The position numbers and the translations under genes were made by a program. Source: Naasia sp. SYSU D00057 (lineage in GTDB: Bacteria; Actinomycetota; Actinomycetes; Actinomycetales; Microbacteriaceae). From it: a stretch of DNA of 64,000 bases. Shown here one piece after another: positions 1-64,000 of this stretch; positions within the stretch are counted from its first letter, which is position 1; the number at the start of each line of letters is the position of its first letter. The notes under the pieces are model-generated. The model saw only the letters and a list, made by a program, of their open reading frames with translations, searched no databases and was not told the DNA's origin. The stretch lies in contig NZ_JAFMSZ010000001.1 in NCBI RefSeq assembly GCF_017916505.1, positions 1,054,001 through 1,118,000 of the forward strand, written 5' to 3'.

Positions 1-279
1 CATCGCGGTGAACGAGCCACCGGGTGAGTTGATGTACATAACGATGTCGCGGTCGGGATCCTGGCTCTCGAGCACGAGCAGCTGGGCCATGATGTCGTCG
101 GCCGAGGCGTCGTCCACCTGCACGCCGAGGAACACGATGCGGTCCTCGAAGAGCTTGGCGTACGGGTCCTGGCGCTTGTAGCCGTAGGCGGTGCGCTCCT
201 CGAAGCTCGGGAGGATGTAACGCGCGCTCGGCGCCTCGCCCGATCCGAACGCGGTGCCACCGAAGTCGTAGTTCGTCAT
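1..279 (-). CDS. clpP2: ATP-dependent Clp protease proteolytic subunit ClpP2 (3' end outside window)
   Basis: This is the first 93 codons of a ClpP peptidase subunit; the gene runs off the left edge. The N-terminus reads [21 protein letters not shown], and the ClpP oxyanion-strand motif MYINSPGGS is visible just before the edge. The catalytic Ser, His and Asp lie beyond the window. It is the second ClpP in tandem with clpP1, 34 bases downstream on the same strand. Actinobacterial ClpP1 and ClpP2 form mixed double-ring complexes with ClpX or ClpC that degrade unfolded or tagged cytosolic proteins. The ClpP2 label rests on gene order and on the longer N-terminus. Confidence 0.93.
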
Positions 280-313
280 GTCGTCTTTCGTCTCTTCCGT
301 TCGCTCGGTGGAA

Positions 314-919
314 CTACAGCTCGCCCTTGGAGGCGGGCTCGAGGGTGCCGCCGCCGCCGGTGACGTCGCTCGCGGACTCGCGGATGTGGTCCACGAAGCC
401 GTACTCGAGGGCCTCCTCGGCGCTGAACCAGCGGTCGCGGTCACCGTCGGCGTTGATCTGCTCGACGCTCTTGCCGGTCTGGTTCGCCGTGATCTCGGCG
501 AGGCGGCGCTTCATGTCGAGGATGAGCTGCGCCTGGGTCTGGATGTCGCTGGCCGTGCCGCCGAAGCCGCCGTGGGGCTGGTGCAGCAGGACGCGCGCGT
601 TCGGCGTGATGTAGCGCTTGCCCTTGGTGCCCGCGGTGAGGAGCAGCTGCCCCATGGAGGCGGCCATGCCGATGCCGACCGTCACGATGTCGTTCGGCAC
701 GAACTGCATCGTGTCGTAGATCGCCATGCCTGCCGTGATCGAGCCGCCGGGCGAGTTGATGTAGAGGTAGATGTCCTTCTCGGGGTCCTCCGCGGCAAGG
801 AGCAGCAGCTTCGCGGCGATCTCGTTCGCGTTCTCGTCGCGCACCTCGGAACCGAGCCAGATGATGCGGTCCCTCAGCAGTCGGTCGAAAACGTTCGGCG
901 CCATTACTGGATCAGCCAT
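314..919 (-). CDS. clpP1: ATP-dependent Clp protease proteolytic subunit ClpP1
   Basis: A full-length 201-residue ClpP peptidase. The serine-protease triad is visible as Ser88 in GMAASMGQ, His113 in LLHQPHGG and Asp162 in DRDRWF, at the same spacing as in E. coli ClpP. The INSPGGS oxyanion strand lies at residues 54-60. It would assemble with ClpP2 (next gene, same strand) into the barrel fed by a Clp ATPase. In actinobacteria tig usually sits directly upstream; here an ArsR/SRPBCC pair on the other strand lies between them. The start ATG at 919 matches the usual ClpP N-terminus. Confidence 0.97.
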
Positions 920-1019
920 CGGGAATTGCTCCGTTCTGTGGGAAGTGCCTCGAATCTATCGAAGGGGTCGGACGCGATCCGGCCTGTTCGCCGTCGGCAG
1001 AGAGCGTGGCGCACGGCTC

Positions 1020-1048
1020 TTGACCGCTTCCCCGCCCGGGTCTATCGT
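1020..1048 (+). promoter_or_regulatory. Promoter of the ArsR/SRPBCC cassette
   Basis: TTGACC at 1020-1025 and TATCGT at 1043-1048 are separated by exactly 17 bases, a good housekeeping-sigma match. The predicted transcription start near 1055 falls next to the inverted repeat at 1058-1073, so a repressor bound there would block transcription. Not experimentally supported. Confidence 0.5.
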
Positions 1049-1057
1049 TCCTCGTAT

Positions 1058-1073
1058 TCAACCGATTGGTTGA
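1058..1073. promoter_or_regulatory. Probable ArsR operator (inverted repeat)
   Basis: The repeat TCAACC-gatt-GGTTGA has perfect 6-bp arms and a 4-bp spacer. It lies between the predicted promoter and the Shine-Dalgarno AAAGGAG (1077-1083) of the ArsR gene. Winged-helix ArsR dimers bind such palindromes and usually repress their own operon, so autoregulation is the likely role. This is inference from position and symmetry. Confidence 0.55.
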
Positions 1074-1088
1074 TCAAAGGAGAGGTTG

Positions 1089-1460
1089 ATGACAGCGCTG
1101 ACGGAGGACCGGCTCGACACGGCGTTCCTCGCCCTGGCCGACCCGACCCGGCGGTCCCTGCTCGCCCGGCTGTCCGTCGGCGACGCGACCGTCGGCGAGC
1201 TGGCCGCACCGTTCGCGATGTCGGTCCAGGCCGTGTCGAAGCACCTCACCGTGCTCGAGCAGGCGGGGCTCATCACCCGCCGGCGGGAGGCGCAGCGCCG
1301 GCCCTGCAGTCTCAACCGCGAGGCCATCGGACCGCTCGTCGACTGGCTCGACGCGTTCCGCCGCCGCACCGAGGAGAAGTTCGCTCGGCTCGACGAGGTC
1401 CTCGCCCGCGACCTCTCCCCCACGACACCGTCCCCCGCCCACCCCGACAGAGAGGAATGA
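1089..1460 (+). CDS. ArsR-family winged-helix repressor
   Basis: A 123-residue winged-helix protein. The N-terminus has the family signature LADPTRRSLLARL; the recognition region is AMSVQAVSKHLTVLEQAGLI, followed by a basic wing RRREAQRRP. There are no metal-binding cysteine pairs, so it belongs to the metal-independent group that is commonly paired with a SRPBCC protein. The ATG at 1089 is preceded by AAAGGAG at good spacing; a TTG at 1086 is also in frame. The SRPBCC gene starts 4 bases after the stop, so the two form an operon. The likely target is the operator at 1058-1073. Confidence 0.9.
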   Translation: MTALTEDRLDTAFLALADPTRRSLLARLSVGDATVGELAAPFAMSVQAVSKHLTVLEQAGLITRRREAQRRPCSLNREAIGPLVDWLDAFRRRTEEKFARLDEVLARDLSPTTPSPAHPDREE

Positions 1461-1464
1461 AGTC

Positions 1465-1947
1465 ATGGCATCCACCGACACGACGACCATCGTCGCGCCC
1501 GACTCCCTGCCCGTCATCGAGATCACCCGAGACTTCCGCGCGCCGATCGCCCAGGTGTTCCGCGCGTTCAGCGACCCGGAGCTGATCCCGCAGTGGCTCG
1601 GCCCCCGCGAATACGAGTTCGTGGTCGACCACCTGGACGTGCGCAGCGGCGGGTCCTACCGCTACGTCCACCGCGACCGGGACGGCAACGAGTTCGCCTT
1701 CCGCGGCTGCTACCACACGGTGGAGGCGCCGACGACGGCGATCCAGACCTTCGAGTTCGAGGGCTTCCCGGGCGAGGTGTCGCTCGAGTTCATGCACCTC
1801 GAGAGCACCGGCGAGGACGTGACCCGCGGCCACTTCACGAGCCACTACCGCTCGCTCGAGGCCCGCAACGGGCTCATCGCAAGCGGGATGGAGCGCGGTC
1901 TCCGCGACTCGCACCAGCGCCTCGACGAGCTCCTCACCCGCATGTGA
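1465..1947 (+). CDS. SRPBCC / AHSA1-type START-like domain protein
   Basis: A 160-residue single-domain protein of the Aha1-C-terminal-like SRPBCC superfamily. These fold into a helix-grip cavity that binds hydrophobic ligands. Family features seen are the opening strand EITRDFRAPIAQVFRAFSDP, the PQWLGP segment and the C-terminal helix ending RDSHQRLDELL. It is co-transcribed with the ArsR gene 4 bases upstream. Such pairs are widespread, but the ligand and the purpose are generally unknown. It ends at a strong hairpin shared with the convergent tig gene. Confidence 0.88.
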   Translation: MASTDTTTIVAPDSLPVIEITRDFRAPIAQVFRAFSDPELIPQWLGPREYEFVVDHLDVRSGGSYRYVHRDRDGNEFAFRGCYHTVEAPTTAIQTFEFEGFPGEVSLEFMHLESTGEDVTRGHFTSHYRSLEARNGLIASGMERGLRDSHQRLDELLTRM

Positions 1948-1957
1948 CGAGCGCGAA

Positions 1958-2003
1958 CGACAGAGCGGGCCGGCCCGGTCACCCGGATCGGCCCGCTCTG
2001 TCG
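1958..2003. terminator. Bidirectional hairpin terminator between the SRPBCC gene and tig
   Basis: The arms CGACAGAGCGGGCC (1958-1971) and GGCCCGCTCTGTCG (1990-2003) pair perfectly over 14 bp. The hairpin sits between the convergent genes ending at 1947 and 2018. No U-tract follows on either side, as is common in GC-rich actinobacteria. Confidence 0.75.
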
Positions 2004-2017
2004 CGTTCAGGCGAGGC

Positions 2018-3376
2018 TCAGTGGTTGTGGCCCTCGTGGTCGTTCGCGTCGCCCAGAGCATCGGTCGCCGCCGAGACGTCGAAGCCGTCCTCGTCGTCCG
2101 CCTTGGCGGCGAAGTCGGAGAGGTCGACCTCCTTGCCGTTGCTGTCGACGACCTTCGCCTTGCCGAGCACGACGGCGAGGGCCTTCGAGCGGGTCACCTC
2201 GGCGATGACGCCCGGGAGCTGACCGTTCTGCTGCAGCACCTCGGCGAACTCCTGCGGCTGCATGCCGTACTGCTGGGAGGCCTGGATGACGTAGTTGGTG
2301 AGCTCGCCCTGGCCGACGCGCACCTGCTCCTTCTCGGCGATCGCGTCGAGAAGCAGCTGCGAGCGGAAGGTCTTCTCGCTCGACTCGGTGACCTCGGCGC
2401 GGTGCGTGTCGTCCTCGAGGCGGTTCTCCTGCTCGAGGTGGCGGTGCACCTCGTCCTCGATGAGCTTCGCGGGGACCGGGATCTCGACCTTCTCGAGCAG
2501 CGCGTCGACGAGCTTGTTGCGCGCCTCGGTGGCCTGGCCGAACGTCTTCGAGCGGGCGACCTGCTCGCGCAGCTGCTCCTTCAGCTCGTCGAGCGTGTCG
2601 AACTCGCTCGCCATCTGGGCGAAGTCGTCGTCGGCGTCGGGGAGCTCGCGCTCCTTGACGGCGAGCACCTTCACGGCGATCTCGGCGGTCTGGCCCTCGT
2701 GGTCGCCGCCGAGCAGCGTCGACTCGAAGGTGGTCTCCTCGCCGGCGCTGAGCGAGTCGAGCGCCTCGTCGATGCCCTCGATGAGCTCGCCGGAGCCGAG
2801 CTCGTAGGAGATCGCGTTGGCGGAGTCGACCTGGTTGCCGCCGATGGTGGCGGTGAGGTCGATCTGGGCGAAGTCACCCGTCTTGGCCGGACGGTCGACC
2901 GTGATGAGGGTGCCGAAGCGCTCGCGCAGGCGGTCCAGCTCGGCGTCGACCTCCTCGTCGGTCACCTCGGCGGCGTCCACCGTGACGGTGACGTCCTCGT
3001 ACTCGGGGAGCTCGAACTCGGGCCGGACGTCGACCTCGATCGTCAGCTCCAGGTCACCGGAGTAGTCCTGCAGCTCGGGCAGCTTCGTCACGTCCGCCTC
3101 GGGGCGGCCGAGCGGGCGCAGGTCGTTGTCGGCGAGCGCCTGACGGTAGAACCCGTCCATGCCCTCGTTGATGGCGTGCTCGATGACCGCGCCCTTGCCG
3201 ACGCGCTGGTCGATGATGGGCGGCGGAACCTTGCCCTTGCGGAAGCCGGGGATGTTGATCTGCTCGGCGATGTGCTTGTACGCGTGCTCGATGCTCGGCT
3301 TCAGGTCCTCAGGGGGAACGGAGATCTCGAGCTTGACGCGCGTGGGGCTCAGCTTCTCGACGACGGACTTGACCAT
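2018..3376 (-). CDS. tig: Trigger factor (ribosome-associated chaperone and prolyl isomerase)
   Basis: A 452-residue trigger factor. The ribosome-binding N-terminal domain starts [20 protein letters not shown] and contains the signature [12 protein letters not shown] that contacts ribosomal protein L23. An FKBP-type isomerase domain follows around residues 160-245, then a long helical C-terminal chaperone domain. The acidic, His-ending tail [10 protein letters not shown] is typical of actinobacteria. It holds nascent chains at the ribosome exit tunnel. The start at 3376 gives the canonical N-terminus; the reading frame stays open upstream through the tRNA-Pro gene, but that part is not protein. 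Confidence 0.97.
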
Positions 3377-3422
3377 GTCTGTTTCGGTTTCCTGATCTGT
3401 GAATGAGTCTTGGGGAAGCTCG

Positions 3423-3499
3423 TGGTCGGGGCGACAGGATTTGAACCTGCGGCCTCCCGCTCCCAAAGCGGGCGCTCTACCAAGCTGAGCTACGCCCCG
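3423..3499 (-). tRNA. tRNA-Pro (anticodon TGG)
   Basis: The reverse strand folds as a full cloverleaf. The acceptor arms CGGGGCG and CGCCCCG pair over 7 bp, the anticodon stem CCCGC/GCGGG carries loop TTTGGGA with anticodon TGG, and the T loop is TTCAAAT. The CCA end is encoded (3423-3425). It lies just upstream of tig on the same strand, an arrangement common in this group. Confidence 0.96.
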
Positions 3500-3669
3500 G
3501 TCGTGGCGACCGCTGTGGCCGGGGGTTCGGAGCGTGCCCCGAAAAATGGCCTCGTCGAGTCTAGCGGGTCGATTCGCGAGGGTCCTGAGTGGGGGCAATG
3601 CCGCCAGCCCCTGGCGATCCGCAAGCGTGAGGGGGACAATGCCCGCAGGATCAACCCGCGGAGGTCGCC

Positions 3670-4362
3670 ATGACCGCATCGATCGTCTCACCGCCGTCCT
3701 ACCTGCCCACCCTGTCGGCCGGACGGCACCGCACTCCGAAGCGCGGCGCGTGCTTCATGGAGTACGCCTCCTTCCTCGCCGGTGAGCGCTGGAGTGATCA
3801 CCCCAGCTGCACTCATCCGGTGCTCGCCGCGATCGCCCGCGGCGTCAACGACCTGACGTCGGCGTCGACGCGCAACGAGCTGGCCGTCCACATCCCCCGG
3901 GTCATCGGGCTCCGGAGCGAGGATCCCGTCCTCGCCCTGCGGCTCGCTCTGCGCGCCGGGCTCTCCGCCCTGCCGGTGGCGAGCATGGAGCGCCAGCGGG
4001 CGCTCGCGGTGGGGGTCCGCCACATGCTCGTCGAGCTCGACCGCTACGGCGCCGGCGACGACGCGACCCGGCAGGAGGTCGCGGATGTGTTCGCGCTCGT
4101 GCCGGACGCCGACCGCTGGAGCTACCGCTTCTGCCTGGCGGTAGGTCACGCCGAGACCCGGTCGCCGCTGCGCAGCTGCGAGGCGATGGCCACCGTGTCG
4201 GTGCTGGGCATCGCGGAGGCGTGCGTGCCGGACACCGATGCGCGGCTGCGGAGGCTGCTCGAGGAGTCGATCGGCGAGGCCGAGCGCCACATCGGCACGG
4301 CGGCCTCGGTGACGCCCGCGCCTGAGCCGGCGGCGCGGATCCCGGAGCCGGCCCGCCGCTGA
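3670..4362 (+). CDS. Hypothetical protein of an actinobacterial family
   Basis: A 230-residue, mostly helical soluble protein of unknown function. The segment [16 protein letters not shown] near residue 30 looks like the conserved core start of a small family seen in related actinobacteria; this is recalled, not searched. No signal peptide, membrane segment or catalytic motif is evident, and the C-terminus is a Pro/Ala-rich tail. The ATG at 3670 has GAGG at 3661-3664; an internal ATG at residue 30 is a possible alternative. The AlkD-like gene starts 3 bases after the stop, so the two are probably co-transcribed. Confidence 0.75.
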
Positions 4363-4365
4363 CGA

Positions 4366-5124
4366 ATGGCGAGCAGCGCGGAGGACGTGCAGAGCGCCCT
4401 CCGGGAGCGGGCGCGCCCGGAGGACGCCGTGTTCCTCGCGCGCTTCTTCCGGGCCGGGCCGGGCCAGTACGGCGAGGGCGACCGTTTCCTCGGCATCCGC
4501 GTGCCCGAGACGCGGAAGGTGGTCGGGAAGTTCCACGACCTCCCCCTTCAGGCGGTGCGGCGGCTGCTCGAGAGCCCGTTCCACGAGGACCGGCTCGCCG
4601 GGCTGCTGGTGCTCTTCGCCCGGTTCCGCCGCGCGTCCGCGCACCGGAGCCGGGACGACGCGGAGCGGCGGGAGCTGCACGAGTTCTACCTGGACGCCGT
4701 CCGGTCGGGCCGTGTCAACAACTGGGACCTCGTCGACACGTCCGCCGACACGCTCGTCGGGCAGTACCTGCTCGGCCACCCCTCCGACCTGCTGGAGCGC
4801 CTCGCCGACGGGAAGAGCCTCTGGGAGCGGCGGGTCGCGATGATTGCCACCTTCACGGCTCTCAAGGCCGGCGACGCGTCGCCGACCCTCGCGATCGCCG
4901 AGCGACTGCTGCCCGACCGCGAGGACCTCATCCAGAAGGCGGTCGGCTGGATGCTGCGCGAGGTCGGCAAGCGGGTGTCGCGGGAGGCGCTGACGCGGTT
5001 CCTCGACGAGGCTGCGCCGCGGATGGGCCGGACTGCTTTGTCCTACGCGACCGAGCACCTCGACGAGGCCGAGCGCGCCCGCTACCGGGCGATGCCGCGA
5101 GTCGCCGCCGAACGGATGCGTTAG
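4366..5124 (+). CDS. DNA alkylation repair protein (AlkD-like HEAT-repeat glycosylase)
   Basis: A 252-residue HEAT-like-repeat protein of the AlkC/AlkD superfamily. These remove bulky or positively charged alkylated purines without flipping the base out. The active-site signature NNWDLVDTSA supplies the tryptophan and aspartate equivalent to Trp109 and Asp113 of Bacillus AlkD. The segments GIRVPETRKVV at the start and VGWMLREVGKR near the end are typical family landmarks. Length is normal. It follows the hypothetical gene by 3 bases. A stress-induced promoter is not apparent. Confidence 0.93.
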   Translation: MASSAEDVQSALRERARPEDAVFLARFFRAGPGQYGEGDRFLGIRVPETRKVVGKFHDLPLQAVRRLLESPFHEDRLAGLLVLFARFRRASAHRSRDDAERRELHEFYLDAVRSGRVNNWDLVDTSADTLVGQYLLGHPSDLLERLADGKSLWERRVAMIATFTALKAGDASPTLAIAERLLPDREDLIQKAVGWMLREVGKRVSREALTRFLDEAAPRMGRTALSYATEHLDEAERARYRAMPRVAAERMR

Positions 5125-5159
5125 GCTGGTTCGCGCTGTCGCGGCTCGATCGCGCACGC

Positions 5160-5233
5160 GGGGCGGTAGCTCAATGGTAGAGCCTCAGTCTTCCAAACTG
5201 ATTACGCGGGTTCGATTCCCGTCCGCCCCTCCA
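5160..5233 (+). tRNA. tRNA-Gly (anticodon TCC)
   Basis: A complete cloverleaf. The acceptor stem GGGGCGG/CCGCCCC pairs over 7 bp, the anticodon loop is CTTCCAA (anticodon TCC), the T loop is TTCGATT, and CCA is encoded at 5231-5233. A TAGGCT box at 5122-5127, overlapping the stop of the previous gene, is a plausible -10. An antisense ORF on the other strand runs through most of this gene. Confidence 0.96.
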
Positions 5234-5503
5234 CACCGTCGGCAGAGCCGACAGGTCCGGCCCCGGAAAGACCTGGACCGAGATCGCCGGCGCCTGCGCG
5301 GCCGCCTGCGCCACCACGACCGCGGTGCCGGCCGCTTCGGTGAGGTTGTCGGCGCGCAGCGAGATGTGCGCGGCGAGGTATCCGCGCTCCGTGCGGATCA
5401 CCTCCGGCACGTACCCCGCGAGCTCGGCCCGCACCGCGTCGGCACGTCGCTCGTCCGGGTCCCGATCGAGCAGCTCGACCACGGCTCTGTAGGTCTCGAC
5501 CAT
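5171..5503 (-). CDS. Hypothetical ORF that runs antisense into tRNA-Gly; possibly a truncated gene
   Basis: A 110-codon ORF with ATG at 5503 and a plausible GGGAG ribosome site about 10 bases upstream. The first 90 residues look like real protein, with balanced composition and a repeated pattern of acidic helices and segments such as GYLAAHISLRADNLTEAAGT. The last 20 residues are the antisense of tRNA-Gly, and the stop codon lies in the D arm. The original 3' end may have been lost by a deletion next to the tRNA. It could also be a fortuitous ORF. I do not recognise a family. Confidence 0.4.
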   Translation of the reverse strand: MVETYRAVVELLDRDPDERRADAVRAELAGYVPEVIRTERGYLAAHISLRADNLTEAAGTAVVVAQAAAQAPAISVQVFPGPDLSALPTVWRGGRESNPRNQFGRLRLYH

Positions 5504-5692
5504 TCGCAGGCGCTCCCAATCGCAATCGCTTCGATCATCGTCACGGCTGGGAGGCGGTTCACACCCTAGGCAGTGGAGCAGGGCGGACGGAAGAGGCCAG
5601 TGGTCCCTCACCGGGCCGATTCCCCTCCGAACGCACTCACCCACCCATTCCCTGATCGGCATGGGATTCGATCCGGTGGAGCCGAGGTGTCT

Positions 5693-5723
5693 CGAGAGCA
5701 CCGGGGCTTTTACGCCCCCTCTC
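5693..5723. other. Hairpin in the gap before the riboswitch
   Basis: CGAGAG and GGGGC (5693-5707) face GCCCC and CTCTCG across a TTTTAC loop, forming a bulged stem. It lies in the 455-base gap between the ORF start at 5503 and the regulator start at 5959. It may be a weak terminator isolating the riboswitch transcript. Nothing else recognisable is in 5504-5770. Confidence 0.3.
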
Positions 5724-5773
5724 GGCGTCAGTCAAGCCCCTTCCGTCGTGTCTGCCTCGCCCATTCCGCACCC

Positions 5774-5802
5774 TTGTGACCCTTCCGAGGCAGGCGTAGC
5801 GT
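5774..5802 (+). promoter_or_regulatory. Candidate promoter for the riboswitch-TetR transcript
   Basis: TTGTGA (5774-5779) and TAGCGT (5797-5802) are 17 bases apart, giving a predicted start near 5809, about 60 bases before the riboswitch. Sequence match only. Confidence 0.35.
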
Positions 5803-5865
5803 GACGAGCCTCCGAGGGGATCGGTGGTCGCGACCCGGCTCAGATCCCCCCGAAGAATCCGACAT

Positions 5866-5948
5866 CACTCACCGAAACGGCAAACCCGGCGTGAGCCGGG
5901 GACGCAAAGCTACGGGACCTCCGCGGGAGGTTCGCCGGGCCACCGAAA
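5866..5948 (+). promoter_or_regulatory. Cyclic-di-GMP-I riboswitch (GEMM-I)
   Basis: The invariant GEMM-I core is present. GGCAAACC (5879-5886) is followed by a stem capped by a GTGA (GNRA) tetraloop (5885-5900), then GGGACGCAAAGC (5899-5910). The P3 hairpin ACCTCC-GCG-GGAGGT spans 5917-5931, and the 3' consensus GCCGGGCCACCGAA closes it. The base equivalent to Vc2 G20 (5879) is G, which favours c-di-GMP over cGAMP. The 3' strand of P3, GGGAGGT (5925-5931), can instead pair over 7 bp with ACCTCCC (5952-5958), which abuts the TTG start at 5959. This is a plausible expression platform acting on translation initiation. Direction of control is not certain. Confidence 0.9.
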
Positions 5949-5958
5949 GAGACCTCCC

Positions 5959-6678
5959 TTGCACAATCTGCGCGCACACATCCTCACCGCCGCATACCCC
6001 CTCTTCGCCGAGCGCGGGATCGATGACGTCACCGAGGAGGACATCCGTGAAGCGGCACACGTCAGTCAGCAGGAGCTGATCGCTGCCTTCCCGTCCAAGA
6101 GCGCGATCGCCGCGGCGTGCATGATCCAGCGGGAGCGCGAGTGGACCATCGCGGCCGCCGAGAAGGCCGCACGGGCCCGCGGCGCGACGCCGGAGGCGCG
6201 CCTGCTGTCGCTGTTCGACGTGCTCGAGGAGTGGTTCCAGCGCGACGACGAGGAGGGGAAGACGTTCCTCGACGCGCTCGTCAACCTCTCCCGCGACAGC
6301 CGGATCGGCCGCCCCGACGCGGAGCACCTTGCGAAGATCCGGGCGACCATCGCCGGGATGGCCCGCGAGGCCGGCCTGCGTGATCCGGACGCCTTCGCGC
6401 TGACCTTCCACGTGCTGATCAAGGGCTGCGTCCTCAGCGCTCTCGAGGGCGACACCATCGCCGGAGTCCGCGCCCGCGACATGGGCCGCGAGTTGATCGC
6501 GGGCCACCGGCGCGACGCCCTCGCCGCCGAGTCCGCGCTGCAGCCGGGGACCACCTGGTTCGGCGATCCGTCGTTCGACTTCGACGACGGTCTCCCCCGC
6601 GGCGCTGCGTCCTCGTCTGCCGCCGTGCTCGACTGGTACGACGACATCGAGCTCGGCCGGGAGCAGCAGGCCGACTGA
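5959..6678 (+). CDS. TetR/AcrR-family regulator under c-di-GMP riboswitch control
   Basis: A 239-residue protein. The N-terminal helix-turn-helix region reads LFAERGIDDVTEEDIREAA then HVSQQELIAAFPSKSAI, the TetR pattern with a weak F-x-S-K start of helix 4. An effector-binding helical domain follows to about residue 185, then an acidic tail rich in Asp, Glu and Ser. The frame is open through the riboswitch, but TTG 5959 places the start directly before the HTH. It is preceded by the purine run GAAAGAG (5945-5951). The downstream diguanylate cyclase operon is convergent, ending 36 bases away. Targets are unknown. Confidence 0.85.
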   Translation: MHNLRAHILTAAYPLFAERGIDDVTEEDIREAAHVSQQELIAAFPSKSAIAAACMIQREREWTIAAAEKAARARGATPEARLLSLFDVLEEWFQRDDEEGKTFLDALVNLSRDSRIGRPDAEHLAKIRATIAGMAREAGLRDPDAFALTFHVLIKGCVLSALEGDTIAGVRARDMGRELIAGHRRDALAAESALQPGTTWFGDPSFDFDDGLPRGAASSSAAVLDWYDDIELGREQQAD

Positions 6679-6714
6679 CCGCTCCGGCGACGCGCCCTGC
6701 GCCTCGCCGGCGGG

Positions 6715-8118
6715 CTACACGAGCTCCGCCGGCGACGGCTCGACGATACGGATCCCGTCCCTGCCCTCGCGCTTCGCGGCGTACATCGCGGCGTCCGCGG
6801 CGGCGACCAGACCGTCGGCGGACAGGAACTCCTCGCCCGACGGGTGCAGAGCGGCGACGCCGATGCTCGCGGTCACCCCGACGCCGGGCGGCATGTCCGC
6901 GAGAGGGGCGCGGACCGCCCCGGCGAGGCGCTCCGCGATCGCTCGCGCGGTGCGCGGGTTCGCTCCGCGGCAGATGACCATGAACTCGTCGCCGCCGTAC
7001 CGGCCGATGGTGTCGCTGCGCCGCACGACCTGCGACAGCCGCTGCGCCACCTCCGCGAGGACCCGGTCGCCGACGGCGTGGCCCAGCTCGTCGTTGATCG
7101 CCTTGAATCCGTCGAGGTCGACGAAGATGAGGGCGACCGCCCGTCGCTCAGCGCGGGCCTCCGCCAGCGCCTCAACCAGCCGCCCGCGCAGCAGGGCGCG
7201 GTTCGGCAGCCCGGTCAGCTCGTCCTGGAGCGCCAGTTCCCGCAGCGTCTCCTGCAGCGCGATGCGAGTCAGCGCCTGGCCCGCGAGCCGGCACAGGGAC
7301 GCCTGCAGGTCGAGCTCCTCCCGAGTGAGCTGCCGCGGCCGGCCGAAGAAGCAGGTGAGCACCCCCGCGGCCTTGCCCTCCTCCCGCACCAGCGTCGCGC
7401 TGAGCGCCTCGACGCGGGCGCGGCGCAGCGGAGCGGCGAGGTGCGGGAAGGAGGCCTCCACCTCGGCGGGATCGCTCAGGACCAGCTCGTCGTCCCCGCG
7501 GAGGACGCGGAGCTCCGGCCCGTCCCGGTCGAGCAGCGCGTCCGCGCCGAGCGGGTGGCTGCCGCCGGCGATCCCCAGCTCGCGGTTCTCGAGGAGCAGG
7601 ACGGCGCTCTGGGCGGCGTCGAACGCCCGCCCGGCGGCATCCGCGAGGGCGTCCGCCACCCCCTGCCTCGTCACCGTGTCGGCGAACGCGGTCGCGGCCG
7701 CCTGCAGCATCCGCACGCCCGACTCGGACCGCTCCGCCGCACGGCGGGCCTGCAGCAGCTCACGCTCGTAGTCGCGTCGCTGGGTCGCCTTCATCACCGC
7801 GATGTGCACGGGACCATCCGGGACCGCGGCGACAGCGTTCATCAGCACCGTCAGGGAGCCGCCGTCCGCGCGCCGCAGCTCGAGTGCGAGCTCGTGCACG
7901 CTGCCCTCGAGCCGCAGCACCGGCAGGAAGCGGGTCTCCACGAATAGCCGTCCCGCAGCGGTGAGCAGCGAGTCGAACCGCTGCCCCTCGACCTCGTCTC
8001 GGCGATGGCCCGTCCACGCGAGGAAGGTGCGGTTGGCGCGCTGGACGATTCCGCCGCCGTCGGTGAGCAGCAGGCCGCACGCGGCGTGCTCGTAGAGCTC
8101 CCCGGGATCAGCGGCCAT
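6715..8118 (-). CDS. Diguanylate cyclase with PAS, GAF and GGDEF domains
   Basis: A 467-residue soluble sensor. An N-terminal PAS domain spans about residues 5-110, followed by a short coiled coil (115-135), a GAF-like domain (about 140-290) and a GGDEF domain (about 298-460). The active site is an intact GGDEF at 375-379, with RRSD at 366-369 forming the RxxD inhibitory I-site exactly five residues upstream. It should convert two GTP to c-di-GMP and be product-inhibited. No EAL or HD-GYP domain is present. It follows the RsbQ-like hydrolase by 11 bases in one operon, which suggests that the hydrolase product or the hydrolase itself acts through the PAS domain. Confidence 0.95.
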   Translation of the reverse strand: MAADPGELYEHAACGLLLTDGGGIVQRANRTFLAWTGHRRDEVEGQRFDSLLTAAGRLFVETRFLPVLRLEGSVHELALELRRADGGSLTVLMNAVAAVPDGPVHIAVMKATQRRDYERELLQARRAAERSESGVRMLQAAATAFADTVTRQGVADALADAAGRAFDAAQSAVLLLENRELGIAGGSHPLGADALLDRDGPELRVLRGDDELVLSDPAEVEASFPHLAAPLRRARVEALSATLVREEGKAAGVLTCFFGRPRQLTREELDLQASLCRLAGQALTRIALQETLRELALQDELTGLPNRALLRGRLVEALAEARAERRAVALIFVDLDGFKAINDELGHAVGDRVLAEVAQRLSQVVRRSDTIGRYGGDEFMVICRGANPRTARAIAERLAGAVRAPLADMPPGVGVTASIGVAALHPSGEEFLSADGLVAAADAAMYAAKREGRDGIRIVEPSPAELV

Positions 8119-8129
8119 GTCCGCGCTCC

Positions 8130-8954
8130 TCACGAAAGGAACGCCCGGATGGCCTCGGTCAGCTTCCCGGGCTCGGACAGGTTGGGCGTGTGGCCGGTCG
8201 CGTCGAGCAGGGTGAACGCGCTGCCGGCGATCCGCTCGTGCACGTACTCGCCGACGCTCGTCGGGGCGATCGCGTCCTCGCGCGTCTGGATGACGAGGGT
8301 CGGCACGGTGACCTCCTCGAGGTCCCGGCGGTTGTCGGACAGGAACGTGACCCGGGCGAAGTGGCCGGCGATCTCCGGATCTGTGCGGCAGAAGCTCTCC
8401 GTCAGCTCCTCGCCGAGCTCCGGCCGGTCGGCGTTGCCCGTGATGATGGGCGCGATGGCCGACGACCAGCCCAGGTAGTTCGCGTCGAGGGTGTCGAGCA
8501 GGCCTTCGATGTCGGTGCGGGAGAACCCGCCCCGGTAGTCCCCGTCGTCGATGTAGCGGGGCGACGGGCCGACGAGCACCAGGGCGCCGAACCGGGAGGG
8601 GTCGCGGATGGCCGCGAGCACGCCCATCATCGCGCTGACCGAGTGGCCGACGTACACCACGTCCTGCAGGTCGAGCGCCTCGATGATCTCGAGGATGTCG
8701 TCCGCGTAGCCGTGCAGCGTGTCGTACTTGCGCCGGTCGTAGGCATCGAGCTGCGAGCCCCCGGCGCCGACGTGATCGAAGAGCACGACCCGGTGGTCCT
8801 CGGCGAAGCCGGGGACGACGTGCCGCCACATCTCCTGACTGCACCCGAATCCGTGGGCGAAGAGCATCGGTCGCGCTCCTGCGGGACCCAGCACCGTGAC
8901 GTTGTTGCGCGCCAGGACGTCGGCCTCGACGGCAGTGGTTTCCTGCACCTTCAC
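8130..8954 (-). CDS. RsbQ-like alpha/beta hydrolase (signal-module hydrolase)
   Basis: A 274-residue alpha/beta hydrolase closest in appearance to Bacillus RsbQ. The nucleophile elbow is GHSVS (Ser105), with Asp227 in REDAIAP and His255 in GHTPNLSEP. RsbQ-specific strings include AHGFGCSQEMWRHV, DHVGAGGS and GPSPRYIDD. In B. subtilis, RsbQ activates the PAS-PP2C phosphatase RsbP under energy stress; here the partner gene 11 bases downstream is PAS-GAF-GGDEF. The same fold includes plant KAI2/D14 receptors. The GTG at 8954 is the first start; a second GTG at 8948 has a better-placed GAGGGG. Confidence 0.92.
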   Translation of the reverse strand: MKVQETTAVEADVLARNNVTVLGPAGARPMLFAHGFGCSQEMWRHVVPGFAEDHRVVLFDHVGAGGSQLDAYDRRKYDTLHGYADDILEIIEALDLQDVVYVGHSVSAMMGVLAAIRDPSRFGALVLVGPSPRYIDDGDYRGGFSRTDIEGLLDTLDANYLGWSSAIAPIITGNADRPELGEELTESFCRTDPEIAGHFARVTFLSDNRRDLEEVTVPTLVIQTREDAIAPTSVGEYVHERIAGSAFTLLDATGHTPNLSEPGKLTEAIRAFLS

Positions 8955-8986
8955 CCCTCACACCGGCACTCGAGGCCGGAGTCGTC

Positions 8987-9015
8987 ATTGTCGCCTTTGC
9001 TGGGAGCGGCAACAA
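8987..9015 (-). promoter_or_regulatory. Candidate promoter of the RsbQ-diguanylate cyclase operon
   Basis: On the reverse strand, TTGTTG (9015-9010) and GACAAT (8992-8987) are separated by 17 bases, placing the start near 8980, about 26 bases before the hydrolase. Motif match only. Confidence 0.4.
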
Positions 9016-9029
9016 GCACTATTGGTCCC

Positions 9030-10040
9030 TTAGGAGGCCCCAGCTTCGGCGAGCACGCGGAGCGTGGCGGTGCGGGTCGCGAGGTCGGGCCCCTGCGGCA
9101 CCACGATCACCTCGTCCGCCTCGGTGGCCTCGACGAGCGCGCCGATCCTGCTGCGCACCGTGTCGAGGGAGCCGATGGCCTGAGTGCCGATCCGCTCGTC
9201 GAGGTAGGCGTTCTCCGCCTCCGTCCACGCATGCGCCTCCGCCTGCGCGAGGGTCGGCGTGCGGCCGGGCCGACCGGAACGAAGCCGCAGCATCGAGAGC
9301 GCGCCCGGCAGCATCAGCCGGCGTGCCTCCGCGTCGCTGTCGGCCGCGATGACGGCGACGGCGACCATGGCGTGCGGCTCGCGGAGCACGACGGACGGCG
9401 TGAAGCTGCGGCGGTAGACGTCGAACGCGATCGGCGTGTTGCGGCCGCCGGCGAAGTGGTGGGCGAACGCGAAGGGCAGGCCCATCATGCCGGCGAGCCG
9501 GGCGCTGAAGTCGCTGGAGCCGAGCAGCCACAGCTCCGGGGAGTCGCCGGCGCCGGGCACCGCGACGATGCGCCCGCCCTGCCCGCCGGGCAGGGCCGGG
9601 ATGGTGCCGAAGTACGCGAGCAGCTCGAGCACCTGGTCCGGGAAGTCGTCGACCGTCTCCGCGACTGCTCCGCGGCGGACGGCCGAGGTCGTGATCGGGT
9701 CGGTGCCGGGCGCCCGGCCGAGCCCGAGGTCGATGCGGTCGCCGTGCAGAGCGACGAGGGTGCCGAACTGCTCGGCGACGACCAGGGAGGAGTGATTCGG
9801 CAGCATCACTCCCCCGGAGCCGACGCGGATGCGCTCCGTCGCCGCCGCGATCGCGCCGATCAGCACGGCGGGCGCGGAGCTCGCGACGCCCGGCATGCCG
9901 TGGTGCTCGGCCACCCAGAAGCGCCGGTAGCCCAGCTCGTCGGCGGTGCGGGCGAGCGCGACGGTGTCGGCGAGCGCCTCGGCGTGGGTGGCGTCGTCGG
10001 CGACGGACGCGAGATCCAGGACGGAGAGTGGTGCAGTCAT
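9030..10040 (-). CDS. LLM-class flavin-dependent oxidoreductase
   Basis: A 336-residue bacterial-luciferase-like TIM barrel. It starts [13 protein letters not shown], carries [18 protein letters not shown], the segment typical of the luciferase-like monooxygenase group (MsnO8/YhbW type), and later GRAPGTDP. It would use reduced FMN or F420; the substrate is unknown. The ATG at 10040 gives the usual N-terminus. It is isolated, with a dispersed repeat element on its 5' side and the RsbQ promoter region on its 3' side. Confidence 0.9.
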
Positions 10041-10098
10041 CCCTCGGGCGAACCGGGCGGGAGGGTGCCGCATTCCCCTTCCTTCGTGCCTCCGCCCC

Positions 10099-10232
10099 AC
10101 CCGGTGATTGAGGAGGCCGCGCAGCGGCCGTCTCGAAATCACGCGACATCCCTCCGAACCCGAGGCGGCTGGGTCCTAGGACAAGCTCGCCTGATTTCGA
10201 GACGCGGGCCTCCGGCCCGCTCCTCAATCACC
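10099..10232. repeat. Dispersed MITE/REP-like element, copy A
   Basis: A 134-bp element bounded by perfect 15-bp inverted repeats CCGGTGATTGAGGAG and CTCCTCAATCACCGG. Inside each end is a small GC hairpin (GCCGC-gca-GCGGC on the left). Next comes a second inverted pair, TCTCGAAATCA and TGATTTCGAGA, flanking a less conserved core. A decayed fragment follows at 10262-10285 (TCTCGATCACCGGGG). It is intergenic between two minus-strand genes. Confidence 0.85.
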
Positions 10233-10288
10233 GGGGTTGGATGAGGCACGACCTCCACGTCCGAGGCGTCTCGATCACCGGGGTTGGT

Positions 10289-11764
10289 TCAGAGGGCGCG
10301 ATGGGTGAAGCGGCCGCCGAGGAGGGTCGCCGAGACCGGCATCGCGCGGAGGGTCGGCATGTCCGCCGTCTCCGGATCGGCGTCGAGGATCGCGAGGTCC
10401 GCCACATCGCCCACGCCGACGGTGCCGCGTCCGCGCGTGGACGCCGCGAGTGCCGCGGAGACCGGGATGCGCTGCTCGGGATGCCAGGCCGGGCGGTCGT
10501 CGCCCGTGCGGAAGACGGCGGCCGCGATGCCGAGCCACGGGTCGAGCGGCGACACGGGCGCATCCGACCCGAACGCGAGGGTCGCCCCGGCTTCCAGCAG
10601 GGACCGGAGCGGGAACGCTCGGCCGGTCCTGCCGGCCCAGTGATGGTCCGCGATGTCCCGATCGTCGAGCGCGTGCATCGGCTGGACGCTCGCGACGACA
10701 CCGAGGCGCGCGAAGCGGGCGACGTCGGCATCGGTCAGCAGCTGCGCGTGCTCCACGCGGCCGCGGGTTCCGACCCGCTCGAACGCGTCGAGCGCGACCC
10801 GATTGGCGGCGTCGCCGATGGCGTGCACTGCCGGCAGGATGCCGCCGCTCGACGCGCGGGTCAGCAGCTCCTCGAGGTCCGCCTCGGGCCAGGTGAGCAC
10901 ACCCCGGGGATCCGGGAGGCCGTCGACCTCCGGATAGGGGTCGGCGCAGAACGCGGTGCGGGTGTTGAGGGAGCCGTCGATCAGGACCTTGAGGAACCCG
11001 ACCGTCAGCAGTCCGCTCTCCCCCACGGCGTCGCCGGTGCGCAAGCCGTCGCCGATGGCGCGGTCGAGGTCGGGCGGGTAGACGCCGAACTGGATGCGCA
11101 GCTCGTCCGTCCCGGCGGCGATGCGCCGCAGCCAGGTGTCCCGGTTCCACGTCATCTCGAGGTCGACGACTCCCACGACGCCGCGCCGGGTCGCTTCGGC
11201 CGCGGCCTCCGCTGCCCACGCGTCGACCACGCTCTGCGGCAGGTCGTCGAGGGCCGCGATCACGGCGAACGCGTCGTCCTCCCGGACGAGCCCGTCCTCG
11301 CCGGGACGGAAGCCGAGGCGGCCGGCGGCGGCGGTGTTGAGCCAAGCGGAGTGCAGGTCGGCGCTCAGCAGCACGACCGGCTCGCCCCCGGCGACCTCGT
11401 CGAGCAGCGCGAGGCTCGGCCGGTCGGGCCACACGGCGTCCCGGAAGCCGACGCCGACGAGCGGCCCGGCGACCGGCATCCCGCCCCGCTGCAGATGCTC
11501 GCGGACCCGCCGGGCGGCGTCCGCGGCGGTCGCCTCGGCGGACACGTCGAGCCGGCGGCGGAACAGCGCCCACTGGCTGAAGTGCACGTGCTCGTCCCAC
11601 AGCCCGGGGATCACGAAGCGGCCGTCGAGGTCGACCCGCTCGCCCGCGCCGCCCTCCGCGTGCGGCGCGAGCTCGGCGATGCGTCCGCCGGACAGAGTGA
11701 TGTCCCAGACCCCGTCCCGCCCCGGGATGCGGGCGGCGGCGAGGGTGAGGTCGGCGTCAGCCAT
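10289..11764 (-). CDS. Metal-dependent amidohydrolase (YtcJ-like)
   Basis: A 491-residue amidohydrolase-superfamily enzyme of the YtcJ/NfdA type. The small beta domain is followed by the metal motif DEHVHFSQWALF; the barrel metal ligands include ILPAVHAIGDAAN and VEHAQLL, and the catalytic Asp is in FGSDAPVSP. It is somewhat shorter than the ~540 residues usual for the family. Such enzymes hydrolyse N-formyl or amide bonds, but the substrate here is unknown. It is the last gene of a tight operon (rpiB, nei, paiB-like, this one) and overlaps the previous gene by 8 bases. Confidence 0.9.
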   Translation of the reverse strand: MADADLTLAAARIPGRDGVWDITLSGGRIAELAPHAEGGAGERVDLDGRFVIPGLWDEHVHFSQWALFRRRLDVSAEATAADAARRVREHLQRGGMPVAGPLVGVGFRDAVWPDRPSLALLDEVAGGEPVVLLSADLHSAWLNTAAAGRLGFRPGEDGLVREDDAFAVIAALDDLPQSVVDAWAAEAAAEATRRGVVGVVDLEMTWNRDTWLRRIAAGTDELRIQFGVYPPDLDRAIGDGLRTGDAVGESGLLTVGFLKVLIDGSLNTRTAFCADPYPEVDGLPDPRGVLTWPEADLEELLTRASSGGILPAVHAIGDAANRVALDAFERVGTRGRVEHAQLLTDADVARFARLGVVASVQPMHALDDRDIADHHWAGRTGRAFPLRSLLEAGATLAFGSDAPVSPLDPWLGIAAAVFRTGDDRPAWHPEQRIPVSAALAASTRGRGTVGVGDVADLAILDADPETADMPTLRAMPVSATLLGGRFTHRAL

Positions 11765-12401
11765 TCCGAGCCTGTCGCAGCCGCTCGTGGGCTCGCCGCA
11801 TCTCGGCCGCGAGCGCCGGCTGCGCGTAGGGCCCGTCGCCCTCGAGCCGGCCGATGATCACGTCGACCGTCTCGGCGGGCCGGTTCTGGCTCAGCTTCGA
11901 CTTCGCGACGATCCTGGTCGGGGTCAGCCGGAAGCCGACCGTGCCGGTGGCGATGCGGCGGGCGTAGTCGGAGTTCTCGGGCGTGCCCTCCATCCGCCGC
12001 GGCTCCGGAAGCCGGTCCTCGAAGTGATCCACGAGCTGCCCGAGGACGGCGTAGTTCTCCTCCGGCGAGAGGATCTCGGGCACGCCGTAGAGGTGCGCGA
12101 CCACGAAGTTCCAGGTGGGCACCGCGGGCTTCGCGTCGTACCAGCCGGGCGAGATGTAGCCGTGCGGCCCCTGCACGATGAACAGCACCTCGCCCTCTCC
12201 CAGCACGTGAAGCAGGTCGTCCGGCCGGCCCACGTGGGTGAGGATCGAGATCTCCTCGCGCCCCTCGTCGAGCACGATCGGGTAGTGCGAGGCGACCATG
12301 CCGTCCGCGGTGGAACTGACGAGCGTCGCCCACGGGTTCTCGCGGATGAGCCGCTTGATCTCCTCGGGGTCCTGCAGCGTGAAGCTCGGGTTCTGCCGCA
12401 C
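11757..12401 (-). CDS. FMN-binding PaiB-like protein
   Basis: A 214-residue protein of the PaiB / FMN-binding negative transcriptional regulator family, with the split-barrel flavin fold. Landmarks are IRENPWATLVSS, ASHYPIVLD, ILTHVGRPDD, PTWNFVVAHLYG and SKLSQNRPAET, in family order. B. subtilis PaiB affects sporulation and protease genes, but many homologues are probably flavin- or heme-related enzymes. The start is GTG at 12401, one base after the nei stop. It overlaps the amidohydrolase start by 8 bases. Confidence 0.93.
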   Translation of the reverse strand: MRQNPSFTLQDPEEIKRLIRENPWATLVSSTADGMVASHYPIVLDEGREEISILTHVGRPDDLLHVLGEGEVLFIVQGPHGYISPGWYDAKPAVPTWNFVVAHLYGVPEILSPEENYAVLGQLVDHFEDRLPEPRRMEGTPENSDYARRIATGTVGFRLTPTRIVAKSKLSQNRPAETVDVIIGRLEGDGPYAQPALAAEMRRAHERLRQARNG

Positions 12402-12402
12402 G

Positions 12403-13398
12403 TCAGCCGCCGGTCCCCGGCCGGACCTGCCAGCCGGGCGCCCAGTACAGGTTGCGGCCGCCCATGTCCTCGATCACGATGTCGCCCTCGCCGCGCGGGC
12501 TCGGCAGGCCGTGCCTCTTGTAGACGTAGTGGCGCTCCTGCTGGTCGGCCATCGCCTTCGACCACTCCTCCTCGGTGAGGTCGTCCTTCGTCATCATCTG
12601 GCCGGTGCGCACGCCGAGCTCGAGCAGCCGCGCCCAGTCGCGCCACAGGGCGCGGACCGTCTCCTCCGGCACCTCACGACCCGGCGTGTGCGGGTCGAGG
12701 CGGGCGCGGAAGAGCAGCTCAGCGCGGTACACGTTGCCGATGCCGCTGACGACGCTCTGATCCATGAGCAGCAGACCGATCGGCTTCGTCGTGCGGCGGA
12801 CGGCGCGGACGAAGCGCTCCTCCGCCTCGGGCCCGGCGTCGACGAGGGGGTCGGGTCCGAGCTTCGCGATGACGGTCTCCACCTGCTGCGGGTCGAGCAC
12901 CTCGCACGCGGTGGGGCCGCGCAGGTCGGCGACGGCCGTCTCGGTGAGGAGGCGCACCCGGACGGCGCCGACCGGGTCGGGCGGGAAGGCGTCGAGGGTC
13001 TCCTCCTTCTCCTGCTCCGCCATCCGCAGGCGGCGGGGTGCGCCGATGCTGCCGCCGAAGTCGAGGGGCGTCTGCTCCCCGTACTGCTCGAGGAGAGTAC
13101 CCCTCTGGTTGGTCTGGCCCATCCGCCCGTTCGAGGAGGCGATGGTCGCGTCGGCGCTGATCTCGCCGGCGAAGTCCCAGGCCCCGTAGAGGCCGAGGTG
13201 CACCCGGAGGATGCGGTCGTCCTCGAACTCGAGGAACAGCTGCTTGCCGATCGCGGTCGCGGCGAGCATCGTCCGGCCGTCGAGCTCGGCGGCGCCGTCG
13301 GCGAAGCGGCCCTGCGGGCTCGAGGCCGCGATCCGGTGGCCGACGAAGTTGTGCCGGAACTGGATCGCGATCCGGTGGATCGAGTGACCCTCAGGCAT
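12403..13398 (-). CDS. Fpg/Nei-family DNA glycosylase with a zincless finger
   Basis: A 331-residue base-excision glycosylase/AP lyase. The N-terminal PEGHSIHR supplies the catalytic Pro2 and Glu3, Lys52 is in AIGKQLF, and the helix-two-turn-helix contains SGIGNVYRAELLF. In place of the usual C-terminal CxxC...CxxC zinc finger, the last 42 residues read HYVYKRHGLPSPRG and later RNLYWAPGWQ. All four zinc cysteines are replaced although the surrounding finger residues (YKR-G-P, RNLYW-P) are kept. It should remove oxidised pyrimidines. It overlaps rpiB by 8 bases. Confidence 0.93.
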   Translation of the reverse strand: MPEGHSIHRIAIQFRHNFVGHRIAASSPQGRFADGAAELDGRTMLAATAIGKQLFLEFEDDRILRVHLGLYGAWDFAGEISADATIASSNGRMGQTNQRGTLLEQYGEQTPLDFGGSIGAPRRLRMAEQEKEETLDAFPPDPVGAVRVRLLTETAVADLRGPTACEVLDPQQVETVIAKLGPDPLVDAGPEAEERFVRAVRRTTKPIGLLLMDQSVVSGIGNVYRAELLFRARLDPHTPGREVPEETVRALWRDWARLLELGVRTGQMMTKDDLTEEEWSKAMADQQERHYVYKRHGLPSPRGEGDIVIEDMGGRNLYWAPGWQVRPGTGG

Positions 13399-13900
13399 CG
13401 CCCCGAGCGATTCCGGGAGTGTGCTCGCCCGCCTCGATGGCGCCGGTGCGCTCGAACTCGGCGAGCTGGGCGATGCGGCGCGCGTGCCGCTCGTCGCCGG
13501 AGAACGGCTCGGTCACGAACGCGTCGATGAGCGCAGTCACCTCGTCGAAGGAGTGCTGGCGGGCGCCGATGGAGATGACGTTCGCGTCGTTGTGCTCGCG
13601 GGCGAGCTTCGCGGTGGAGTCGTTCCAGACCAGGGCGGCGCGGACGCCGTGCACCTTGTTCGCGGCGATCGCCTCGCCGTTGCCCGAGCCGCCGAAGACG
13701 ATGCCGAGCGCCTCGGTGCCGGCCTCCTGGTCGCGGACCACGGCCTGTGCGGCGCGGATGATGAACGCCGGGTAGTCGTCGAGCGGGTCGTAGTCGGTCG
13801 GCCCGTGGTCGATCACCTCGTGCCCTGCGCCCTCCAGATGCCCCACCAGCTGCCGACTGAACTCGAGTCCGGCATGGTCCGTGGCCAGGTGGATCCGCAT
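13391..13900 (-). CDS. rpiB: Ribose-5-phosphate isomerase B (RpiB/LacAB family)
   Basis: A 169-residue RpiB that interconverts ribose 5-phosphate and ribulose 5-phosphate in the pentose phosphate pathway. ATDHAGLEFS at the N-terminus and FGGSGNGEAIAANKV are family signatures. As in the mycobacterial enzyme, the catalytic-cysteine position of E. coli RpiB is not a cysteine, and the Glu of GNGE is the likely base. A TAGACT box sits six bases before the ATG at 13900, so the mRNA may be leaderless. It is the first gene of the four-gene operon. Confidence 0.94.
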   Translation of the reverse strand: MRIHLATDHAGLEFSRQLVGHLEGAGHEVIDHGPTDYDPLDDYPAFIIRAAQAVVRDQEAGTEALGIVFGGSGNGEAIAANKVHGVRAALVWNDSTAKLAREHNDANVISIGARQHSFDEVTALIDAFVTEPFSGDERHARRIAQLAEFERTGAIEAGEHTPGIARGDA

Positions 13901-13961
13901 GCGGCCAGTCTAGGGAAGGCGTGCGTTCCGACGCCTCCCGCCGGAGCTCCGCGGCCGGTCC

Positions 13962-14021
13962 TTGCAACGGAACGACCGTCTTGCAACGGCGCGCGGTTGC
14001 AGAACGGTCGTCCTGTTGCAA
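13962..14021. repeat. 60-bp near-perfect palindrome between divergent genes
   Basis: TTGCAAC at 13962 is mirrored by GTTGCAA ending 14021, ACGACCGT by ACGGTCGT, and an inner TTGCAAC by GTTGCAG, around a GCGCGC centre. About 25 of 30 positions match between the arms. It lies between the divergent rpiB (start 13900) and the YbaK gene (start 14045), just upstream of the latter's -10 box. It could be a tandem operator or an extruding hairpin. It is unrelated to the MITE-like repeats. Confidence 0.85.
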
Positions 14022-14044
14022 AGACGCATGGGTAGCGTCGGGGG

Positions 14045-14590
14045 ATGCAGTTCGGGAACCTCGACTTCCAGCCCGTCGCCCAGCACCTCGAGCTCGTCGC
14101 CGCGCCCGTGCGGGAGGCCCTCGCCGAGATGGACGGCGCCGAGGTGCTCGCCGCGCCGATCGACCCCGACGTCGCGGACACCGCCGCGTTCTGTGAGCGC
14201 TACGGCATCCGGATGGCGGACGGCGCGAACTGCGTCATCGTCGAAGGCAGGCGCGGGGACGTCGTCCGGCATGCCGTCTGCATGATCCTCGCCACCGACC
14301 GGATCGATGTGAACGGCGCCGTGCGGCGGCTGCTCGACGTGAAGAAGGCGTCCTTCGCCGCCATGGACACCGCGACCGCGCTGACCGCCATGGAGTACGG
14401 CGGCATCACCCCGATCGGCACCCCGGCCGAGTGGCCGATCCTCGTCGACCAGGCGGTCGCGGCCGGCGGGCACCTCGTCATCGGAAGCGGGGTGCGGGCG
14501 TCGAAGCTGCTCGTGACGGGCGCGGTGCTCGCGTCGCTGCCGAACGCGCACGTCGTGCCGATCGCGAAGAGGGCTGTGCCTGCGCAGTGA
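14045..14590 (+). CDS. YbaK/EbsC-type aminoacyl-tRNA deacylase
   Basis: A 181-residue protein of the YbaK/ProX/INS editing-domain family, which hydrolyses mischarged aminoacyl-tRNA in trans. Landmarks are GANCVIVEG, VCMILATDRIDVNGAVRRLL, the conserved lysine in DVKKASFA, and EYGGITPIGTP followed by a substrate-pocket GSG. Length is typical. TAGCGT at 14033-14038 lies six bases before the ATG, which suggests a leaderless transcript. The 60-bp palindrome lies just upstream. Confidence 0.9.
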   Translation: MQFGNLDFQPVAQHLELVAAPVREALAEMDGAEVLAAPIDPDVADTAAFCERYGIRMADGANCVIVEGRRGDVVRHAVCMILATDRIDVNGAVRRLLDVKKASFAAMDTATALTAMEYGGITPIGTPAEWPILVDQAVAAGGHLVIGSGVRASKLLVTGAVLASLPNAHVVPIAKRAVPAQ

Positions 14591-14596
14591 GGAGGG

Positions 14597-14639
14597 TCGG
14601 TGGTTTCGAGGCTCGCTTCGCTCGCACCTCAACCATCGG
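14597..14639. repeat. Short inverted-repeat element
   Basis: GGTGGTTTCGAGG-CTCGC and GCTCG-CACCTCAACCATCGG pair imperfectly around a TTC centre in the gap after the YbaK gene. It resembles a shortened relative of the larger dispersed elements, sharing the TTGAGG and TTTCGAG words, and probably acts as a terminator. Confidence 0.5.
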
Positions 14640-14731
14640 GTCGCCCACCGCGACCGCTCCGCTGTGGGGTCGGGTGGGCGCGCGGACTCCCTAGGCTTGA
14701 TCCGACCCCGAATCGAAGGATGGACCGACAC

Positions 14732-17269
14732 ATGCCTGGAGAGAACCTCACCCGCGTCGAGGCGCAGGAGCGCGCTGCGCTCCTCACCGTGCACGACTAC
14801 GCCGTCGAGCTCGACCTCACCACCGGGCCGGAGGTCTTCCGCAGCATCACCACGGTGCGCTTCTCGGCGCAGGAGGGCGCGTCGACGTTCATCGACGCGA
14901 TCACCCGCACCGTGCACTCGGCCACCCTGAACGGTCGCGAGCTCGACCCGGCGGCCGTCAGCGACGGCGTGCGCATCCAGCTCGACGGCCTCGCCGCCGA
15001 GAACGAGCTCCGCGTCGACGCCGACGCGATCTACACGAACACCGGTGAGGGCCTGCACCGCTTCGTCGACCCGGTCGACGACGAGGTGTACCTCTACTCG
15101 CAGTTCGAGGTCCCCGACTCCCGGCGCATGTTCGCCGTGTTCGAGCAGCCCGACCTCAAGGCGACGTTCCAGTTCACGGTCACCGCCCCGAGCCGCTGGG
15201 AGGTCGTGTCCAACTCCCCCACGCCGCAGCCGACCGAGGCCGGCGACGGCGTCTCCCGCTGGGAGTTCCCGCCCACCCCGGTGATCTCCAGCTACATCAC
15301 CGCGCTCATCGCCGGACCGTACGCGGTCGAGCGGCGCGAGCTCACCTCGAGCGACGGGCGCACCATCCCGCTCGGCGTCTTCTCCCGCAAGTCGCTCGCC
15401 CAGTACCTCGACACCGACTACATCGTGGAGAAGACGAAGCAGGGCTTCGCCTTCTACGAGGAGATCTTCGACTTCCCGTACCCCTTCGAGAAGTACGACC
15501 AGCTGTTCGTGCCCGAATTCAACGCGGGGGCCATGGAGAACGCGGGCGCCGTCACCTTCACCGAGACGTACGTCTTCCGCTCGAAGGTGACCGAGGCGGT
15601 GCGCGAGCGCCGGGTGATCACGATCCTGCACGAGCTCGGCCACATGTGGTTCGGCGACCTCGTGACCATGAAGTGGTGGAACGACCTCTGGCTGAACGAG
15701 TCGTTCGCCGAGTACATCTCGACGCTCGCCGCCGCGGAGGCCACCGAGTGGACCGAGTCGTGGACCACCTTCGCCGCCCTCGAGAAGGGCTGGGCGTACC
15801 GCCAGGACCAGCTCCCCTCCACGCACCCGATCGTCGCGACCATCAACGACCTCGAGGACGTGCAGGTCAACTTCGACGGCATCACCTACGCGAAGGGCGC
15901 ATCCGTCCTCAAGCAGCTGGTGGCCTGGGTCGGCCGGGAGGCCTTCCTGCAGGGCGTCGCCGCCTACTTCAAGAAGCACCAGTTCAAGAACACCGAGCTG
16001 CGCGACCTGCTCACCGAGCTCGAGGCTGCGAGCGGCCGCGACCTGACGGCCTGGAGCGAGAAGTGGCTCGAGACCGCGGGCGTCAACACGCTGCGGCCCG
16101 AGTTCGAGCTGGACGACGAGGGCCGGTTCACGTCCCTCGCGATCACCCAGACCGCGCCGCCCGAGTGGCCCACCATCCGCCCGCATCGTCTCGCGGTGGG
16201 CCTCTACAACCTGCGCGGCGGCAAGCTCGTGCGCGACGGACGCGTCGAGCTCGACGTGGACGGCGAGCGCACCGAGGTGAGCGAGCTGGTCCGCGAGAAG
16301 AAGCCGGACCTCCTGCTGCTCAACGACGACGACCTCGCCTACGCCAAGATCCGCCTCGACGACGAGTCGCTCCTCGTCGCGATCGACTACCTGTCGGCCA
16401 TCGAGTCCCCGCTCGCGCGCTCGCTCGTCTGGGGCTCGGCGTGGGACTCGACCCGCGACGCCGAGACCGCCGCCCGCGACTACGTGCAGCTGGTGCTCCG
16501 CAACATCGGCGCCGAGACCGAGTCGACGACCCTCCGGACGGTGCTCGCGCAGGCGCAGACCACCGCCGCGATGTACGTCGCGCCCGAGCGCCGGGAGGCG
16601 GCGCTCCGCGAGCTGGGTGACGCGTTCTGGGCGCTCGCCAAGGAGGCGGCCCCCGGCTCGGACGCGCAGTTCCAGTTCGTCAAGGCGTTCGCCGCGGTCG
16701 CCCACACGCCCGCGCAGCTCGACGACGTCCAGGGCGTGCTCGACGGCACGACGACCCTGCCGGAACTCACCGTGGACACCGACCTCCGCTGGGAGCTGCT
16801 GACCGCTCTCGCGGCGGGCGGACGCGTCGGCGCAGCCGAGATCGACGCCACCCTCGAGCAGGACAACACCGCGACCGGCCGGCAGTCCGCCGCCACCGCC
16901 CGCGCCGCGATGCCCGATGGCAAGGAGCAGGCGTGGACCTCGATCGTCGAGGAGACGGGCGCGTCGAACCTCATCGTCCGGGCGACCGGCGCCGGCTTCC
17001 TCCGCACCGCGGACCCGTCGGTGCTCGAGCCCTTCGTCGCGCGGTACTTCGACGCGCTGACCACGATCTGGGAGACCCGCAGCTACGCGATCGCCGCCGG
17101 GATCATCAACGGGTTCTACCCGTCGGTGCTCGCCGACCAGGCGCTCGTCGACGCGACGAGGGCCTGGCTCGAGGCGAACCCGGAGACGCCCGCGCTGCGG
17201 CGCCTCGTGATCGAGAACCTGGCCGGCGTGGAGCGCGCGCTCCGCGTCCAGGCCCGCGACGCGGCGTAG
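14732..17269 (+). CDS. pepN: Aminopeptidase N (M1 family)
   Basis: An 845-residue cytosolic M1 zinc aminopeptidase that removes N-terminal residues from peptides. The exopeptidase motif GAMEN occurs in NAGAMENAGAV; the zinc site is HELGHMWFGDL with the downstream ligand in NESFAEY; a catalytic Tyr is expected in NFDGITYAKGA. An ERAP1-like C-terminal helical domain completes the protein. ATG 14732 is chosen because AAGGA (14716-14720) lies 11 bases upstream and the family starts near here. The frame stays open to 14600 without homology. It is monocistronic, ending at a repeat cluster. Confidence 0.97.
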   Translation: MPGENLTRVEAQERAALLTVHDYAVELDLTTGPEVFRSITTVRFSAQEGASTFIDAITRTVHSATLNGRELDPAAVSDGVRIQLDGLAAENELRVDADAIYTNTGEGLHRFVDPVDDEVYLYSQFEVPDSRRMFAVFEQPDLKATFQFTVTAPSRWEVVSNSPTPQPTEAGDGVSRWEFPPTPVISSYITALIAGPYAVERRELTSSDGRTIPLGVFSRKSLAQYLDTDYIVEKTKQGFAFYEEIFDFPYPFEKYDQLFVPEFNAGAMENAGAVTFTETYVFRSKVTEAVRERRVITILHELGHMWFGDLVTMKWWNDLWLNESFAEYISTLAAAEATEWTESWTTFAALEKGWAYRQDQLPSTHPIVATINDLEDVQVNFDGITYAKGASVLKQLVAWVGREAFLQGVAAYFKKHQFKNTELRDLLTELEAASGRDLTAWSEKWLETAGVNTLRPEFELDDEGRFTSLAITQTAPPEWPTIRPHRLAVGLYNLRGGKLVRDGRVELDVDGERTEVSELVREKKPDLLLLNDDDLAYAKIRLDDESLLVAIDYLSAIESPLARSLVWGSAWDSTRDAETAARDYVQLVLRNIGAETESTTLRTVLAQAQTTAAMYVAPERREAALRELGDAFWALAKEAAPGSDAQFQFVKAFAAVAHTPAQLDDVQGVLDGTTTLPELTVDTDLRWELLTALAAGGRVGAAEIDATLEQDNTATGRQSAATARAAMPDGKEQAWTSIVEETGASNLIVRATGAGFLRTADPSVLEPFVARYFDALTTIWETRSYAIAAGIINGFYPSVLADQALVDATRAWLEANPETPALRRLVIENLAGVERALRVQARDAA

Positions 17270-17320
17270 GGAGTCACCCCCGGGTGAGTGAGTAGGCCGC
17301 GGAGCGGCCGTCCATCCATC

Positions 17321-17493
17321 CCGGTGATTGAGGAGGCCGCGGAGCGGCCGTCTCCTCCGGTGATTGAGGAGGCCGCGCAAGCGGCCGTCTCGAAATCACG
17401 CGACGTCCCTTTGCACCCGGCCACGTGGCTGAGTCCCGAGAGGAAGGTCACGGGATTTCGAGACGCCGCCTGCGGCGGCTCCTCAATCACCGG
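17321..17493. repeat. Dispersed MITE/REP-like element, copy B, with extra tandem left ends
   Basis: The full copy spans 17357-17493 with the same 15-bp CCGGTGATTGAGGAG terminal repeats and inner TCTCGAAATCA arm. Upstream lies a solo left end at 17321-17356, and a more decayed one at about 17284-17320 (GTGAGTGAGTAGGCCGC). The left end has thus been added three times in tandem. It fills most of the 347-base gap 17270-17616. Confidence 0.85.
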
Positions 17494-17565
17494 AACGCCG
17501 TCCGGTGCTTTCCGTCGCCGGATCGGCATTTCGCGACGGAATCAGCGGCAGTTCTGTGGATATGG

Positions 17566-17586
17566 TGTCGGATACGACATTCCGAC
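17566..17586. promoter_or_regulatory. Inverted repeats upstream of the amidohydrolase gene
   Basis: TGTCG-gata-CGACA (17566-17579) is a perfect palindrome overlapping a second pair, GTCGGA/TCCGAC (17567-17586). It is placed 31-51 bases before the start codon, where a repressor or activator could bind. A GATACGAC -10-like string lies inside. No regulator gene is adjacent. Confidence 0.35.
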
Positions 17587-17616
17587 GGACGGGATGGTCG
17601 TGACAGCGGAGGTGGT

Positions 17617-19260
17617 ATGGCGGGCGCGGACGCGGTCTTCGTCGGCGGTGTGGTCTTCGACGGGAGCGGATCGGATCCGCGGCCTGCCGTCGTAGCGGTG
17701 CGCGACGGGCGCATCCTCGCCGTCGAGCGAGAGCTCGACCGCGACCTGATCACCGCGTCCACCGAGGTCGTCGATCTCGCGGGCGGCATGCTGCTCCCGG
17801 GCTTCATCGATGCTCACGTGCACCCCGTCGAGGGCGGCATCGAGCGCCGCCGCTGCGACCTGTCCGGCCTGCACACGCGCGAGCAGTACCTGGAGGCGAT
17901 CGCCGACTACGCGCGGCGCAATCCGGACGCCGAGTGGATCCTCGGCGGGGGCTGGCAGGCGCCCGCCTTCCCGGGCGGCAATCCGCTCGCCGCCGACCTG
18001 GACCGCATCGTGCCGGATCGCCCGGTGTTCCTCTCCAACCGCGACCACCACGGCGCCTGGGTCAACTCGGTCGCCCTCGAGCGGGCCCGCCTCGACCGGA
18101 CGACGCCGGACCCCACCGACGGCCGGATCACCCGGGACGCGGACGGCGCGCCCTCCGGCACCCTTCACGAGGGGGCCCGGCTCCTCGTCTCCGACCTCAT
18201 CCCCCGCCCGACCGCGGAGGAGGAGCGGCTCGGCCTGCTCGAGGGCCAGCGCTACCTCCACTCGTTCGGCGTGACCGGCTGGCAGGACGCGATCGTCGGC
18301 GAGTACGGCAGCCACACCGACACCGGGAACGTGTACCTCGACGCCGCCCGCAGCGGCGAGCTGACCGCGACCGTCGTCGCCGCCCTCTGGTGGGACCGCA
18401 ACCAGGGGCTCGAGCAGCTCGAGCACCTGCGCGCCCGCCGGGCGGAGCTGCGGCACGACCGGTTCGTGGCGACGAGCGTCAAGATCATGCAGGACGGCAT
18501 CCCGGAGAACCAGACGGCCGCGATGCTCGACCCGTACCTGACACCCGGCTGCACGTGCGGAACCGACCGCGGGATCGCCTTCCTCGATGCGGCGGAGCTG
18601 CACGCGGCGGTGCGCGTCCTCGACGACGACGGCTTCCAGGTGCACGTGCATGCGATCGGCGACCGCGCGGTCCGGGACGCCCTCGACGCGTTCGAGGCGG
18701 TGCCGGACCGCCGGCGGCCGGGCGCGCCCCGGCACCACATCGCCCACCTGCAGATCGTGCACCCCGACGACGTGCCCCGGTTCGCCGCGCTCAACGTGAC
18801 CGCCAACATGCAGGCGCTCTGGGCAACGTACGAGCCGCAGATGGTCGAGCTCAACCTGCCGATCCTCGGCGCCGAGCGGGCCGCCTGGCAGTATCCGTTC
18901 GGCGACCTGCGCCGCACGGGCGCCCCCCTCGCCGCCGGCTCGGACTGGCCCGTCACCACGCCCGACCCGTGGGCGGCCCTGCACGTCGCGGTGAACCGGC
19001 GCCTGCCGGACACCGACCCCGACTTCGATCCGCGCCCCTTCTATCCGGAGCAGGCCCTGGATCTCGGCTCCGCGCTCGCCGCCTACACCTCCGGCTCGGC
19101 GCGCATCAACTCCCGCGACGACGCCGGCCGCATCGCGGTCGGGGCCGTCGCCGACCTCGTGGTGGTCGATCGCAACCCGTTCGCCGCCCCCGCCGACGAG
19201 ATCGCCGCCACTCGCTCCGTCTCCACCTGGATCGACGGGACACGCGTGGCCGGTCGCTGA
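17617..19260 (+). CDS. Metal-dependent amidohydrolase (YtcJ-like), second copy
   Basis: A 547-residue amidohydrolase of the same YtcJ/NfdA group as the gene at 10289, at the family's usual length. The metal motif is GFIDAHVHP, further ligands sit in QVHVHAIGD and HHIAHLQ, and the catalytic Asp is in AAGSDWPVTT. The GCGGAGG ribosome site sits just before ATG 17617. The ABC importer for small polar solutes begins 58 bases after the stop. Uptake of an amide or N-acyl compound followed by hydrolysis is a reasonable but unproven link. Confidence 0.92.
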   Translation: MAGADAVFVGGVVFDGSGSDPRPAVVAVRDGRILAVERELDRDLITASTEVVDLAGGMLLPGFIDAHVHPVEGGIERRRCDLSGLHTREQYLEAIADYARRNPDAEWILGGGWQAPAFPGGNPLAADLDRIVPDRPVFLSNRDHHGAWVNSVALERARLDRTTPDPTDGRITRDADGAPSGTLHEGARLLVSDLIPRPTAEEERLGLLEGQRYLHSFGVTGWQDAIVGEYGSHTDTGNVYLDAARSGELTATVVAALWWDRNQGLEQLEHLRARRAELRHDRFVATSVKIMQDGIPENQTAAMLDPYLTPGCTCGTDRGIAFLDAAELHAAVRVLDDDGFQVHVHAIGDRAVRDALDAFEAVPDRRRPGAPRHHIAHLQIVHPDDVPRFAALNVTANMQALWATYEPQMVELNLPILGAERAAWQYPFGDLRRTGAPLAAGSDWPVTTPDPWAALHVAVNRRLPDTDPDFDPRPFYPEQALDLGSALAAYTSGSARINSRDDAGRIAVGAVADLVVVDRNPFAAPADEIAATRSVSTWIDGTRVAGR

Positions 19261-19318
19261 GTTACCGTTCCATCACACATTCCTTCCGCACCAGCCCCTC
19301 CCCACAGAAAGCAGAGAA

Positions 19319-20224
19319 ATGCGCTCTCCCAAGCTCCTGCTCCCGGCCGCACTCGTGGTCGGGACGCTCGCCCTCTCCGGGTGCGTCAACAACGAGGTCG
19401 CCGCCCCGGGCTCCGGCTCCGGCGGGGACTCCTCCGCTCCGGCCGCCGAGGTCAACGAGGAGGCGGCCGCCCTTCTCCCCGACGACATCGCCGAGGCCGG
19501 TGTCCTCCAGATCGGCACCGACGCGACGTATGCCCCGAACGAGTTCAAGGACGCCGACGGCAACCCGATCGGCTGGGAGATCGAGCTCGCCGACGAGATG
19601 GCCGCCCGCCTCGGCCTGACCACGAACTACAACATCGCGAAGTTCGACAACATCATCCCGAGCGTCACCGGCGGCAAGTACGACGTCGGACTGTCCTCGT
19701 TCTTCGACACCCTCGAGCGCCAGCAGCAGGTCGACATGGTCGACTACTACACGGCCGGCATCCAGTGGGCGGTGCCCGCGGGCAAGCCGGTCGACCCGGA
19801 CGACGCGTGCGGGCTGAAGGTCGCCGTGCAGAACGGCACCACCCAGGCCCTCGACGACGTGCCCGCCAAGTCGCAGGCCTGCGTCGACGCCGGCAAGCCG
19901 GCCATCGAGATCCTCGGCTACGACACCCAGGACGAGGCCACGGCCGCGCTGACCCTCGGCCGCGCGGACGCCATGACCGCCGACTCCCCCGTCATCCAGT
20001 ACGCGGTGAAGCAGAGCGAGGGCAAGCTGGAGCTGTCCGGCGAGATCTACTCGATCTTCCTGTACGGCATGCCGATCCAGAAGGACCGCGGCACCCTCGC
20101 CGAGGCCATGCAGGCGTCGCTCCAGTCGATGCTCGACGACGGCACCTACACCGAGATCCTCGAGAAGTGGGGCGTCGAGGCGGGCGCGATCGACGCGATC
20201 GACATCAACGGGGCCACGGAGTAG
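19319..20224 (+). CDS. ABC transporter substrate-binding lipoprotein (polar amino acid type)
   Basis: A 301-residue lipoprotein. The signal peptide ends in the lipobox LALSGC, followed by a Gly/Ser linker. The periplasmic-binding-protein family 3 fold begins [16 protein letters not shown] and includes [15 protein letters not shown] and [11 protein letters not shown]. It should bind an amino acid or a related polar solute outside the membrane and deliver it to the permease whose start is 2 bases downstream. The exact ligand cannot be read from sequence. Confidence 0.94.
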
Positions 20225-20226
20225 CT

Positions 20227-21198
20227 GTGACCACGTCGACCGGGGGGCCGGCCCCCACGCCGGCCCCCGGGCACGAGCCCATCCGAGCGGTGCCGCTGCG
20301 CCATCCGTGGCGCAACGTGATCGGCGCCGTGCTGATCATCGCCATCGCGGCGATCGTGTGGGACGCCGCCGTGAATCGCCAGGCCTACGACTGGCCGGCC
20401 GTCGGCAAGTACCTGTTCGACCGCCGCATCTCGGAGGCGGCGTTCGTCACGCTCCAGCTCACCGTGTACTCGATGGTCGGCGCCATCGTGCTCGGCATCA
20501 TCCTCGCGGTGATGCGCCTCTCGCCCAACCCGATCCTCAAGTCGATCGCGTGGGTGTACATCTGGATCTTCCGCGGCACCCCCGTCTACGTGCAGCTCGT
20601 CTTCTGGGGCCTGCTCTCGACGATCTACCCGACGCTCGACATCGGCCTGCCGTTCCTGCCGCCCATCGCGCAGCTGCCGACCGACCAGGCGCTCAACACG
20701 TTCTGGATCGCCGTCATCGGCCTCGCGCTCAACGAGGCGGCGTACATGTCCGAGATCGTGCGGGCCGGCATCCTCTCCGTCGACCGCGGCCAGGAAGAGG
20801 CGGCCACCGCGCTCGGCATGGGCTGGGGCCTCACCATGCGGCGGATCATCATCCCGCAGGCGATGCGCATCATCATCCCGCCGACCGGCAACGAGGTCAT
20901 CTCGATGCTGAAGACCACGTCGCTCGTGACGGCCGTGCCGTTCACGCTCGACCTCTACACGCGGTCGCGCGACATCTCGGCGGAGACGTTCAACCCGATC
21001 CCGCTGCTCATCGTGGCCTCGCTCTGGTACCTGTTCGTGACGTCGATCCTGATGGTCGGCCAGTACTTCCTCGAGCGGCGGTTCGCGCGCGGCCTCGACC
21101 GGGTGGACCTGACGAAGGGCGCCCGCTTGCCGCAGGGCGACGCCCCCAGCGTCGATTCGATCGCGAACGCGCGCGGCGAGTCGGAGGAGAGACGATGA
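20227..21198 (+). CDS. ABC transporter permease (polar amino acid type)
   Basis: A 323-residue inner-membrane permease of the HisM/GlnP group. A cytosolic Pro-rich N-terminus is followed by a membrane segment near residues 35-53 and the core transmembrane domain with [12 protein letters not shown], the coupling EAA loop [12 protein letters not shown], and [17 protein letters not shown]. The GTG start at 20227 lies 2 bases after the binding-protein stop. It probably works as a homodimer because only one permease gene is present. It overlaps the ATPase gene by 4 bases (ATGA). Confidence 0.94.
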
Positions 21199-21965
21199 CG
21201 GCGACCGTTCCCATGGTCCGCGCCGACCGCCTGATGAAGAAGTACGGCTCCAACGTCGTGCTGCAGGACATCTCGCTGGAGGTGCGCACAGGCGAGGTGA
21301 TGTGCGTCATCGGCCCGTCCGGATCCGGCAAGTCCACCTTCCTGCGCTGCATCAACCACCTCGAGAAGATCGACGGCGGCCGCCTGGAGGTCGAGGGCGA
21401 GCTCGTCGGGTATCGCGAGAAGGGCGGTGTGCTGCACGAGCTGCACCCGCGCGAGGCGGCCCGGCAGCGACGCGACATCGGCATGGTCTTCCAGCGCTTC
21501 AACCTGTTCCCGCACATGACGGCGCTCGAGAACGTGACCGAGGCACCGGTGCGGGTGAAGCGGCAGCCGAAGGACGCCGCCGTCGAGCGCGCGCGCACCC
21601 TGCTGGCCCGCGTCGGGCTCGGCGACAAGCTCGACAGCTACCCCGGACACCTGTCCGGCGGTCAGCAGCAGCGCGTCGCGATTGCGCGGGCTCTCGCCAT
21701 GGAGCCGAAGCTCATGCTGTTCGACGAGCCGACGTCGGCCCTCGACCCGGAGCTGGTCGGCGAGGTCCTCGACGTCATGAAGGGCCTCGCCGCCGACGGC
21801 ATGACGATGATCGTCGTCACCCACGAGATGGGCTTCGCGCGCGAGGTCGCCGACTCCCTGGTGTTCATGGACCAGGGGCACATCCTCGAGCGCGGCGCCC
21901 CGCGCGACGTGCTGGCGACCCCGGAGCACGAGCGGACCCGCGCCTTCCTCTCGAAGGTGCTGTAG
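21195..21965 (+). CDS. ABC transporter ATP-binding protein (polar amino acid type)
   Basis: A 256-residue ATPase. Walker A is GPSGSGKST, the Q-loop lies in [13 protein letters not shown], the ABC signature is LSGGQQQR, Walker B is [14 protein letters not shown] and the switch His is in VVTHEMGFA. It is closest to the GlnQ/HisP group. An insert with [15 protein letters not shown] before the Q-loop is typical of a subset of this family. It energises import by the two upstream components. The three genes form one operon. Confidence 0.96.
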
Positions 21966-21998
21966 CGGCATCCGGCAACGCAGACGACTGCACCCATC

Positions 21999-22042
21999 CC
22001 GGTGATCGAGGAGCCCGCGCATCGGGCGTCTCGATCGCCGGG
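21999..22042. repeat. Short dispersed repeat element, copy C
   Basis: A 44-bp palindrome with CCGGTGATCGAG at one end, mirrored by CTCGATCGCCGG at the other, around a CCCGCGCATCGGGC hairpin. It corresponds to the two outer ends of the larger element joined without the core. It sits between the convergent ABC ATPase and FadH-like genes and may serve as their terminator. Confidence 0.7.
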
Positions 22043-22053
22043 TGGGACTGCTG

Positions 22054-24051
22054 TCAGGCGCGAACGACGCCGCGGGAGAACGCGAGCTCGAAGGCGTCGA
22101 AGATCGCCGCGTCGATGTTGCGCGGGGATACCGCGTCGCCCACCTCGACCACGCGGGCCGCGCCCGCACGGAGGTCCGGGCGGATGCTCTCGCGCGGCGT
22201 CGACAGGACGATCGCGTCGAGGCCGTCGAAGGTCTCCTCGCGGCCGGACAGCGCGTCCGCGACCGTGACCACACCCGGACGCACCTCCGCCACGCGCACC
22301 GCGGTACGGGCGGCGAACCGCGACGCGGCGAGCGTCTCGAGCAGCAGCGGCCGGTCGTAGCCTGCGCGGACGTGCGGGAACGGCGACTCGAAGCCGGTGA
22401 TCAGCTGCACGTCGAGCCCGGCGCCCGCGAGCGTCAGCGCGATGCCCGAGGCGTACGCGGTGCCCTCGTCGTCGAGGATCGCGATGCGCTTGCCGAGCGC
22501 TGCCGCATCCGCGAGCGCGGTGCCCGCGTCCACCACCGCCGCCTCGTCGACCCTGGCGCCGCCGAGCATCCCGCCGAGGGCGAGCGAGGTGCCGTGCCGC
22601 GGAGCGCGGGCCCCGGTCGCGAGCACCACACCGTCGACGTCCGCGCCGAGGTCGGCGGGCGCCTCGGTGCGGAGGCGCACGTCGACGCCGGAGGCCGCGA
22701 CCTCGCGGAGGAGGTCGTCGAGGAGCAGCCGGATGCTCTCCCGCCCGGGCACGGCCATCGCGGTGTGCAGCTGCCCGCCGAGGCGGTCGGCGCGCTCGTA
22801 GAGCGTGACGCGGTGCCCGGCGCGGTCGAGGTCTATGGCGGCGCGCAGCCCGGCGGGCCCGCCGCCGATCACGACCCACGACTCCGCACGCTCGGCGCCC
22901 GCAGGACGGCTCCGCTCCTGCTCCCGGCCGACCGTCGGATTGACGGTGCAGCTCATCGGGAGCCCGGTGCTGCCGCGGCCGAGGCAGCCCTGGTTGAGCC
23001 GGATGCAGTGCCGGATCTCGGCGGTGCGGCCGGTGCGCAGCTTCTCGGCGAGGTCGGGGTCGGCGATCTGGGCGCGGGTGAGGGCCACCATGTCGGCGAT
23101 GCCGGAGGTGATCACCTCCTCGGCCTCCTCGACGCTGCGCGCGGCGCCCACGCCGAACACCGGCAGGTCGGGGTGCGCCTGCTTCAGCGCGGCGACGCCG
23201 TTCCGCAGCCATGCGACCGGCATCGGCGAGGACGGGAAGACGTAGTGCACGTTGTGGTAGCCGCCGGCGGCGAGGTCGAGGAAGTCGAGCCGCGCCTCCG
23301 CCCGGAGCAGGCGCACGATCTCGGCCACGTCGGCGCTCGTCAGGCCATCGGGACGGAACTCGTCGGCGACGATGCGGATGCCGACCGTGAAGTCGTCGCC
23401 GACCCGGTCGCGGACGGCGCGCAGCACCTCTCGCGGGAATCGGGTGCGCCCCTCGAGGTCGCCGCCGTACTCGTCCTCCCGCGCGTTGTAGAGGGGCGAG
23501 AGGAACTGGTGCAGCAGGTAGCCGTGCGCCATGTGGATCTCGACGCCGTCGAAGCCGCCCTCCCGGGCGATGGCGGCGGAGTCGGCCCAGCCCTGCACGA
23601 ACTCGGCGATGTCCTCCCGGCTCGCGGCGCGGGTCGCGTGCCCGGTGGACGGCGACACGAGCCGCGACGGCGCGTACACCGGCCGGGGGCCGACCGGCCC
23701 GTCCGGCATCGCCTGCGCGCCGTGGTGGTTGAGCTGGACGAGGATCGCGGCGCCCTCGGCGTGGACGGCGTCGGTGAGGCGCCGGTCGGTGGGCACGGAG
23801 TCGGGGCGGAACGCGTCCGGGAAGCCCTTGATGGAGCCGGACGGGTGCACGAAGCGGTTGCCGGCGACGACGAGCCCGGCGCCGCCGCGGGCGCGGCGCG
23901 TGAAGTAGGCGATCTCGCGGTCCGACTCGTAGCCCTCGACCGCGTACTGCTTCGAGTGCGCCGCCTGCATGATGCGGTTCCGCACGGTGACGGCGCCGAT
24001 CCGGAGCGGGGTGAAGAGGGCCGATGCGGGGTGCGGAAGCGGTTCGGTCAT
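22054..24051 (-). CDS. FadH-like FMN/FAD oxidoreductase with an altered Fe-S site
   Basis: A 665-residue enzyme of the 2,4-dienoyl-CoA reductase / trimethylamine dehydrogenase type. It has an N-terminal old-yellow-enzyme barrel (to about 340), an Fe-S linker, and a C-terminal FAD/NAD(P) domain with GGGPAGLRAA at 396-405. HMAHGYLLHQFLSP is the barrel signature. The 4Fe-4S ligands should be C-x2-C-x3-C-x11-C; here they are Cys349, Leu352, Cys356 and Cys368, so one ligand is missing at otherwise exact spacing. Substrate is unknown. It is convergent with the ABC operon. Confidence 0.9.
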   Translation of the reverse strand: MTEPLPHPASALFTPLRIGAVTVRNRIMQAAHSKQYAVEGYESDREIAYFTRRARGGAGLVVAGNRFVHPSGSIKGFPDAFRPDSVPTDRRLTDAVHAEGAAILVQLNHHGAQAMPDGPVGPRPVYAPSRLVSPSTGHATRAASREDIAEFVQGWADSAAIAREGGFDGVEIHMAHGYLLHQFLSPLYNAREDEYGGDLEGRTRFPREVLRAVRDRVGDDFTVGIRIVADEFRPDGLTSADVAEIVRLLRAEARLDFLDLAAGGYHNVHYVFPSSPMPVAWLRNGVAALKQAHPDLPVFGVGAARSVEEAEEVITSGIADMVALTRAQIADPDLAEKLRTGRTAEIRHCIRLNQGCLGRGSTGLPMSCTVNPTVGREQERSRPAGAERAESWVVIGGGPAGLRAAIDLDRAGHRVTLYERADRLGGQLHTAMAVPGRESIRLLLDDLLREVAASGVDVRLRTEAPADLGADVDGVVLATGARAPRHGTSLALGGMLGGARVDEAAVVDAGTALADAAALGKRIAILDDEGTAYASGIALTLAGAGLDVQLITGFESPFPHVRAGYDRPLLLETLAASRFAARTAVRVAEVRPGVVTVADALSGREETFDGLDAIVLSTPRESIRPDLRAGAARVVEVGDAVSPRNIDAAIFDAFELAFSRGVVRA

Positions 24052-24123
24052 GATCCTCGGTCGACGCGGGAGGGGCCGACTCCCGGCCCGTTCCAGCCTA
24101 GAGGCCGCCTCCGCGGCGGCCCG

Positions 24124-24555
24124 TCAGTCGCCGGAGCGGTCGAGCTCCTGGAACAGCGTGACCTGGAGGCCGGCGGGCGCGCGGAGCCGCGAGTTGAGCG
24201 AGCGCCACGGCGTCTCGCGCGGCTCCGCGATCAGCTCGGCCCCCGCGTCGACCAGGCGCTCGGTCGTCGCCGCGGAGTCGTCCACCTCGAGCGCGACCCG
24301 CAGCCGGTCGCTGCGCTTGCCCTCCGCCTCCACCGCGTCGATCATGCGGACCTGCGCGGGGTTCGAGAGCTCGAGGGTCGCCCGTCCAGCGTCGAGGATG
24401 ATCACCTCGGCGCCGCCGTCACCGCTGTACGACTCCTGCTCCGGCATGCCGAGGACGTCGCGGTAGAAGCGAACCGCCACCTCCCAGTCCTCCGCCTCGA
24501 CGACCAGCCGCAGCTGGCGCACCGGTCCCGTCGAATCCGTCCGCTCGTCCGTCAT
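24124..24555 (-). CDS. VOC-family (glyoxalase/bleomycin resistance-like) protein
   Basis: A 143-residue vicinal-oxygen-chelate protein with two beta-alpha-beta-beta-beta modules. AVRFYRDVLGM and GAEVIILDAGRATLEL mark the first, and ERLVDAGAELIAEP with the final GLQVTLFQEL mark the second. Metal ligands are not clearly conserved, so it may bind a ligand rather than catalyse. TACAGT lies six bases before the ATG at 24555, which suggests a leaderless mRNA. It is convergent with nothing and divergent from the MscS gene. Confidence 0.85.
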   Translation of the reverse strand: MTDERTDSTGPVRQLRLVVEAEDWEVAVRFYRDVLGMPEQESYSGDGGAEVIILDAGRATLELSNPAQVRMIDAVEAEGKRSDRLRVALEVDDSAATTERLVDAGAELIAEPRETPWRSLNSRLRAPAGLQVTLFQELDRSGD

Positions 24556-24635
24556 GAGGTCACTGTAGGGCGCGGCCCGGTCCCACTCCCAGAAACCGTC
24601 CGTATCATCGATGGCTGCGAATCCGAGGGGGCTCT

Positions 24636-25688
24636 ATGGCGGACGTTGTTGGTGCAGTGGGGGAAGCGATGGACTGGGAGCTGTTCTGGGGCATCTGGGG
24701 CACCCCGATCTACATCCTCGCGGTGATCGTGGTCGCGGTTCTCGCCCGCATCGCGCTGCACTACGCGGTCCGCAGCGTCGTCGAGCGCATCGTGCACGGC
24801 GTCAAGAAGCGTCAGCGCGTGACGGACACGCAGGCGCTGCACGCCTCGCCGCTGCACACCGTGCGCCTCGTCCAGCGCGCCCGGACGCTCGGCTCCGTGC
24901 TCAACAACATCGTGACGGTCACGATCGTCGTGATCGCGCTGCTGCTGATCATCACCCAGATCAACCCGAACATCACCGGAGCGTTCTCGCTCATCACCGC
25001 CGCCCTCGGCGCGGGCCTCGGCTTCGGCGCTCAGAACATCGTCCGCGACATCCTCAACGGCCTGTTCATCGTGATCGAGGACCAGCTGGGCGTCGGCGAC
25101 GTGGTCGACACGGGGCAGGCGACGGGCGTCGTCGAGCACGTCGCCATCCGCACCACCCAGATCCGCGACGTGAACGGCACGCTCTGGTACGTGCGCAACG
25201 GCGAGATCCTCCGCGTCGGCAACATGTCGCAGGGCTGGGCGCGCGTCATCATCGATCTCGCGGTGCCCTACGATGCCGACATCGAGGCGGTGGAGGCGCG
25301 CATGCTGGACACGGCGAACTCCCTGGTGGAGGACCCGAAGTGGCGTTCCACCGTGATCGAGCGGCCGGAGATCTGGGGCCTCGAGTCGATCTCGTCGGAG
25401 GCGCTCGTCATCCGTCTCGTCCTGAAGACGCGCACCTCCGCCAAGGACGACGTGTCCCGCGAGCTGCGCCTGCGCCTCAAGCGCGCCCTCGACGACATGG
25501 GCGTCCGCCTTCCCTCGCTCAACGCGGTGGTGCTCTCCGGCTTCGAGGGCGCCGCGAGCGTCAAGGGCGCCCGGCCGCCGCGCACCGCCCCCACTCCCCT
25601 GCCCGCGTCCGCGCCCGCGAAGAAGCCGCGCGCCACGCGCGCCAAGAAGGCGGACGTGAGCAGCGCGGTCGACGGGAGCTCCTCGTGA
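24636..25688 (+). CDS. Small-conductance mechanosensitive channel (MscS family)
   Basis: A 350-residue membrane channel. Hydrophobic segments lie near residues 20-40, 90-110 and 120-140. The pore-lining helix has the MscS glycine/alanine pattern LGAGLGFGAQNIVRDILNG and then IVIEDQ, leading into the cytosolic vestibule beta domain. The Ala/Lys/Pro-rich tail is a variable extension. It would open on membrane tension to release solutes during osmotic downshock. The ATG 24636 follows GAGGGGG. The truncated hemoglobin gene overlaps its stop by 4 bases. Confidence 0.94.
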   Translation: MADVVGAVGEAMDWELFWGIWGTPIYILAVIVVAVLARIALHYAVRSVVERIVHGVKKRQRVTDTQALHASPLHTVRLVQRARTLGSVLNNIVTVTIVVIALLLIITQINPNITGAFSLITAALGAGLGFGAQNIVRDILNGLFIVIEDQLGVGDVVDTGQATGVVEHVAIRTTQIRDVNGTLWYVRNGEILRVGNMSQGWARVIIDLAVPYDADIEAVEARMLDTANSLVEDPKWRSTVIERPEIWGLESISSEALVIRLVLKTRTSAKDDVSRELRLRLKRALDDMGVRLPSLNAVVLSGFEGAASVKGARPPRTAPTPLPASAPAKKPRATRAKKADVSSAVDGSSS

Positions 25689-26134
25689 GCGACGACCGCT
25701 CCGTCGTGCCGCCCTCCCCCGTCACCCTGCGCATGTCGCCCGGCGGCGAGGCGATGCAGGGCAACTTCTGGGAGCAGGTGGGCGGACGCCCGACGTTCGA
25801 GCGCCTCGTCCGCGAGTTCTACCGCGGCGTCGCGAGCGACCCCGTCCTGCTGGCCCTCTATCCCGAGCAGGACCTCGAGCCGGCGATCCAGCGGCTCACC
25901 GGCTTCCTCGAGCAGTACTGGGGCGGGCCCACCACGTACAGCCAGGAGCGCGGCCACCCGCGCCTCCGGATGCGGCACATGCCGTTCAAGGTGAACCCGG
26001 ACCAGCGCGACCGCTGGCTGAAGCACATGCGCGCCGCCGTCGACTCGCTCGACCTGCCGCCGCTGCAGGACGCGACGCTCTGGGCCTACCTGGAGCGCGC
26101 CGCGCACGCGATGGTCAACACCTTCGACGACTGA
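25685..26134 (+). CDS. Group II truncated hemoglobin (GlbO-like)
   Basis: A 149-residue 2-on-2 globin. It begins FWEQVGGRPTFERLVREFY (tyrosine B10 region), has the proximal histidine in RMRHMPFKV, and the group II TrpG8 in DRWLKHM. It can bind oxygen or other small ligands in the cytosol; group II members are linked to oxygen delivery and peroxide handling. The GTG start at 25685 overlaps the MscS stop (GTGA). A Ser/Pro-rich lead of about 25 residues precedes the globin fold. Confidence 0.94.
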   Translation: MSDDRSVVPPSPVTLRMSPGGEAMQGNFWEQVGGRPTFERLVREFYRGVASDPVLLALYPEQDLEPAIQRLTGFLEQYWGGPTTYSQERGHPRLRMRHMPFKVNPDQRDRWLKHMRAAVDSLDLPPLQDATLWAYLERAAHAMVNTFDD

Positions 26135-26153
26135 GGCGGACGGACCGCTCGGG

Positions 26154-29100
26154 TCAGACGGGCACTGGCTCCTCGGCCCGCTCCTGCTCCTGCTTCGGGC
26201 GCCGCTTCGCCGTGACGCGCAGGTACAGCGTCGGCACGAGGTAGAGGTTCACGAGGGTCGAGGTGACGAGGCCGCCGACGATGACGACCGCCATCGGGTG
26301 CTCGATCTCGTGCCCGGGCAGGTCGCCCATGATGATCAGCGGCACCAGCGCGAGCCCGGTGGCGAGCGTCGTCATGAGGATCGGCGAGAGCCGCTCGGCG
26401 GCGCCGCGCAGCACCAGCGCCTCCCCCGGCTTCTCGCCCTCGTACCGCTCCAGATGCTGGAAGTGGTTGACGAGCAGGATGCCGTTGCGCGCCGCGATGC
26501 CCATCACGGTGAGGAACCCGACGATCGAGCCGAGCGAGAGCACGCCGCCGCTGATCGCCGCCGCAAGCACGCCGCCCACCAGCGCGACGGGCAGGGTGCC
26601 GAGGATCAGCAGGGACAGCCTCCAGTTCCGGAACGACGCCTGCAGCAGGACGAAGATGACCACCAGGGCCACGATCGCGAGCAGCAGCAGCCGGTTGGTC
26701 GCCTCCTCTCGCTCGGCGAACTCGCCGAGCACCACCGCGCGGTAGCCGGTCGGGAACTCGATCTCGGAGAGGCGGCGCTCCATCTCGGCGGCGACCGTTC
26801 CGAGGTCGCCGTCGGTCGCGGCGTTCGCGCTCACGTCGATGCGGCGGGAGTTCGCGTCGCGCTCGATCACGTTCGGCGTGGCCTTCACCGCGACCTCGGC
26901 GACGTCGGCGAGGCGCACCCGCTGACCGGACGGGGTGTCGATGAGGAGGTTCTGCACGCTCGTCACGTCGGAGCGGATCTTCGGGTCGCTCCAGATCCGG
27001 ATGTCGAAGACCCTGTTGTTGTACCAGAGGTCGCCGACCTCCTCGCTGGCGATGACGGTCGCGGCGGCGCGCCGGACGTCGCCCGGCTTCAGGCCGTACT
27101 GCTGGGCTTTCGCGAGGTCGACCCGGACCTCGACCTGGGGGACGTCGACCTGAAGGGCGATGTGCTCCTCGACCGCCTCCGGGATGTCGCCGAGGACGGC
27201 CTCGACCTCTTCGGCCAGGTCGTGCAGCACCCCGAGGTCGTCACCGTAGATCCGCACCACCACCGCGTTGCCGGTGCCGGTGAGGACCTCGCGCACGCGC
27301 TCCTTGAGGTACGTCTGCACGTCGCGGTAGAGGCCGGGGTAGCCGTCGACCACCTCCTGCACCTTCGCGAGGGTGTCCTCGTAGTCGGCGGACGGCTCGA
27401 CGCTGATCCAGTTCTCACCGAAGTTCACGCCGACGACCTCGTCCGCGGCGTCCGCCTGGCCGATGTGCGATCCGCAGTTGCGCACGCCGGGGATCTCGAG
27501 GAGCTCTCGGCACGCCTCCTCGCTGATGCGCACCTCCTCCACCACCGACGTGCCGGGCTGGGCGACCCAGTGCATCAGGAAGTCGCGCTCCTTGAAGGAG
27601 GGCAGCAGCGCCTGGCCGAGGAAGGGCAGCACGACGAGGCCGGCGAGCGTGGTGGCGCCGAGCGCGAGGAAGCCGGGAAGGGGCCGCTGCATCATCCGCT
27701 TGAGGAACGGGACGTAGCCGCGCTTCAGCACGCGGACGAGCGGCGGATCGCGCGGATCGAGCGGCGCCTTGCGCAGGAAGATGAGCGCGAGCGCGGGAGT
27801 CACGGTCAGCGCGACGAGCATCGAGGCGAACACGGCGAGCGCGTACGCCGTCGCGAGGGGGCGGAAGAAGGCGCCGGTGAGCCCCTCGAGGAAGAAGATG
27901 GGCGCCGCGGCCGCGAGGATGATGAGCGTCGCGTAGATGATCGGGCCCCGCACCTCCATCGACGCCTCGAGGACGACGGACGCCGTCGACCGGGTGCCAC
28001 CCTGGGCGCGATGCGCGCGCAGCCGCCGGACGATGTTCTCGATGTCGATGATGGCGTCGTCCACCACGACCCCCACCGAGATCACCAGCCCGGCGAGCAC
28101 CATCGTGTTGACCGTGCTGCCGGTCAGGATGATCACCACCGCCGCCGTCATCAGCGACAGCGGGATGGCGATCACGCTGATGAGCGCGGTGCGCCACTGG
28201 AACAGGAAGGCGCCGAGCACCAGGATCACGAGCAGGATCCCGAGGAGCAGGGCCAGGCTCAGGTTGTCGAGGGACTGCTCGATGAAGGTCCCGGGCCGGA
28301 AGAGCGTGGTGTCGAGCTCGACGTCGGGCAGCGCCGGGGCGATCCCCTCCACCGCCCGCTCGACGCCCTGCGTCACCTCGAGGGTGTTCCCCCAGGGGAA
28401 CTTCTCGACGATGAGCATGAGCCCTTCGCCCTCGTTGATGACGGCGTCGCCGATGAGCGCGTTGTGGCCGATGACGAGGTCGGAGACCTGGTCGAGCCGC
28501 ACCGCCTGCCCGACCCGGTTCTGCACCACCACCTTCGCCAGATGGTCCGGCGTCAGGATCGGGAGCACGTGCTGCACGGCGAGCCGCTGGTTCGGGGTCT
28601 CCACGAAGCCGCCGGTGCCGACGACGTTGCCGGTCGCGTACGGCAGGAGGCCGGCGTCGACCGCGTCGTTCGTCGCCTCCATCACCTCGTCGAGGGTGAC
28701 GTCGTGCTGGACCATGCGCTCCGGGTCCACCCGCACGTGCAGCGACTCCTTGCGCTGGCCCCACACCGCGACGTTCGCCACGCCGGGGACGTCGAGGATC
28801 GCCGCCCGCAGCTTGTAGTGGGCGACCATGCTGAGGTCGATGAGGGAGAGCTCATCGGAGGAGACGCCGATCTTCATCACGCGGCTGGTCGACGACAGCG
28901 GCTGCAGCATGAACGGTGGCCGCACCCAGCTCGGCAGCGTCGGCGTCACCGTCGCGATCCGCTCGGCGACGAGCTGGCGGGAGCGCAGCAGGTCGGTCCC
29001 GGGCTCGAAGATCAGCATGATCGAGGACAGCTGAGCCACCGACTTGGACCGGATCTCGTCGAGGTTCTCCACGCCGGTCAGCGCGTCCTCGAGCGGGACG

Positions 29101-29294
29101 GTGACGAGCTCCTCCATCTCGGAGGCGGTCATCCCGAGACCTGCGGTCTGGATCTCGACTCGAGGCGGAGCGAACTCGGGGAAGACGTCGACGGGCGCGC
29201 TCGCGATCTGCACGCCGCCGAGCGCCATCATGCCGGCGGCCAGCGCGAGGATGATCGCCCGGAAGGCGAGGCTGAACCGGATGATCCGGCGCAT
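26154..29294 (-). CDS. RND efflux pump of the CusA/CzcA (heavy-metal) type
   Basis: A 1046-residue, 12-helix RND protein with two large extracytoplasmic loops. It matches the heavy-metal-efflux group: VPEFAPPRVEIQT-like start, QPLSSTSRVMKIG, and the TM4 proton-relay segment VDDAIIDIEN with Asp412, Asp413 and Glu419. The first of the CzcA relay aspartates (402) is Ser406 here. It should be a proton-driven exporter. It overlaps the lipoprotein gene upstream by one base. No outer-membrane factor is present, as expected for a monoderm. Substrate could be a metal or something else. Confidence 0.93.
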   Translation of the reverse strand: MRRIIRFSLAFRAIILALAAGMMALGGVQIASAPVDVFPEFAPPRVEIQTAGLGMTASEMEELVTVPLEDALTGVENLDEIRSKSVAQLSSIMLIFEPGTDLLRSRQLVAERIATVTPTLPSWVRPPFMLQPLSSTSRVMKIGVSSDELSLIDLSMVAHYKLRAAILDVPGVANVAVWGQRKESLHVRVDPERMVQHDVTLDEVMEATNDAVDAGLLPYATGNVVGTGGFVETPNQRLAVQHVLPILTPDHLAKVVVQNRVGQAVRLDQVSDLVIGHNALIGDAVINEGEGLMLIVEKFPWGNTLEVTQGVERAVEGIAPALPDVELDTTLFRPGTFIEQSLDNLSLALLLGILLVILVLGAFLFQWRTALISVIAIPLSLMTAAVVIILTGSTVNTMVLAGLVISVGVVVDDAIIDIENIVRRLRAHRAQGGTRSTASVVLEASMEVRGPIIYATLIILAAAAPIFFLEGLTGAFFRPLATAYALAVFASMLVALTVTPALALIFLRKAPLDPRDPPLVRVLKRGYVPFLKRMMQRPLPGFLALGATTLAGLVVLPFLGQALLPSFKERDFLMHWVAQPGTSVVEEVRISEEACRELLEIPGVRNCGSHIGQADAADEVVGVNFGENWISVEPSADYEDTLAKVQEVVDGYPGLYRDVQTYLKERVREVLTGTGNAVVVRIYGDDLGVLHDLAEEVEAVLGDIPEAVEEHIALQVDVPQVEVRVDLAKAQQYGLKPGDVRRAAATVIASEEVGDLWYNNRVFDIRIWSDPKIRSDVTSVQNLLIDTPSGQRVRLADVAEVAVKATPNVIERDANSRRIDVSANAATDGDLGTVAAEMERRLSEIEFPTGYRAVVLGEFAEREEATNRLLLLAIVALVVIFVLLQASFRNWRLSLLILGTLPVALVGGVLAAAISGGVLSLGSIVGFLTVMGIAARNGILLVNHFQHLERYEGEKPGEALVLRGAAERLSPILMTTLATGLALVPLIIMGDLPGHEIEHPMAVVIVGGLVTSTLVNLYLVPTLYLRVTAKRRPKQEQERAEEPVPV

Positions 29295-29752
29295 CAGTGT
29301 GCCGTATCGAACTCGGAGCCGAAGAGCTCGGCCGCCCCGACCGTCGCGACCTCGGTCCCGACCGCCGGTCCGTCCGACAGGAGCACGGTGTCGCCCTCGA
29401 TGCGGACGACGGTGACCGGCTCGCGCTCGAACACGAGCTCCTCGTTGCTCGCGTAGACCCAGGTCGACCCGTCCGCCATGTACAGCAGAGCGCTGTACGG
29501 GATCCGCAGCCCACCAGCGTCCTGCTGCACGGGCGCGGTCTCCAGCCCGAGCCGGTCCGCGGCCTGCGACGTCAGCGTGAGACGCGCGACGTCCGACCCC
29601 TCGGCGTGCTCGATGGCGACCGGCTCCTCGTGTCCCGTCGCCTCGGAGCTCTGGGCCGAGCAGCCGGCGAGGGCGGCGCCGACGAGGAACACCCCGGCTA
29701 CGGCAGCGTGTGCACGACGACCGGCCGTCCGGCCGTACTCGCTCGCGGTCAT
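29294..29752 (-). CDS. Small lipoprotein resembling the C-terminal part of an RND adaptor
   Basis: A 152-residue predicted lipoprotein with lipobox ALAGC near residue 31. After an acidic linker, the segment RLGLETAPVQ and then IPYSALLYMADGSTWVYA, EREPVTVVRIEGDTVLLS and VGTEVATVGAAEL follows the beta-barrel and membrane-proximal domains of CusB/CzcB-type adaptors. The lipoyl and helical-hairpin domains are absent. It is sandwiched between two RND genes with overlaps of 4 and 1 bases. It may tether or gate the pump on the outer face of the membrane. Confidence 0.85.
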   Translation of the reverse strand: MTASEYGRTAGRRAHAAVAGVFLVGAALAGCSAQSSEATGHEEPVAIEHAEGSDVARLTLTSQAADRLGLETAPVQQDAGGLRIPYSALLYMADGSTWVYASNEELVFEREPVTVVRIEGDTVLLSDGPAVGTEVATVGAAELFGSEFDTAH

Positions 29753-32700
29753 GATGCGATCCCTTCTCGTGCAGGCGCGATCTCGTCGTCCCCGAATGTC
29801 CCGTCGCCTGCGGGCACGCGGACCCGGAACAGGGCGATCGGCAGGATGACGAGGGTCAGCAGCCAGGAGGTGAGCAGGCCGCCCCAGACGACGGCGGCGA
29901 GAGGCAGCAGGAGTTCGCGGCCCAGGGCGCCGCCGAGGGCCACCAGCGGCACGAGGGCGAGCCCGGCGACCGCGCCGCTCAGGAGGGTGGGCAGGAGGCG
30001 CTCGCGGGCCCCGGCCAGCACGCCGTCCACGCGGCCCTCCTGGCCGGACCTCTGGTGCTCGCGCACCGCGAGCACCAGCAGCACGGAGTCCCGCACGGTG
30101 ATCGCCAGGACGGCCGCGAGCCCGGTGAGGGTGACCAGGGTCGGCCCCCCGACGAGGAGCGCGGCGGCGACCCCGCCGAGGAGGGCGATGGGCAGGGCGA
30201 GCGTGATCACGGCGGCGAGCGGCCAGCTCCGGACCGCCGTCTGCACGAGCACGAGGAGCCCGAGCACGATCGCGGCGATGAGGCCGGCCGTGATGAGCCC
30301 GTCGTCCCGCTGGTCGATGAAGCGGGCCGGCACCTCGGCGTGGTACTCGCGCTCGAACTCCATGCCGCGCACGGCGGACTGCACGTCGGCGGCCACGTCC
30401 CCGACCGAGCGGCCGTCGACGGAGGCGACGACGTCGATGTACCGCTCGGTGTCGACGTGCCGGAGGACGGTGTTCCGCGGGGCGATCCGGATGTCGGCGA
30501 CGTCGCCGAGCCGCACCTGTCCGCCCGCGGGGGTGTCGATGGACAGGTTCTCGAGGCTCGTCAGGCTGTGCCGCACCTCCGGCATGCCCCGCACCACCAC
30601 CTGGAACACCTTCTGCTGCTCGAAGAGGTAGCCGACCTCGAGGCCCTGGATGAGCGTCGCGGCCGCGCGGCGCACATCGCCGGGCTTCAGGGCGGCCCGC
30701 TCGGCTGCGGCCAGGTCGACCTCGATCTCGGTCACCGGCTCGGCTTCCGGGATGTCGAGCGCCACCGAGGTGACCCCGTCGGCGCCGCCGACCAGATCGG
30801 CGACCCGCTCGGCCTCCTGGCGCAGGACGTCGAGCTCGATGCCGAAGACCCGCACCGCGAACTCGGCCTCCCGGCCGGCGGTCGCCTCGCCCACCTTCGC
30901 CTCCGCGTACCCCACGACCTCGGCGTCGAGGCCGGGGATGGACTGGACGATCCCCTCCACGTCTCCCGCGAGGCCGCGGGAGTCGGCGCCGTCGGCGAGG
31001 TTCACCCACAGCTCGGACGAGTTGATCCCCACCACCTGGTCTCCGGCGATGGCGCGCCCGATGTGTCCGTCCACGCTCGTGACGCCGGGCAGCTCGCCGA
31101 TCAGGGCGCCCGCTCGCTGCGTCACGCGGTTCATCTCGTCGATCCCCGTGCCGGGCGCTCCTGCCATCCGCACGAGGAGACTCGAATCGTTGACGACGGG
31201 CACGCCCCTGGCGGCGCCGGCGAGGAGGGGCGCGAGGGCCACGGCGCCCGCGGCGAGGAGGGCGCCCACGACGAGCACCGCCGTCGCACGGCTGGCAGTG
31301 CGCCCGAGCGCCGCCGCGTAGCCGCGCCGGACGCGGGCGATGGATCCCGGCTCCGGCCGGTGCGCGGTCCGGGTGAGCAGGGTGGACACGAGGGCGACGG
31401 TGAGGGTCCAGGCGAGGATCATCGCAACAGCGAGGGTGACGGCGAACGCCAGCACGAGAGGCCGCAGGAAGGCGCCCTCGACCTCGGGCAGGAACACGGC
31501 GGGCACCAGGACGAGCACGGCGACGAGGCCGCCGAAGAAGGCGGCGTAGCGGCTGGCCCGCAGCATCCGCGCGAGCCGGCCCGCCTCCTGGTCGGCGACG
31601 TCCACATCGACACCGGTGCGGCGCCCGGAGGCCTTGAACCCCCGGAGCGCGTGCAGGTCGCCGATCGTGTCGCCGACGATCACGGCGAGCGCGAGGACGA
31701 GCCCGGCGAAGATCATCGTGTTCATCCCCACGCCGAGCAGGGTGAGCACGAGCACGGCGCCCGTCGTCGTGACGACGAGGACGGCGAGCGCGAGCAGCCC
31801 GAGCCGCCAGGAGCGGAAGCCGAGCCCGATCAGGAGCGCGACGAGGATGACGCTGAGCAGGCTCCCGAGCCCCAGGGACTGCGCCGCGCTCTCGATGAAC
31901 GTGGCCGGCCGGTAGACGGTGGAGTCCACGGTGACGCCGGCGAGGCCGGGGCGCATGTCGTCGAGGGCGCTCTCGAGCGCCGCGGTCACCTCGGCCGTGC
32001 TGGTGTCCGGGAACTTCTCGACGACGAGCACCAGTCCCGGATCCCCACCGCCTGCGGCATCGCCGATCAGCGGCTGGTGATCCTCCACGACGGTGGCGAT
32101 GTCCCGCAGGGTCAGGCCGTTGGCCCCCTCGACGCTCATCTGCGACAGATCCGCAGGGGTCGTGATGGGGAGCACGTGCTGCACCCCGAGCCGCTGGTTG
32201 CCCGTCTCGATGAATCCGCCGGAACCCGGGGTCGACGCCCGGAGGTAGGTCAGCGGCGACACCCAGACCGCGTTGCCGGTGGTCTGGATCACCTGGTTCA
32301 GGGTCACGCCGCGCCCGGCGAGCTGTGCCGGATCCACGAGCACCTGCATCTGCTGCTCGCGGTGTCCCCAGATCGCCACGTTCGCGACCCCGGGGACGCC
32401 CATGAGCCGCGGCTTGACGTTCCAGCGGGCGAGCACCGACAGGTCGATGAGGGGAACCTCAGTCGACGACAGGCGGATCATCATGACGCGACTGGTCGAC
32501 GACAGGGGCTGCATCAGCACCGAGGGTGCGGACACGTTCGGCAGGTCCCCCGTCAGCGGGAGGCGCTCGGCCACGAGCTGACGAGCCTTGTTGAGATCCG
32601 TTCCCGGCTCGAAGATGAGCTCGATGGAGCTGAGCCCGGCGACGGACTCGGAGCGCATCTCGTCGAGGAAGGCGATCCCGGCGAGGATGTCCACCTCCAT

Positions 32701-32901
32701 CGGCGCGGTGATGAGCTGCTCGACCTCCTCCGCGGACAGGCCGAGCGCCTCGGTCTGGATCTCGACGTGCGGAGGGTCGAACTCGGGCACGGCCTCGACG
32801 GTCACACCCGGGAGAAGGGCGACGCCGAGAGCGACGACCCCCGCGGCGACGGTCAGGACGAGCAGGCGGAAGCGCTCGCTCCAGCGCGCGATCGAATTCA
32901 T
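29749..32901 (-). CDS. Second RND protein, with degenerate proton-relay residues
   Basis: A 1050-residue RND protein paralogous to the one at 26154, with the same landmarks (VPEFDPPHVEIQT, QPLSSTSRVMM, GVPGVANVAIWGH). In TM4 the relay segment reads GDTIGDLHAL. Asp412 and Glu419 of the partner align with Gly410 and His417; only the second Asp is kept (Asp411). This suggests a subunit with weakened or lost proton coupling that works in a mixed trimer with the downstream paralogue, as MdtB and MdtC do. First gene of the three-gene operon. Confidence 0.92.
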   Translation of the reverse strand: MNSIARWSERFRLLVLTVAAGVVALGVALLPGVTVEAVPEFDPPHVEIQTEALGLSAEEVEQLITAPMEVDILAGIAFLDEMRSESVAGLSSIELIFEPGTDLNKARQLVAERLPLTGDLPNVSAPSVLMQPLSSTSRVMMIRLSSTEVPLIDLSVLARWNVKPRLMGVPGVANVAIWGHREQQMQVLVDPAQLAGRGVTLNQVIQTTGNAVWVSPLTYLRASTPGSGGFIETGNQRLGVQHVLPITTPADLSQMSVEGANGLTLRDIATVVEDHQPLIGDAAGGGDPGLVLVVEKFPDTSTAEVTAALESALDDMRPGLAGVTVDSTVYRPATFIESAAQSLGLGSLLSVILVALLIGLGFRSWRLGLLALAVLVVTTTGAVLVLTLLGVGMNTMIFAGLVLALAVIVGDTIGDLHALRGFKASGRRTGVDVDVADQEAGRLARMLRASRYAAFFGGLVAVLVLVPAVFLPEVEGAFLRPLVLAFAVTLAVAMILAWTLTVALVSTLLTRTAHRPEPGSIARVRRGYAAALGRTASRATAVLVVGALLAAGAVALAPLLAGAARGVPVVNDSSLLVRMAGAPGTGIDEMNRVTQRAGALIGELPGVTSVDGHIGRAIAGDQVVGINSSELWVNLADGADSRGLAGDVEGIVQSIPGLDAEVVGYAEAKVGEATAGREAEFAVRVFGIELDVLRQEAERVADLVGGADGVTSVALDIPEAEPVTEIEVDLAAAERAALKPGDVRRAAATLIQGLEVGYLFEQQKVFQVVVRGMPEVRHSLTSLENLSIDTPAGGQVRLGDVADIRIAPRNTVLRHVDTERYIDVVASVDGRSVGDVAADVQSAVRGMEFEREYHAEVPARFIDQRDDGLITAGLIAAIVLGLLVLVQTAVRSWPLAAVITLALPIALLGGVAAALLVGGPTLVTLTGLAAVLAITVRDSVLLVLAVREHQRSGQEGRVDGVLAGARERLLPTLLSGAVAGLALVPLVALGGALGRELLLPLAAVVWGGLLTSWLLTLVILPIALFRVRVPAGDGTFGDDEIAPAREGIAS

Positions 32902-33033
32902 GCGAGGGCCTCGCGACCTGGGCGGGCGGAGCCGCGCAAGCCGGGGAGCGCGCGACGGAAGAACGGCACAGGGGCAGACAACATCGTCATTCCTCGGGCA
33001 GAAGGAAGAAGAGCGCAGGGGTACTGCGAGGGG

Positions 33034-33050
33034 CCGCCCCTAGGGGGCGG
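33034..33050. promoter_or_regulatory. Palindrome in the RND operon leader region
   Basis: CCGCCCC-TAG-GGGGCGG is a perfect 7-bp inverted repeat with a 3-bp centre, in the 295-base gap between the RND operon (start 32901) and the divergent flavoprotein gene (start 33197). A second hairpin, GCTCCCG...CGGGAGC, follows at about 33056-33081. It may be an operator for one of the divergent units. No regulator is nearby, and nothing else is recognisable in this gap. Confidence 0.35.
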
Positions 33051-33196
33051 GCACCGCTCCCGCGGGTGGGGCCCGGGAGCGAGGGTCGGGATCTGGGTGA
33101 CTGAACTGTGCTCGCGCTGAGGATCGCCGGATAAGGGCTTTGGTCCCGCCCCCGGTAGTGTTCGCGGGGCAGGACGAGGACGACGAGGGAGTCGGG

Positions 33197-34833
33197 TTGG
33201 CGGACGCGGACGCGATCATCGTGGGAGCAGGGCTGGCGGGACTGGTGGCCGCGGCGGAGCTGCTCGACGCGGGCAAGCGGGTGATCGTGCTCGACCAGGA
33301 GCCGGAGGGCGCCCTCGGCGGCCAGGCCTGGTGGTCGTTCGGCGGGCTCTTCCTCGTCGACTCCCCCGAGCAGCGCCGTCTCGGCATCCGGGACTCCCTC
33401 GAGCTCGCAACCCAGGACTGGTTCGCGTCCGCCGGGTTCGACCGGGAGGAGGACCTCTGGCCGCGCCGCTGGGCGGAGTCCTACCTCGACTTCGCGGCCG
33501 GCGAGAAGCGCACCTGGCTGCATTCGAAGGGCGTCCGGTGGTTCCCGGTCGTCGGCTGGGCCGAGCGGGGCGGCCGGACCGCGCTGGCCCACGGCAACTC
33601 CGTGCCGCGCTTCCATGTCACCTGGGGCACCGGTCCTGCTGTGGTGGCGCCCTTCGAGCTCAGGGTCCGCGCCGGGGTGGCCGACGAGCGGGCGCGCCTG
33701 TTGTGGCGGCACCGGATGGACGAGCTCGTCGTCGAGGACGGGGCGGTCGTCGGCGTGCGCGGCACCGTGCTCGCCCCCTCATCCGTCGAGCGCGGGCAGG
33801 CGAGCGATCGCGAACCGGTCGGCGACTTCGAGGTGCGCGCACCCGCCGTGGTCGTCGCGACCGGTGGCATCGGCGGCAACCACGACCTGGTGCGCCCGAG
33901 CGCCTGGGCGCCGCCCCGGCGTCGCTCCTCACGGGCGTCCCCGCCTCCGTCGACGGCCGCGGGCTCGAGATCGCCGAGCGCACCGGCGCCCGGCTCGTGG
34001 GCCGCGATCGCATGTGGCACTACACGGAGGGCATCGCGAACCACTCCCCCGTCTGGAACCTGCACGGCATCCGCATCCTGCCGGGCCCGTCCTCGCTGTG
34101 GCTCGACTCGACCGGCCGACGGCTGCCCGCTCCGCTGTTCCCCGGCTTCGACACCCTCGCCACCATGGAGCATCTCGCGCGCGGCGGGCACGACCACAGC
34201 TGGTTCGTGCTCACGCAGCGGATCATCGAGAAGGAGTTCGCGCTGTCGGGCAGCGAGCAGAACCCCGATCTCACCGGCAAGGACCTCCGGCTGCTCGCGA
34301 GCCGGGTGCGCGGCGGTGCGCCGGGGCCCGTCGACCGCTTCCTTCGAGAGGGCGACGACTTCGTCACCGCCTCCGACCTCGACACCCTCCTCGACCGGAT
34401 GGCGGCGCTCGGCGGCGGCGCCCTCGATCGCCGCCTCGCCGAGCGGGAGGTGGTGGCGCGCGACCGCGAGGTGGAGAACGCATTCACGAAGGACGCCCAG
34501 ATCGCGGCCATCCGGGACGCGCGCCGGTACCGCGGCGATCGCCTGATCCGGGTCGCCCCGCCGCACCGGCTGCAGGACCCGAAGGCGGGTCCGCTGATCG
34601 CGGTGAAGCTCCGGCTGCTCACCCGCAAGAGTCTCGGCGGCATCGAGACGGACCTGTCCGGACGCGCGCTGACGCCGCACGGCGAGGTGCTGCCCGGGCT
34701 CTGGGCGGCGGGCGAGGCGAGCGGCTTCGGCGGAGGCGGCATGCATGGCTACCGGTCGCTGGAGGGCACCTTCCTCGGCGGCTGCCTGTTCTCCGGGCGG
34801 GTGGCGGGGCGCGCGATCGCCCGGATGGTGTGA
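33197..34833 (+). pseudogene. FAD-binding dehydrogenase with a frameshift
   Basis: This encodes a flavoprotein of the succinate dehydrogenase/KsdD-like FAD-binding group. The first ~230 codons read from a TTG at 33197 (ribosome site GAGGGA at 33185-33190) and include the FAD motif IIVGAGLAGLVAAAELLDAG and GGQAWWSFGGL. After VVVATGGIGGNHDLVR (about 33890) the frame is lost. The remainder continues in another frame as ERLGAAPASLLTGVPA through to GGGGMHGYRSLEGTFLGG at the end. Restoring it needs one extra base, and the local spacing suggests about ten bases are missing. Either a real mutation or a sequencing error. Confidence 0.85.
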
Positions 34834-34849
34834 CCGGACGGAGCCGCGG

Positions 34850-35530
34850 TCAGCCGAGCAGCGACCAGGACCGGCGGCGCACCAGCACGTGCCCGCGCGC
34901 GGAGCTGAGCCTGGTCCAGGCGCCCGCCTCGTAGACGGGGATGCGCTCGCCGGGCTCGCCGAGGAAGCCGAGGGTGAGGGCGGCGAAGCCGGCGCCCGCG
35001 GGCACGGCGTCCATGCCGTCGACTGGTCTGCCCCAGATCTCGGTGCGGACCCGGCGCACGATCTGCTCGCCGGTGCCCTCCGGCAGGGCGTTCGCGACCT
35101 CCTCGATGCCCTGACGCCCGGCGGTCTCCAGCGCGCCTGCCGTGATCTCGCCCGTCTGCTGCCAGCCGCCGCGCGGCGGCGAGATTCCGGCCCAGGTCAC
35201 CGTGCTCACCTCGGTGGGCACGGTGATGGCGGGCGCGGGACCGATGGGACCCGCCGCCTCCTGGGCGCGGGTGAGCCGGTCGAGCAGCGACCGGACGGGC
35301 ACCACGACGTCGAACCGGGCGTCGTCCTCGAGCGCGAGGGTGCGCAGGCCGAGCACCGTCTGGGACTCGTCGAGGAGACCCGCCGGGTAGAGGATCGCGG
35401 TGTAGACGGCGAGGACCCGGTTGCCGGCGATCAGGCGCACCGATCCGTCCTCGACCCTCCCGGCGCGGCCGAGATAGGTCACGAGGTCGCCCAGGGAGAG
35501 CGCGTCGGCGAGAAGGATTGTGCGGGCCAC
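34850..35530 (-). CDS. Conserved hypothetical protein
   Basis: A 226-residue soluble protein I do not recognise. The start is supported by an excellent ribosome site, TTAGGAGG, five bases before the GTG at 35530. It begins VARTILLADALSLGDLVTYL and has a central Pro/Gly-rich stretch (PRGGWQQTGEI). No signal peptide, membrane segment, cofactor motif or repeats are evident. It is divergent from tesB, sharing a 61-base promoter region, and convergent with the flavoprotein gene. Confidence 0.75.
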   Translation of the reverse strand: MARTILLADALSLGDLVTYLGRAGRVEDGSVRLIAGNRVLAVYTAILYPAGLLDESQTVLGLRTLALEDDARFDVVVPVRSLLDRLTRAQEAAGPIGPAPAITVPTEVSTVTWAGISPPRGGWQQTGEITAGALETAGRQGIEEVANALPEGTGEQIVRRVRTEIWGRPVDGMDAVPAGAGFAALTLGFLGEPGERIPVYEAGAWTRLSSARGHVLVRRRSWSLLG

Positions 35531-35591
35531 CGCCTCCTAAACTAACGGAACGGACGACTCGCCCTCCCGCGCGAGCGCCACAGGGAGAGAT

Positions 35592-36470
35592 GTGACCGAT
35601 CCGCTGGAGGCCCTGCTCGCCGCCCTCGACCTGACCGACACCGGGGCCCGCACGAGCGAGGACATCTTCACCGGTCCGTCCCAGTGGAGCCCGAACGGCC
35701 GGGTCTTCGGCGGCCAGGTGCTCGCGCAGTCCCTGCTCGCCGCGGTGCGCACCCTCGCCGAGGACCGCATCGTGCACTCGATGCACGCGTACTTCCTGCG
35801 GCCGGGCGATGTGCAGCACCCCATCACGTTCTCGGTGGACCGCATCCACGACGGCCGCTCCTTCTCGACGCGGCGCACGCAGGCCTATCAGCAGGGGCTG
35901 CCGATCCTCTCGATGATCGCCTCGTTCCAGGTCGAGGACGTCGGGCTCGAGCACGCGACGCCGATGCCGGAGGGGCTGCCGGAGCCGGAGAGCCTGCCGA
36001 GCGCGGCGGAGGTGCTCGGTGCGATCGAGCACCCGATCGCGCGCCACTGGGCGCTGTCGCGCCCGTTCGACATGCGGCACGTCCCCTCGCCCGTCTACGT
36101 GCGAGTGGAGGGCGAGCGCGTCGCGCACCAGGCCGTGTGGTTCCGCACGATCGGGCCGATGCCGGACGAGCCGAATCTGCACCGGGCGGCGCTCGCCTAT
36201 GCGAGCGACTACACGATCCTCGAGCCCATCCAGCGGCGGCACGGCGTCCCGTGGACGACGCCCGGACTCAAGATGGCGAGCCTCGACCACGCCATGTGGT
36301 GGCACCGCTTCGCGCGCGTCGACGAGTGGCTGCTCTACGTGCAGGAGTCCCCGAGCGCCCAGGGTGGCCGGGGCCTCTCCCAGGGCCGCATCTACGACCG
36401 CAGCGGCCTGCTCGTGGCGAGCGTCGCGCAGGAGGGCATGATCCGCGTCCCCGACGCCGACTCCCGGTGA
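35592..36470 (+). CDS. tesB: Acyl-CoA thioesterase II (TesB)
   Basis: A 292-residue double hot-dog thioesterase that hydrolyses acyl-CoA to free acid and CoA. Landmarks are GRVFGGQVLAQSL, SMHAYFLRPGD and GRSFSTRRTQAYQ in the first half, and LASLDHAMWWHR (here MASLDHAMWWHR) and GRGLSQGRIYDRSG in the second. The catalytic Asp/Thr/Gln set is consistent with the SLDHAMW and later GLSQG segments. The GTG start follows AGGGAGAG. It ends before repeat copy D. Confidence 0.95.
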   Translation: MTDPLEALLAALDLTDTGARTSEDIFTGPSQWSPNGRVFGGQVLAQSLLAAVRTLAEDRIVHSMHAYFLRPGDVQHPITFSVDRIHDGRSFSTRRTQAYQQGLPILSMIASFQVEDVGLEHATPMPEGLPEPESLPSAAEVLGAIEHPIARHWALSRPFDMRHVPSPVYVRVEGERVAHQAVWFRTIGPMPDEPNLHRAALAYASDYTILEPIQRRHGVPWTTPGLKMASLDHAMWWHRFARVDEWLLYVQESPSAQGGRGLSQGRIYDRSGLLVASVAQEGMIRVPDADSR

Positions 36471-36488
36471 CCGAGGAGCCCGCGCAAC

Positions 36489-36625
36489 CCGGTGATTGAG
36501 GAGCCCGCGAAGCGGGCGTCCCGAAATCACTCGACGGACCCCGAACGCAGGCCGCGCCGGGATGAGTCCGGGGACGAGGTCGCCTGATTTCGAGACGGGC
36601 GCTCCGCGCCCTCCTCAATCACCGG
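36489..36625. repeat. Dispersed MITE/REP-like element, copy D
   Basis: A 137-bp copy with the same perfect 15-bp terminal inverted repeats, CCGAAATCAC and TGATTTCGAGAC inner arms and a divergent core. A partial left end (GAGGAGCCCGCGCAACC) precedes it at 36471-36488, directly after the tesB stop. Confidence 0.85.
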
Positions 36626-36661
36626 GATGAGACCGGGACCACCCGGGTGAATGATGTCGGC

Positions 36662-37132
36662 ATGACGACGACCACCGTGCGGCGCCGCATCGCCGCTCCC
36701 CCGCACCGCGTCTACGCCGCGCTCCTCGATCCCGACACTATCGCGCGCTGGCGCGTGCCCGCCGAGATGTCCTGTGTCGTGCACGAGTTCGAGCCCCGGG
36801 AGGGCGGCAGGGTTCACGTCTCGCTCACCTACGACAGCGCGGATGCCGTCGGCAAGACGACGGAGCACACCGACACCTACCGGGGACGGCTCGTCCGCCT
36901 GGTGCCGGATCGTGAGCTGGTCGAGGTGGACGAGTTCGACACCGACGATCCCGCCCTCCGCGGCGAGATGACGATGACGTTCACGCTCGCCGAGGCGGGC
37001 GACGCCACCGAGCTGTCTGTGGTGCACAGGGGCGTTCCCGCCGGGGTGAGCGCGGCCGACAACGAGCAGGGCTGGAACGAGTCCCTCGACCGCCTCGCCG
37101 CCCTGGTCGAGGAGCAGCAGGCTCAGCCGTGA
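36662..37132 (+). CDS. SRPBCC-domain protein
   Basis: A 156-residue single-domain START-like protein of the AHSA1 group. It opens TVRRRIAAPPHRVYAALLDP, contains IARWRVPAEM and REGGRVHVSLTY, and ends in the long C-terminal helix with NEQGWNESLDRLAALVE. ATG 36662 is preferred over the in-frame GTG 36647, although neither has a strong ribosome site. Unlike the gene at 1465 it has no ArsR partner. Function is unknown. Confidence 0.85.
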   Translation: MTTTTVRRRIAAPPHRVYAALLDPDTIARWRVPAEMSCVVHEFEPREGGRVHVSLTYDSADAVGKTTEHTDTYRGRLVRLVPDRELVEVDEFDTDDPALRGEMTMTFTLAEAGDATELSVVHRGVPAGVSAADNEQGWNESLDRLAALVEEQQAQP

Positions 37133-37189
37133 CTCGACCTATCCCCACTCCCTCCCAGCAAGAGCAGACCGTCGCCGGCGGAACGCGGC

Positions 37190-37669
37190 TCAGCGGCGGG
37201 TGAACGCCACTGGTGCCTCGACGTAGGGCTCCCAGGCCTTCCGCTCGGCGTCCCCGATCCGTTTCGGGCGGCCCGTCGCCGCGTCCACCATCACGACCGT
37301 CGTCGACGCCCGTCCGTACAGCAGGCGCGGTGCCACGTGCTCGGGCGAGTAGATCTCGTAGCAGACCTGCAGGCTCGCGCCGCCGAGCCGCCCGAGCCAC
37401 AGCTCGATGTCGAGCGGGGCGCGCAGATACGGAATCGGGAGCAGGTACTCCATCTCCTGGTGGGCGATGAGCGTCAAGGTCTCCGCGCCGGGCCGGGCGT
37501 CGAGCACCGCGGTGCTCGGGCCCGCCTCCCCCCTCTCGTCGGCCGGGTCGAGCGTCCAGAACGCCTGGATGCGCGCCTCCTCGAGGATGCGCAGCATCTC
37601 CGCGTTGTTGACGTGCGCGTAGGCGTCGAGGTCCGACCAGCGCAGCCGGATCGGAACGTGCAGCCTCAC
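37190..37669 (-). CDS. Hot-dog-fold acyl-CoA thioesterase (4HBT type)
   Basis: A 159-residue single hot-dog protein. WSDLDAYAHVNNAEMLRILEEAR is the 4-hydroxybenzoyl-CoA thioesterase signature, with the catalytic Asp in DLDAYAHVNN. It should hydrolyse a short or aromatic acyl-CoA. The start is GTG at 37669, ten bases after the ettA stop codon, so it is the distal gene of the ssb-ettA transcript. This same neighbour is common in related genomes. Confidence 0.88.
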   Translation of the reverse strand: MRLHVPIRLRWSDLDAYAHVNNAEMLRILEEARIQAFWTLDPADERGEAGPSTAVLDARPGAETLTLIAHQEMEYLLPIPYLRAPLDIELWLGRLGGASLQVCYEIYSPEHVAPRLLYGRASTTVVMVDAATGRPKRIGDAERKAWEPYVEAPVAFTRR

Positions 37670-37679
37670 TCGGAGCCGC

Positions 37680-39362
<1,683 letters not shown>

Positions 39363-39422
39363 GGGTTCCATCCTATTTGCGACGGCGGCCCTCCCCGGCC
39401 CTGTCCGCCGCCGGCGAAGCCG

Positions 39423-39887
39423 CTAGAAGGGGGTGTCCTCCGGGGCGGGTGCGCCCCAGTCCCCCGCCGCGGCCCCGGACTGGACGGGGGCCTGCTCCTC
39501 CGCGGATCGCCGGCCGCCCTCCCCGCCGCTGCGCTTCGTGTAGGCGGTGCTGCCCCACAGCAGGTCGTGGCCGAGCGAGTCGGCGATCACCTCGATGGAC
39601 GTTCCCGACTGCCCCTTCTCGTTCTCCCAGTCGCGCACCTCCCCGCGCCCTGTCACCGTCACCCGCTCCCCCTTGCGGATCGAGTCCTTGCCGTTGACGG
39701 CCAACTGCTTGAACGCCTTGACCTGCACCCAGCTGGTCGCACCGGTGACGAAGGCGTTCTGCTTCTGGTCCCACCGCCGCTCGTTCACAGCGAGGCGGAA
39801 CGACAGGATGTCGGAGCCTTCCTGGGTGTGGATGTAGCGCGGGTCGTTGCCGACCGTGCCGACGGCGGTGACGGTGAGAGCGTGCAC
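39423..39887 (-). CDS. ssb: Single-stranded DNA-binding protein (SSB paralogue)
   Basis: A 154-residue OB-fold SSB. It starts HALTVTAVGTVGNDPRYI, contains FRLAVNERRWD and RKGERVTVTGRGEVRDWE, and ends in the short tail PEDTPF, which resembles the SSB protein-interaction tip. The linker is short. Its position upstream of ettA, away from the rpsF-rpsR cluster, suggests the second actinobacterial SSB (SsbB-like) rather than the main replication SSB. The GTG start at 39887 has AGGAGG seven bases upstream. The frame is open further upstream without homology. Confidence 0.9.
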   Translation of the reverse strand: MHALTVTAVGTVGNDPRYIHTQEGSDILSFRLAVNERRWDQKQNAFVTGATSWVQVKAFKQLAVNGKDSIRKGERVTVTGRGEVRDWENEKGQSGTSIEVIADSLGHDLLWGSTAYTKRSGGEGGRRSAEEQAPVQSGAAAGDWGAPAPEDTPF

Positions 39888-39983
39888 GGGATCCTCCTGT
39901 TCGGGTGCGGAAGGAGCCGGCCACGTGCCGGATGACCGGCTCCCGAGCATGAAGCATCGCGACTCCCCCGCTCCCCGGACGCA

Positions 39984-40022
39984 CGAAGGCCCGGTCCCGT
40001 GCGGAATGGGACCGGGCCTTCG
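39984..40022 (-). terminator. Terminator of msrA
   Basis: A perfect 15-bp stem, CGAAGGCCCGGTCCC and GGGACCGGGCCTTCG, with a 9-base loop, beginning 11 bases after the msrA stop codon. No T-tract follows. It separates msrA from the ssb-ettA operon downstream on the same strand. Confidence 0.85.
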
Positions 40023-40033
40023 GCTGGGGAGGG

Positions 40034-40561
40034 TCAGGCGGCCTTGATGTACTCCGCGTAGCCCTTGCGCACCTTGTTCACCTTCGGAACCGCGACCGCG
40101 AGGCAGTAGCCCTGGTTCGGGTTCTTGGCGAAGAAGTCCTGGTGGTACTCCTCAGCGCGGTAGAAGTCGCCGAGCGGCTCGATCGAGGTGACGATCGTGC
40201 CGTCCCACCACTCGCCGGCCCGCTGCGCGGCCTGCTCGAACAGCTCCTTCTGCGCGTCGTCGGCGTAGAACATCGCCGAGCGGTACTGCGTCCCCACGTC
40301 GTTGCCCTGCCGGTTGAGCTGGCGCGGGTCGTGCAGCGTGAAGAACACGTCGAGGATCACCTCACGCGGGATGACGTCGGGGTCGAAGGTGACCGCCACC
40401 GCCTCGGCGTGGTTCGTGGTCCCCGTGCACACCAGCTCGTAGCTGGGGTTCGGGATCGCGCCGCCGGTGTAGCCCGACACCACGTCCTGCACGCCCTTGA
40501 GGTCGCGGTACACGGCGTCCAGACACCAGAAGCAGCCGCCGGCCAGTACGAACGTCTCCAT
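40034..40561 (-). CDS. msrA: Peptide-methionine (S)-S-oxide reductase MsrA
   Basis: A 175-residue MsrA that repairs the S-epimer of oxidised methionine in proteins. The N-terminal GGCFWCLDA holds the catalytic cysteine, followed by SGYTGG, HAEAVAVTFDP, DVFFTLHDPRQLNRQGND and VGTQYRSA, all diagnostic. A later cysteine in NQGYCLAV is a candidate resolving residue. No MsrB fusion is present. The ATG at 40561 gives the canonical short N-terminus. Confidence 0.97.
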   Translation of the reverse strand: METFVLAGGCFWCLDAVYRDLKGVQDVVSGYTGGAIPNPSYELVCTGTTNHAEAVAVTFDPDVIPREVILDVFFTLHDPRQLNRQGNDVGTQYRSAMFYADDAQKELFEQAAQRAGEWWDGTIVTSIEPLGDFYRAEEYHQDFFAKNPNQGYCLAVAVPKVNKVRKGYAEYIKAA

Positions 40562-40642
40562 CAGATCTCCTCACTCCGGCCCCTCGAGGGCCGCACTCCT
40601 GTCAACACGGTGGGGGCGGGTCGTGTTCCCTAGGCTGAGCCG

Positions 40643-41659
40643 GTGACCGCTCAGCCCTACACCGCCGCGTCCGACCGATACTCCATCCTCGACTACCGCC
40701 GGACGGGGCGCAGCGGACTGCTGCTGCCGCCCGTCTCCCTCGGACTGTGGCACAACTTCGGGGACGAGCGTGCTCTCGAGACTCAGCGTGACATCCTGCG
40801 GGCGGCGTTCGACCGCGGGATCACCCACTTCGACCTGGCGAACAACTACGGCCCGCCCGCCGGTGCGGCCGAGCGGAACTTCGGGCGGATCCTCGCCGAG
40901 GACCTCCGCCCGTACCGGGACGAGCTCGTGATCTCGACCAAGGCCGGCTACTTCATGTCCGAGGGCCCCTACGGCGAGTGGGGGTCGCGGAAGCACCTGC
41001 TGTCCTCGCTCGACGCGAGCCTCGGCCGCATGGGACTCGACTACGTCGACATCTTCTACTCGCACCGGCCCGACCCGGAGACGCCCATCGAGGAGACCGC
41101 GGGCGCCCTCGCGACGGCCGTGACGAGCGGCAAGGCGCTCTACGCCGGCGTCTCCAACTACAGCCCCGAGCAGACCGCTCGCGCTGCCGAGGTGCTCGCC
41201 TCGCTGGGCGTCCCGCTGCTCATCCACCAGCCCCGCTACTCGATGTTCGACCGGCAGATCGAGGAGGGGCTCTTCCCCGTCCTCGAGGAGCACGGCATCG
41301 GCGCGATCGTGTTCTCCCCGCTCGCTCAGGGGCTGCTCACCGACCGCTATCTCGCGGGCGACATCCCCGCCGACTCCCGTGCCGCGACGAGCCGGTTCCT
41401 CTCTCCCGACCGCATCGACGAGACGTACTTGCAGCGGGCGCGCGCGCTCAACGAGATCGCGCAGCGGCGCGGGCAGACGCTCGCACAGCTCGCCCTGCTC
41501 TGGGTGCTTCGGCAGCCCACCATCACCTCGGCGCTCATCGGAGCGTCGAGCGTTGCGCAGCTCGAGCAGAACCTGGCGGCCCTCGCCGCGGCGCCGCTGA
41601 CGGAGGACGAGGTCGCCGAGATCGAGCCGCTCGCCGTGCACGGCACCGCCCTGCGCTGA
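40643..41659 (+). CDS. Aldo/keto reductase (YghZ / glyceraldehyde-3-phosphate reductase type)
   Basis: A 338-residue NADPH-dependent aldo/keto reductase of the AKR14-like group that reduces methylglyoxal or L-glyceraldehyde 3-phosphate. The catalytic tetrad is seen as Asp and Tyr in HFDLANNYGPPAGAAE, Lys in ISTKAGY and His in FYSHRPDP. Cofactor loop residues appear in IGASSVAQLEQNL. GTG 40643 lies six bases after TAGGCT (40631-40636), so the transcript may be leaderless. The EamA gene starts directly at the next base after the stop. Confidence 0.93.
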   Translation: MTAQPYTAASDRYSILDYRRTGRSGLLLPPVSLGLWHNFGDERALETQRDILRAAFDRGITHFDLANNYGPPAGAAERNFGRILAEDLRPYRDELVISTKAGYFMSEGPYGEWGSRKHLLSSLDASLGRMGLDYVDIFYSHRPDPETPIEETAGALATAVTSGKALYAGVSNYSPEQTARAAEVLASLGVPLLIHQPRYSMFDRQIEEGLFPVLEEHGIGAIVFSPLAQGLLTDRYLAGDIPADSRAATSRFLSPDRIDETYLQRARALNEIAQRRGQTLAQLALLWVLRQPTITSALIGASSVAQLEQNLAALAAAPLTEDEVAEIEPLAVHGTALR

Positions 41660-42610
41660 GTGGGCTACGTCCACGGCCTGCTCTCGGCCCTTCTCTTCGG
41701 CGCGAACGGCAGCGTCGCGAAGCTCGTCATTCAGGCCGGCATCGACCCGGCACAGCTGACCTTCTTCCGCTGCCTCGGCGCCGCGCTGCTCGCGGGCGGG
41801 TTCGTGCTCGCGCAGAATCGCGGCGGCTTGCGGGTCTCGCGGCGCACGCTGCTCGGCTGCGCGCTGCTCGGCGTCGCGGGGATCGCCGCCACCCAGTGGC
41901 TGTTCGCCGTCGCGATCGAGCTGCTGCCGGTCGGGATCACGCTGCTCATCCAGTACTTCGCGGTGCCGATCGTGGCGGTCGTGGCGTGGCTCGCCCTCCA
42001 GGAGCACGTGCGGGCCCGACTGTGGGTGGCGATCGGGCTCGTCGTGGCCGGGATGGCGGTCGTCGCCCAGGTGGGCGCGGCCCCGCTCGACGCCCTCGGG
42101 GTGCTCGCCGCCGCAGGTGCGGCCGTCGCGCTCGCGGCGTACTTCCTGCTCGGCGAGCGAGGCGTCGCCGCCGCGCCGCCGCTCGTGGTCGCCTTCTGGT
42201 CGATGCTCTTCGCGGCGCTCTTCTGGGCGGTGCCGAGCGGCTGGTGGCGGGTCTCCCCCTCCGCTCTCGCGGCTCCCCTGCCGCTCGAGCCGGGCGTCCC
42301 GATCCCGCTGTGGGCCGGGCTGCTCTGGGTGATCGCGCTCGGCTCGTTCGCATCGTACGCGCTCAGCTACCTGGCGATCCGCCGCCTCGGAGCCACGCGC
42401 GCCGGGATCCTCGCCGCCGCCGAGGTGGTGTTCGCGTTCGCCGTCGCCTGGCTCTGGCTCGGCGAGGCGCTCACGGCGCCGCAGACGATCGGCGCCGCGA
42501 TCGTGCTCGCCGGCATCCTCGTCGCACAGTCGGCCCGTCCACGTACCGCCACCGCCATCGACGCGGACCTCGCCCTCGTGCCCGAGGGTGGTGTCGGAGG
42601 CCGCTCGTAG
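41660..42610 (+). CDS. EamA-family (drug/metabolite superfamily) transporter
   Basis: A 316-residue membrane protein with ten predicted helices in two EamA repeats. The first begins GLLSALLFGANGSVAKL and the second around ALGVLAAAGAAVALAAYFLLGE. The end of the second repeat, GATRAGILAAAEVVFAFAVAWLWLGE, is the family signature. It probably exports a metabolite. The GTG start immediately follows the TGA of the aldo/keto reductase, so the two are translationally coupled. Confidence 0.92.
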   Translation: MGYVHGLLSALLFGANGSVAKLVIQAGIDPAQLTFFRCLGAALLAGGFVLAQNRGGLRVSRRTLLGCALLGVAGIAATQWLFAVAIELLPVGITLLIQYFAVPIVAVVAWLALQEHVRARLWVAIGLVVAGMAVVAQVGAAPLDALGVLAAAGAAVALAAYFLLGERGVAAAPPLVVAFWSMLFAALFWAVPSGWWRVSPSALAAPLPLEPGVPIPLWAGLLWVIALGSFASYALSYLAIRRLGATRAGILAAAEVVFAFAVAWLWLGEALTAPQTIGAAIVLAGILVAQSARPRTATAIDADLALVPEGGVGGRS

Positions 42611-42668
42611 TCTCTCCTCACCAGTTCAGGACAGGCAGGGCCGGCTGCCGGACCAGGAGGAGCGCATC

Positions 42669-42899
42669 ATGAGCACCACCCTTCCCGTCGCGGCCCGCCG
42701 CCCCGGCGTCGCCTTCGTCCAGCTCAACAACGGCCTCTGGCGCATCACCCGCCCGGCCGGCGCGGTGCTCGGCTACGTCGAGAACCTCGACGGCGGCCGC
42801 TTCCTCGCGAAGCGCCTCGCCTCGAGCGGCCGCGCCTTCCTGCCCGTCGGCGAGTTCTGGTCGTTCGACGACGCGGTGGACTGCCTCCGCTTCGGCTGA
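42669..42899 (+). CDS. Small hypothetical protein
   Basis: A 76-residue protein with a strong AGGAGG ribosome site before ATG 42669. It looks like a single compact beta-rich domain: FVQLNNGLWRITRPAGAVLGYVE, then a basic helix and FWSFDDAVDCLRFG. No membrane segment or known motif. I recall similar short proteins in related genomes, but I assign no function. It is separate from the preceding EamA gene by 58 bases. Confidence 0.75.
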   Translation: MSTTLPVAARRPGVAFVQLNNGLWRITRPAGAVLGYVENLDGGRFLAKRLASSGRAFLPVGEFWSFDDAVDCLRFG

Positions 42900-42924
42900 C
42901 CGGGCCCGGCCTATAGTCCGGAGC

Positions 42925-43731
42925 ATGCAGTGGTGGAACGACCTTCTCGCCTGGCTGAGCACGGACGACGGGCGCCTGGTGCTGCTCGGCGGGGTGCTGC
43001 CCTTCGTGGCGATCGTCGTCGCAGGCATCGTGGCCGCCCTCATCGCGCGCGGCGCGATCCGGCGACTGCTGGCCCGCCAGGACCGGGAGGCGAAGTCCGC
43101 CGTGCTCGGCCTGCTCGTCGACGCGGCGCGCCAGGCGTCGGGGTGGAGCTCGTCCTCCACCGGCGAGCGCGTCATGCTCGAGCGGGCGATCGCCGAAGCC
43201 GACCTCCGGCTCCGTCTGCTGCCTGTGCACGGTGCCCGCAGCGCCGCCGACTGGGCGGCACACGAGATCGAGGGCTTCCGCCGCGCCTCCGCTGCGTTCT
43301 CGCTCGGCTTCGACGAGCCGCTGGCCGCGTTCCGCGACCGCCTCGTCGAGTGGCACCGCCGCCCCCGTCGCGCGCGCAAGGGCTTCGACCAGGACCTCGC
43401 GCGCTGGCGCGCCGAGGAGGCGGAGGAGCGGCGCATCCGCGACGCCGAGGAGCCGCCGGCGGCCGACCCGGCGACCCCGCCGCTCGCCGCCGTCCCGGCG
43501 CAAGCGGCTTCCGCTCCGACTTCGTCTTCCGCCGCTCCCACCCGAGCCGCCCCGTCCCCCGTCGCGCAGGCAGCGCCGGTGCGGCACCGAGAGGCGGACG
43601 GCGGCGAGAAGCCGACGCTGGAGCCGCTGCGCGCGCGCACTCCGGACAGCCGGCCCGGCGAGGTGGAGCCACCGACCGACGACGAGTTCGCCGCACCGGT
43701 CGGAGCAGCACGCCCCTCCTCCGACGACTGA
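42925..43731 (+). CDS. Membrane-anchored hypothetical protein with a disordered tail
   Basis: A 268-residue protein. A single transmembrane helix at about residues 20-43 (VLLGGVLPFVAIVVAGIVAALIA) is followed by a helical cytosolic domain to about residue 170, with LERAIAEADLRLRLLPVHG and DWAAHEIEGFRRASA. The remaining ~100 residues are Ala/Pro/Glu-rich and likely disordered. The ATG has TATAGT seven bases upstream, so the leader is very short. Function is unknown. Confidence 0.8.
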   Translation: MQWWNDLLAWLSTDDGRLVLLGGVLPFVAIVVAGIVAALIARGAIRRLLARQDREAKSAVLGLLVDAARQASGWSSSSTGERVMLERAIAEADLRLRLLPVHGARSAADWAAHEIEGFRRASAAFSLGFDEPLAAFRDRLVEWHRRPRRARKGFDQDLARWRAEEAEERRIRDAEEPPAADPATPPLAAVPAQAASAPTSSSAAPTRAAPSPVAQAAPVRHREADGGEKPTLEPLRARTPDSRPGEVEPPTDDEFAAPVGAARPSSDD

Positions 43732-43800
43732 GCCCGGCCGCCGTTCTCCCTCAGCGGACTCGCATAGCCCGGCTATATGGCCGCGCTAACATTAACCAAC

Positions 43801-44235
43801 GTGAACGATCCCCGCAGCACTCTCGCGTCCCTGATCACGTCGGCGCACCACCTCACGCGCATCGCCGCCCGCGCGACCGGCGACCAGACGTCGCCCGCCG
43901 TCTGGCGGACCCTCTCCATCCTCGCCGCCGACGGGCCGATGCGCCTCGGTGAGCTCGCCGCGGCCAGCCGGGTGGCGCAGCCGACCATGAGCAAGCTGGT
44001 GCAGAACCTCGCCGCCGACGATCTGATCCGCCGGATCGCGGACGTCGACGACTCCCGCGCCTGGCTCATCGCCACCACCGCAAAGGGCGAGCGGGCGCTC
44101 GAGCAATGGCGCGACCGCCTCGCCGACGCAGCCGCCCCCTTCTTCGCCGGCCTCAGCGACGCCGAGCAGCGGACCCTGCACGAGGCCGCGGCGATCGTCT
44201 CCCACCGCGTCTCGGCGACAGAGGCAGCCGCCTGA
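43801..44235 (+). CDS. MarR-family regulator
   Basis: A 144-residue winged-helix MarR protein. Helices TLASLITSAHHLTRIAAR lead into the DNA-binding part LGELAAASRVAQPTMSKLVQN and the wing RRIADVDDSRAWLIATT, then a C-terminal dimer helix. GTG 43801 gives the typical N-terminus; an ATG at 43777 is in frame but lies in what looks like promoter sequence (TAACATTAACC at 43787-43797). No adjacent transporter is divergent, so the target is unclear. Confidence 0.88.
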   Translation: MNDPRSTLASLITSAHHLTRIAARATGDQTSPAVWRTLSILAADGPMRLGELAAASRVAQPTMSKLVQNLAADDLIRRIADVDDSRAWLIATTAKGERALEQWRDRLADAAAPFFAGLSDAEQRTLHEAAAIVSHRVSATEAAA

Positions 44236-44286
44236 GCGGCGAGCCGAGGCGCGACCTCCTCGAGTAGCCCCGCCGGGACCGAGCGG

Positions 44287-44637
44287 TCAGGCGAAGTCGT
44301 CGAGGACGCCGAACTCGTCCGACCGGCGCGGGCCGCTCTCGACGACGGCGGCGCCCAGCCCGCGGTCGTGCAGAGCCTCGATCCGCTTCCGCACCTGATC
44401 GACCAGGTCGCCGTTGTCCGGGTCGGGGAGCGACGATCCGCTCGACTCCGCCAGAAGCGACGTGCCCGAGTTGAGCACCAGCCTCACGTCCACGTGGTCG
44501 CCGTCCGGCGCGAGCCCCGAGATCGCGACCTCGTCCCCTGTGCCGGCCACCGCGAGAGCGGCCGCGTAGTCGACGAGCGCGTCGGCGAGGTCGGCCGCGA
44601 CCAGGAAGGATCGCGGGCCATAGGTGATCAGCTTCAA
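44287..44637 (-). CDS. Conserved actinobacterial hypothetical protein
   Basis: A 116-residue protein whose best start is TTG 44637, giving LKLITYGPRSFLVAADLADAL, with GGAGGA just upstream. I recall this opening in small conserved proteins of the group, without known function. It is mixed alpha/beta, with VRLVLNSGTSLLAESS and PDPDNGDLVDQV in the middle. No motif for catalysis or DNA binding. It lies between the MarR gene (convergent) and tRNA-Arg. Confidence 0.75.
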   Translation of the reverse strand: MKLITYGPRSFLVAADLADALVDYAAALAVAGTGDEVAISGLAPDGDHVDVRLVLNSGTSLLAESSGSSLPDPDNGDLVDQVRKRIEALHDRGLGAAVVESGPRRSDEFGVLDDFA

Positions 44638-44824
44638 GAGTCCTCCGGATCGCGCCCGAAGGCTCAGCATGCGGCCGCTTCCAGCCGCCTCCTCACACTA
44701 GGTCGCGAACTCGAGCGGCGGGACACGTTCCGCTCCTCACCGGGGTCGGCTATCGTGCGCGCGGCATCCACAGTGGCGGGCCACCAGCCGGACCCGGGCG
44801 GCCGCCAGTAGACTTCTGCGGCCC

Positions 44825-44897
<73 letters not shown>

Positions 44898-44922
44898 CTC
44901 GTGTTTTCACTCCGATCGTTCG

Positions 44923-45011
44923 CGGTCGGCGGGGGCGCACTCCGCTTCTCAGACAGTTGCGCGCCAAGCATGGCGCGCAAAACTCGCCTCGGAGCGCGCC
45001 CCCGCCGACCG
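44923..45011. repeat. Long nested hairpin downstream of tRNA-Arg
   Basis: Outer arms of 22 bp (44923-44944 and 44990-45011) pair with a single mismatch. An inner perfect 10-bp stem, TTGCGCGCCA and TGGCGCGCAA (44957-44980), has a 4-base loop. It fills most of the gap between tRNA-Arg and the next gene at 45162. It could be a tRNA transcript terminator or a decayed repeat element. It is not related in sequence to the MITE-like copies. Confidence 0.8.
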
Positions 45012-45161
45012 CTCGGTTCTGGCGAACCATTGCGGCGCCAGTGCGGCCTCTTCAGCCGTGTCCTCCCCCGGCGCGTGAAGGCGGTGTGGGAGCGACGGAG
45101 TCTTGGGCGGAACCCGATCCTCGTTCACCCGGTTGTCATGTGGCGGAGGGAGGGTGGGCGC

Positions 45162-45401
45162 ATGTCGATGGCCGAGCCGATCCTTCCCCACTCCTCGTCC
45201 GACGAGGACGCCATCCCGGCCGCCGAGCCCGGAGCGGGCGGGCCTCTCCCCGCCGCTCCCGAAGAGCCGGACGTCCTGCCCGGGGAGTGGGACGAGGAGA
45301 CCGACGTCGACCTCGACGAGCGGGAGGAGCCCCCGTTCCGCACGCCCGCCCCGGGCGACCGCCTGCACCCCGGCGACCTCGCGCCCGGCGGCGACCAGTA
45401 G
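45162..45401 (+). CDS. Small acidic hypothetical protein
   Basis: A 79-residue, highly acidic, Pro-rich and probably disordered protein, with stretches such as GEWDEETDVDLDEREEPPF. ATG 45162 follows GGAGGGAGG; an ATG at 45138 is also in frame. No recognisable domain. Confidence 0.6.
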   Translation: MSMAEPILPHSSSDEDAIPAAEPGAGGPLPAAPEEPDVLPGEWDEETDVDLDEREEPPFRTPAPGDRLHPGDLAPGGDQ

Positions 45402-45503
45402 CGCAGGGCCGCTGTCGGCGGCCTTGCTCTGAGGAGCGCGCCTCCCGTTGCGAGCGGCGGGCCGGTCGCGCCACTATGGGCGGAGCGTGAAAGGGCACAC
45501 CCG

Positions 45504-45758
45504 ATGAGCGACTCCCCCGACTCCCTCCGCGACGACGCCGTGCGCCTGGTGGCGGCGGTGATCGCCCGCGGGCCCGAGTCCGAGCTGGCCCAGGAGATCG
45601 CCCAGGAGGCGGTGGACACCCACCCTCCCGCCGACTTCGCGGTCGACGTCGCCGACATCGCGTCGACCTCCCTCCAGGCGCTCGCGGAGTCCGCCGGCGA
45701 CGACCGGGAGACTCTGCTGCACGAGCTCTCCGACCGCCGCGCCCTGCACGCCGACTGA
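45504..45758 (+). CDS. Small hypothetical helical protein
   Basis: An 84-residue acidic helical protein, starting MSDSPDSLRDDAVRLVAAVI, with no cysteine and no membrane segment. It is preceded by a purine-rich AAAGGG. Coding potential is good, but I recognise no family. Confidence 0.6.
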   Translation: MSDSPDSLRDDAVRLVAAVIARGPESELAQEIAQEAVDTHPPADFAVDVADIASTSLQALAESAGDDRETLLHELSDRRALHAD

Positions 45759-45892
45759 CGCCGTCGCGCGTCCATCGGATGCGACTCGCCGACCCGGGGC
45801 CGCTGCGCCGGCGCTCGGCGCCCCTGTGAGGGCGCGGCGCACCCACGCGGGTGAGGAAGACTTCAAGCCAGAACGTCAGGAGGAGCAGCGGC

Positions 45893-46669
45893 ATGACGGA
45901 CGTCCGGTTCTTCGCGCATCGCGGATCGAGCGCCCGGTACCCCGAGCACACCCGCGCGGCGTACCGTCAGGCGATCGACGACGGGGCCGACGGGATCGAG
46001 TGCGACGTGCGGCTCACCGGCGACGGCGCCGTGGTGTGCTGGCACGACGCCACCGTCACGCGCACCACGGGCGCCAAGGGGCGGGTGGACAAGTACAGCC
46101 TCGCCGAGCTCGGCCGGCTCGACCTTCTGCGCGGGGCCGTGATCCCGGCCGCCCACGGCGACGCGGCCGAGCAGCTCGTCACCCTCCCCGCGCTGCTCGC
46201 GCTCGTCGAGAGCGCCGGGCGCCCGATGCTGCTCGCCATCGAGCTGAAGCCGGCCCGAGGATCCGAGCGGCGGCTCGTCGAGGCCGTGCTGGAGATCCTC
46301 GCCGCGGCCGGCTGGGACCCGGCCACCGGACGCGTCGGCGCCGTCCAGGTGTCGCTCATGGCGTTCAGCGTCCCCGTCATCACCGCTCTCCTCGCGCACG
46401 TTCCCGCATCGCTCCTCGTGCTGCTCCTCGAGGAGGAGACGCCCAAGGCGCTCGCCCTCCTGGAGGCGGGAACCGTCGGCGCGGGACCCGGCGTCGACGA
46501 GGTGCGGCGGCGCCCCGACCGGGTCCGCTCCTGGATCGCCCGCGGCTCGCACGTGCGCGTGTGGACCGTGAACACCGCCGAGGACCTCCACTTCTGCCTC
46601 GAACTCGGCGTGCGGGACATCATCACCGATCGCCCGGCCGAGCTGCGCGCCGCCCTCGACGGCCGGTGA
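45893..46669 (+). CDS. Glycerophosphodiester phosphodiesterase
   Basis: A 258-residue GDPD-family TIM barrel. AHRGSSARYPEHTRAAY carries the first catalytic His and the metal Glu; DGIECDVRLTGDGAVVCWHD supplies the Glu/Asp metal ligands and the second His; VWTVNTAEDL is the C-terminal signature. It hydrolyses glycerophosphodiesters to glycerol 3-phosphate and an alcohol. No signal peptide, so it is cytosolic. The ATG at 45893 has AGGAGG upstream. The frame is open a little further upstream. Confidence 0.94.
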   Translation: MTDVRFFAHRGSSARYPEHTRAAYRQAIDDGADGIECDVRLTGDGAVVCWHDATVTRTTGAKGRVDKYSLAELGRLDLLRGAVIPAAHGDAAEQLVTLPALLALVESAGRPMLLAIELKPARGSERRLVEAVLEILAAAGWDPATGRVGAVQVSLMAFSVPVITALLAHVPASLLVLLLEEETPKALALLEAGTVGAGPGVDEVRRRPDRVRSWIARGSHVRVWTVNTAEDLHFCLELGVRDIITDRPAELRAALDGR

Positions 46670-46787
46670 GCCCGGACTGCCCCCGCCCCTGCCGCCGGCC
46701 TCTCGACCTCGGCCGCCCCGCGCTTCCCGGAGCCCGCTCGGCGCGCCGTCTCGCGCTGAGCCCGTCCTCCCTCCAGACTCGCCGCCT

Positions 46788-47411
46788 GTGAGCACCACGA
46801 CGACGGACGCCGCGGCGCTCCGCATTCAGCCGATGCGCGACCTCTGGCGCGAGGGCTGGAAGTCGTTCCTCGCAACGTCCGTCCCGATCTTCGGCGCCCT
46901 CGGTCTGGTGGCAGCGGACAGCGGCCGGTTGCTCGCGGTGCTCGCCGGGTTCGCCGGAGCGACGGCCGTGTTCGCTCTCGTCGCCGGGCGGCTGCGCGGC
47001 TCGGGCGTGGTCCTCGACGCCGACGGCATCCACGAGCGGGCCTACCTGCGCTCCACGGTCTTCACCCCGCGCCGCCGCGTCCATCAGGCCCTTGTCGTGC
47101 CGGTGGGGCGCACGCTGCTCGACGAGGTGACGCATCAGCTCTTCCTACTCGACCGCCGTGGTCGCACACTGCTGCGGATGCGCGGCCAGCTGTGGGATCC
47201 CCGGGACCTCAAGGCCGCGGCGAACTACTTCGACGTGCCGGTCCGGATCCTCGACGCGCCCGTGACCTGGTCCGAGCTGCGGCAGTCCCCATACCGCGGC
47301 AACCTCGAGCCGTGGGAGCGGCACCCGCTGCTCACCACCGCCGGACTCGTGACCATTGCGATCGCCGTGCTCACGCCGGGGATCACCCTGGCGATGACGC
47401 TGCACCTCTAG
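46788..47411 (+). CDS. Hypothetical membrane protein
   Basis: A 207-residue protein with two adjacent hydrophobic segments at about residues 28-65 and a C-terminal one at about 183-205. Between them is a soluble beta-rich domain (GIHERAYLRSTVFTPRRR, QLFLLDRRGRTLLRMRG) that resembles a small PH-like fold. The start is GTG 46788. No family assignment. Confidence 0.75.
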   Translation: MSTTTTDAAALRIQPMRDLWREGWKSFLATSVPIFGALGLVAADSGRLLAVLAGFAGATAVFALVAGRLRGSGVVLDADGIHERAYLRSTVFTPRRRVHQALVVPVGRTLLDEVTHQLFLLDRRGRTLLRMRGQLWDPRDLKAAANYFDVPVRILDAPVTWSELRQSPYRGNLEPWERHPLLTTAGLVTIAIAVLTPGITLAMTLHL

Positions 47412-47505
47412 CTCGGCGGGAGAACCGTCGACCTGCGGCAGCGACAACACCGCGGCGAGGACGATCCCAGCGCAGCGAGCGGCCGATCCGGGCCAGGAGC
47501 GGAGG

Positions 47506-47721
47506 TCAGGAGAACAGGCCGACCAGGCCGAAGACGATCGAGAGCGCGCCGATCAGCAGCGAGATGCCGATCAGCACGGTGTGCACGATCAGGAACCGGG
47601 TCGGGCGACCGGACGCGTCGCGGGAGCGCGGGTCACGCATCACCCGGCGGAAGAACGCGGGCCAGACGACGAAGTTCCAGACCCCGCTGACGAGCAGCAG
47701 CACGGCGAGGGTCGTCGTCAC
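47506..47721 (-). CDS. SCO4848-type small membrane protein
   Basis: A 71-residue protein with two transmembrane helices around a basic loop (FFRRVMRDPRSRDASGRPT). The WNFVVWPAFFR and FLIVHTVLIGISLLIG pattern matches the widespread actinobacterial SCO4848 family, function unknown. TAGACT lies exactly six bases before the GTG start, so the mRNA is probably leaderless. It is divergent from orn, 52 bases away, which shows the same arrangement. Confidence 0.82.
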   Translation of the reverse strand: MTTTLAVLLLVSGVWNFVVWPAFFRRVMRDPRSRDASGRPTRFLIVHTVLIGISLLIGALSIVFGLVGLFS

Positions 47722-47773
47722 GCGCCCAGTCTAGGCGGCGGGCCCCTCCGGCCCGGCTGGCTAGACTCGCCTG

Positions 47774-48394
47774 GTGGCGAACGGCTCCGAACGACTGGTC
47801 TGGATCGACTGCGAGATGACCGGGCTCGACCTCTCCGTCGACGAGCTCGTGGAGGTCGCGGTCGTGATCACCGACTACGACCTGCAGCCGGTGGACCCCG
47901 GGCTCTCGATCGTCATCAAGCCCGACCAGTCCGCCCTCGACAACATGGGCGACGTAGTGACGGCCATGCACACCGACTCCGGCCTCCTCGACGAGATCCC
48001 GCACGGCGTAAGCCTCGCCGACGCCGAGTTCAAGGTGCTCGAGTACATCCAGCGCTTCGTGCCCAACTCGGGCACCGCTCCCCTGGCCGGCAACACGATC
48101 GGCACCGACCGCTCGTTCCTCAGCAAGTACATGCCGCGGGTGGACGGCTGGCTGCACTACCGCAGCGTCGACGTCTCCTCCATCAAGGAGCTCGCCCGCC
48201 GCTGGTTCCCGCGCATCTACTTCAACGCTCCGCAGAAGGCGGGCGGACACCGTGCGCTCGCGGACATCCTGGAGTCGATCCGCGAGCTCGAGTACTACCG
48301 GAAGGCCGCCTTCGTGCCCGCCCCCGGCCCCACCACCGAGCAGGTCCAGGCGGTGTCGGCGGCGGTGGTGGAGGAGTTCGCCTCGCGTCTGTAA
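47774..48394 (+). CDS. orn: Oligoribonuclease
   Basis: A 206-residue DEDDh exonuclease that degrades 2-5 nt RNAs, including pGpG left from c-di-GMP breakdown. The acidic residues are seen in WIDCEMTGLD and the DEDDh histidine-aspartate in KAGGHRALADILESI; NTIGTDRSFL is the middle motif. Length is usual for actinobacterial Orn. TAGACT at 47762-47767 lies six bases before GTG 47774, which suggests leaderless translation. tRNA-His follows. Confidence 0.97.
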   Translation: MANGSERLVWIDCEMTGLDLSVDELVEVAVVITDYDLQPVDPGLSIVIKPDQSALDNMGDVVTAMHTDSGLLDEIPHGVSLADAEFKVLEYIQRFVPNSGTAPLAGNTIGTDRSFLSKYMPRVDGWLHYRSVDVSSIKELARRWFPRIYFNAPQKAGGHRALADILESIRELEYYRKAAFVPAPGPTTEQVQAVSAAVVEEFASRL

Positions 48395-48455
48395 TAGAAT
48401 CGATTGTCCGCGTGGGAGACCACACGGATTCCGCCCCGTCTGCGGACGGGACATG

Positions 48456-48531
48456 GTGGGCGTAGCTCAGTTGGTAGAGCGCTGGCTTGTGGTGCCGGAA
48501 GTCGCGGGTTCAAGCCCCGTCGTCCACCCCA
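48456..48531 (+). tRNA. tRNA-His (anticodon GTG)
   Basis: The acceptor arm GTGGGCG/CGTCCAC has one G-U pair, the anticodon loop is TTGTGGT (anticodon GTG), the T loop is TTCAAGC, and CCA is encoded at 48529-48531. A G at 48455 is the expected extra -1 guanosine of tRNA-His. Confidence 0.95.
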
Positions 48532-48560
48532 ATAACTCCGAATGCGGGAACCCCGCGAAA

Positions 48561-48595
48561 CGACATCCGGCAACGGACACCGTTGCCGGATGTCG
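48561..48595. terminator. Strong hairpin between tRNA-His and the MFS gene
   Basis: A perfect 16-bp stem, CGACATCCGGCAACGG and CCGTTGCCGGATGTCG, with a 3-base loop. It lies 30 bases after tRNA-His and 21 bases past the convergent MFS stop, so it can serve both. Confidence 0.85.
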
Positions 48596-48615
48596 TCCCG
48601 GTTGCCGAATAGGCG

Positions 48616-49848
48616 TCACTCCGCGCCGGCGGGGATCCGCTCCGGCTGCCGCGTCTCCCGGGCCGCGAACGCCAGGACCCCGGCGAGGGCGATCAGCGCA
48701 CCGACGATGAGCAGTGCGCGCAGCAGCCCGACCGCGTCGCCGAGCACGCCGATGAGCGGCGGACCGGCGAGGAAGGCGAGGTAGCCGACCGTCGACACGA
48801 CGCTCACCCGGGCGGCCGCCTTCGCCGGGTCGTCCGTCGCCGCCGAGATGCTCACCGGGAAGCCGAGGGCGCAGCCGAGCCCCCAGAGCACGACGCCGAC
48901 GACGGTGACCGCCGTCTGGTCGACGAAGATGACGAGCAGCAGCCCCGCGACGGCCATCGCAGCGGACACCCGCAGCACGGGCACCCGGCCGTACCGGTCG
49001 AGCACCCGGCCGCCGAGCAGCCGTCCGGCCGTCATCGACGCCGTGAACACCGCCAGCAGCAGGGCGCCCGACGCGTGGGAGGCGCCCCGCTCGTCCACCA
49101 TGGCGAGCGCGAGCCAGTCGTTGGCGCCGCCCTCGGCGAACGCCATGCCGAGCGCGACCACCCCGAGCAGGAGGGTGCGCGGCTCGACCCAGACCGCCAT
49201 CCGCTCGGCGAATCGGAGCCGCTCGCCCCCCTCCCCCGCTCGCCGCTCCGCTTCGAGCCGGTCGGCGAGGAGCGCCGGCACCGCCACGAGCACCGCGACG
49301 ACGAGCAGCACACCGACGGCGGTGAGCTGCACCGACATCGGCACCCTCGCCTGCGCGACGAGCGCCCCGGCGCCCGCCCCGGCCACCGAGCCGAGGCTGA
49401 AGAACGCGTGGAACAGGGGAAGCATGCTCTTCCCGCTCCTCCGCTCGGCGGCGGCACCCTCCACGTTCATCGCGACATCGGAGAGGCCCGACCCGATGCC
49501 GAAGATCGCCAGCCCGGCGAAGGTGATGGCGTAGCTGCCGAAGACCTCGCTGCCGACTCCGATCAGGACGATTCCGACCGCAGCGAACGACTGGGAGCCG
49601 GCGACCGCCCGGCGGGAGCCGACCAGATGCAGGACGGGGCTCGCGAGCAGCAGACCCAGGATCGCCCCCGCCGAGCAGCCGAGGATGAGGAACCCCGTCT
49701 GCCCTGTCGTGATGCCGAGGCTCTCACGGATCGCGGGGACGCGGGCGAGCCAGGACGCGAGCGAGAAGCCGGCCACCGCGAACACGACGAACACCGCGTT
49801 GCGCCAGCGGACGAGGGACGCGCGCTCGGCGGCGACGGACTGGCTCAC
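48616..49848 (-). CDS. Major facilitator superfamily transporter
   Basis: A 410-residue, 12-helix MFS protein of the YbjJ/FucP-like group. ASWLARVPAIRESLGI and GLSDVAMNVEGAAAERRSGK are the characteristic segments of this branch, and GRLLGGRVLDRYGR is the loop between helices 8 and 9. Substrate is unknown; relatives include putative sugar and drug exporters. The start is GTG 49848 with a TAGGCT box eight bases upstream. Confidence 0.92.
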   Translation of the reverse strand: MSQSVAAERASLVRWRNAVFVVFAVAGFSLASWLARVPAIRESLGITTGQTGFLILGCSAGAILGLLLASPVLHLVGSRRAVAGSQSFAAVGIVLIGVGSEVFGSYAITFAGLAIFGIGSGLSDVAMNVEGAAAERRSGKSMLPLFHAFFSLGSVAGAGAGALVAQARVPMSVQLTAVGVLLVVAVLVAVPALLADRLEAERRAGEGGERLRFAERMAVWVEPRTLLLGVVALGMAFAEGGANDWLALAMVDERGASHASGALLLAVFTASMTAGRLLGGRVLDRYGRVPVLRVSAAMAVAGLLLVIFVDQTAVTVVGVVLWGLGCALGFPVSISAATDDPAKAAARVSVVSTVGYLAFLAGPPLIGVLGDAVGLLRALLIVGALIALAGVLAFAARETRQPERIPAGAE

Positions 49849-49919
49849 GCGTCGGGAGCCTAGCCGGGCCGCGTAGCCTGGACGGGGTCCGCCGCCCCCG
49901 CGCGGGCCGGGAAGGATCC

Positions 49920-50273
49920 ATGCCGCTCGAGATGCCGGCCGACGAGTTCGAGAGGCTCGTCGTGGACGAGCTCGACGAGCTGCCCGACGACATGGTCGAG
50001 GGGCTCGAGAACGTGGTGTTCGTCGTCGAGGACCGCCCCGAGGACGGGACCCTCGATGTGCTGGGCACCTACGACGGCGTGGCCCTCACCGAACGGGACC
50101 GCTACGGCTTCGGCGAGATGCCGGACCGCATCATCCTCTTCCGTGAGGCCCTGCTCGCCATCTGCGAGGACGAGGAGGAGCTGCGGGACGAGATCCACGT
50201 GACCCTCGTGCACGAGATCGCGCACTACTACGGCATCGACGACGACCGCCTCCACGAGCTCGGGTGGGCGTAG
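49920..50273 (+). CDS. Minimal zincin-fold metallopeptidase
   Basis: A 117-residue protein of the short zincin-like family (PF06262 type). The zinc motif is HEIAHYYGIDDDRL near the C-terminus (HExxHxxGxxD). The acidic body begins FERLVVDELDELPDDM. There is no signal peptide. Structural members of this family are known, but substrates are not. It is separated from the divergent MFS gene by 71 bases, which include a TAGCCT -10-like box. Confidence 0.88.
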   Translation: MPLEMPADEFERLVVDELDELPDDMVEGLENVVFVVEDRPEDGTLDVLGTYDGVALTERDRYGFGEMPDRIILFREALLAICEDEEELRDEIHVTLVHEIAHYYGIDDDRLHELGWA

Positions 50274-50320
50274 GCATCCGCCCCGTTGATCGAGGAGCCC
50301 GCAAAGCGGGTATCCCATCC

Positions 50321-50461
50321 CCGGTGATTGAGGAGCGGCCGCAGGCCCGCGTCTCGAAATCACCCGACCGTGCCTTCGGACCGGAGCCGAGGTGGCTGAG
50401 TTCGAAGAGAGGGTCGCGTGATTTCGAGACGCCGGCCTCCGGCCGGCTCCTCAATCACCGG
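50321..50461. repeat. Dispersed MITE/REP-like element, copy E
   Basis: A 141-bp copy with identical 15-bp terminal inverted repeats, inner TCTCGAAATCAC and GTGATTTCGAGAC arms, and core words GTGGCTGAG shared with copy B. A partial left end lies before it (50285-50316, TTGATCGAGGAGCCCGC) and a partial right end after it (50466-50496). It fills the gap 50274-50502. Confidence 0.85.
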
Positions 50462-50502
50462 GACTGACGCCGGCCTCCGGCCGGCTCCAATCGCCGGTCG
50501 GG

Positions 50503-50784
50503 TTAGAAGCGGTAGGAGTCGACTTCCTTGTTGCCCTGGGTCTCGTCGCTGTCGCGCTCGTCCCAGCGGTAGCGGACGTGCGGCACACCCTGCACCTCGC
50601 GGCTGTCCTCGGCCGTGTACCAGAAGAGGCGGTCCTGGCCGCCGAAGGTCGCCATCTCGCTGATCTCGTCGTCGTGCTTGCCGTCGATGAGGATCCGGTG
50701 CTCGACGCGGCCCTCGAACGGACCGTCGATGAACTCGGCGACGTACTCCTTGCTGGACGGGACGGACGGCTGCGCATCGCTCAT
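50503..50784 (-). CDS. Small hypothetical protein
   Basis: A 93-residue acidic beta-rich protein with no recognised domain. It contains EFIDGPFEGRVEHRILIDG and DRLFWYTAEDSREVQG and ends in a basic-aromatic SYRF. TAACGT lies six bases before the ATG at 50784, and GGAGG is present in that interval, so it could be leaderless or have a conventional site. Divergent from the PBP-like gene. Confidence 0.75.
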   Translation of the reverse strand: MSDAQPSVPSSKEYVAEFIDGPFEGRVEHRILIDGKHDDEISEMATFGGQDRLFWYTAEDSREVQGVPHVRYRWDERDSDETQGNKEVDSYRF

Positions 50785-50843
50785 GCCTCCACGTTACCGC
50801 GCGCCGATCCGACCCTCTGAGGGGGTTGCCCTAGCCTGGCGCG

Positions 50844-52079
50844 ATGCCACAGCGGGAGCGGAATCGGGTGCTCTGGGCGGTCGCCGCGATCCTCCTCGTG
50901 GCCGCCGCCGTCTACGCGCCGATGGCGCTGCTCGCCCCGCTGCCCGCCGCCCGCGTGGTCGACCTGGGCGCGCAGACCGCGCCCGGCGAGGGGCCGCCAC
51001 CGGTGCTCCCGGCGGCGGGCTCCGCGGCCGTCACGCTCGCCGCGGAGGAGGAGCCGGTCGGCTCGACCGAGGCGGTGCCGATCGCCGCGGCGGCCAAGAT
51101 CGTGACGGCGCTGCTCGTCCTCGACAAGCACCCGCTCGAGGCGGGGCGCAGCGGGCCGAGCGTGCCCGTGACGGCGGACGACTTCGCGAGCTACCAGCGC
51201 TACACGGCGCAGGGCGTCCGCGCCGTCCGGGTGGTCGCGGGTGACACGTGGACGGAGCGGGAGGCGCTGCACGCCATGCTCCTCTCGTCGAGCAACAACC
51301 ACGCCGAGATGCTCGCGCGCTGGGCGTACGGCTCGCTCGACGGATACCGCAGCGCGGCGCAGGCGTGGTTGGCCGAGCGCGGCCTCGACTCGGTCAGCGT
51401 CGCGGACACCACGGGGCTCTCGCCGGAGAGCGTCGGGTCCGGCGCGGATCTCGCCCGGCTCGCCGCGCTCGCCTTCGCCGACCCGTTCCTGGCGGAGGTC
51501 GCCGGACTCGAGCGGTCCACGACGACGCGCGGCCTGACGTTCGAGAACGAGATCGCCTACCGTCCCGAGGACGGCATCACGGCCCTCTCCCGCAGCTACA
51601 CGGATGAGGCGGGAGTCTGCCTCCTCTTCTCCGTCCCGGTGGAGGTCGGCGACGACACCGTCCCCGTGTACGGGGCATTCCTCGGGGAACCGAGCTACGA
51701 CGACCTCGCCGCCGACATGGATGCGTTCCTCGCGTCCGTCCCCGCGTCACTCACCCGGCATCCCCTGCTCGCCGCCGGAACGCCGGTGGCCCGCTACGAG
51801 ACCGAGTGGGGCTCGTCCGCCGAAGCCGTGGTGCGCGACGAGGTGACCGCGCTCGGCTGGGGCGGCCGCAGCTCGGACGTCGCCGCGGAGACGCGGCCGG
51901 TGACCACGGCGCCTGCCGGCGCCCGCGTCGGCACGGTGGCCGTGACGACGACGGAGGGCGAGGTCACGAGTCCTGTCGTCCTCGAGTCGGCGGTCGCCGA
52001 CCCGGGCCCGCTGTGGCGCCTGCTCTCCCCCGGCGTCGTCGTGCCCCGGTTCGTCGAGTGGGTCAGCGGAAGGTCGTAG
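50844..52079 (+). CDS. PBP5-like (peptidase S11) protein lacking catalytic residues
   Basis: A 411-residue exported protein with an N-terminal membrane helix (about 9-27). The fold follows D-Ala-D-Ala carboxypeptidases: the first motif region VPIAAAAKIVTALLVLDKHP, the SxN motif in LLSSSNNHAE (149-151), and ALSRSYTDEAGVCLLFS. The SxxK serine is Ala82, leaving Lys85, and KTG is replaced by Ser249-Arg250-Ser251. It is unlikely to cleave or bind penicillin covalently, so it may be a cell-wall scaffold. TAGCCT lies six bases before the ATG (leaderless). Confidence 0.88.
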   Translation: MPQRERNRVLWAVAAILLVAAAVYAPMALLAPLPAARVVDLGAQTAPGEGPPPVLPAAGSAAVTLAAEEEPVGSTEAVPIAAAAKIVTALLVLDKHPLEAGRSGPSVPVTADDFASYQRYTAQGVRAVRVVAGDTWTEREALHAMLLSSSNNHAEMLARWAYGSLDGYRSAAQAWLAERGLDSVSVADTTGLSPESVGSGADLARLAALAFADPFLAEVAGLERSTTTRGLTFENEIAYRPEDGITALSRSYTDEAGVCLLFSVPVEVGDDTVPVYGAFLGEPSYDDLAADMDAFLASVPASLTRHPLLAAGTPVARYETEWGSSAEAVVRDEVTALGWGGRSSDVAAETRPVTTAPAGARVGTVAVTTTEGEVTSPVVLESAVADPGPLWRLLSPGVVVPRFVEWVSGRS

Positions 52080-52605
52080 CCCGGCCGTCGAGCACGACGT
52101 CCGCGAGCAGGTCGGGACGCTCCCGGCGGCGGAACGCGCGCTCCTGCGCCGCCCAGCGGTCCCAGTGCGGCGCGTACGTCGCCCCGTCGCGGGCGAGGGC
52201 GCGGCGCTTCCGCTCCGCCTCGGCGAGCTCGACCCAGATCCCGAAGGTCGCGCGGTCGCGGCTGCGGCGGCTGAGCGCACCGGATCCCTCGACGATCAGC
52301 GGGCGGTCGCGGTCGAGGGAGTGCACCTCGGCCGGCGCCGCGGCCGCCCAATCCCACCGGCGCCAGCGGCCGGCGCCGAGGACGTCGTCGACGACGGCAC
52401 GGCTCGCCTCCTCGAGCCCGTCCCAGCCGGGATAGATGTCGTCGAGGTGCACCAGCTGCGCCGAGAGCAGCCCCGCGAGCGCGGCGGCCAGAGTGCTCTT
52501 GCCGGAGCCCGAGCCGCCGTCGAGCAGCACCACGGGCGGCTGCCCGCTCGCCGCGATCCGCTCGACGAGGGGCGTCAGGTCGACGGCGGACTCAGCGTCC
52601 GGCAA
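52063..52605 (-). CDS. P-loop kinase-like ATP-binding protein
   Basis: A 180-residue protein of the uridine-kinase-like P-loop group. The Walker A motif is LLDGGSGSGKST, the nucleotide or substrate loop is LVHLDDIYPGWDGL, and LIVEGSGALS is the Walker-B-like strand. Its TTG start at 52605 lies inside the end of ecfT (14-base overlap), making it the last gene of the thiamine-type ECF operon. Its 3' end overlaps the convergent PBP-like gene by 17 bases. Substrate is unknown. Confidence 0.85.
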   Translation of the reverse strand: MPDAESAVDLTPLVERIAASGQPPVVLLDGGSGSGKSTLAAALAGLLSAQLVHLDDIYPGWDGLEEASRAVVDDVLGAGRWRRWDWAAAAPAEVHSLDRDRPLIVEGSGALSRRSRDRATFGIWVELAEAERKRRALARDGATYAPHWDRWAAQERAFRRRERPDLLADVVLDGRATTFR

Positions 52606-53371
52606 TGAAGTTCCAGTGCCCGGTGGCGACCGAGGCGATCACCGCTGCCGCCGCGATGAGCACGGCGCCGCCGATCAGCGCGGCGTCGCGGCCGCCGAGG
52701 CGGGAGGGCCGCGCCCAGGTGCGCCGCCCGGGAGCTCCGAATCCGCGTGCCTCCATCGCGGTCGCGAGCGTGCTGCCCCGGCGGATGGCGAGCACGAGCA
52801 GAGCGAAGGCCTGCCCGGCGAAGCGGCGGACGCGTCCGCGGTCGGCGACGCCCCGGGCGCGCCGGGCGAGTTCGAGCGCGCGCCAGTCGTCGCCGAACAC
52901 CGCGAGCAGGCGCAGTGCGGCGAGGGCGCCGAGGACGAACCGGGCGGGCAGCCGCACGAGCTGGGCGAGACCGTCGGCCAGCTCGGTGGGGTCCACCGTG
53001 AGGAACAGCACGACGGCGGGCAGGCCGATCGCGAGCACCCGCAGCACGGTCGCGATCGCGAGCTCGATCGATCCGTCGGAGATCCGGACGAGCAGCCAGT
53101 CGACGTGGACGGTGCCGCTCTCCTGGCCGTAGAGCAGGATCGTCAGGCCGGTGAGCGGCGCGGCGAGCCAGACGACCGCCGTCCGCCGCCAGAGGCGCCG
53201 CCAGGGCACACCGGCGAACGGCAGGGCCAGCAGCTCGAGCGCGAGCGCGACGGACGCCGACACCCAGTCGAGCGAGAGCACGAGGGCGACGGCGAGCACG
53301 CCGGATGCCGCCAGCTTCGCGACCGGGTTCGTGCGGGCGAGAGCCACGGGCGGGGCGTCGACGGCGGTCAT
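52592..53371 (-). CDS. ECF transporter transmembrane (T) component, YkoC-like
   Basis: A 259-residue membrane protein of the EcfT/CbiQ family with about five helices. The cytoplasmic coupling helices carry the two Ala-Arg-Gly signatures, ARRARGVAD and AMEARGFGAP. It links the ATPase to the substrate-binding subunit. It overlaps the ATPase gene by 4 bases. In the YkoEDC context it serves hydroxymethylpyrimidine/thiamine uptake. Confidence 0.92.
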   Translation of the reverse strand: MTAVDAPPVALARTNPVAKLAASGVLAVALVLSLDWVSASVALALELLALPFAGVPWRRLWRRTAVVWLAAPLTGLTILLYGQESGTVHVDWLLVRISDGSIELAIATVLRVLAIGLPAVVLFLTVDPTELADGLAQLVRLPARFVLGALAALRLLAVFGDDWRALELARRARGVADRGRVRRFAGQAFALLVLAIRRGSTLATAMEARGFGAPGRRTWARPSRLGGRDAALIGGAVLIAAAAVIASVATGHWNFIAGR

Positions 53372-54840
53372 GCCGGCTCCCCCACCGGTGCGGCCGCGCC
53401 GAGGACGAGCCGCTCCGCGGCGAGCGCGTCGAGGACGGCGCCGTCGTGCGTGACCGTGACGAGAGCGGCGCCCTCCGCGAGCAGCTCGCGGAGCAGCAGC
53501 ACGAGCTCGGTCCAGGTGACGAGGTCCTGACCGAAGGTCGGCTCGTCGAGCACCAGGACGCCCGGCCGGCTGGCGAGCGCCGTGCCGACCGACAGGCGGC
53601 GCTTCTCGCCGCCCGAGAGCGTGAACGGGTTGGCCGCGGCGAGGCGCGCGAGGGAGAGCCGCTCGAGGAGCTCCTCGACCCGCGCGGCGACCTGGGTCTC
53701 CGGCAGGCCGAGCGCCCGGGGCCCGACGGCGAGCTCGTCGGCGACCTGCGCCGCGAGGAACTGGTGCTCGGGATTCTGGAACACGGTCCCGATCCGGGAG
53801 AGCAGCTCGCGTGAGGTCCACCGTGCGGGATCGTCGGCCGCGCCGGCGGCGAGCCGAGCCTCGGCGACGACCCGGCCCGACCTCGGCGGGAGGAGCCCGG
53901 CGAGGGTCAGCGCGAGCGTCGTCTTGCCGGCGCCGTTCGGGCCGGTCACGGCGAGCGCCCCGCCGGAGCGGACGACGGCCGGCAGCTCGACGGCCGCGAG
54001 GGCCTGTCGTCCGCGTCCCACCACGAGCGAGTCCGTGCGCAGCAGCGCTGCGCCCGGCGCGACCTGCAGGGGCGGGAGGTGCGGGGTGTGACCCGGCACC
54101 CACACTCCCCCGGCGGCGAGCCGGTCGCCCTCCCGCCGGAAGACGTCGGCGGGGCTGCCGTCGGCGGCGATCCCGCCGCTGGGATCGAGCACGACGACGC
54201 GGTCGACGAGGTCGGCCCACACCTCGGTGCGGTGCTCGACCACGACGAGGGTCGCCCCCGTCGCGTCGACGAGCCGCTCGACGGCGTCGCGCACCTCGCC
54301 GACGCCGTCCGGGTCGAGGTTCGCGGTCGGCTCGTCGAGCAGGATGACGCCCGGCCGCATCGCGAGGACGCCGGCGAGCGCGAGCCGCTGCTTCTGGCCG
54401 CCGGAGAGCCTGGACGTGGACGCGCGCAGCGGCACATCGAGCCCGACAGCGCCGAGCGCCTCGGACACCCGCGGCCAGATCCGGTCGCGTGGCAGCCCCA
54501 GGTTCTCGCAGCCGAACGCGACGTCGTCGCCGACGCGGGCGAGGAGAACGCCCGCCTCGGGGTCCTGCAGGACGAGGCCGGCGCGCCCGCGAGCCGAGGC
54601 GGACGGGACGCCGTCGAGGAGGAGGACGCCTTCCTCCTCGCCCTCGTCCACACCGCCGAGGAGGCCGGCCATGCCCTGCAGCATCGTCGACTTGCCCGCG
54701 CCGGACGGTCCGAGGAGCAGGACACGCTGACCCGCCGGGATGTCGAGGTCGACTCCGCGCACGGCGAAGTCGCGGCGGGCGGCGTGCCGCCACCCCCAGC
54801 CCCGCGCGGTCAGGTGCGCGGGCCGCACCCCGTCGTCCAC
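53368..54840 (-). CDS. ECF transporter duplicated ATPase, YkoD-like
   Basis: A 490-residue protein containing two ABC ATPase domains. Walker A motifs are GPSGAGKST and GPNGAGKTT, signatures LSGGQKQR and LSGGEKRR, Walker B LDEPTANLDPD and LDEPTFGQDL. In the second domain the position usually filled by Glu-Pro-Thr-x-Gly-Leu-Asp is a Gly-Gln-Asp variant. The fusion of both EcfA halves in one chain is the YkoD arrangement. The start is GTG 54840, one base after the S-component gene. Confidence 0.94.
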   Translation of the reverse strand: MDDGVRPAHLTARGWGWRHAARRDFAVRGVDLDIPAGQRVLLLGPSGAGKSTMLQGMAGLLGGVDEGEEEGVLLLDGVPSASARGRAGLVLQDPEAGVLLARVGDDVAFGCENLGLPRDRIWPRVSEALGAVGLDVPLRASTSRLSGGQKQRLALAGVLAMRPGVILLDEPTANLDPDGVGEVRDAVERLVDATGATLVVVEHRTEVWADLVDRVVVLDPSGGIAADGSPADVFRREGDRLAAGGVWVPGHTPHLPPLQVAPGAALLRTDSLVVGRGRQALAAVELPAVVRSGGALAVTGPNGAGKTTLALTLAGLLPPRSGRVVAEARLAAGAADDPARWTSRELLSRIGTVFQNPEHQFLAAQVADELAVGPRALGLPETQVAARVEELLERLSLARLAAANPFTLSGGEKRRLSVGTALASRPGVLVLDEPTFGQDLVTWTELVLLLRELLAEGAALVTVTHDGAVLDALAAERLVLGAAAPVGEPA

Positions 54841-54841
54841 G

Positions 54842-55465
54842 TCAGACCCGGACGGACTCGCGCCCCGCCGCGAAGCGGCTGAGCGCGCCGGTCCTGGCGA
54901 GAGCGCGGGCGAGGATCCAGGACAGCCCGCCGGCGAGAACGGCGCCGGAGACGACCGAGCTCGCGAGGTAGATCGTCGCGAACGCCGCTCCCGACCCGGG
55001 GTACCAGAGGATCAGGTCGTTGACCGCGCCGAAGAGGCCGGCGCCGGCGCCCGCGAGCACCGCGACGGGCAGGCTCCAGCGGCGGTAGAGGAAGGCGAGG
55101 AGCACGAGCTCGGCCCCGAGGCCCTGCACGATGCCCGCCTCGAAGGTGAGGAAGCTGCCCCACTGGTTGCCGGCCAGGGCGGAGACGACCGCCGCGACGA
55201 GCTCGGTGAAGATCGCGGCGCCCGGCTTCCGGATGATGAGCCCGCCGAGCACTCCGGCGAACAGCCAGACACCGTTGACGAGCCCCTGCAGGCCGGGCAG
55301 CGCGGCCTCGAGGACCGAGCCCGGCAGCTGGTAGCCGAGGTTCCAGGCGAGGAAGACGAAGCCCGCCGCGACGCCGAGGACGGCGGCCACGACGATGTCG
55401 ACGACCCGCCAGCGGAAGCGGGACTGCCCGCGAAGCGGGGCCGGAGAAGTGGTGGTGCTGGTCAC
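54842..55465 (-). CDS. ECF transporter substrate-binding (S) component, YkoE family
   Basis: A 207-residue membrane protein with about six helices of the YkoE family. Landmarks are VVDIVVAAVLGVAAGFVF, GGLIIRKPGAAIFTELVAA and NQWGSFLTFEAGIVQGLGAE. YkoE binds thiamine or its hydroxymethylpyrimidine precursor. The TPP riboswitch 40 bases upstream supports this role. It is the first gene of the operon S-A-T-kinase. Confidence 0.95.
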   Translation of the reverse strand: MTSTTTSPAPLRGQSRFRWRVVDIVVAAVLGVAAGFVFLAWNLGYQLPGSVLEAALPGLQGLVNGVWLFAGVLGGLIIRKPGAAIFTELVAAVVSALAGNQWGSFLTFEAGIVQGLGAELVLLAFLYRRWSLPVAVLAGAGAGLFGAVNDLILWYPGSGAAFATIYLASSVVSGAVLAGGLSWILARALARTGALSRFAAGRESVRV

Positions 55466-55504
55466 GATTCGTGCCCTTTCGTAGAGGAAAAGAGGGCACG
55501 GGAT

Positions 55505-55607
55505 TCCTTGAGATGCCTCCCTGCGCTGGCATGATCCAGATCAGGTTCGACGGTCGAAGCTTGGAGAAGCTTCCTCTCAGCCCGGCTCACCGGACTCCCG
55601 TGTCGGC
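55505..55607 (-). promoter_or_regulatory. TPP (thiamine pyrophosphate) riboswitch
   Basis: The reverse strand shows the THI-box signature in order: ACACGGGAGTCCGG, CTGAGAGGAAG, then a variable P3 hairpin with AAGCTTCTCCAAGCTT, then ACCTGATCTGGATCATGCC and AGCGCAGGGAGGCAT. All core helices P1, P2, P4 and P5 can form. It lies directly before the YkoE gene and should turn the ECF operon off when TPP is plentiful. Confidence 0.96.
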
Positions 55608-55654
55608 TCGATTCTAGTGCGCGCGCCGGCGCAAAGGCTGCGCAGCCCCCGAGG

Positions 55655-56302
55655 TCAGCGCTGGAGCCACGCGAGGACCGCCAGCACCCGGCGGTGGTCG
55701 CCGCCGGAGTCCTCGAGGCCGAGCTTGCCGAAGATCGACGTCACGTTCTTCTCGACCGCGCCCACCCCGATGAACAGGGCCTCCGCGATGGCGGCGTTCG
55801 TCCGCCCCTCCGCCATCAGCTGCAGCACCTCACGCTCGCGCGGCGTGAGGGTCGCGAGCGGGTCGTTCCGGCGGCCGATCAGCTGAGCGACGACCTCCGG
55901 GTCGAGCACCGTGCCGCCGGCGGCGATGCGCCCGATCGCGTCCTCGAGGTCGGCGAGCGACGCGACGCGATCCTTCAGCAGGTAGCCGACGCCGCCGCGG
56001 CCGGAGCCGAGCAGCTCCTGGGCGTACGCCACCTCGACGTACTGCGAGAGCAGCAGGATGCCGGTGCGGGGCAGCCTGCCGCGGAGGGCGATCGCCGCGC
56101 GCACGCCCTCGTCCCGGAACGTCGGCGGCATCCGCACGTCGAGGACGGCGAGGTCCGGGGCGAGCGCCGGAGCGGCCTCGAGCAGTGCGTCCGCGTCGCC
56201 GTAGGCCCCCACGACCTTGTGGCCGGCCTCGACGAGAACGCGGACGAGGCCCTCGCGCAGGAGGACCGAGTCGTCGGCGACCACCACCCGCAGCGCGCTC
56301 AC
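55655..56302 (-). CDS. LuxR/NarL-type response regulator
   Basis: A 215-residue two-component regulator. The receiver domain has VVADDS, the phosphoacceptor Asp in LAVLDVRMPPT and a Lys in GYLLKDRV. The C-terminal LuxR HTH begins LTPREREVLQLMAEGRTNAAIAE. A six-residue variation in the receiver (GSGRGGVGYLL) is typical of this branch. The start is GTG 56302. It lies 40 bases downstream of its histidine kinase and is co-transcribed with it. Targets are unknown. Confidence 0.95.
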   Translation of the reverse strand: MSALRVVVADDSVLLREGLVRVLVEAGHKVVGAYGDADALLEAAPALAPDLAVLDVRMPPTFRDEGVRAAIALRGRLPRTGILLLSQYVEVAYAQELLGSGRGGVGYLLKDRVASLADLEDAIGRIAAGGTVLDPEVVAQLIGRRNDPLATLTPREREVLQLMAEGRTNAAIAEALFIGVGAVEKNVTSIFGKLGLEDSGGDHRRVLAVLAWLQR

Positions 56303-56342
56303 CCGCCCCAGCCTAGGGGCGGGTGAGCGCCTGCGAGACGCG

Positions 56343-57731
56343 TCAGCGAACGGACGGCGGCAGGTCCGTCATCACCGGCAGGGTGGCCGTCACGACGGTC
56401 GGTCCGCCCGCGGGGCTGTCGACCGAGAGGGTGCCGCCGAGGCCGTGCACGCGCTCCTCCAGTCCGGCGATGCCGTGGCCCGGCAGCGCCGCGGCGCCGC
56501 CCCGCCCGTCGTCCGTCACGACCACTTCGAGCCAGGTGGCATCGCCGTCCGGCACCCGGCGCAGGGCCACCCGCACCTCCACGGCCGTCGCGCCGCTGTG
56601 CTTCGCGGCATTCGTCAGCGATTCGGCGGCCACGAAGTACGCGTTGCGCTCCAGCTCGGCGGGCAGGGCGGTCTCCTCCGGCAGCTCCGACACGACGCGC
56701 GCCGGGATCGTGCTGCGCACCGCGAGGGACTCGAGAGCGGGCACCAGACCGCGGTCGAGCAGGATCGGCGGGGCGAACCCTCGCGAGATGGCGCGCAGCT
56801 CGTCGAGCGCGTCCCGCGACTGCTGCAGCGCTCCGGCGATCAGCTCGCGGGCGGCGGCCGGGTCGCGCTCGAGCTGCCGATCCGCGGCGGCGAGGTCCAT
56901 CTGGAGCCGGACCAGGCGCTGCTGCGGCCCGTCGTGGATGTCGCGCTCGAGCCGGCGCAGCGCCGTGCCCTCTGCCGCGACGGCCGCGGTGCGGGACGAG
57001 GAGAGGTCGCTGACCCGCTCGCGCAGCGCGTCACTGGGGAAGGCGGCGAGCATCCCGCGGGCGATCCACCAGTGCAGGAGCACGAGCCCGCGGGTGATGA
57101 AGGGCAGCGTGACCAGGAGGATCACCCCGACGATCAGGTAGACGACCGAGTCGCCCACCCGCTGGCTCACGCCGGTGACGGCACCCGGGCTGAACCAGCC
57201 GACGACCACGTCGAGCAGGTTCCAGCCGCGCTCGGGCTCGGGCAGCCAGCGCTGCCAGAACCAGTAGGTCACGCCGCCGAGGCCGGTGGTGAGCCAGGTG
57301 AAGGAGATTACCCAGCTCACGATGCCGATGACCGGGTTGATGACCATCGTGTGCAGCAGCGCGAGCCAGTAGTGGCCGTCCGTGAAGGGCCGGAGGAAGT
57401 CACCCATCGAGCGGGTGGTGAACGGCGTCCAGCGCGGCCGCGGGATGCGCGGACGCCCGGCGGCCTCGAGCCGCACGACCTCGAGCATGCCGAAGCCGCG
57501 CGAGACGAACAGCGACAGGAGCACGAGCGGGATGCCGATCAGGACGAAGAGGAGGCCGGTGCCCGCGGAGAAGAGGGTCGAGGAGACGGTGAGCGCGACG
57601 ACGACGATCGGCAGGGTGGGGAGCAGGAAGCCGAGCTCGCGGGGCACGCCCGCCCAGAGCCGGCCGTAGGTGCTGCGCTCGCGCCGCTCGGTGCCGGCGG
57701 CGACGGGGGCGGCGGTGCTGGTGGTGGTCAT
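56343..57731 (-). CDS. Sensor histidine kinase (HisKA_3 type)
   Basis: A 462-residue membrane kinase. The N-terminal half has about four to five transmembrane segments forming the actinobacterial sensor domain (LGFLLPTLPIVVVALTVS and others). The phospho-acceptor is in LERDIHDGPQQRLV, and the ATPase N and G boxes are in ESLTNAAKHSGA and DDGRGG...GHGIAGLEERV. ATG 57731 is chosen because AAGGA lies 8 bases upstream; an ATG at 57752 is in frame. It probably phosphorylates the adjacent LuxR-type regulator. Confidence 0.94.
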   Translation of the reverse strand: MTTTSTAAPVAAGTERRERSTYGRLWAGVPRELGFLLPTLPIVVVALTVSSTLFSAGTGLLFVLIGIPLVLLSLFVSRGFGMLEVVRLEAAGRPRIPRPRWTPFTTRSMGDFLRPFTDGHYWLALLHTMVINPVIGIVSWVISFTWLTTGLGGVTYWFWQRWLPEPERGWNLLDVVVGWFSPGAVTGVSQRVGDSVVYLIVGVILLVTLPFITRGLVLLHWWIARGMLAAFPSDALRERVSDLSSSRTAAVAAEGTALRRLERDIHDGPQQRLVRLQMDLAAADRQLERDPAAARELIAGALQQSRDALDELRAISRGFAPPILLDRGLVPALESLAVRSTIPARVVSELPEETALPAELERNAYFVAAESLTNAAKHSGATAVEVRVALRRVPDGDATWLEVVVTDDGRGGAAALPGHGIAGLEERVHGLGGTLSVDSPAGGPTVVTATLPVMTDLPPSVR

Positions 57732-57859
57732 GGTGGAGTCCTTCGGGGTCATTCTTCCGTTCGGGAAGGACTCCAGCCTCCCGAGCGGCGCGATCCGCGG
57801 ACATCCGGCCCGACCCCGGATCGGAGGGGGGATATCCCCCGCCCTCCTAGGCTGGTCGG

Positions 57860-58786
57860 GTGGAATTCTGCGTCTTCACCGAACCCCAGCAGGGCTACGA
57901 GTACGAGACCCTCCTCGCGAACGCGCAGGCGGCGGAGCGGCTCGGCTTCGACGGCTGGTTCCGCAGCGACCACTACCTGCGCACGGGATCGTCCGTCGAT
58001 GGGCTGCCCGGCCCGACCGACGCGTGGACGACGCTGGCGGCCCTCGCCCGCGAGACGTCCCGAGTGCGGCTCGGCACCCTCGTGTCGTCGGTGACCTTCC
58101 GGCACCCCGGCGTGCTCGCGATCCAGGTCGCGCAGGTCGACCGGATGTCGGGCGGGCGCATCGAGCTCGGGCTCGGCGCCGGCTGGTACGCGGAGGAGCA
58201 CGCGGCGTACGGCATCCCGTTCCCGGAGAAGCGCTTCGGGCTGCTCGAGGAGCAGCTCGCCGTGCTCACCGGGCTGTGGGGCACGCCCCTCGGCGAGCGC
58301 TTCGACTTCGCGGGCACGCACTACACGCTGACCGACTCCCCCGCCCTGCCGAAGCCCGCCCAGCAGCGGGTGCCGGTGATCATCGGCGGGATGGGCCCCA
58401 AGCGCACGCCCGAGCTCGCCGCCCGCTACGCCACGGAGTACAACGCCGCCTTCGCCCGGGACGAGAACATCGCCGCGGCGTTCGGGCGGGTGCGGGACGC
58501 CGCCGAGGCGGCAGGCCGGCCCGACGGGGACCTGCGGCTCTCCACCGCCCACACCACGGTGGTGGGCCGGACCGAGGCGGAGTTCCTGATGCGCGCCGAG
58601 CGGATCGGCGCCGACCCGGAGCAGCTGCGCCGCTCCAACCTGGGCGGCACCGTGGCGGAGGTCACCGACCGGATCGGCCGCCTCCGCGACCTGGGCGCGA
58701 GCCGCGTCTACCTGCAGCTGATCGACCTCGAGGACGAGGAGCACCTGGAGCTCCTCGCGTCCGAGGTCGTCGCCCCCTTCCGCTGA
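57860..58786 (+). CDS. LLM-class F420-dependent oxidoreductase
   Basis: A 308-residue luciferase-like TIM barrel of the F420-dependent group. Landmarks are GFDGWFRSDHYL near the start, the LGTLVSSVTFRHPGVLA strand, and GRIELGLGAGWYAEEHAAYG, which is diagnostic. Substrate is unknown. TAGGCT at 57848-57853 lies six bases before the GTG start, which suggests a leaderless transcript. It is divergent from the histidine kinase and convergent with the GerW-like gene. Confidence 0.92.
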   Translation: MEFCVFTEPQQGYEYETLLANAQAAERLGFDGWFRSDHYLRTGSSVDGLPGPTDAWTTLAALARETSRVRLGTLVSSVTFRHPGVLAIQVAQVDRMSGGRIELGLGAGWYAEEHAAYGIPFPEKRFGLLEEQLAVLTGLWGTPLGERFDFAGTHYTLTDSPALPKPAQQRVPVIIGGMGPKRTPELAARYATEYNAAFARDENIAAAFGRVRDAAEAAGRPDGDLRLSTAHTTVVGRTEAEFLMRAERIGADPEQLRRSNLGGTVAEVTDRIGRLRDLGASRVYLQLIDLEDEEHLELLASEVVAPFR

Positions 58787-58856
58787 CGCGGGTCGCGCGG
58801 ACGGATCACGACGGTCTGCGGGGTGGCGGCTGTCCGCACGCCCCGCGGCAGGCGCG

Positions 58857-59183
58857 CTACTTCTTCAGGGCACGCACGACGCGGGCGAGCGCCTTGCCGG
58901 CGACCCAGGTGAGCGGGATCGCCACCGCGAGCACGGCGACGAGGTTCGGCTCGAAGCGGACCGTCGTGCCGGTCGTCACGTAGGCGCCGACCGGGATCGT
59001 CGCTCCCCCGCCGCCACCGCCCGCCGCGGCATCCTCGCCCTCGTCGCTGCCCCCGCCGAAGCCGTACCAGAGGAGGGCGACGGGCACGATGCGCTTGCCG
59101 TCCACCTCGATCGGGTCGCCGTAGGCGGCCTTCGCGCCGAAGGTGGTGAGCATCTCCGCGAGGCGGACCACGAGCTGAGGCAT
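58857..59183 (-). CDS. GerW/YtfJ-family protein
   Basis: A 108-residue protein resembling the sporulation protein YtfJ/GerW. It has a short N-terminal AEMLTTFGAKAAYGDPIEVDGKRIVPVA strand pair, a glycine-rich loop, TTGTTVRF, and a C-terminal membrane helix (about 80-98). In spore formers this family affects germination; in non-sporulating actinobacteria the role is unknown. TAGCCT lies seven bases before the ATG. Confidence 0.82.
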   Translation of the reverse strand: MPQLVVRLAEMLTTFGAKAAYGDPIEVDGKRIVPVALLWYGFGGGSDEGEDAAAGGGGGGATIPVGAYVTTGTTVRFEPNLVAVLAVAIPLTWVAGKALARVVRALKK

Positions 59184-59304
59184 GCGGCAGAGGCTACTCG
59201 CGTCCGGAGCCCTATGGCATCCCCCTGCAGGCAGTCAACGGCCCCGGCCCGTTTCGCGAGGGTCGCTAGTTTGGTCGAGGCAAATCCCTGACTGGAGGAG
59301 ATCG

Positions 59305-61512
59305 ATGGTTGAAGCATGGCCCGGAAGCCCCTACCCCCTCGGCGCGACGTTCGACGGCAGCGGAACGAACTTCGCGATCTTCAGCGAGGGGGCTGAGCGG
59401 ATCGAGCTGTGCCTCTACGACGACGAGGGCACGGAGACCCGTGTCGAGCTCCTCGACGTGGACGCGTACGTGTGGCACGCCTACCTTCCCCAGGTCCAGC
59501 CGGGCCAGAAGTACGGCTACCGGGTGCACGGCGAGTACGACCCGGGCGCCGGCAAGCGCTTCAACCCGAACAAGGTGCTCCTCGACCCGTACGCGAAGGC
59601 GACGGCGGGCTCGTTCGACTGGGACCAGTCGCTGTTCTCCTACAACTTCGGCGACCCCGAGTCGGTGAACAACGACGACTCCGCCGGGCACGTCATGCTG
59701 AGCGTCGTCGTGAACCCGTTCTTCGACTGGGCGGGTGACCGCCACCCGAAGACGCCGTACTCGGAGACGGTGATCTACGAGGCCCACGTGAAGGGCCTCA
59801 CCCAGCTGCACCCGGACATCCCGGAGGACCAGCGGGGCACCTACGCCGGCGTCGCGCATCCCGCCGTCATCGAGCACCTGCAGAAGCTCGGCATCACGGC
59901 GATCGAGCTGATGCCGGTGCACCAGTTCGTGCAGGACTCGACCCTGCTCGACAAGGGCCTGCGCAACTACTGGGGCTACAACACGATCGGCTTCTTCGCC
60001 CCGCACAACGAGTACTCCGCCACCGGCGACCTCGGCCAGCAGGTGCAGGAGTTCAAGTCGATGGTCCGCTCGCTGCACGCGGCGGGCATCGAGGTCATCC
60101 TCGACGTCGTCTACAACCACACCGCGGAGGGCAACCACCTCGGCCCCACCCTCAGCTTCAAGGGCATCGACAACGCGGCGTACTACCGGCTCGTCGAGGA
60201 CGACCAGCAGTACTACATGGACTACACGGGCACGGGGAACTCGCTCAACGTCCGGCACCCGCACTCGCTGCAGCTGATCATGGACAGCCTCCGCTACTGG
60301 GTGACCGAGATGCGTGTCGACGGCTTCCGCTTCGACCTCGCCGCGACCCTCGCCCGCGAGTTCTACGACGTCGACCGGCTCTCCACCTTCTTCGAGCTCG
60401 TGCAGCAGGACCCGGTGGTCTCGCAGGTGAAGCTCATCGCCGAGCCCTGGGACGTCGGCCCCGGCGGCTACCAGGTCGGCAACTTCCCGCCCCAGTGGAC
60501 CGAGTGGAACGGCAAGTACCGCGACACCGTCCGCGACTTCTGGCGCGGCGAGCCGTCCACGGTCGGCGAGTTCGCCGCCCGGATCACCGGCTCCGCCGAC
60601 CTCTACGAGAACGACGGCCGCCGCCCCGTCGCGTCCATCAACTTCGTGACCGCCCACGACGGGTTCACCCTCAACGACCTCGTCTCGTACAACGAGAAGC
60701 ACAACGAGGCGAACGGCGAGGACAACAACGACGGGGAGTCGCACAACCGCTCCTGGAACTGCGGCGTGGAGGGCCCGACCGACGACCCCAGTGTCCTCCG
60801 GACCCGCGCCAAGCAGCAGCGCAACTTCCTCGCGACGCTGCTGCTCTCGCAGGGCGTTCCGATGATCCTGCACGGCGACGAGCTCGGCCGCACCCAGAAC
60901 GGCAACAACAACACCTACGCGCAGGACAGCGAGATCAGCTGGGTGCACTGGGACCGCGCCGACCTGCCGCTCATCGAGTTCACCTCGGCCGTGGTGCGGC
61001 TCCGCAAGGAGCACCCGGTCTTCCGCCGCAGCCGGTTCTTCAACGGCCGTCCGGTGGAGCGGGAGGAGGGCTCGCCCGCGCCGGACATCATGTGGCTCAA
61101 CACGGACGGCAAGGAGATGTCCCAGCAGGACTGGGATGAGAGCAGCTCCCGGAGCCTCGGCGTCTTCCTCAACGGCACCGGCATCCGCCAGCGCGACCCG
61201 CGGGGCGCGCAGATCACCGACGTGGACTTCCTCGTCTACTTCAACGCGTCCGACGAGACGGTCGAGTTCACCCTGCCGAGCAAGGACATCGAGCGCAGCT
61301 GGGACGTGGTGGTGGACAGCGCCGGCGAGCTCGCCGACACCCCGGCCCGGGAGGCCGGCTCGACGCTCCCGGTCGAGGCGAAGTCGCTCATCGTCCTGCG
61401 CGCCCACTCGGCGCCCGAGGTCGAGCCCGACCACTCGGTGGCCGCCTCCATCGCGGTCCTGACCGGCACTCAGGCCGACCCGGCCGCGGCCGTCGCGCCC
61501 AAGGTGGGCTGA
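59305..61512 (+). CDS. glgX: Glycogen debranching enzyme GlgX/TreX
   Basis: A 735-residue GH13 isoamylase-type enzyme. An N-terminal CBM48 ([18 protein letters not shown]) precedes the barrel. The nucleophile is in [11 protein letters not shown], the acid/base in [14 protein letters not shown], and the transition-state Asp in [15 protein letters not shown]. It hydrolyses alpha-1,6 branches of glycogen to give malto-oligosaccharides. The GGAGGAG site fixes ATG 59305. It leads the operon with treY and treZ, for trehalose made from glycogen. Confidence 0.97.
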
Positions 61513-61513
61513 C

Positions 61514-63847
61514 ATGAAGCAGCCGCTCTCCACCTACCGGGTCCAGATCCGGTCGACCTTCGACCTCCGCGAGGCGGCCGGGATCGCGGACTACGTCCGC
61601 GACCTCGGCGCCGACTGGATCTACTTCTCGCCCCTCCTCGAGGCGGAGCCCGGCTCCGACCACGGTTACGACGTCGTCGACCACTCGCGGGTCGACCCGG
61701 CGCGCGGCGGCGCGGAAGGCCTGGCCGCGGCCGTCGAGGCAGCGCGGGAGAACGGGCTCGGGGTCCTCATCGACATCGTGCCCAACCACGTCGGAGTCGC
61801 CACCCCGGTGCACACCCGCTGGTGGTGGGACGTGCTCGAGAAGGGCCGCGAGTCCCGCTACGCCGAGGCGTTCGACATCGACTGGGACTTCGGCGGCGGC
61901 AAGGTGCGCCTGCCCGTCCTCGGTTCCGGGGACGACCTGCCCGAGCTGAAGCTCGTCGAGGGCGACGACGGCCTGGAGCTGCGCTACTACGACCACCGCT
62001 TCCCCGTCGCGGCCGGCACCGGCAAGGCCGGCGACGACCCGGTCGAGGTGCACGCGCGGCAGAGCTACGAGCTGGTCGACTGGCGCCGGGCGGACTACGA
62101 CCTCAACTACCGACGGTTCTTCGCGGTCAACACGCTCGCCGCGGTGCGGGTCGAGGTGCCGCGCGTGTTCGCCGAGTCGCACGAGGAGATCGTGCGCTGG
62201 GTCCGCGAGGGCCTCGCCGACGGCCTGCGTGTCGACCACCCGGACGGGCTCTTCGATCCAGGCGCCTACCTCGACGACCTCGCCGAGGCGACGGGCGGCG
62301 CCTACGTGCTCGTCGAGAAGATCCTCGAGGGCGACGAGCAGCTGCCCTCCTCCTGGGCGACCGCGGGCACCACCGGCTACGACGCCCTCGCCGACATCGA
62401 CCGCATCCTCGTCGACCCCGACGGCGAGGCGCCGCTGACCGCGCTCGACACCGAGCTGCGCGGCGGCGAGGCGCTCGACTGGCACCAGCTCATCCACGAC
62501 ACGAAGCGCGACGTCGCGGACGGCATCCTGCACTCCGAGGTGCTGCGCCTCGACCGTGAGGTCGCCGATGCGATCGAGCGCGGCGAGGAGCCCGCCGACG
62601 AGGTCGCGGACGCGATCGGCGAGCTGCTCGCCTGCTTCCCCGTCTACCGCTCCTACCTGCCGGAGGGTCGCGAGCACCTCGAGGAGGCCGCGGAGCTCGC
62701 GAAGCGGCACCGCCCCGATCTCGCCGGCATGATCGACGCCCTGCTGCCGATCCTCGGCGACGTGGAGCAGCCGGCGGCACGCCGCTTCCAGCAGACGTCC
62801 GGCATGGTGATGGCGAAGGGGGTGGAGGACTGCGCGTTCTACCGCTACACCCGGCTCACGAGCCTGACGGAGGTCGGGGCCGACCCGGCCGAGTTCGGGA
62901 TCGGGCACGACGCCTTCCACGCCCGCCAGCAGCGGCGGCTGGAGACGATCCCCGGCTCGATGACGACCCTGTCGACGCACGACACGAAGCGCGGCGAGGA
63001 CGTGCGCGCGCGCATCAGCGTGCTCGCCGAGATCCCCGGCGAGTGGGCGGACGCCCTCCTCGAGCTGCGCGACATCGTGCCCCTCGGCGACGGTCCGCTC
63101 GCGAACCTGCTGTGGCAGGCGATCCTCGGGGCCTGGCCCGCGAGCCGCGAGCGGCTGCACGCCTACGCCGAGAAGGCGTCCCGGGAGGCCGGCAACTCGA
63201 CGACGTGGACGGCTCCGGACGAGGAGTTCGAGCAGCGGATGCACGCCCTCATCGACGCCGCATTCGACGACGCCCGCGCGTCCGCGATCCTGTCGCGCCT
63301 CGTCCAGCGCGTCGCCGCCCCCGGCTGGTCCAACTCGCTGTCGGCGAAGCTGCTCCAGCTGACCGCGCCCGGCGTCCCCGACGTCTACCAGGGCAGCGAG
63401 CTGTGGGAGATGTCCCTGGTCGACCCGGACAACCGCCGCGCGGTCGACTTCGCCGAGCGGCGCCGCCTGCTCGCCGACATCGACGCCGGCGCTCTGCCGC
63501 CGATCGACGAGACGGGCGCCGCGAAGCTGCTCGTCACCACGCGCGCCCTCCGGATCAAGCGGGACCGGCCGGAGCTGTTCGGCGGCTACACCCCGCTGCG
63601 CGCGGAGGGAAGCGCCGCCGAGCACCTCGTCGCGTTCGACCGGGGCGGCGCCATCACCCTGGCGACCCGGCTCCCGGTCGGCCTGGCCGCCGCCGGCGGC
63701 TGGGGCGACACCACGATCGACGTGGGCTCCGCTCCCGTCGCCGACGTCCTGAGCGGTCGCCGGCACCAGGGCGGCACGCTCCGCGTCGCGGACATCCTCA
63801 CCGACTACCCGGTGGCACTGCTGGTCGAAGAAGGAGGCAAGCCTTGA
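61514..63847 (+). CDS. treY: Maltooligosyl trehalose synthase TreY
   Basis: A 777-residue GH13 enzyme that converts the reducing end of a malto-oligosaccharide into a terminal trehalosyl unit. [23 protein letters not shown] and [13 protein letters not shown] are the diagnostic opening. [12 protein letters not shown] carries the conserved His, [16 protein letters not shown]-like sequence holds the nucleophile, and [16 protein letters not shown] is a strong TreY signature. It starts 1 base after the glgX stop and overlaps treZ by 4 bases. Confidence 0.97.
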
Positions 63848-64000
63848 GCCCCTACGACGTGTGGGCGCCGAGCGCCGGCTCGGTCACCCTGCTCCTGGAC
63901 GGGGAGAAGCACCCGATGACGCCCGCCGGCGACGGCTGGTACACGGTCGACGTCGCCGCGGACGGCGCCCAGCACGACTACGGCTACCTGCTCGGGGAGG
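63844..64000 (+). CDS. treZ: Maltooligosyltrehalose trehalohydrolase TreZ (5' end only)
   Basis: Only the first 52 codons are in the window. The TTG at 63844 overlaps the treY stop (TTGA). The N-terminus [19 protein letters not shown] and [19 protein letters not shown] is the CBM48-like domain that opens TreZ. The full enzyme releases trehalose from the TreY product. Gene order glgX-treY-treZ supports the call. Confidence 0.9.

What the first reader, a model, noticed from the sequence alone, without database searches (positions are those of the whole stretch)
5774..8954. Candidate self-contained c-di-GMP signalling island: RsbQ-like hydrolase, PAS-GAF-GGDEF cyclase, GEMM-I riboswitch and TetR regulator
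Within 3.2 kb there is a module that could make c-di-GMP (intact GGDEF with I-site), a hydrolase of the RsbQ type that normally feeds a PAS domain, and, on the facing strand, a c-di-GMP-I riboswitch controlling a transcription factor. Sensing, second-messenger synthesis and RNA readout appear linked by position. Seen: the domains, motifs and riboswitch core. Known: RsbQ activates PAS-PP2C RsbP in Bacillus. Inferred: that the output here is c-di-GMP read locally by the riboswitch and passed on to the TetR regulon.
Basis: partly seen in the sequence, partly recalled or inferred. Interest (0 to 1): 0.82.

Follow-up and report, generated by a model that had tools for sequence, protein, structure and literature searches.

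The report
Possible one-island c-di-GMP signalling circuit
In this actinobacterium the only recognisable enzyme that makes the signal molecule c-di-GMP lies next to the only RNA switch of the common type for it, which sits in front of a regulator gene, so one 3-kilobase island may hold a complete private signalling line.

Summary
Window 5870-5948 (+) is a c-di-GMP-I-type riboswitch; a TetR gene starts 10 nt later. Facing it is a two-gene operon: an RsbQ-type hydrolase and a PAS-GAF-GGDEF protein with intact active site and I-site. The four-part convergent island recurs in 4 of 51 hydrolase-bearing genomes (299 family genomes searched; the window's is one of the 4), in two genera. The hydrolase-cyclase pair usually has no riboswitch near, and Naasia aerilata keeps riboswitch-TetR without the pair.

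New is the genome-wide picture. The own genome (3.36 Mb, listed 100% complete) has one GGDEF match, one c-di-GMP-I riboswitch match, and no EAL, HD_5 or PilZ match. Its relative G068 gives the same. Four other congeners have neither riboswitch, hydrolase nor GGDEF. So no other recognised cyclase could feed this riboswitch. The parts are known kinds (RsbQ-PAS-GGDEF was described in 2011); I did not find the wiring in the searches made.

Open: ON or OFF, what the hydrolase senses, what TetR regulates. In two relatives the riboswitch-controlled protein is TetR-like but lacks the DNA-binding domain.

The parts
5774..5807 (+). promoter-like TTGTGA-17-TAGCGT (read by eye), with a 15-nt block (5793-5807) identical in three Naasia-group genomes
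   Evidence: sequence; block identical in window, G068 and N. aerilata; one exact copy in the window, looser matches at the chance rate
5870..5948 (+). c-di-GMP-I-type riboswitch aptamer
   Evidence: RF03167 63 bits, RF01051 64.6 bits; 5 of 14 consensus pairs show changes on both sides among 23 family aptamers
5949..5961 (+). 10 nt between aptamer and start codon, plus the TTG start codon
   Evidence: inferred start codons lie 10-14 nt after the aptamer in the 7 TetR/TetR-like leaders
5959..6678 (+). TetR-family regulator, 239 aa
   Evidence: PF00440 E 3e-9; full-length relatives 61, 40 and 40% identical
6715..8118 (-). PAS-GAF-GGDEF diguanylate cyclase, 467 aa; GGDEF match at 6757-7233, the only one in the genome
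8130..8954 (-). RsbQ/KAI2-type alpha/beta hydrolase, 274 aa, upstream gene of the cyclase operon
   Evidence: (1wom E 6.3e-85); match in 51 of 299 family genomes at E<=1e-50

Best explanation
The island is a compact c-di-GMP circuit. An RsbQ-type hydrolase binds or processes an unknown small molecule and contacts the N-terminal PAS domain of its operon partner. That contact changes the activity of the PAS-GAF-GGDEF diguanylate cyclase, which is limited by its I-site. The c-di-GMP made is bound by the aptamer in the leader of the facing tetR mRNA and changes translation of TetR, because the start codon lies 10 nt past the aptamer. TetR then sets its regulon. In this genome and in G068 no other recognised GGDEF cyclase, EAL or HD_5 phosphodiesterase or PilZ receptor was found, so this may be the whole c-di-GMP economy of the cell. 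Shown by sequence: the parts, their order, their recurrence, the single GGDEF and the single c-di-GMP-I riboswitch. Inferred: hydrolase-PAS contact (from B. subtilis), c-di-GMP as ligand, translational control and its direction, and the TetR output.
For: Parts. Single GGDEF match in G000 and in G068; 0 EAL, 0 PilZ, 0 HD_5 in both; one RF03167 and one RF01051 match each. All-or-none in the 6 congeners sampled: 2 have riboswitch, hydrolase and GGDEF, 4 have none of the three. Same convergent four-part order in G068, G134 and G187. The island cyclases fall on one side of a branch of the 43-row cyclase tree (0 of 500 label shuffles as low; support of that branch only 34). Riboswitch genomes with GGDEF 17 of 17 against 136 of 282. 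14 of 23 other family aptamers examined lie within about 3.5 kb of a GGDEF hit. At 52 of 55 relative hydrolase loci a gene with similarity to the cyclase lies beside it. Inferred start codons 10-14 nt after the aptamer in 7 of 7 TetR/TetR-like leaders.
Against: The riboswitch is found at only 4 of 56 hydrolase places (some flanks cut by contig ends). N. aerilata has riboswitch-TetR with no pair there and three GGDEF matches elsewhere. G134 and G187 carry a second riboswitch-TetR with no GGDEF in 5.8-7.4 kb on either side. By genus the riboswitch-GGDEF association is only p 0.056. A P1 stem covering the ribosome site showed no covariation above mismatched pairs. Of 7 leaders only the window's changes start-site accessibility clearly when the aptamer is forced, and the window's leader folds no better than shuffles (z 0.55). 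No ligand binding, cyclase activity or TetR target is tested. Receptors other than PilZ proteins and riboswitches were not surveyed, and the class-II riboswitch search was uninformative.
Confidence: 0.68

Rival explanations
1. The hydrolase-cyclase pair is an ordinary free-standing RsbQ-PAS-GGDEF module, and its place beside a riboswitch-TetR gene is a neighbourhood kept by shared descent. The two do not form a dedicated circuit.
For: No riboswitch at 52 of 56 hydrolase places. N. aerilata keeps riboswitch-TetR in the same gene order without the pair. G134 and G187 have a second, unlinked riboswitch-TetR.
Against: In G000 and G068 no other GGDEF match exists, so coupling follows if the riboswitch binds c-di-GMP at all. 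The same convergent order occurs in two genera with different flanking genes.
Confidence: 0.2
2. The aptamer has changed ligand specificity (cmscan files it under Rfam's c-di-GMP-I-GGC family), so it reads another cyclic dinucleotide or signal and not this cyclase's product.
For: RF03167 is the family that cmscan kept over the related ones. Rare variants of this class sense c-AMP-GMP (PMC7266159, passages).
Against: RF01051, ordinary c-di-GMP-I, scores 64.6 bits, well over its cut-off of 35. At the column where the RF03167 consensus shows G, all 23 aligned aptamers, the window's included, have A (A37); that this place marks the GGC variant is recalled. Riboswitch genomes all carry GGDEF.
Confidence: 0.1
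3. TetR itself binds c-di-GMP, as LtmA does in mycobacteria, and is the real receptor; the riboswitch only tunes its amount.
For: TetR-type c-di-GMP receptors exist (LtmA, with HpoR; PMC12564702, passages).
Against: No sequence sign of nucleotide binding was looked for or found; a dedicated aptamer lies in the leader.
Confidence: 0.08

Closest known systems
RsbQ-PAS bipartite module with diguanylate cyclase output (PLoS One 2011;6:e25418, PMC3183031; section 6, section 11 part 1 and passages seen)
   Same: Hydrolase gene directly upstream of a gene whose N-terminal PAS is joined to GGDEF; the paper reports 45 RsbQ-PAS pairs with phosphatase, histidine kinase or cyclase outputs
   Different: Here a GAF lies between PAS and GGDEF and the operon faces a riboswitch-TetR gene; the word riboswitch does not occur in that paper's main text. 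The position of RsbP Y59 reads R63 here under a constant offset
c-di-GMP-I (GEMM-I) riboswitch, Rfam RF01051 / RF03167
   Same: The aptamer matches both models above cut-off
   Different: No P1 in the consensus of the 23 family aptamers; start codons follow the aptamer by 10-14 nt in the TetR set
TetR-type c-di-GMP regulators LtmA/HpoR of mycobacteria (PMC12564702, passages)
   Same: A TetR regulator as output of c-di-GMP
   Different: There the protein binds the nucleotide; here the mRNA leader is the predicted receptor

Membership tests
c-di-GMP-I riboswitch (RF01051/RF03167) | score above the curated cut-off | tested here: met
   63 bits RF03167 (cut-off 59), 64.6 bits RF01051 (cut-off 35):
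c-di-GMP-I riboswitch (RF01051/RF03167) | binds c-di-GMP | not testable with these tools
   needs in-line probing; only indirect genome association
c-di-GMP-I-GGC variant (RF03167) | G at the RF03167 consensus place after GACGC (that this names the variant is recalled) | tested here: not met
   A in the window and in 23 of 23 aligned aptamers, the window's included
RsbQ-PAS module | RsbQ homologue encoded immediately upstream of an N-terminal PAS protein | tested here: met
   8130-8954 and 6715-8118, 11 nt apart
RsbQ-PAS module | distinctive PAS residues of PMC3183031, read at a constant offset of +4 (no alignment with RsbP was run) | tested here: inconclusive
   C14, L17, L52, F59, P66, E76 agree with C10, L13, L48, F55, P62, E72; R57, V60, R63, T90 differ from Q53, C56, Y59, P86 (protein, paper)
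RsbQ-PAS module | hydrolase contacts PAS and changes output activity | not testable with these tools
   reported for B. subtilis RsbQ-RsbP
diguanylate cyclase | GGDEF domain with intact GG(D/E)EF | tested here: met
   PF00990 147 bits; GGDEF and the I-site RxxD read
diguanylate cyclase | makes c-di-GMP | not testable with these tools
   needs an enzyme assay
TetR family | N-terminal TetR HTH above cut-off | tested here: met
   PF00440 36.9 bits, cut-off 24

The most novel reading that the evidence does not exclude
A minimal one-island second-messenger economy: a cell whose entire c-di-GMP system is one hydrolase-gated cyclase and one RNA receptor acting on one regulator, with no dedicated phosphodiesterase, gained or lost as a block within a genus. 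In Planctomonas-type relatives it is rewired to a TetR-like protein without a DNA-binding domain that may act as a trap or partner for a second riboswitch-controlled TetR.
Probability: 0.35. Interest if true: 0.8.

Novelty: new variant of a known kind. Interest (0 to 1): 0.6.

Why it matters
c-di-GMP networks often hold many cyclases and receptors, so signal specificity is hard to test. A genome with one recognisable cyclase, one recognised receptor and no recognised degrading enzyme would give a clean system. It could show what an RsbQ-type (KAI2/D14 kin) hydrolase senses, since the TetR leader is a ready-made readout, and how c-di-GMP is turned off without EAL or HD-GYP proteins.

Tried and rejected
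A P1 stem that hides the ribosome site: 5' pyrimidines and 3' purines can pair, but matched leaders pair no better than mismatched ones (observed 207.5, shuffled mean 204.2, 41% as high). An alternative pairing GGGAGGU/ACCUCCC that would hide the start site until ligand stabilises P3 appears in the window's fold; forcing the aptamer raises the mean unpaired probability from 0.22 to 0.64 in the window but by 0.07 or less in the other 6 leaders, so I do not claim it as a conserved mechanism.

Class-II c-di-GMP riboswitch (RF01786): no match in 8 genomes, but nothing rang in the controls either, so this is uninformative. Integration at a tRNA: tRNA-Gly lies upstream in the window and in N. aerilata, also where the cyclase pair is absent, so it explains nothing. 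The best luciferase-like hits in the four island-free congeners are 45-48% identical and lack the window's other neighbours, so I could not show an empty site there.

Rows dropped: two weak riboswitch hits (G065 27 bits, G121 28.1 bits) were left out of the alignments and of the neighbour count; statistics with and without them are. L025 was left out of A3 but is in A4 and. The window and N. aerilata are not among the 23 aptamers. In 3 of the 14 near cases (L033, L046b, L048) the nearest listed domain piece scores below zero, but another GGDEF hit lies in the same locus. In one search, 55 hydrolase loci were taken and 54 gave a downstream ORF, 43 of them with GG(D/E)EF and 41 with the I-site pattern; the automatic choice took a wrong frame for L027 (corrected) and probably for L123; L132 gave none. 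Rows without GG(D/E)EF or outside 430-515 aa were left out of the tree (43 rows kept). The TetR scan found 113 relatives and kept 80; only those 80 were scanned for the riboswitch.

Literature: 9 searches, of open-licence papers only. One search was useless (32,065 papers, mostly on another GGC). In some searches only 12 of 102, 12 of 288, 12 of 25 and 10 of 302 papers were listed, and 'tetr' also matched words such as tetraloop. Two 2017 papers on riboswitch variants were looked up and are not held. One search found nothing on the binding bases.
Full report
What is there. A contig of its same-genus relative G068 has the length of one of Naasia sp. SYSU D00948 (3203106), so the window is from a Naasia-group Microbacteriaceae. 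Cmscan of the whole window finds a c-di-GMP-I-GGC riboswitch at 5870-5948 (+), 63 bits; the ordinary c-di-GMP-I model gives 64.6 bits. A TTG start codon (inferred) follows by 10 nt and opens a 239-aa TetR protein. On the other strand, 36 nt past its stop, ends a 467-aa PAS-GAF-GGDEF protein whose active site and I-site are intact. Its operon partner, 11 nt upstream, is a hydrolase whose best solved relative is RsbQ.

Is the linkage conserved? I searched 299 genomes of the family. RF03167 was found in 17 of 299 (two of them weak, 27-28 bits), the hydrolase in 51 of 299 at E<=1e-50 and GGDEF in 153 of 299. Of the 56 hydrolase places in those 51 genomes, a covariance model built from 23 family aptamers finds the riboswitch at 4: window, G068, G134, G187, at 80-93 bits; the next best is 13.7 bits, E 0.38. 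Some flanks are cut by contig ends. At all 4 the order is the same: riboswitch-TetR facing cyclase-hydrolase. The cyclases of the four islands fall on one side of a branch in a 43-row tree (0 of 500 label shuffles as low), but that branch has support of only 34. So the four-part island is real and recurrent but a minority arrangement: at 52 of 55 relative loci the hydrolase has a neighbour similar to the cyclase, and at 52 of 56 places there is no riboswitch.

Whole-genome context. G000 and G068 each have exactly one GGDEF match, the island's, no EAL, no PilZ, no HD_5, and one riboswitch by both models. These searches rang in 8, 6, 5 and 4 of 14 control genomes. Of the 8 genomes given, only G187 had an EAL match. 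Four more genomes of the genus (G132, G185, G232, G273) have no GGDEF, EAL, PilZ, HD_5, RF03167 or hydrolase match. Thus in the 6 sampled congeners riboswitch, hydrolase and GGDEF are all or none; N. aerilata, not in that sample, is an exception of another kind (below). Riboswitch genomes all have GGDEF: 17 of 17 against 136 of 282 (p 1e-5), or 15 of 15 against 138 of 284 without the two weak hits (p 4.5e-5); by genus, 9 of 9 against 52 of 76, p 0.056. Species are not independent, so the genus figure is the safer one. Of 23 other family aptamers with wide flanks, 14 lie within about 3.5 kb of a GGDEF hit.

What speaks against a fixed unit. A scan of the collection of 84,980 species for the TetR found 113 relatives and kept the best 80; 4 of these 80 carry the riboswitch: G068, N. 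aerilata, G134, G187. In N. aerilata the neighbourhood is syntenic with the window (ClpP, trigger factor, tRNA-Pro, tRNA-Gly, TetR, luciferase-like gene and onward), but the cyclase-hydrolase pair is missing between TetR and the luciferase-like gene, and three GGDEF matches lie elsewhere, two of them partial. The riboswitch-TetR part therefore also stands without the pair. The N. aerilata TetR scores 21.8 bits on TetR_N, under the cut-off of 24. In G134 and G187 a full-length TetR with riboswitch lies elsewhere, while the island's riboswitch-controlled protein aligns with TetR but lacks most of the HTH region. Pfam finds no TetR_N in it; its model (mean pLDDT 65.7, C-terminal helices better) shows one short unsure helix and then helices from residue 22 on; its weak best fold matches are mostly TetR proteins, none at E<=0.001.

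How it may work. From PMC3183031 (section 6 and section 11 part 1): in B. subtilis, RsbQ contacts the PAS domain, and its active site is needed for signalling; 45 RsbQ-PAS pairs had phosphatase, kinase or cyclase outputs. I infer the same front end here. The read-out is inferred to be translational, because inferred start codons lie 10-14 nt after the aptamer in all 7 TetR-type leaders, a space too short for a terminator hairpin (no terminator scan was run). In the two full-length Planctomonas-type copies an earlier in-frame ATG overlaps the aptamer's end; I took the one that fits the other TetR starts. Direction is not settled: the window's fold hints at ON (0.22 to 0.64 unpaired when the aptamer is forced), the other 6 leaders change by 0.07 or less, and a P1 test gave nothing. 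A promoter-like TTGTGA-17-TAGCGT, read by eye, with a 15-nt block identical in three Naasia-group genomes precedes the leader.

Known or new. RsbQ-PAS-GGDEF pairs are in print. The riboswitch family is in Rfam; of the three papers found that name c-di-GMP-I-GGC, two only list it among models (passages) and the third, PMC11124144, I saw in the listing only. I found no paper on a c-di-GMP riboswitch facing a sensor-cyclase operon or controlling this TetR; the searches were made, of open-licence papers only, several with capped lists. I rate it a new variant of a known kind: known parts, wiring not found in print, and an unusually small recognisable c-di-GMP set.

Noticed in passing
L032:5368-6435, L035:5391-6557, L041:6509-7864, L044:5170-6312, L046:5710-7044: Other Microbacteriaceae c-di-GMP-I riboswitches precede proteins with a GAF match, three of the five with a GDSL-hydrolase match as well, over cut-off only in L046; four of these five loci also hold a GGDEF hit. 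Perhaps another hydrolase-plus-sensor theme under c-di-GMP control.
   Followed up: partly
L029:6002-6655 (+), L031:7222-7905 (-): Riboswitch-controlled TetR-like proteins that lack the DNA-binding domain, in two Planctomonas-type genomes that also hold a full riboswitch-TetR elsewhere.
   Followed up: partly
L043:6532-6750 (-) and L045: c-di-GMP-I riboswitch directly before a Flp/Fap pilin gene (Pfam match for L043; L045 by likeness), an expected type of c-di-GMP output.
   Followed up: no
L134:9916-10720: Naasia aerilata keeps riboswitch-TetR but lacks the cyclase-hydrolase pair in otherwise conserved gene order; two of its three GGDEF matches elsewhere are partial.
   Followed up: partly
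5793-5807: 15-nt block GGCGTAGCGTGACGA identical upstream of three Naasia-group leaders: promoter, operator or both.
   Followed up: partly
L136:9800-10060: Planctomonas psychrotolerans TetR (50% identical) has no riboswitch match in its locus.
   Followed up: no
55501-55611: TPP riboswitch on the minus strand, 56.4 bits.
   Followed up: no
L120, L121, L124, L125, L127-L130: A set of hydrolase partners of 586-624 aa with a PAS-like start, 6 of 8 without a GG(D/E)EF motif: possibly another output.
   Followed up: no
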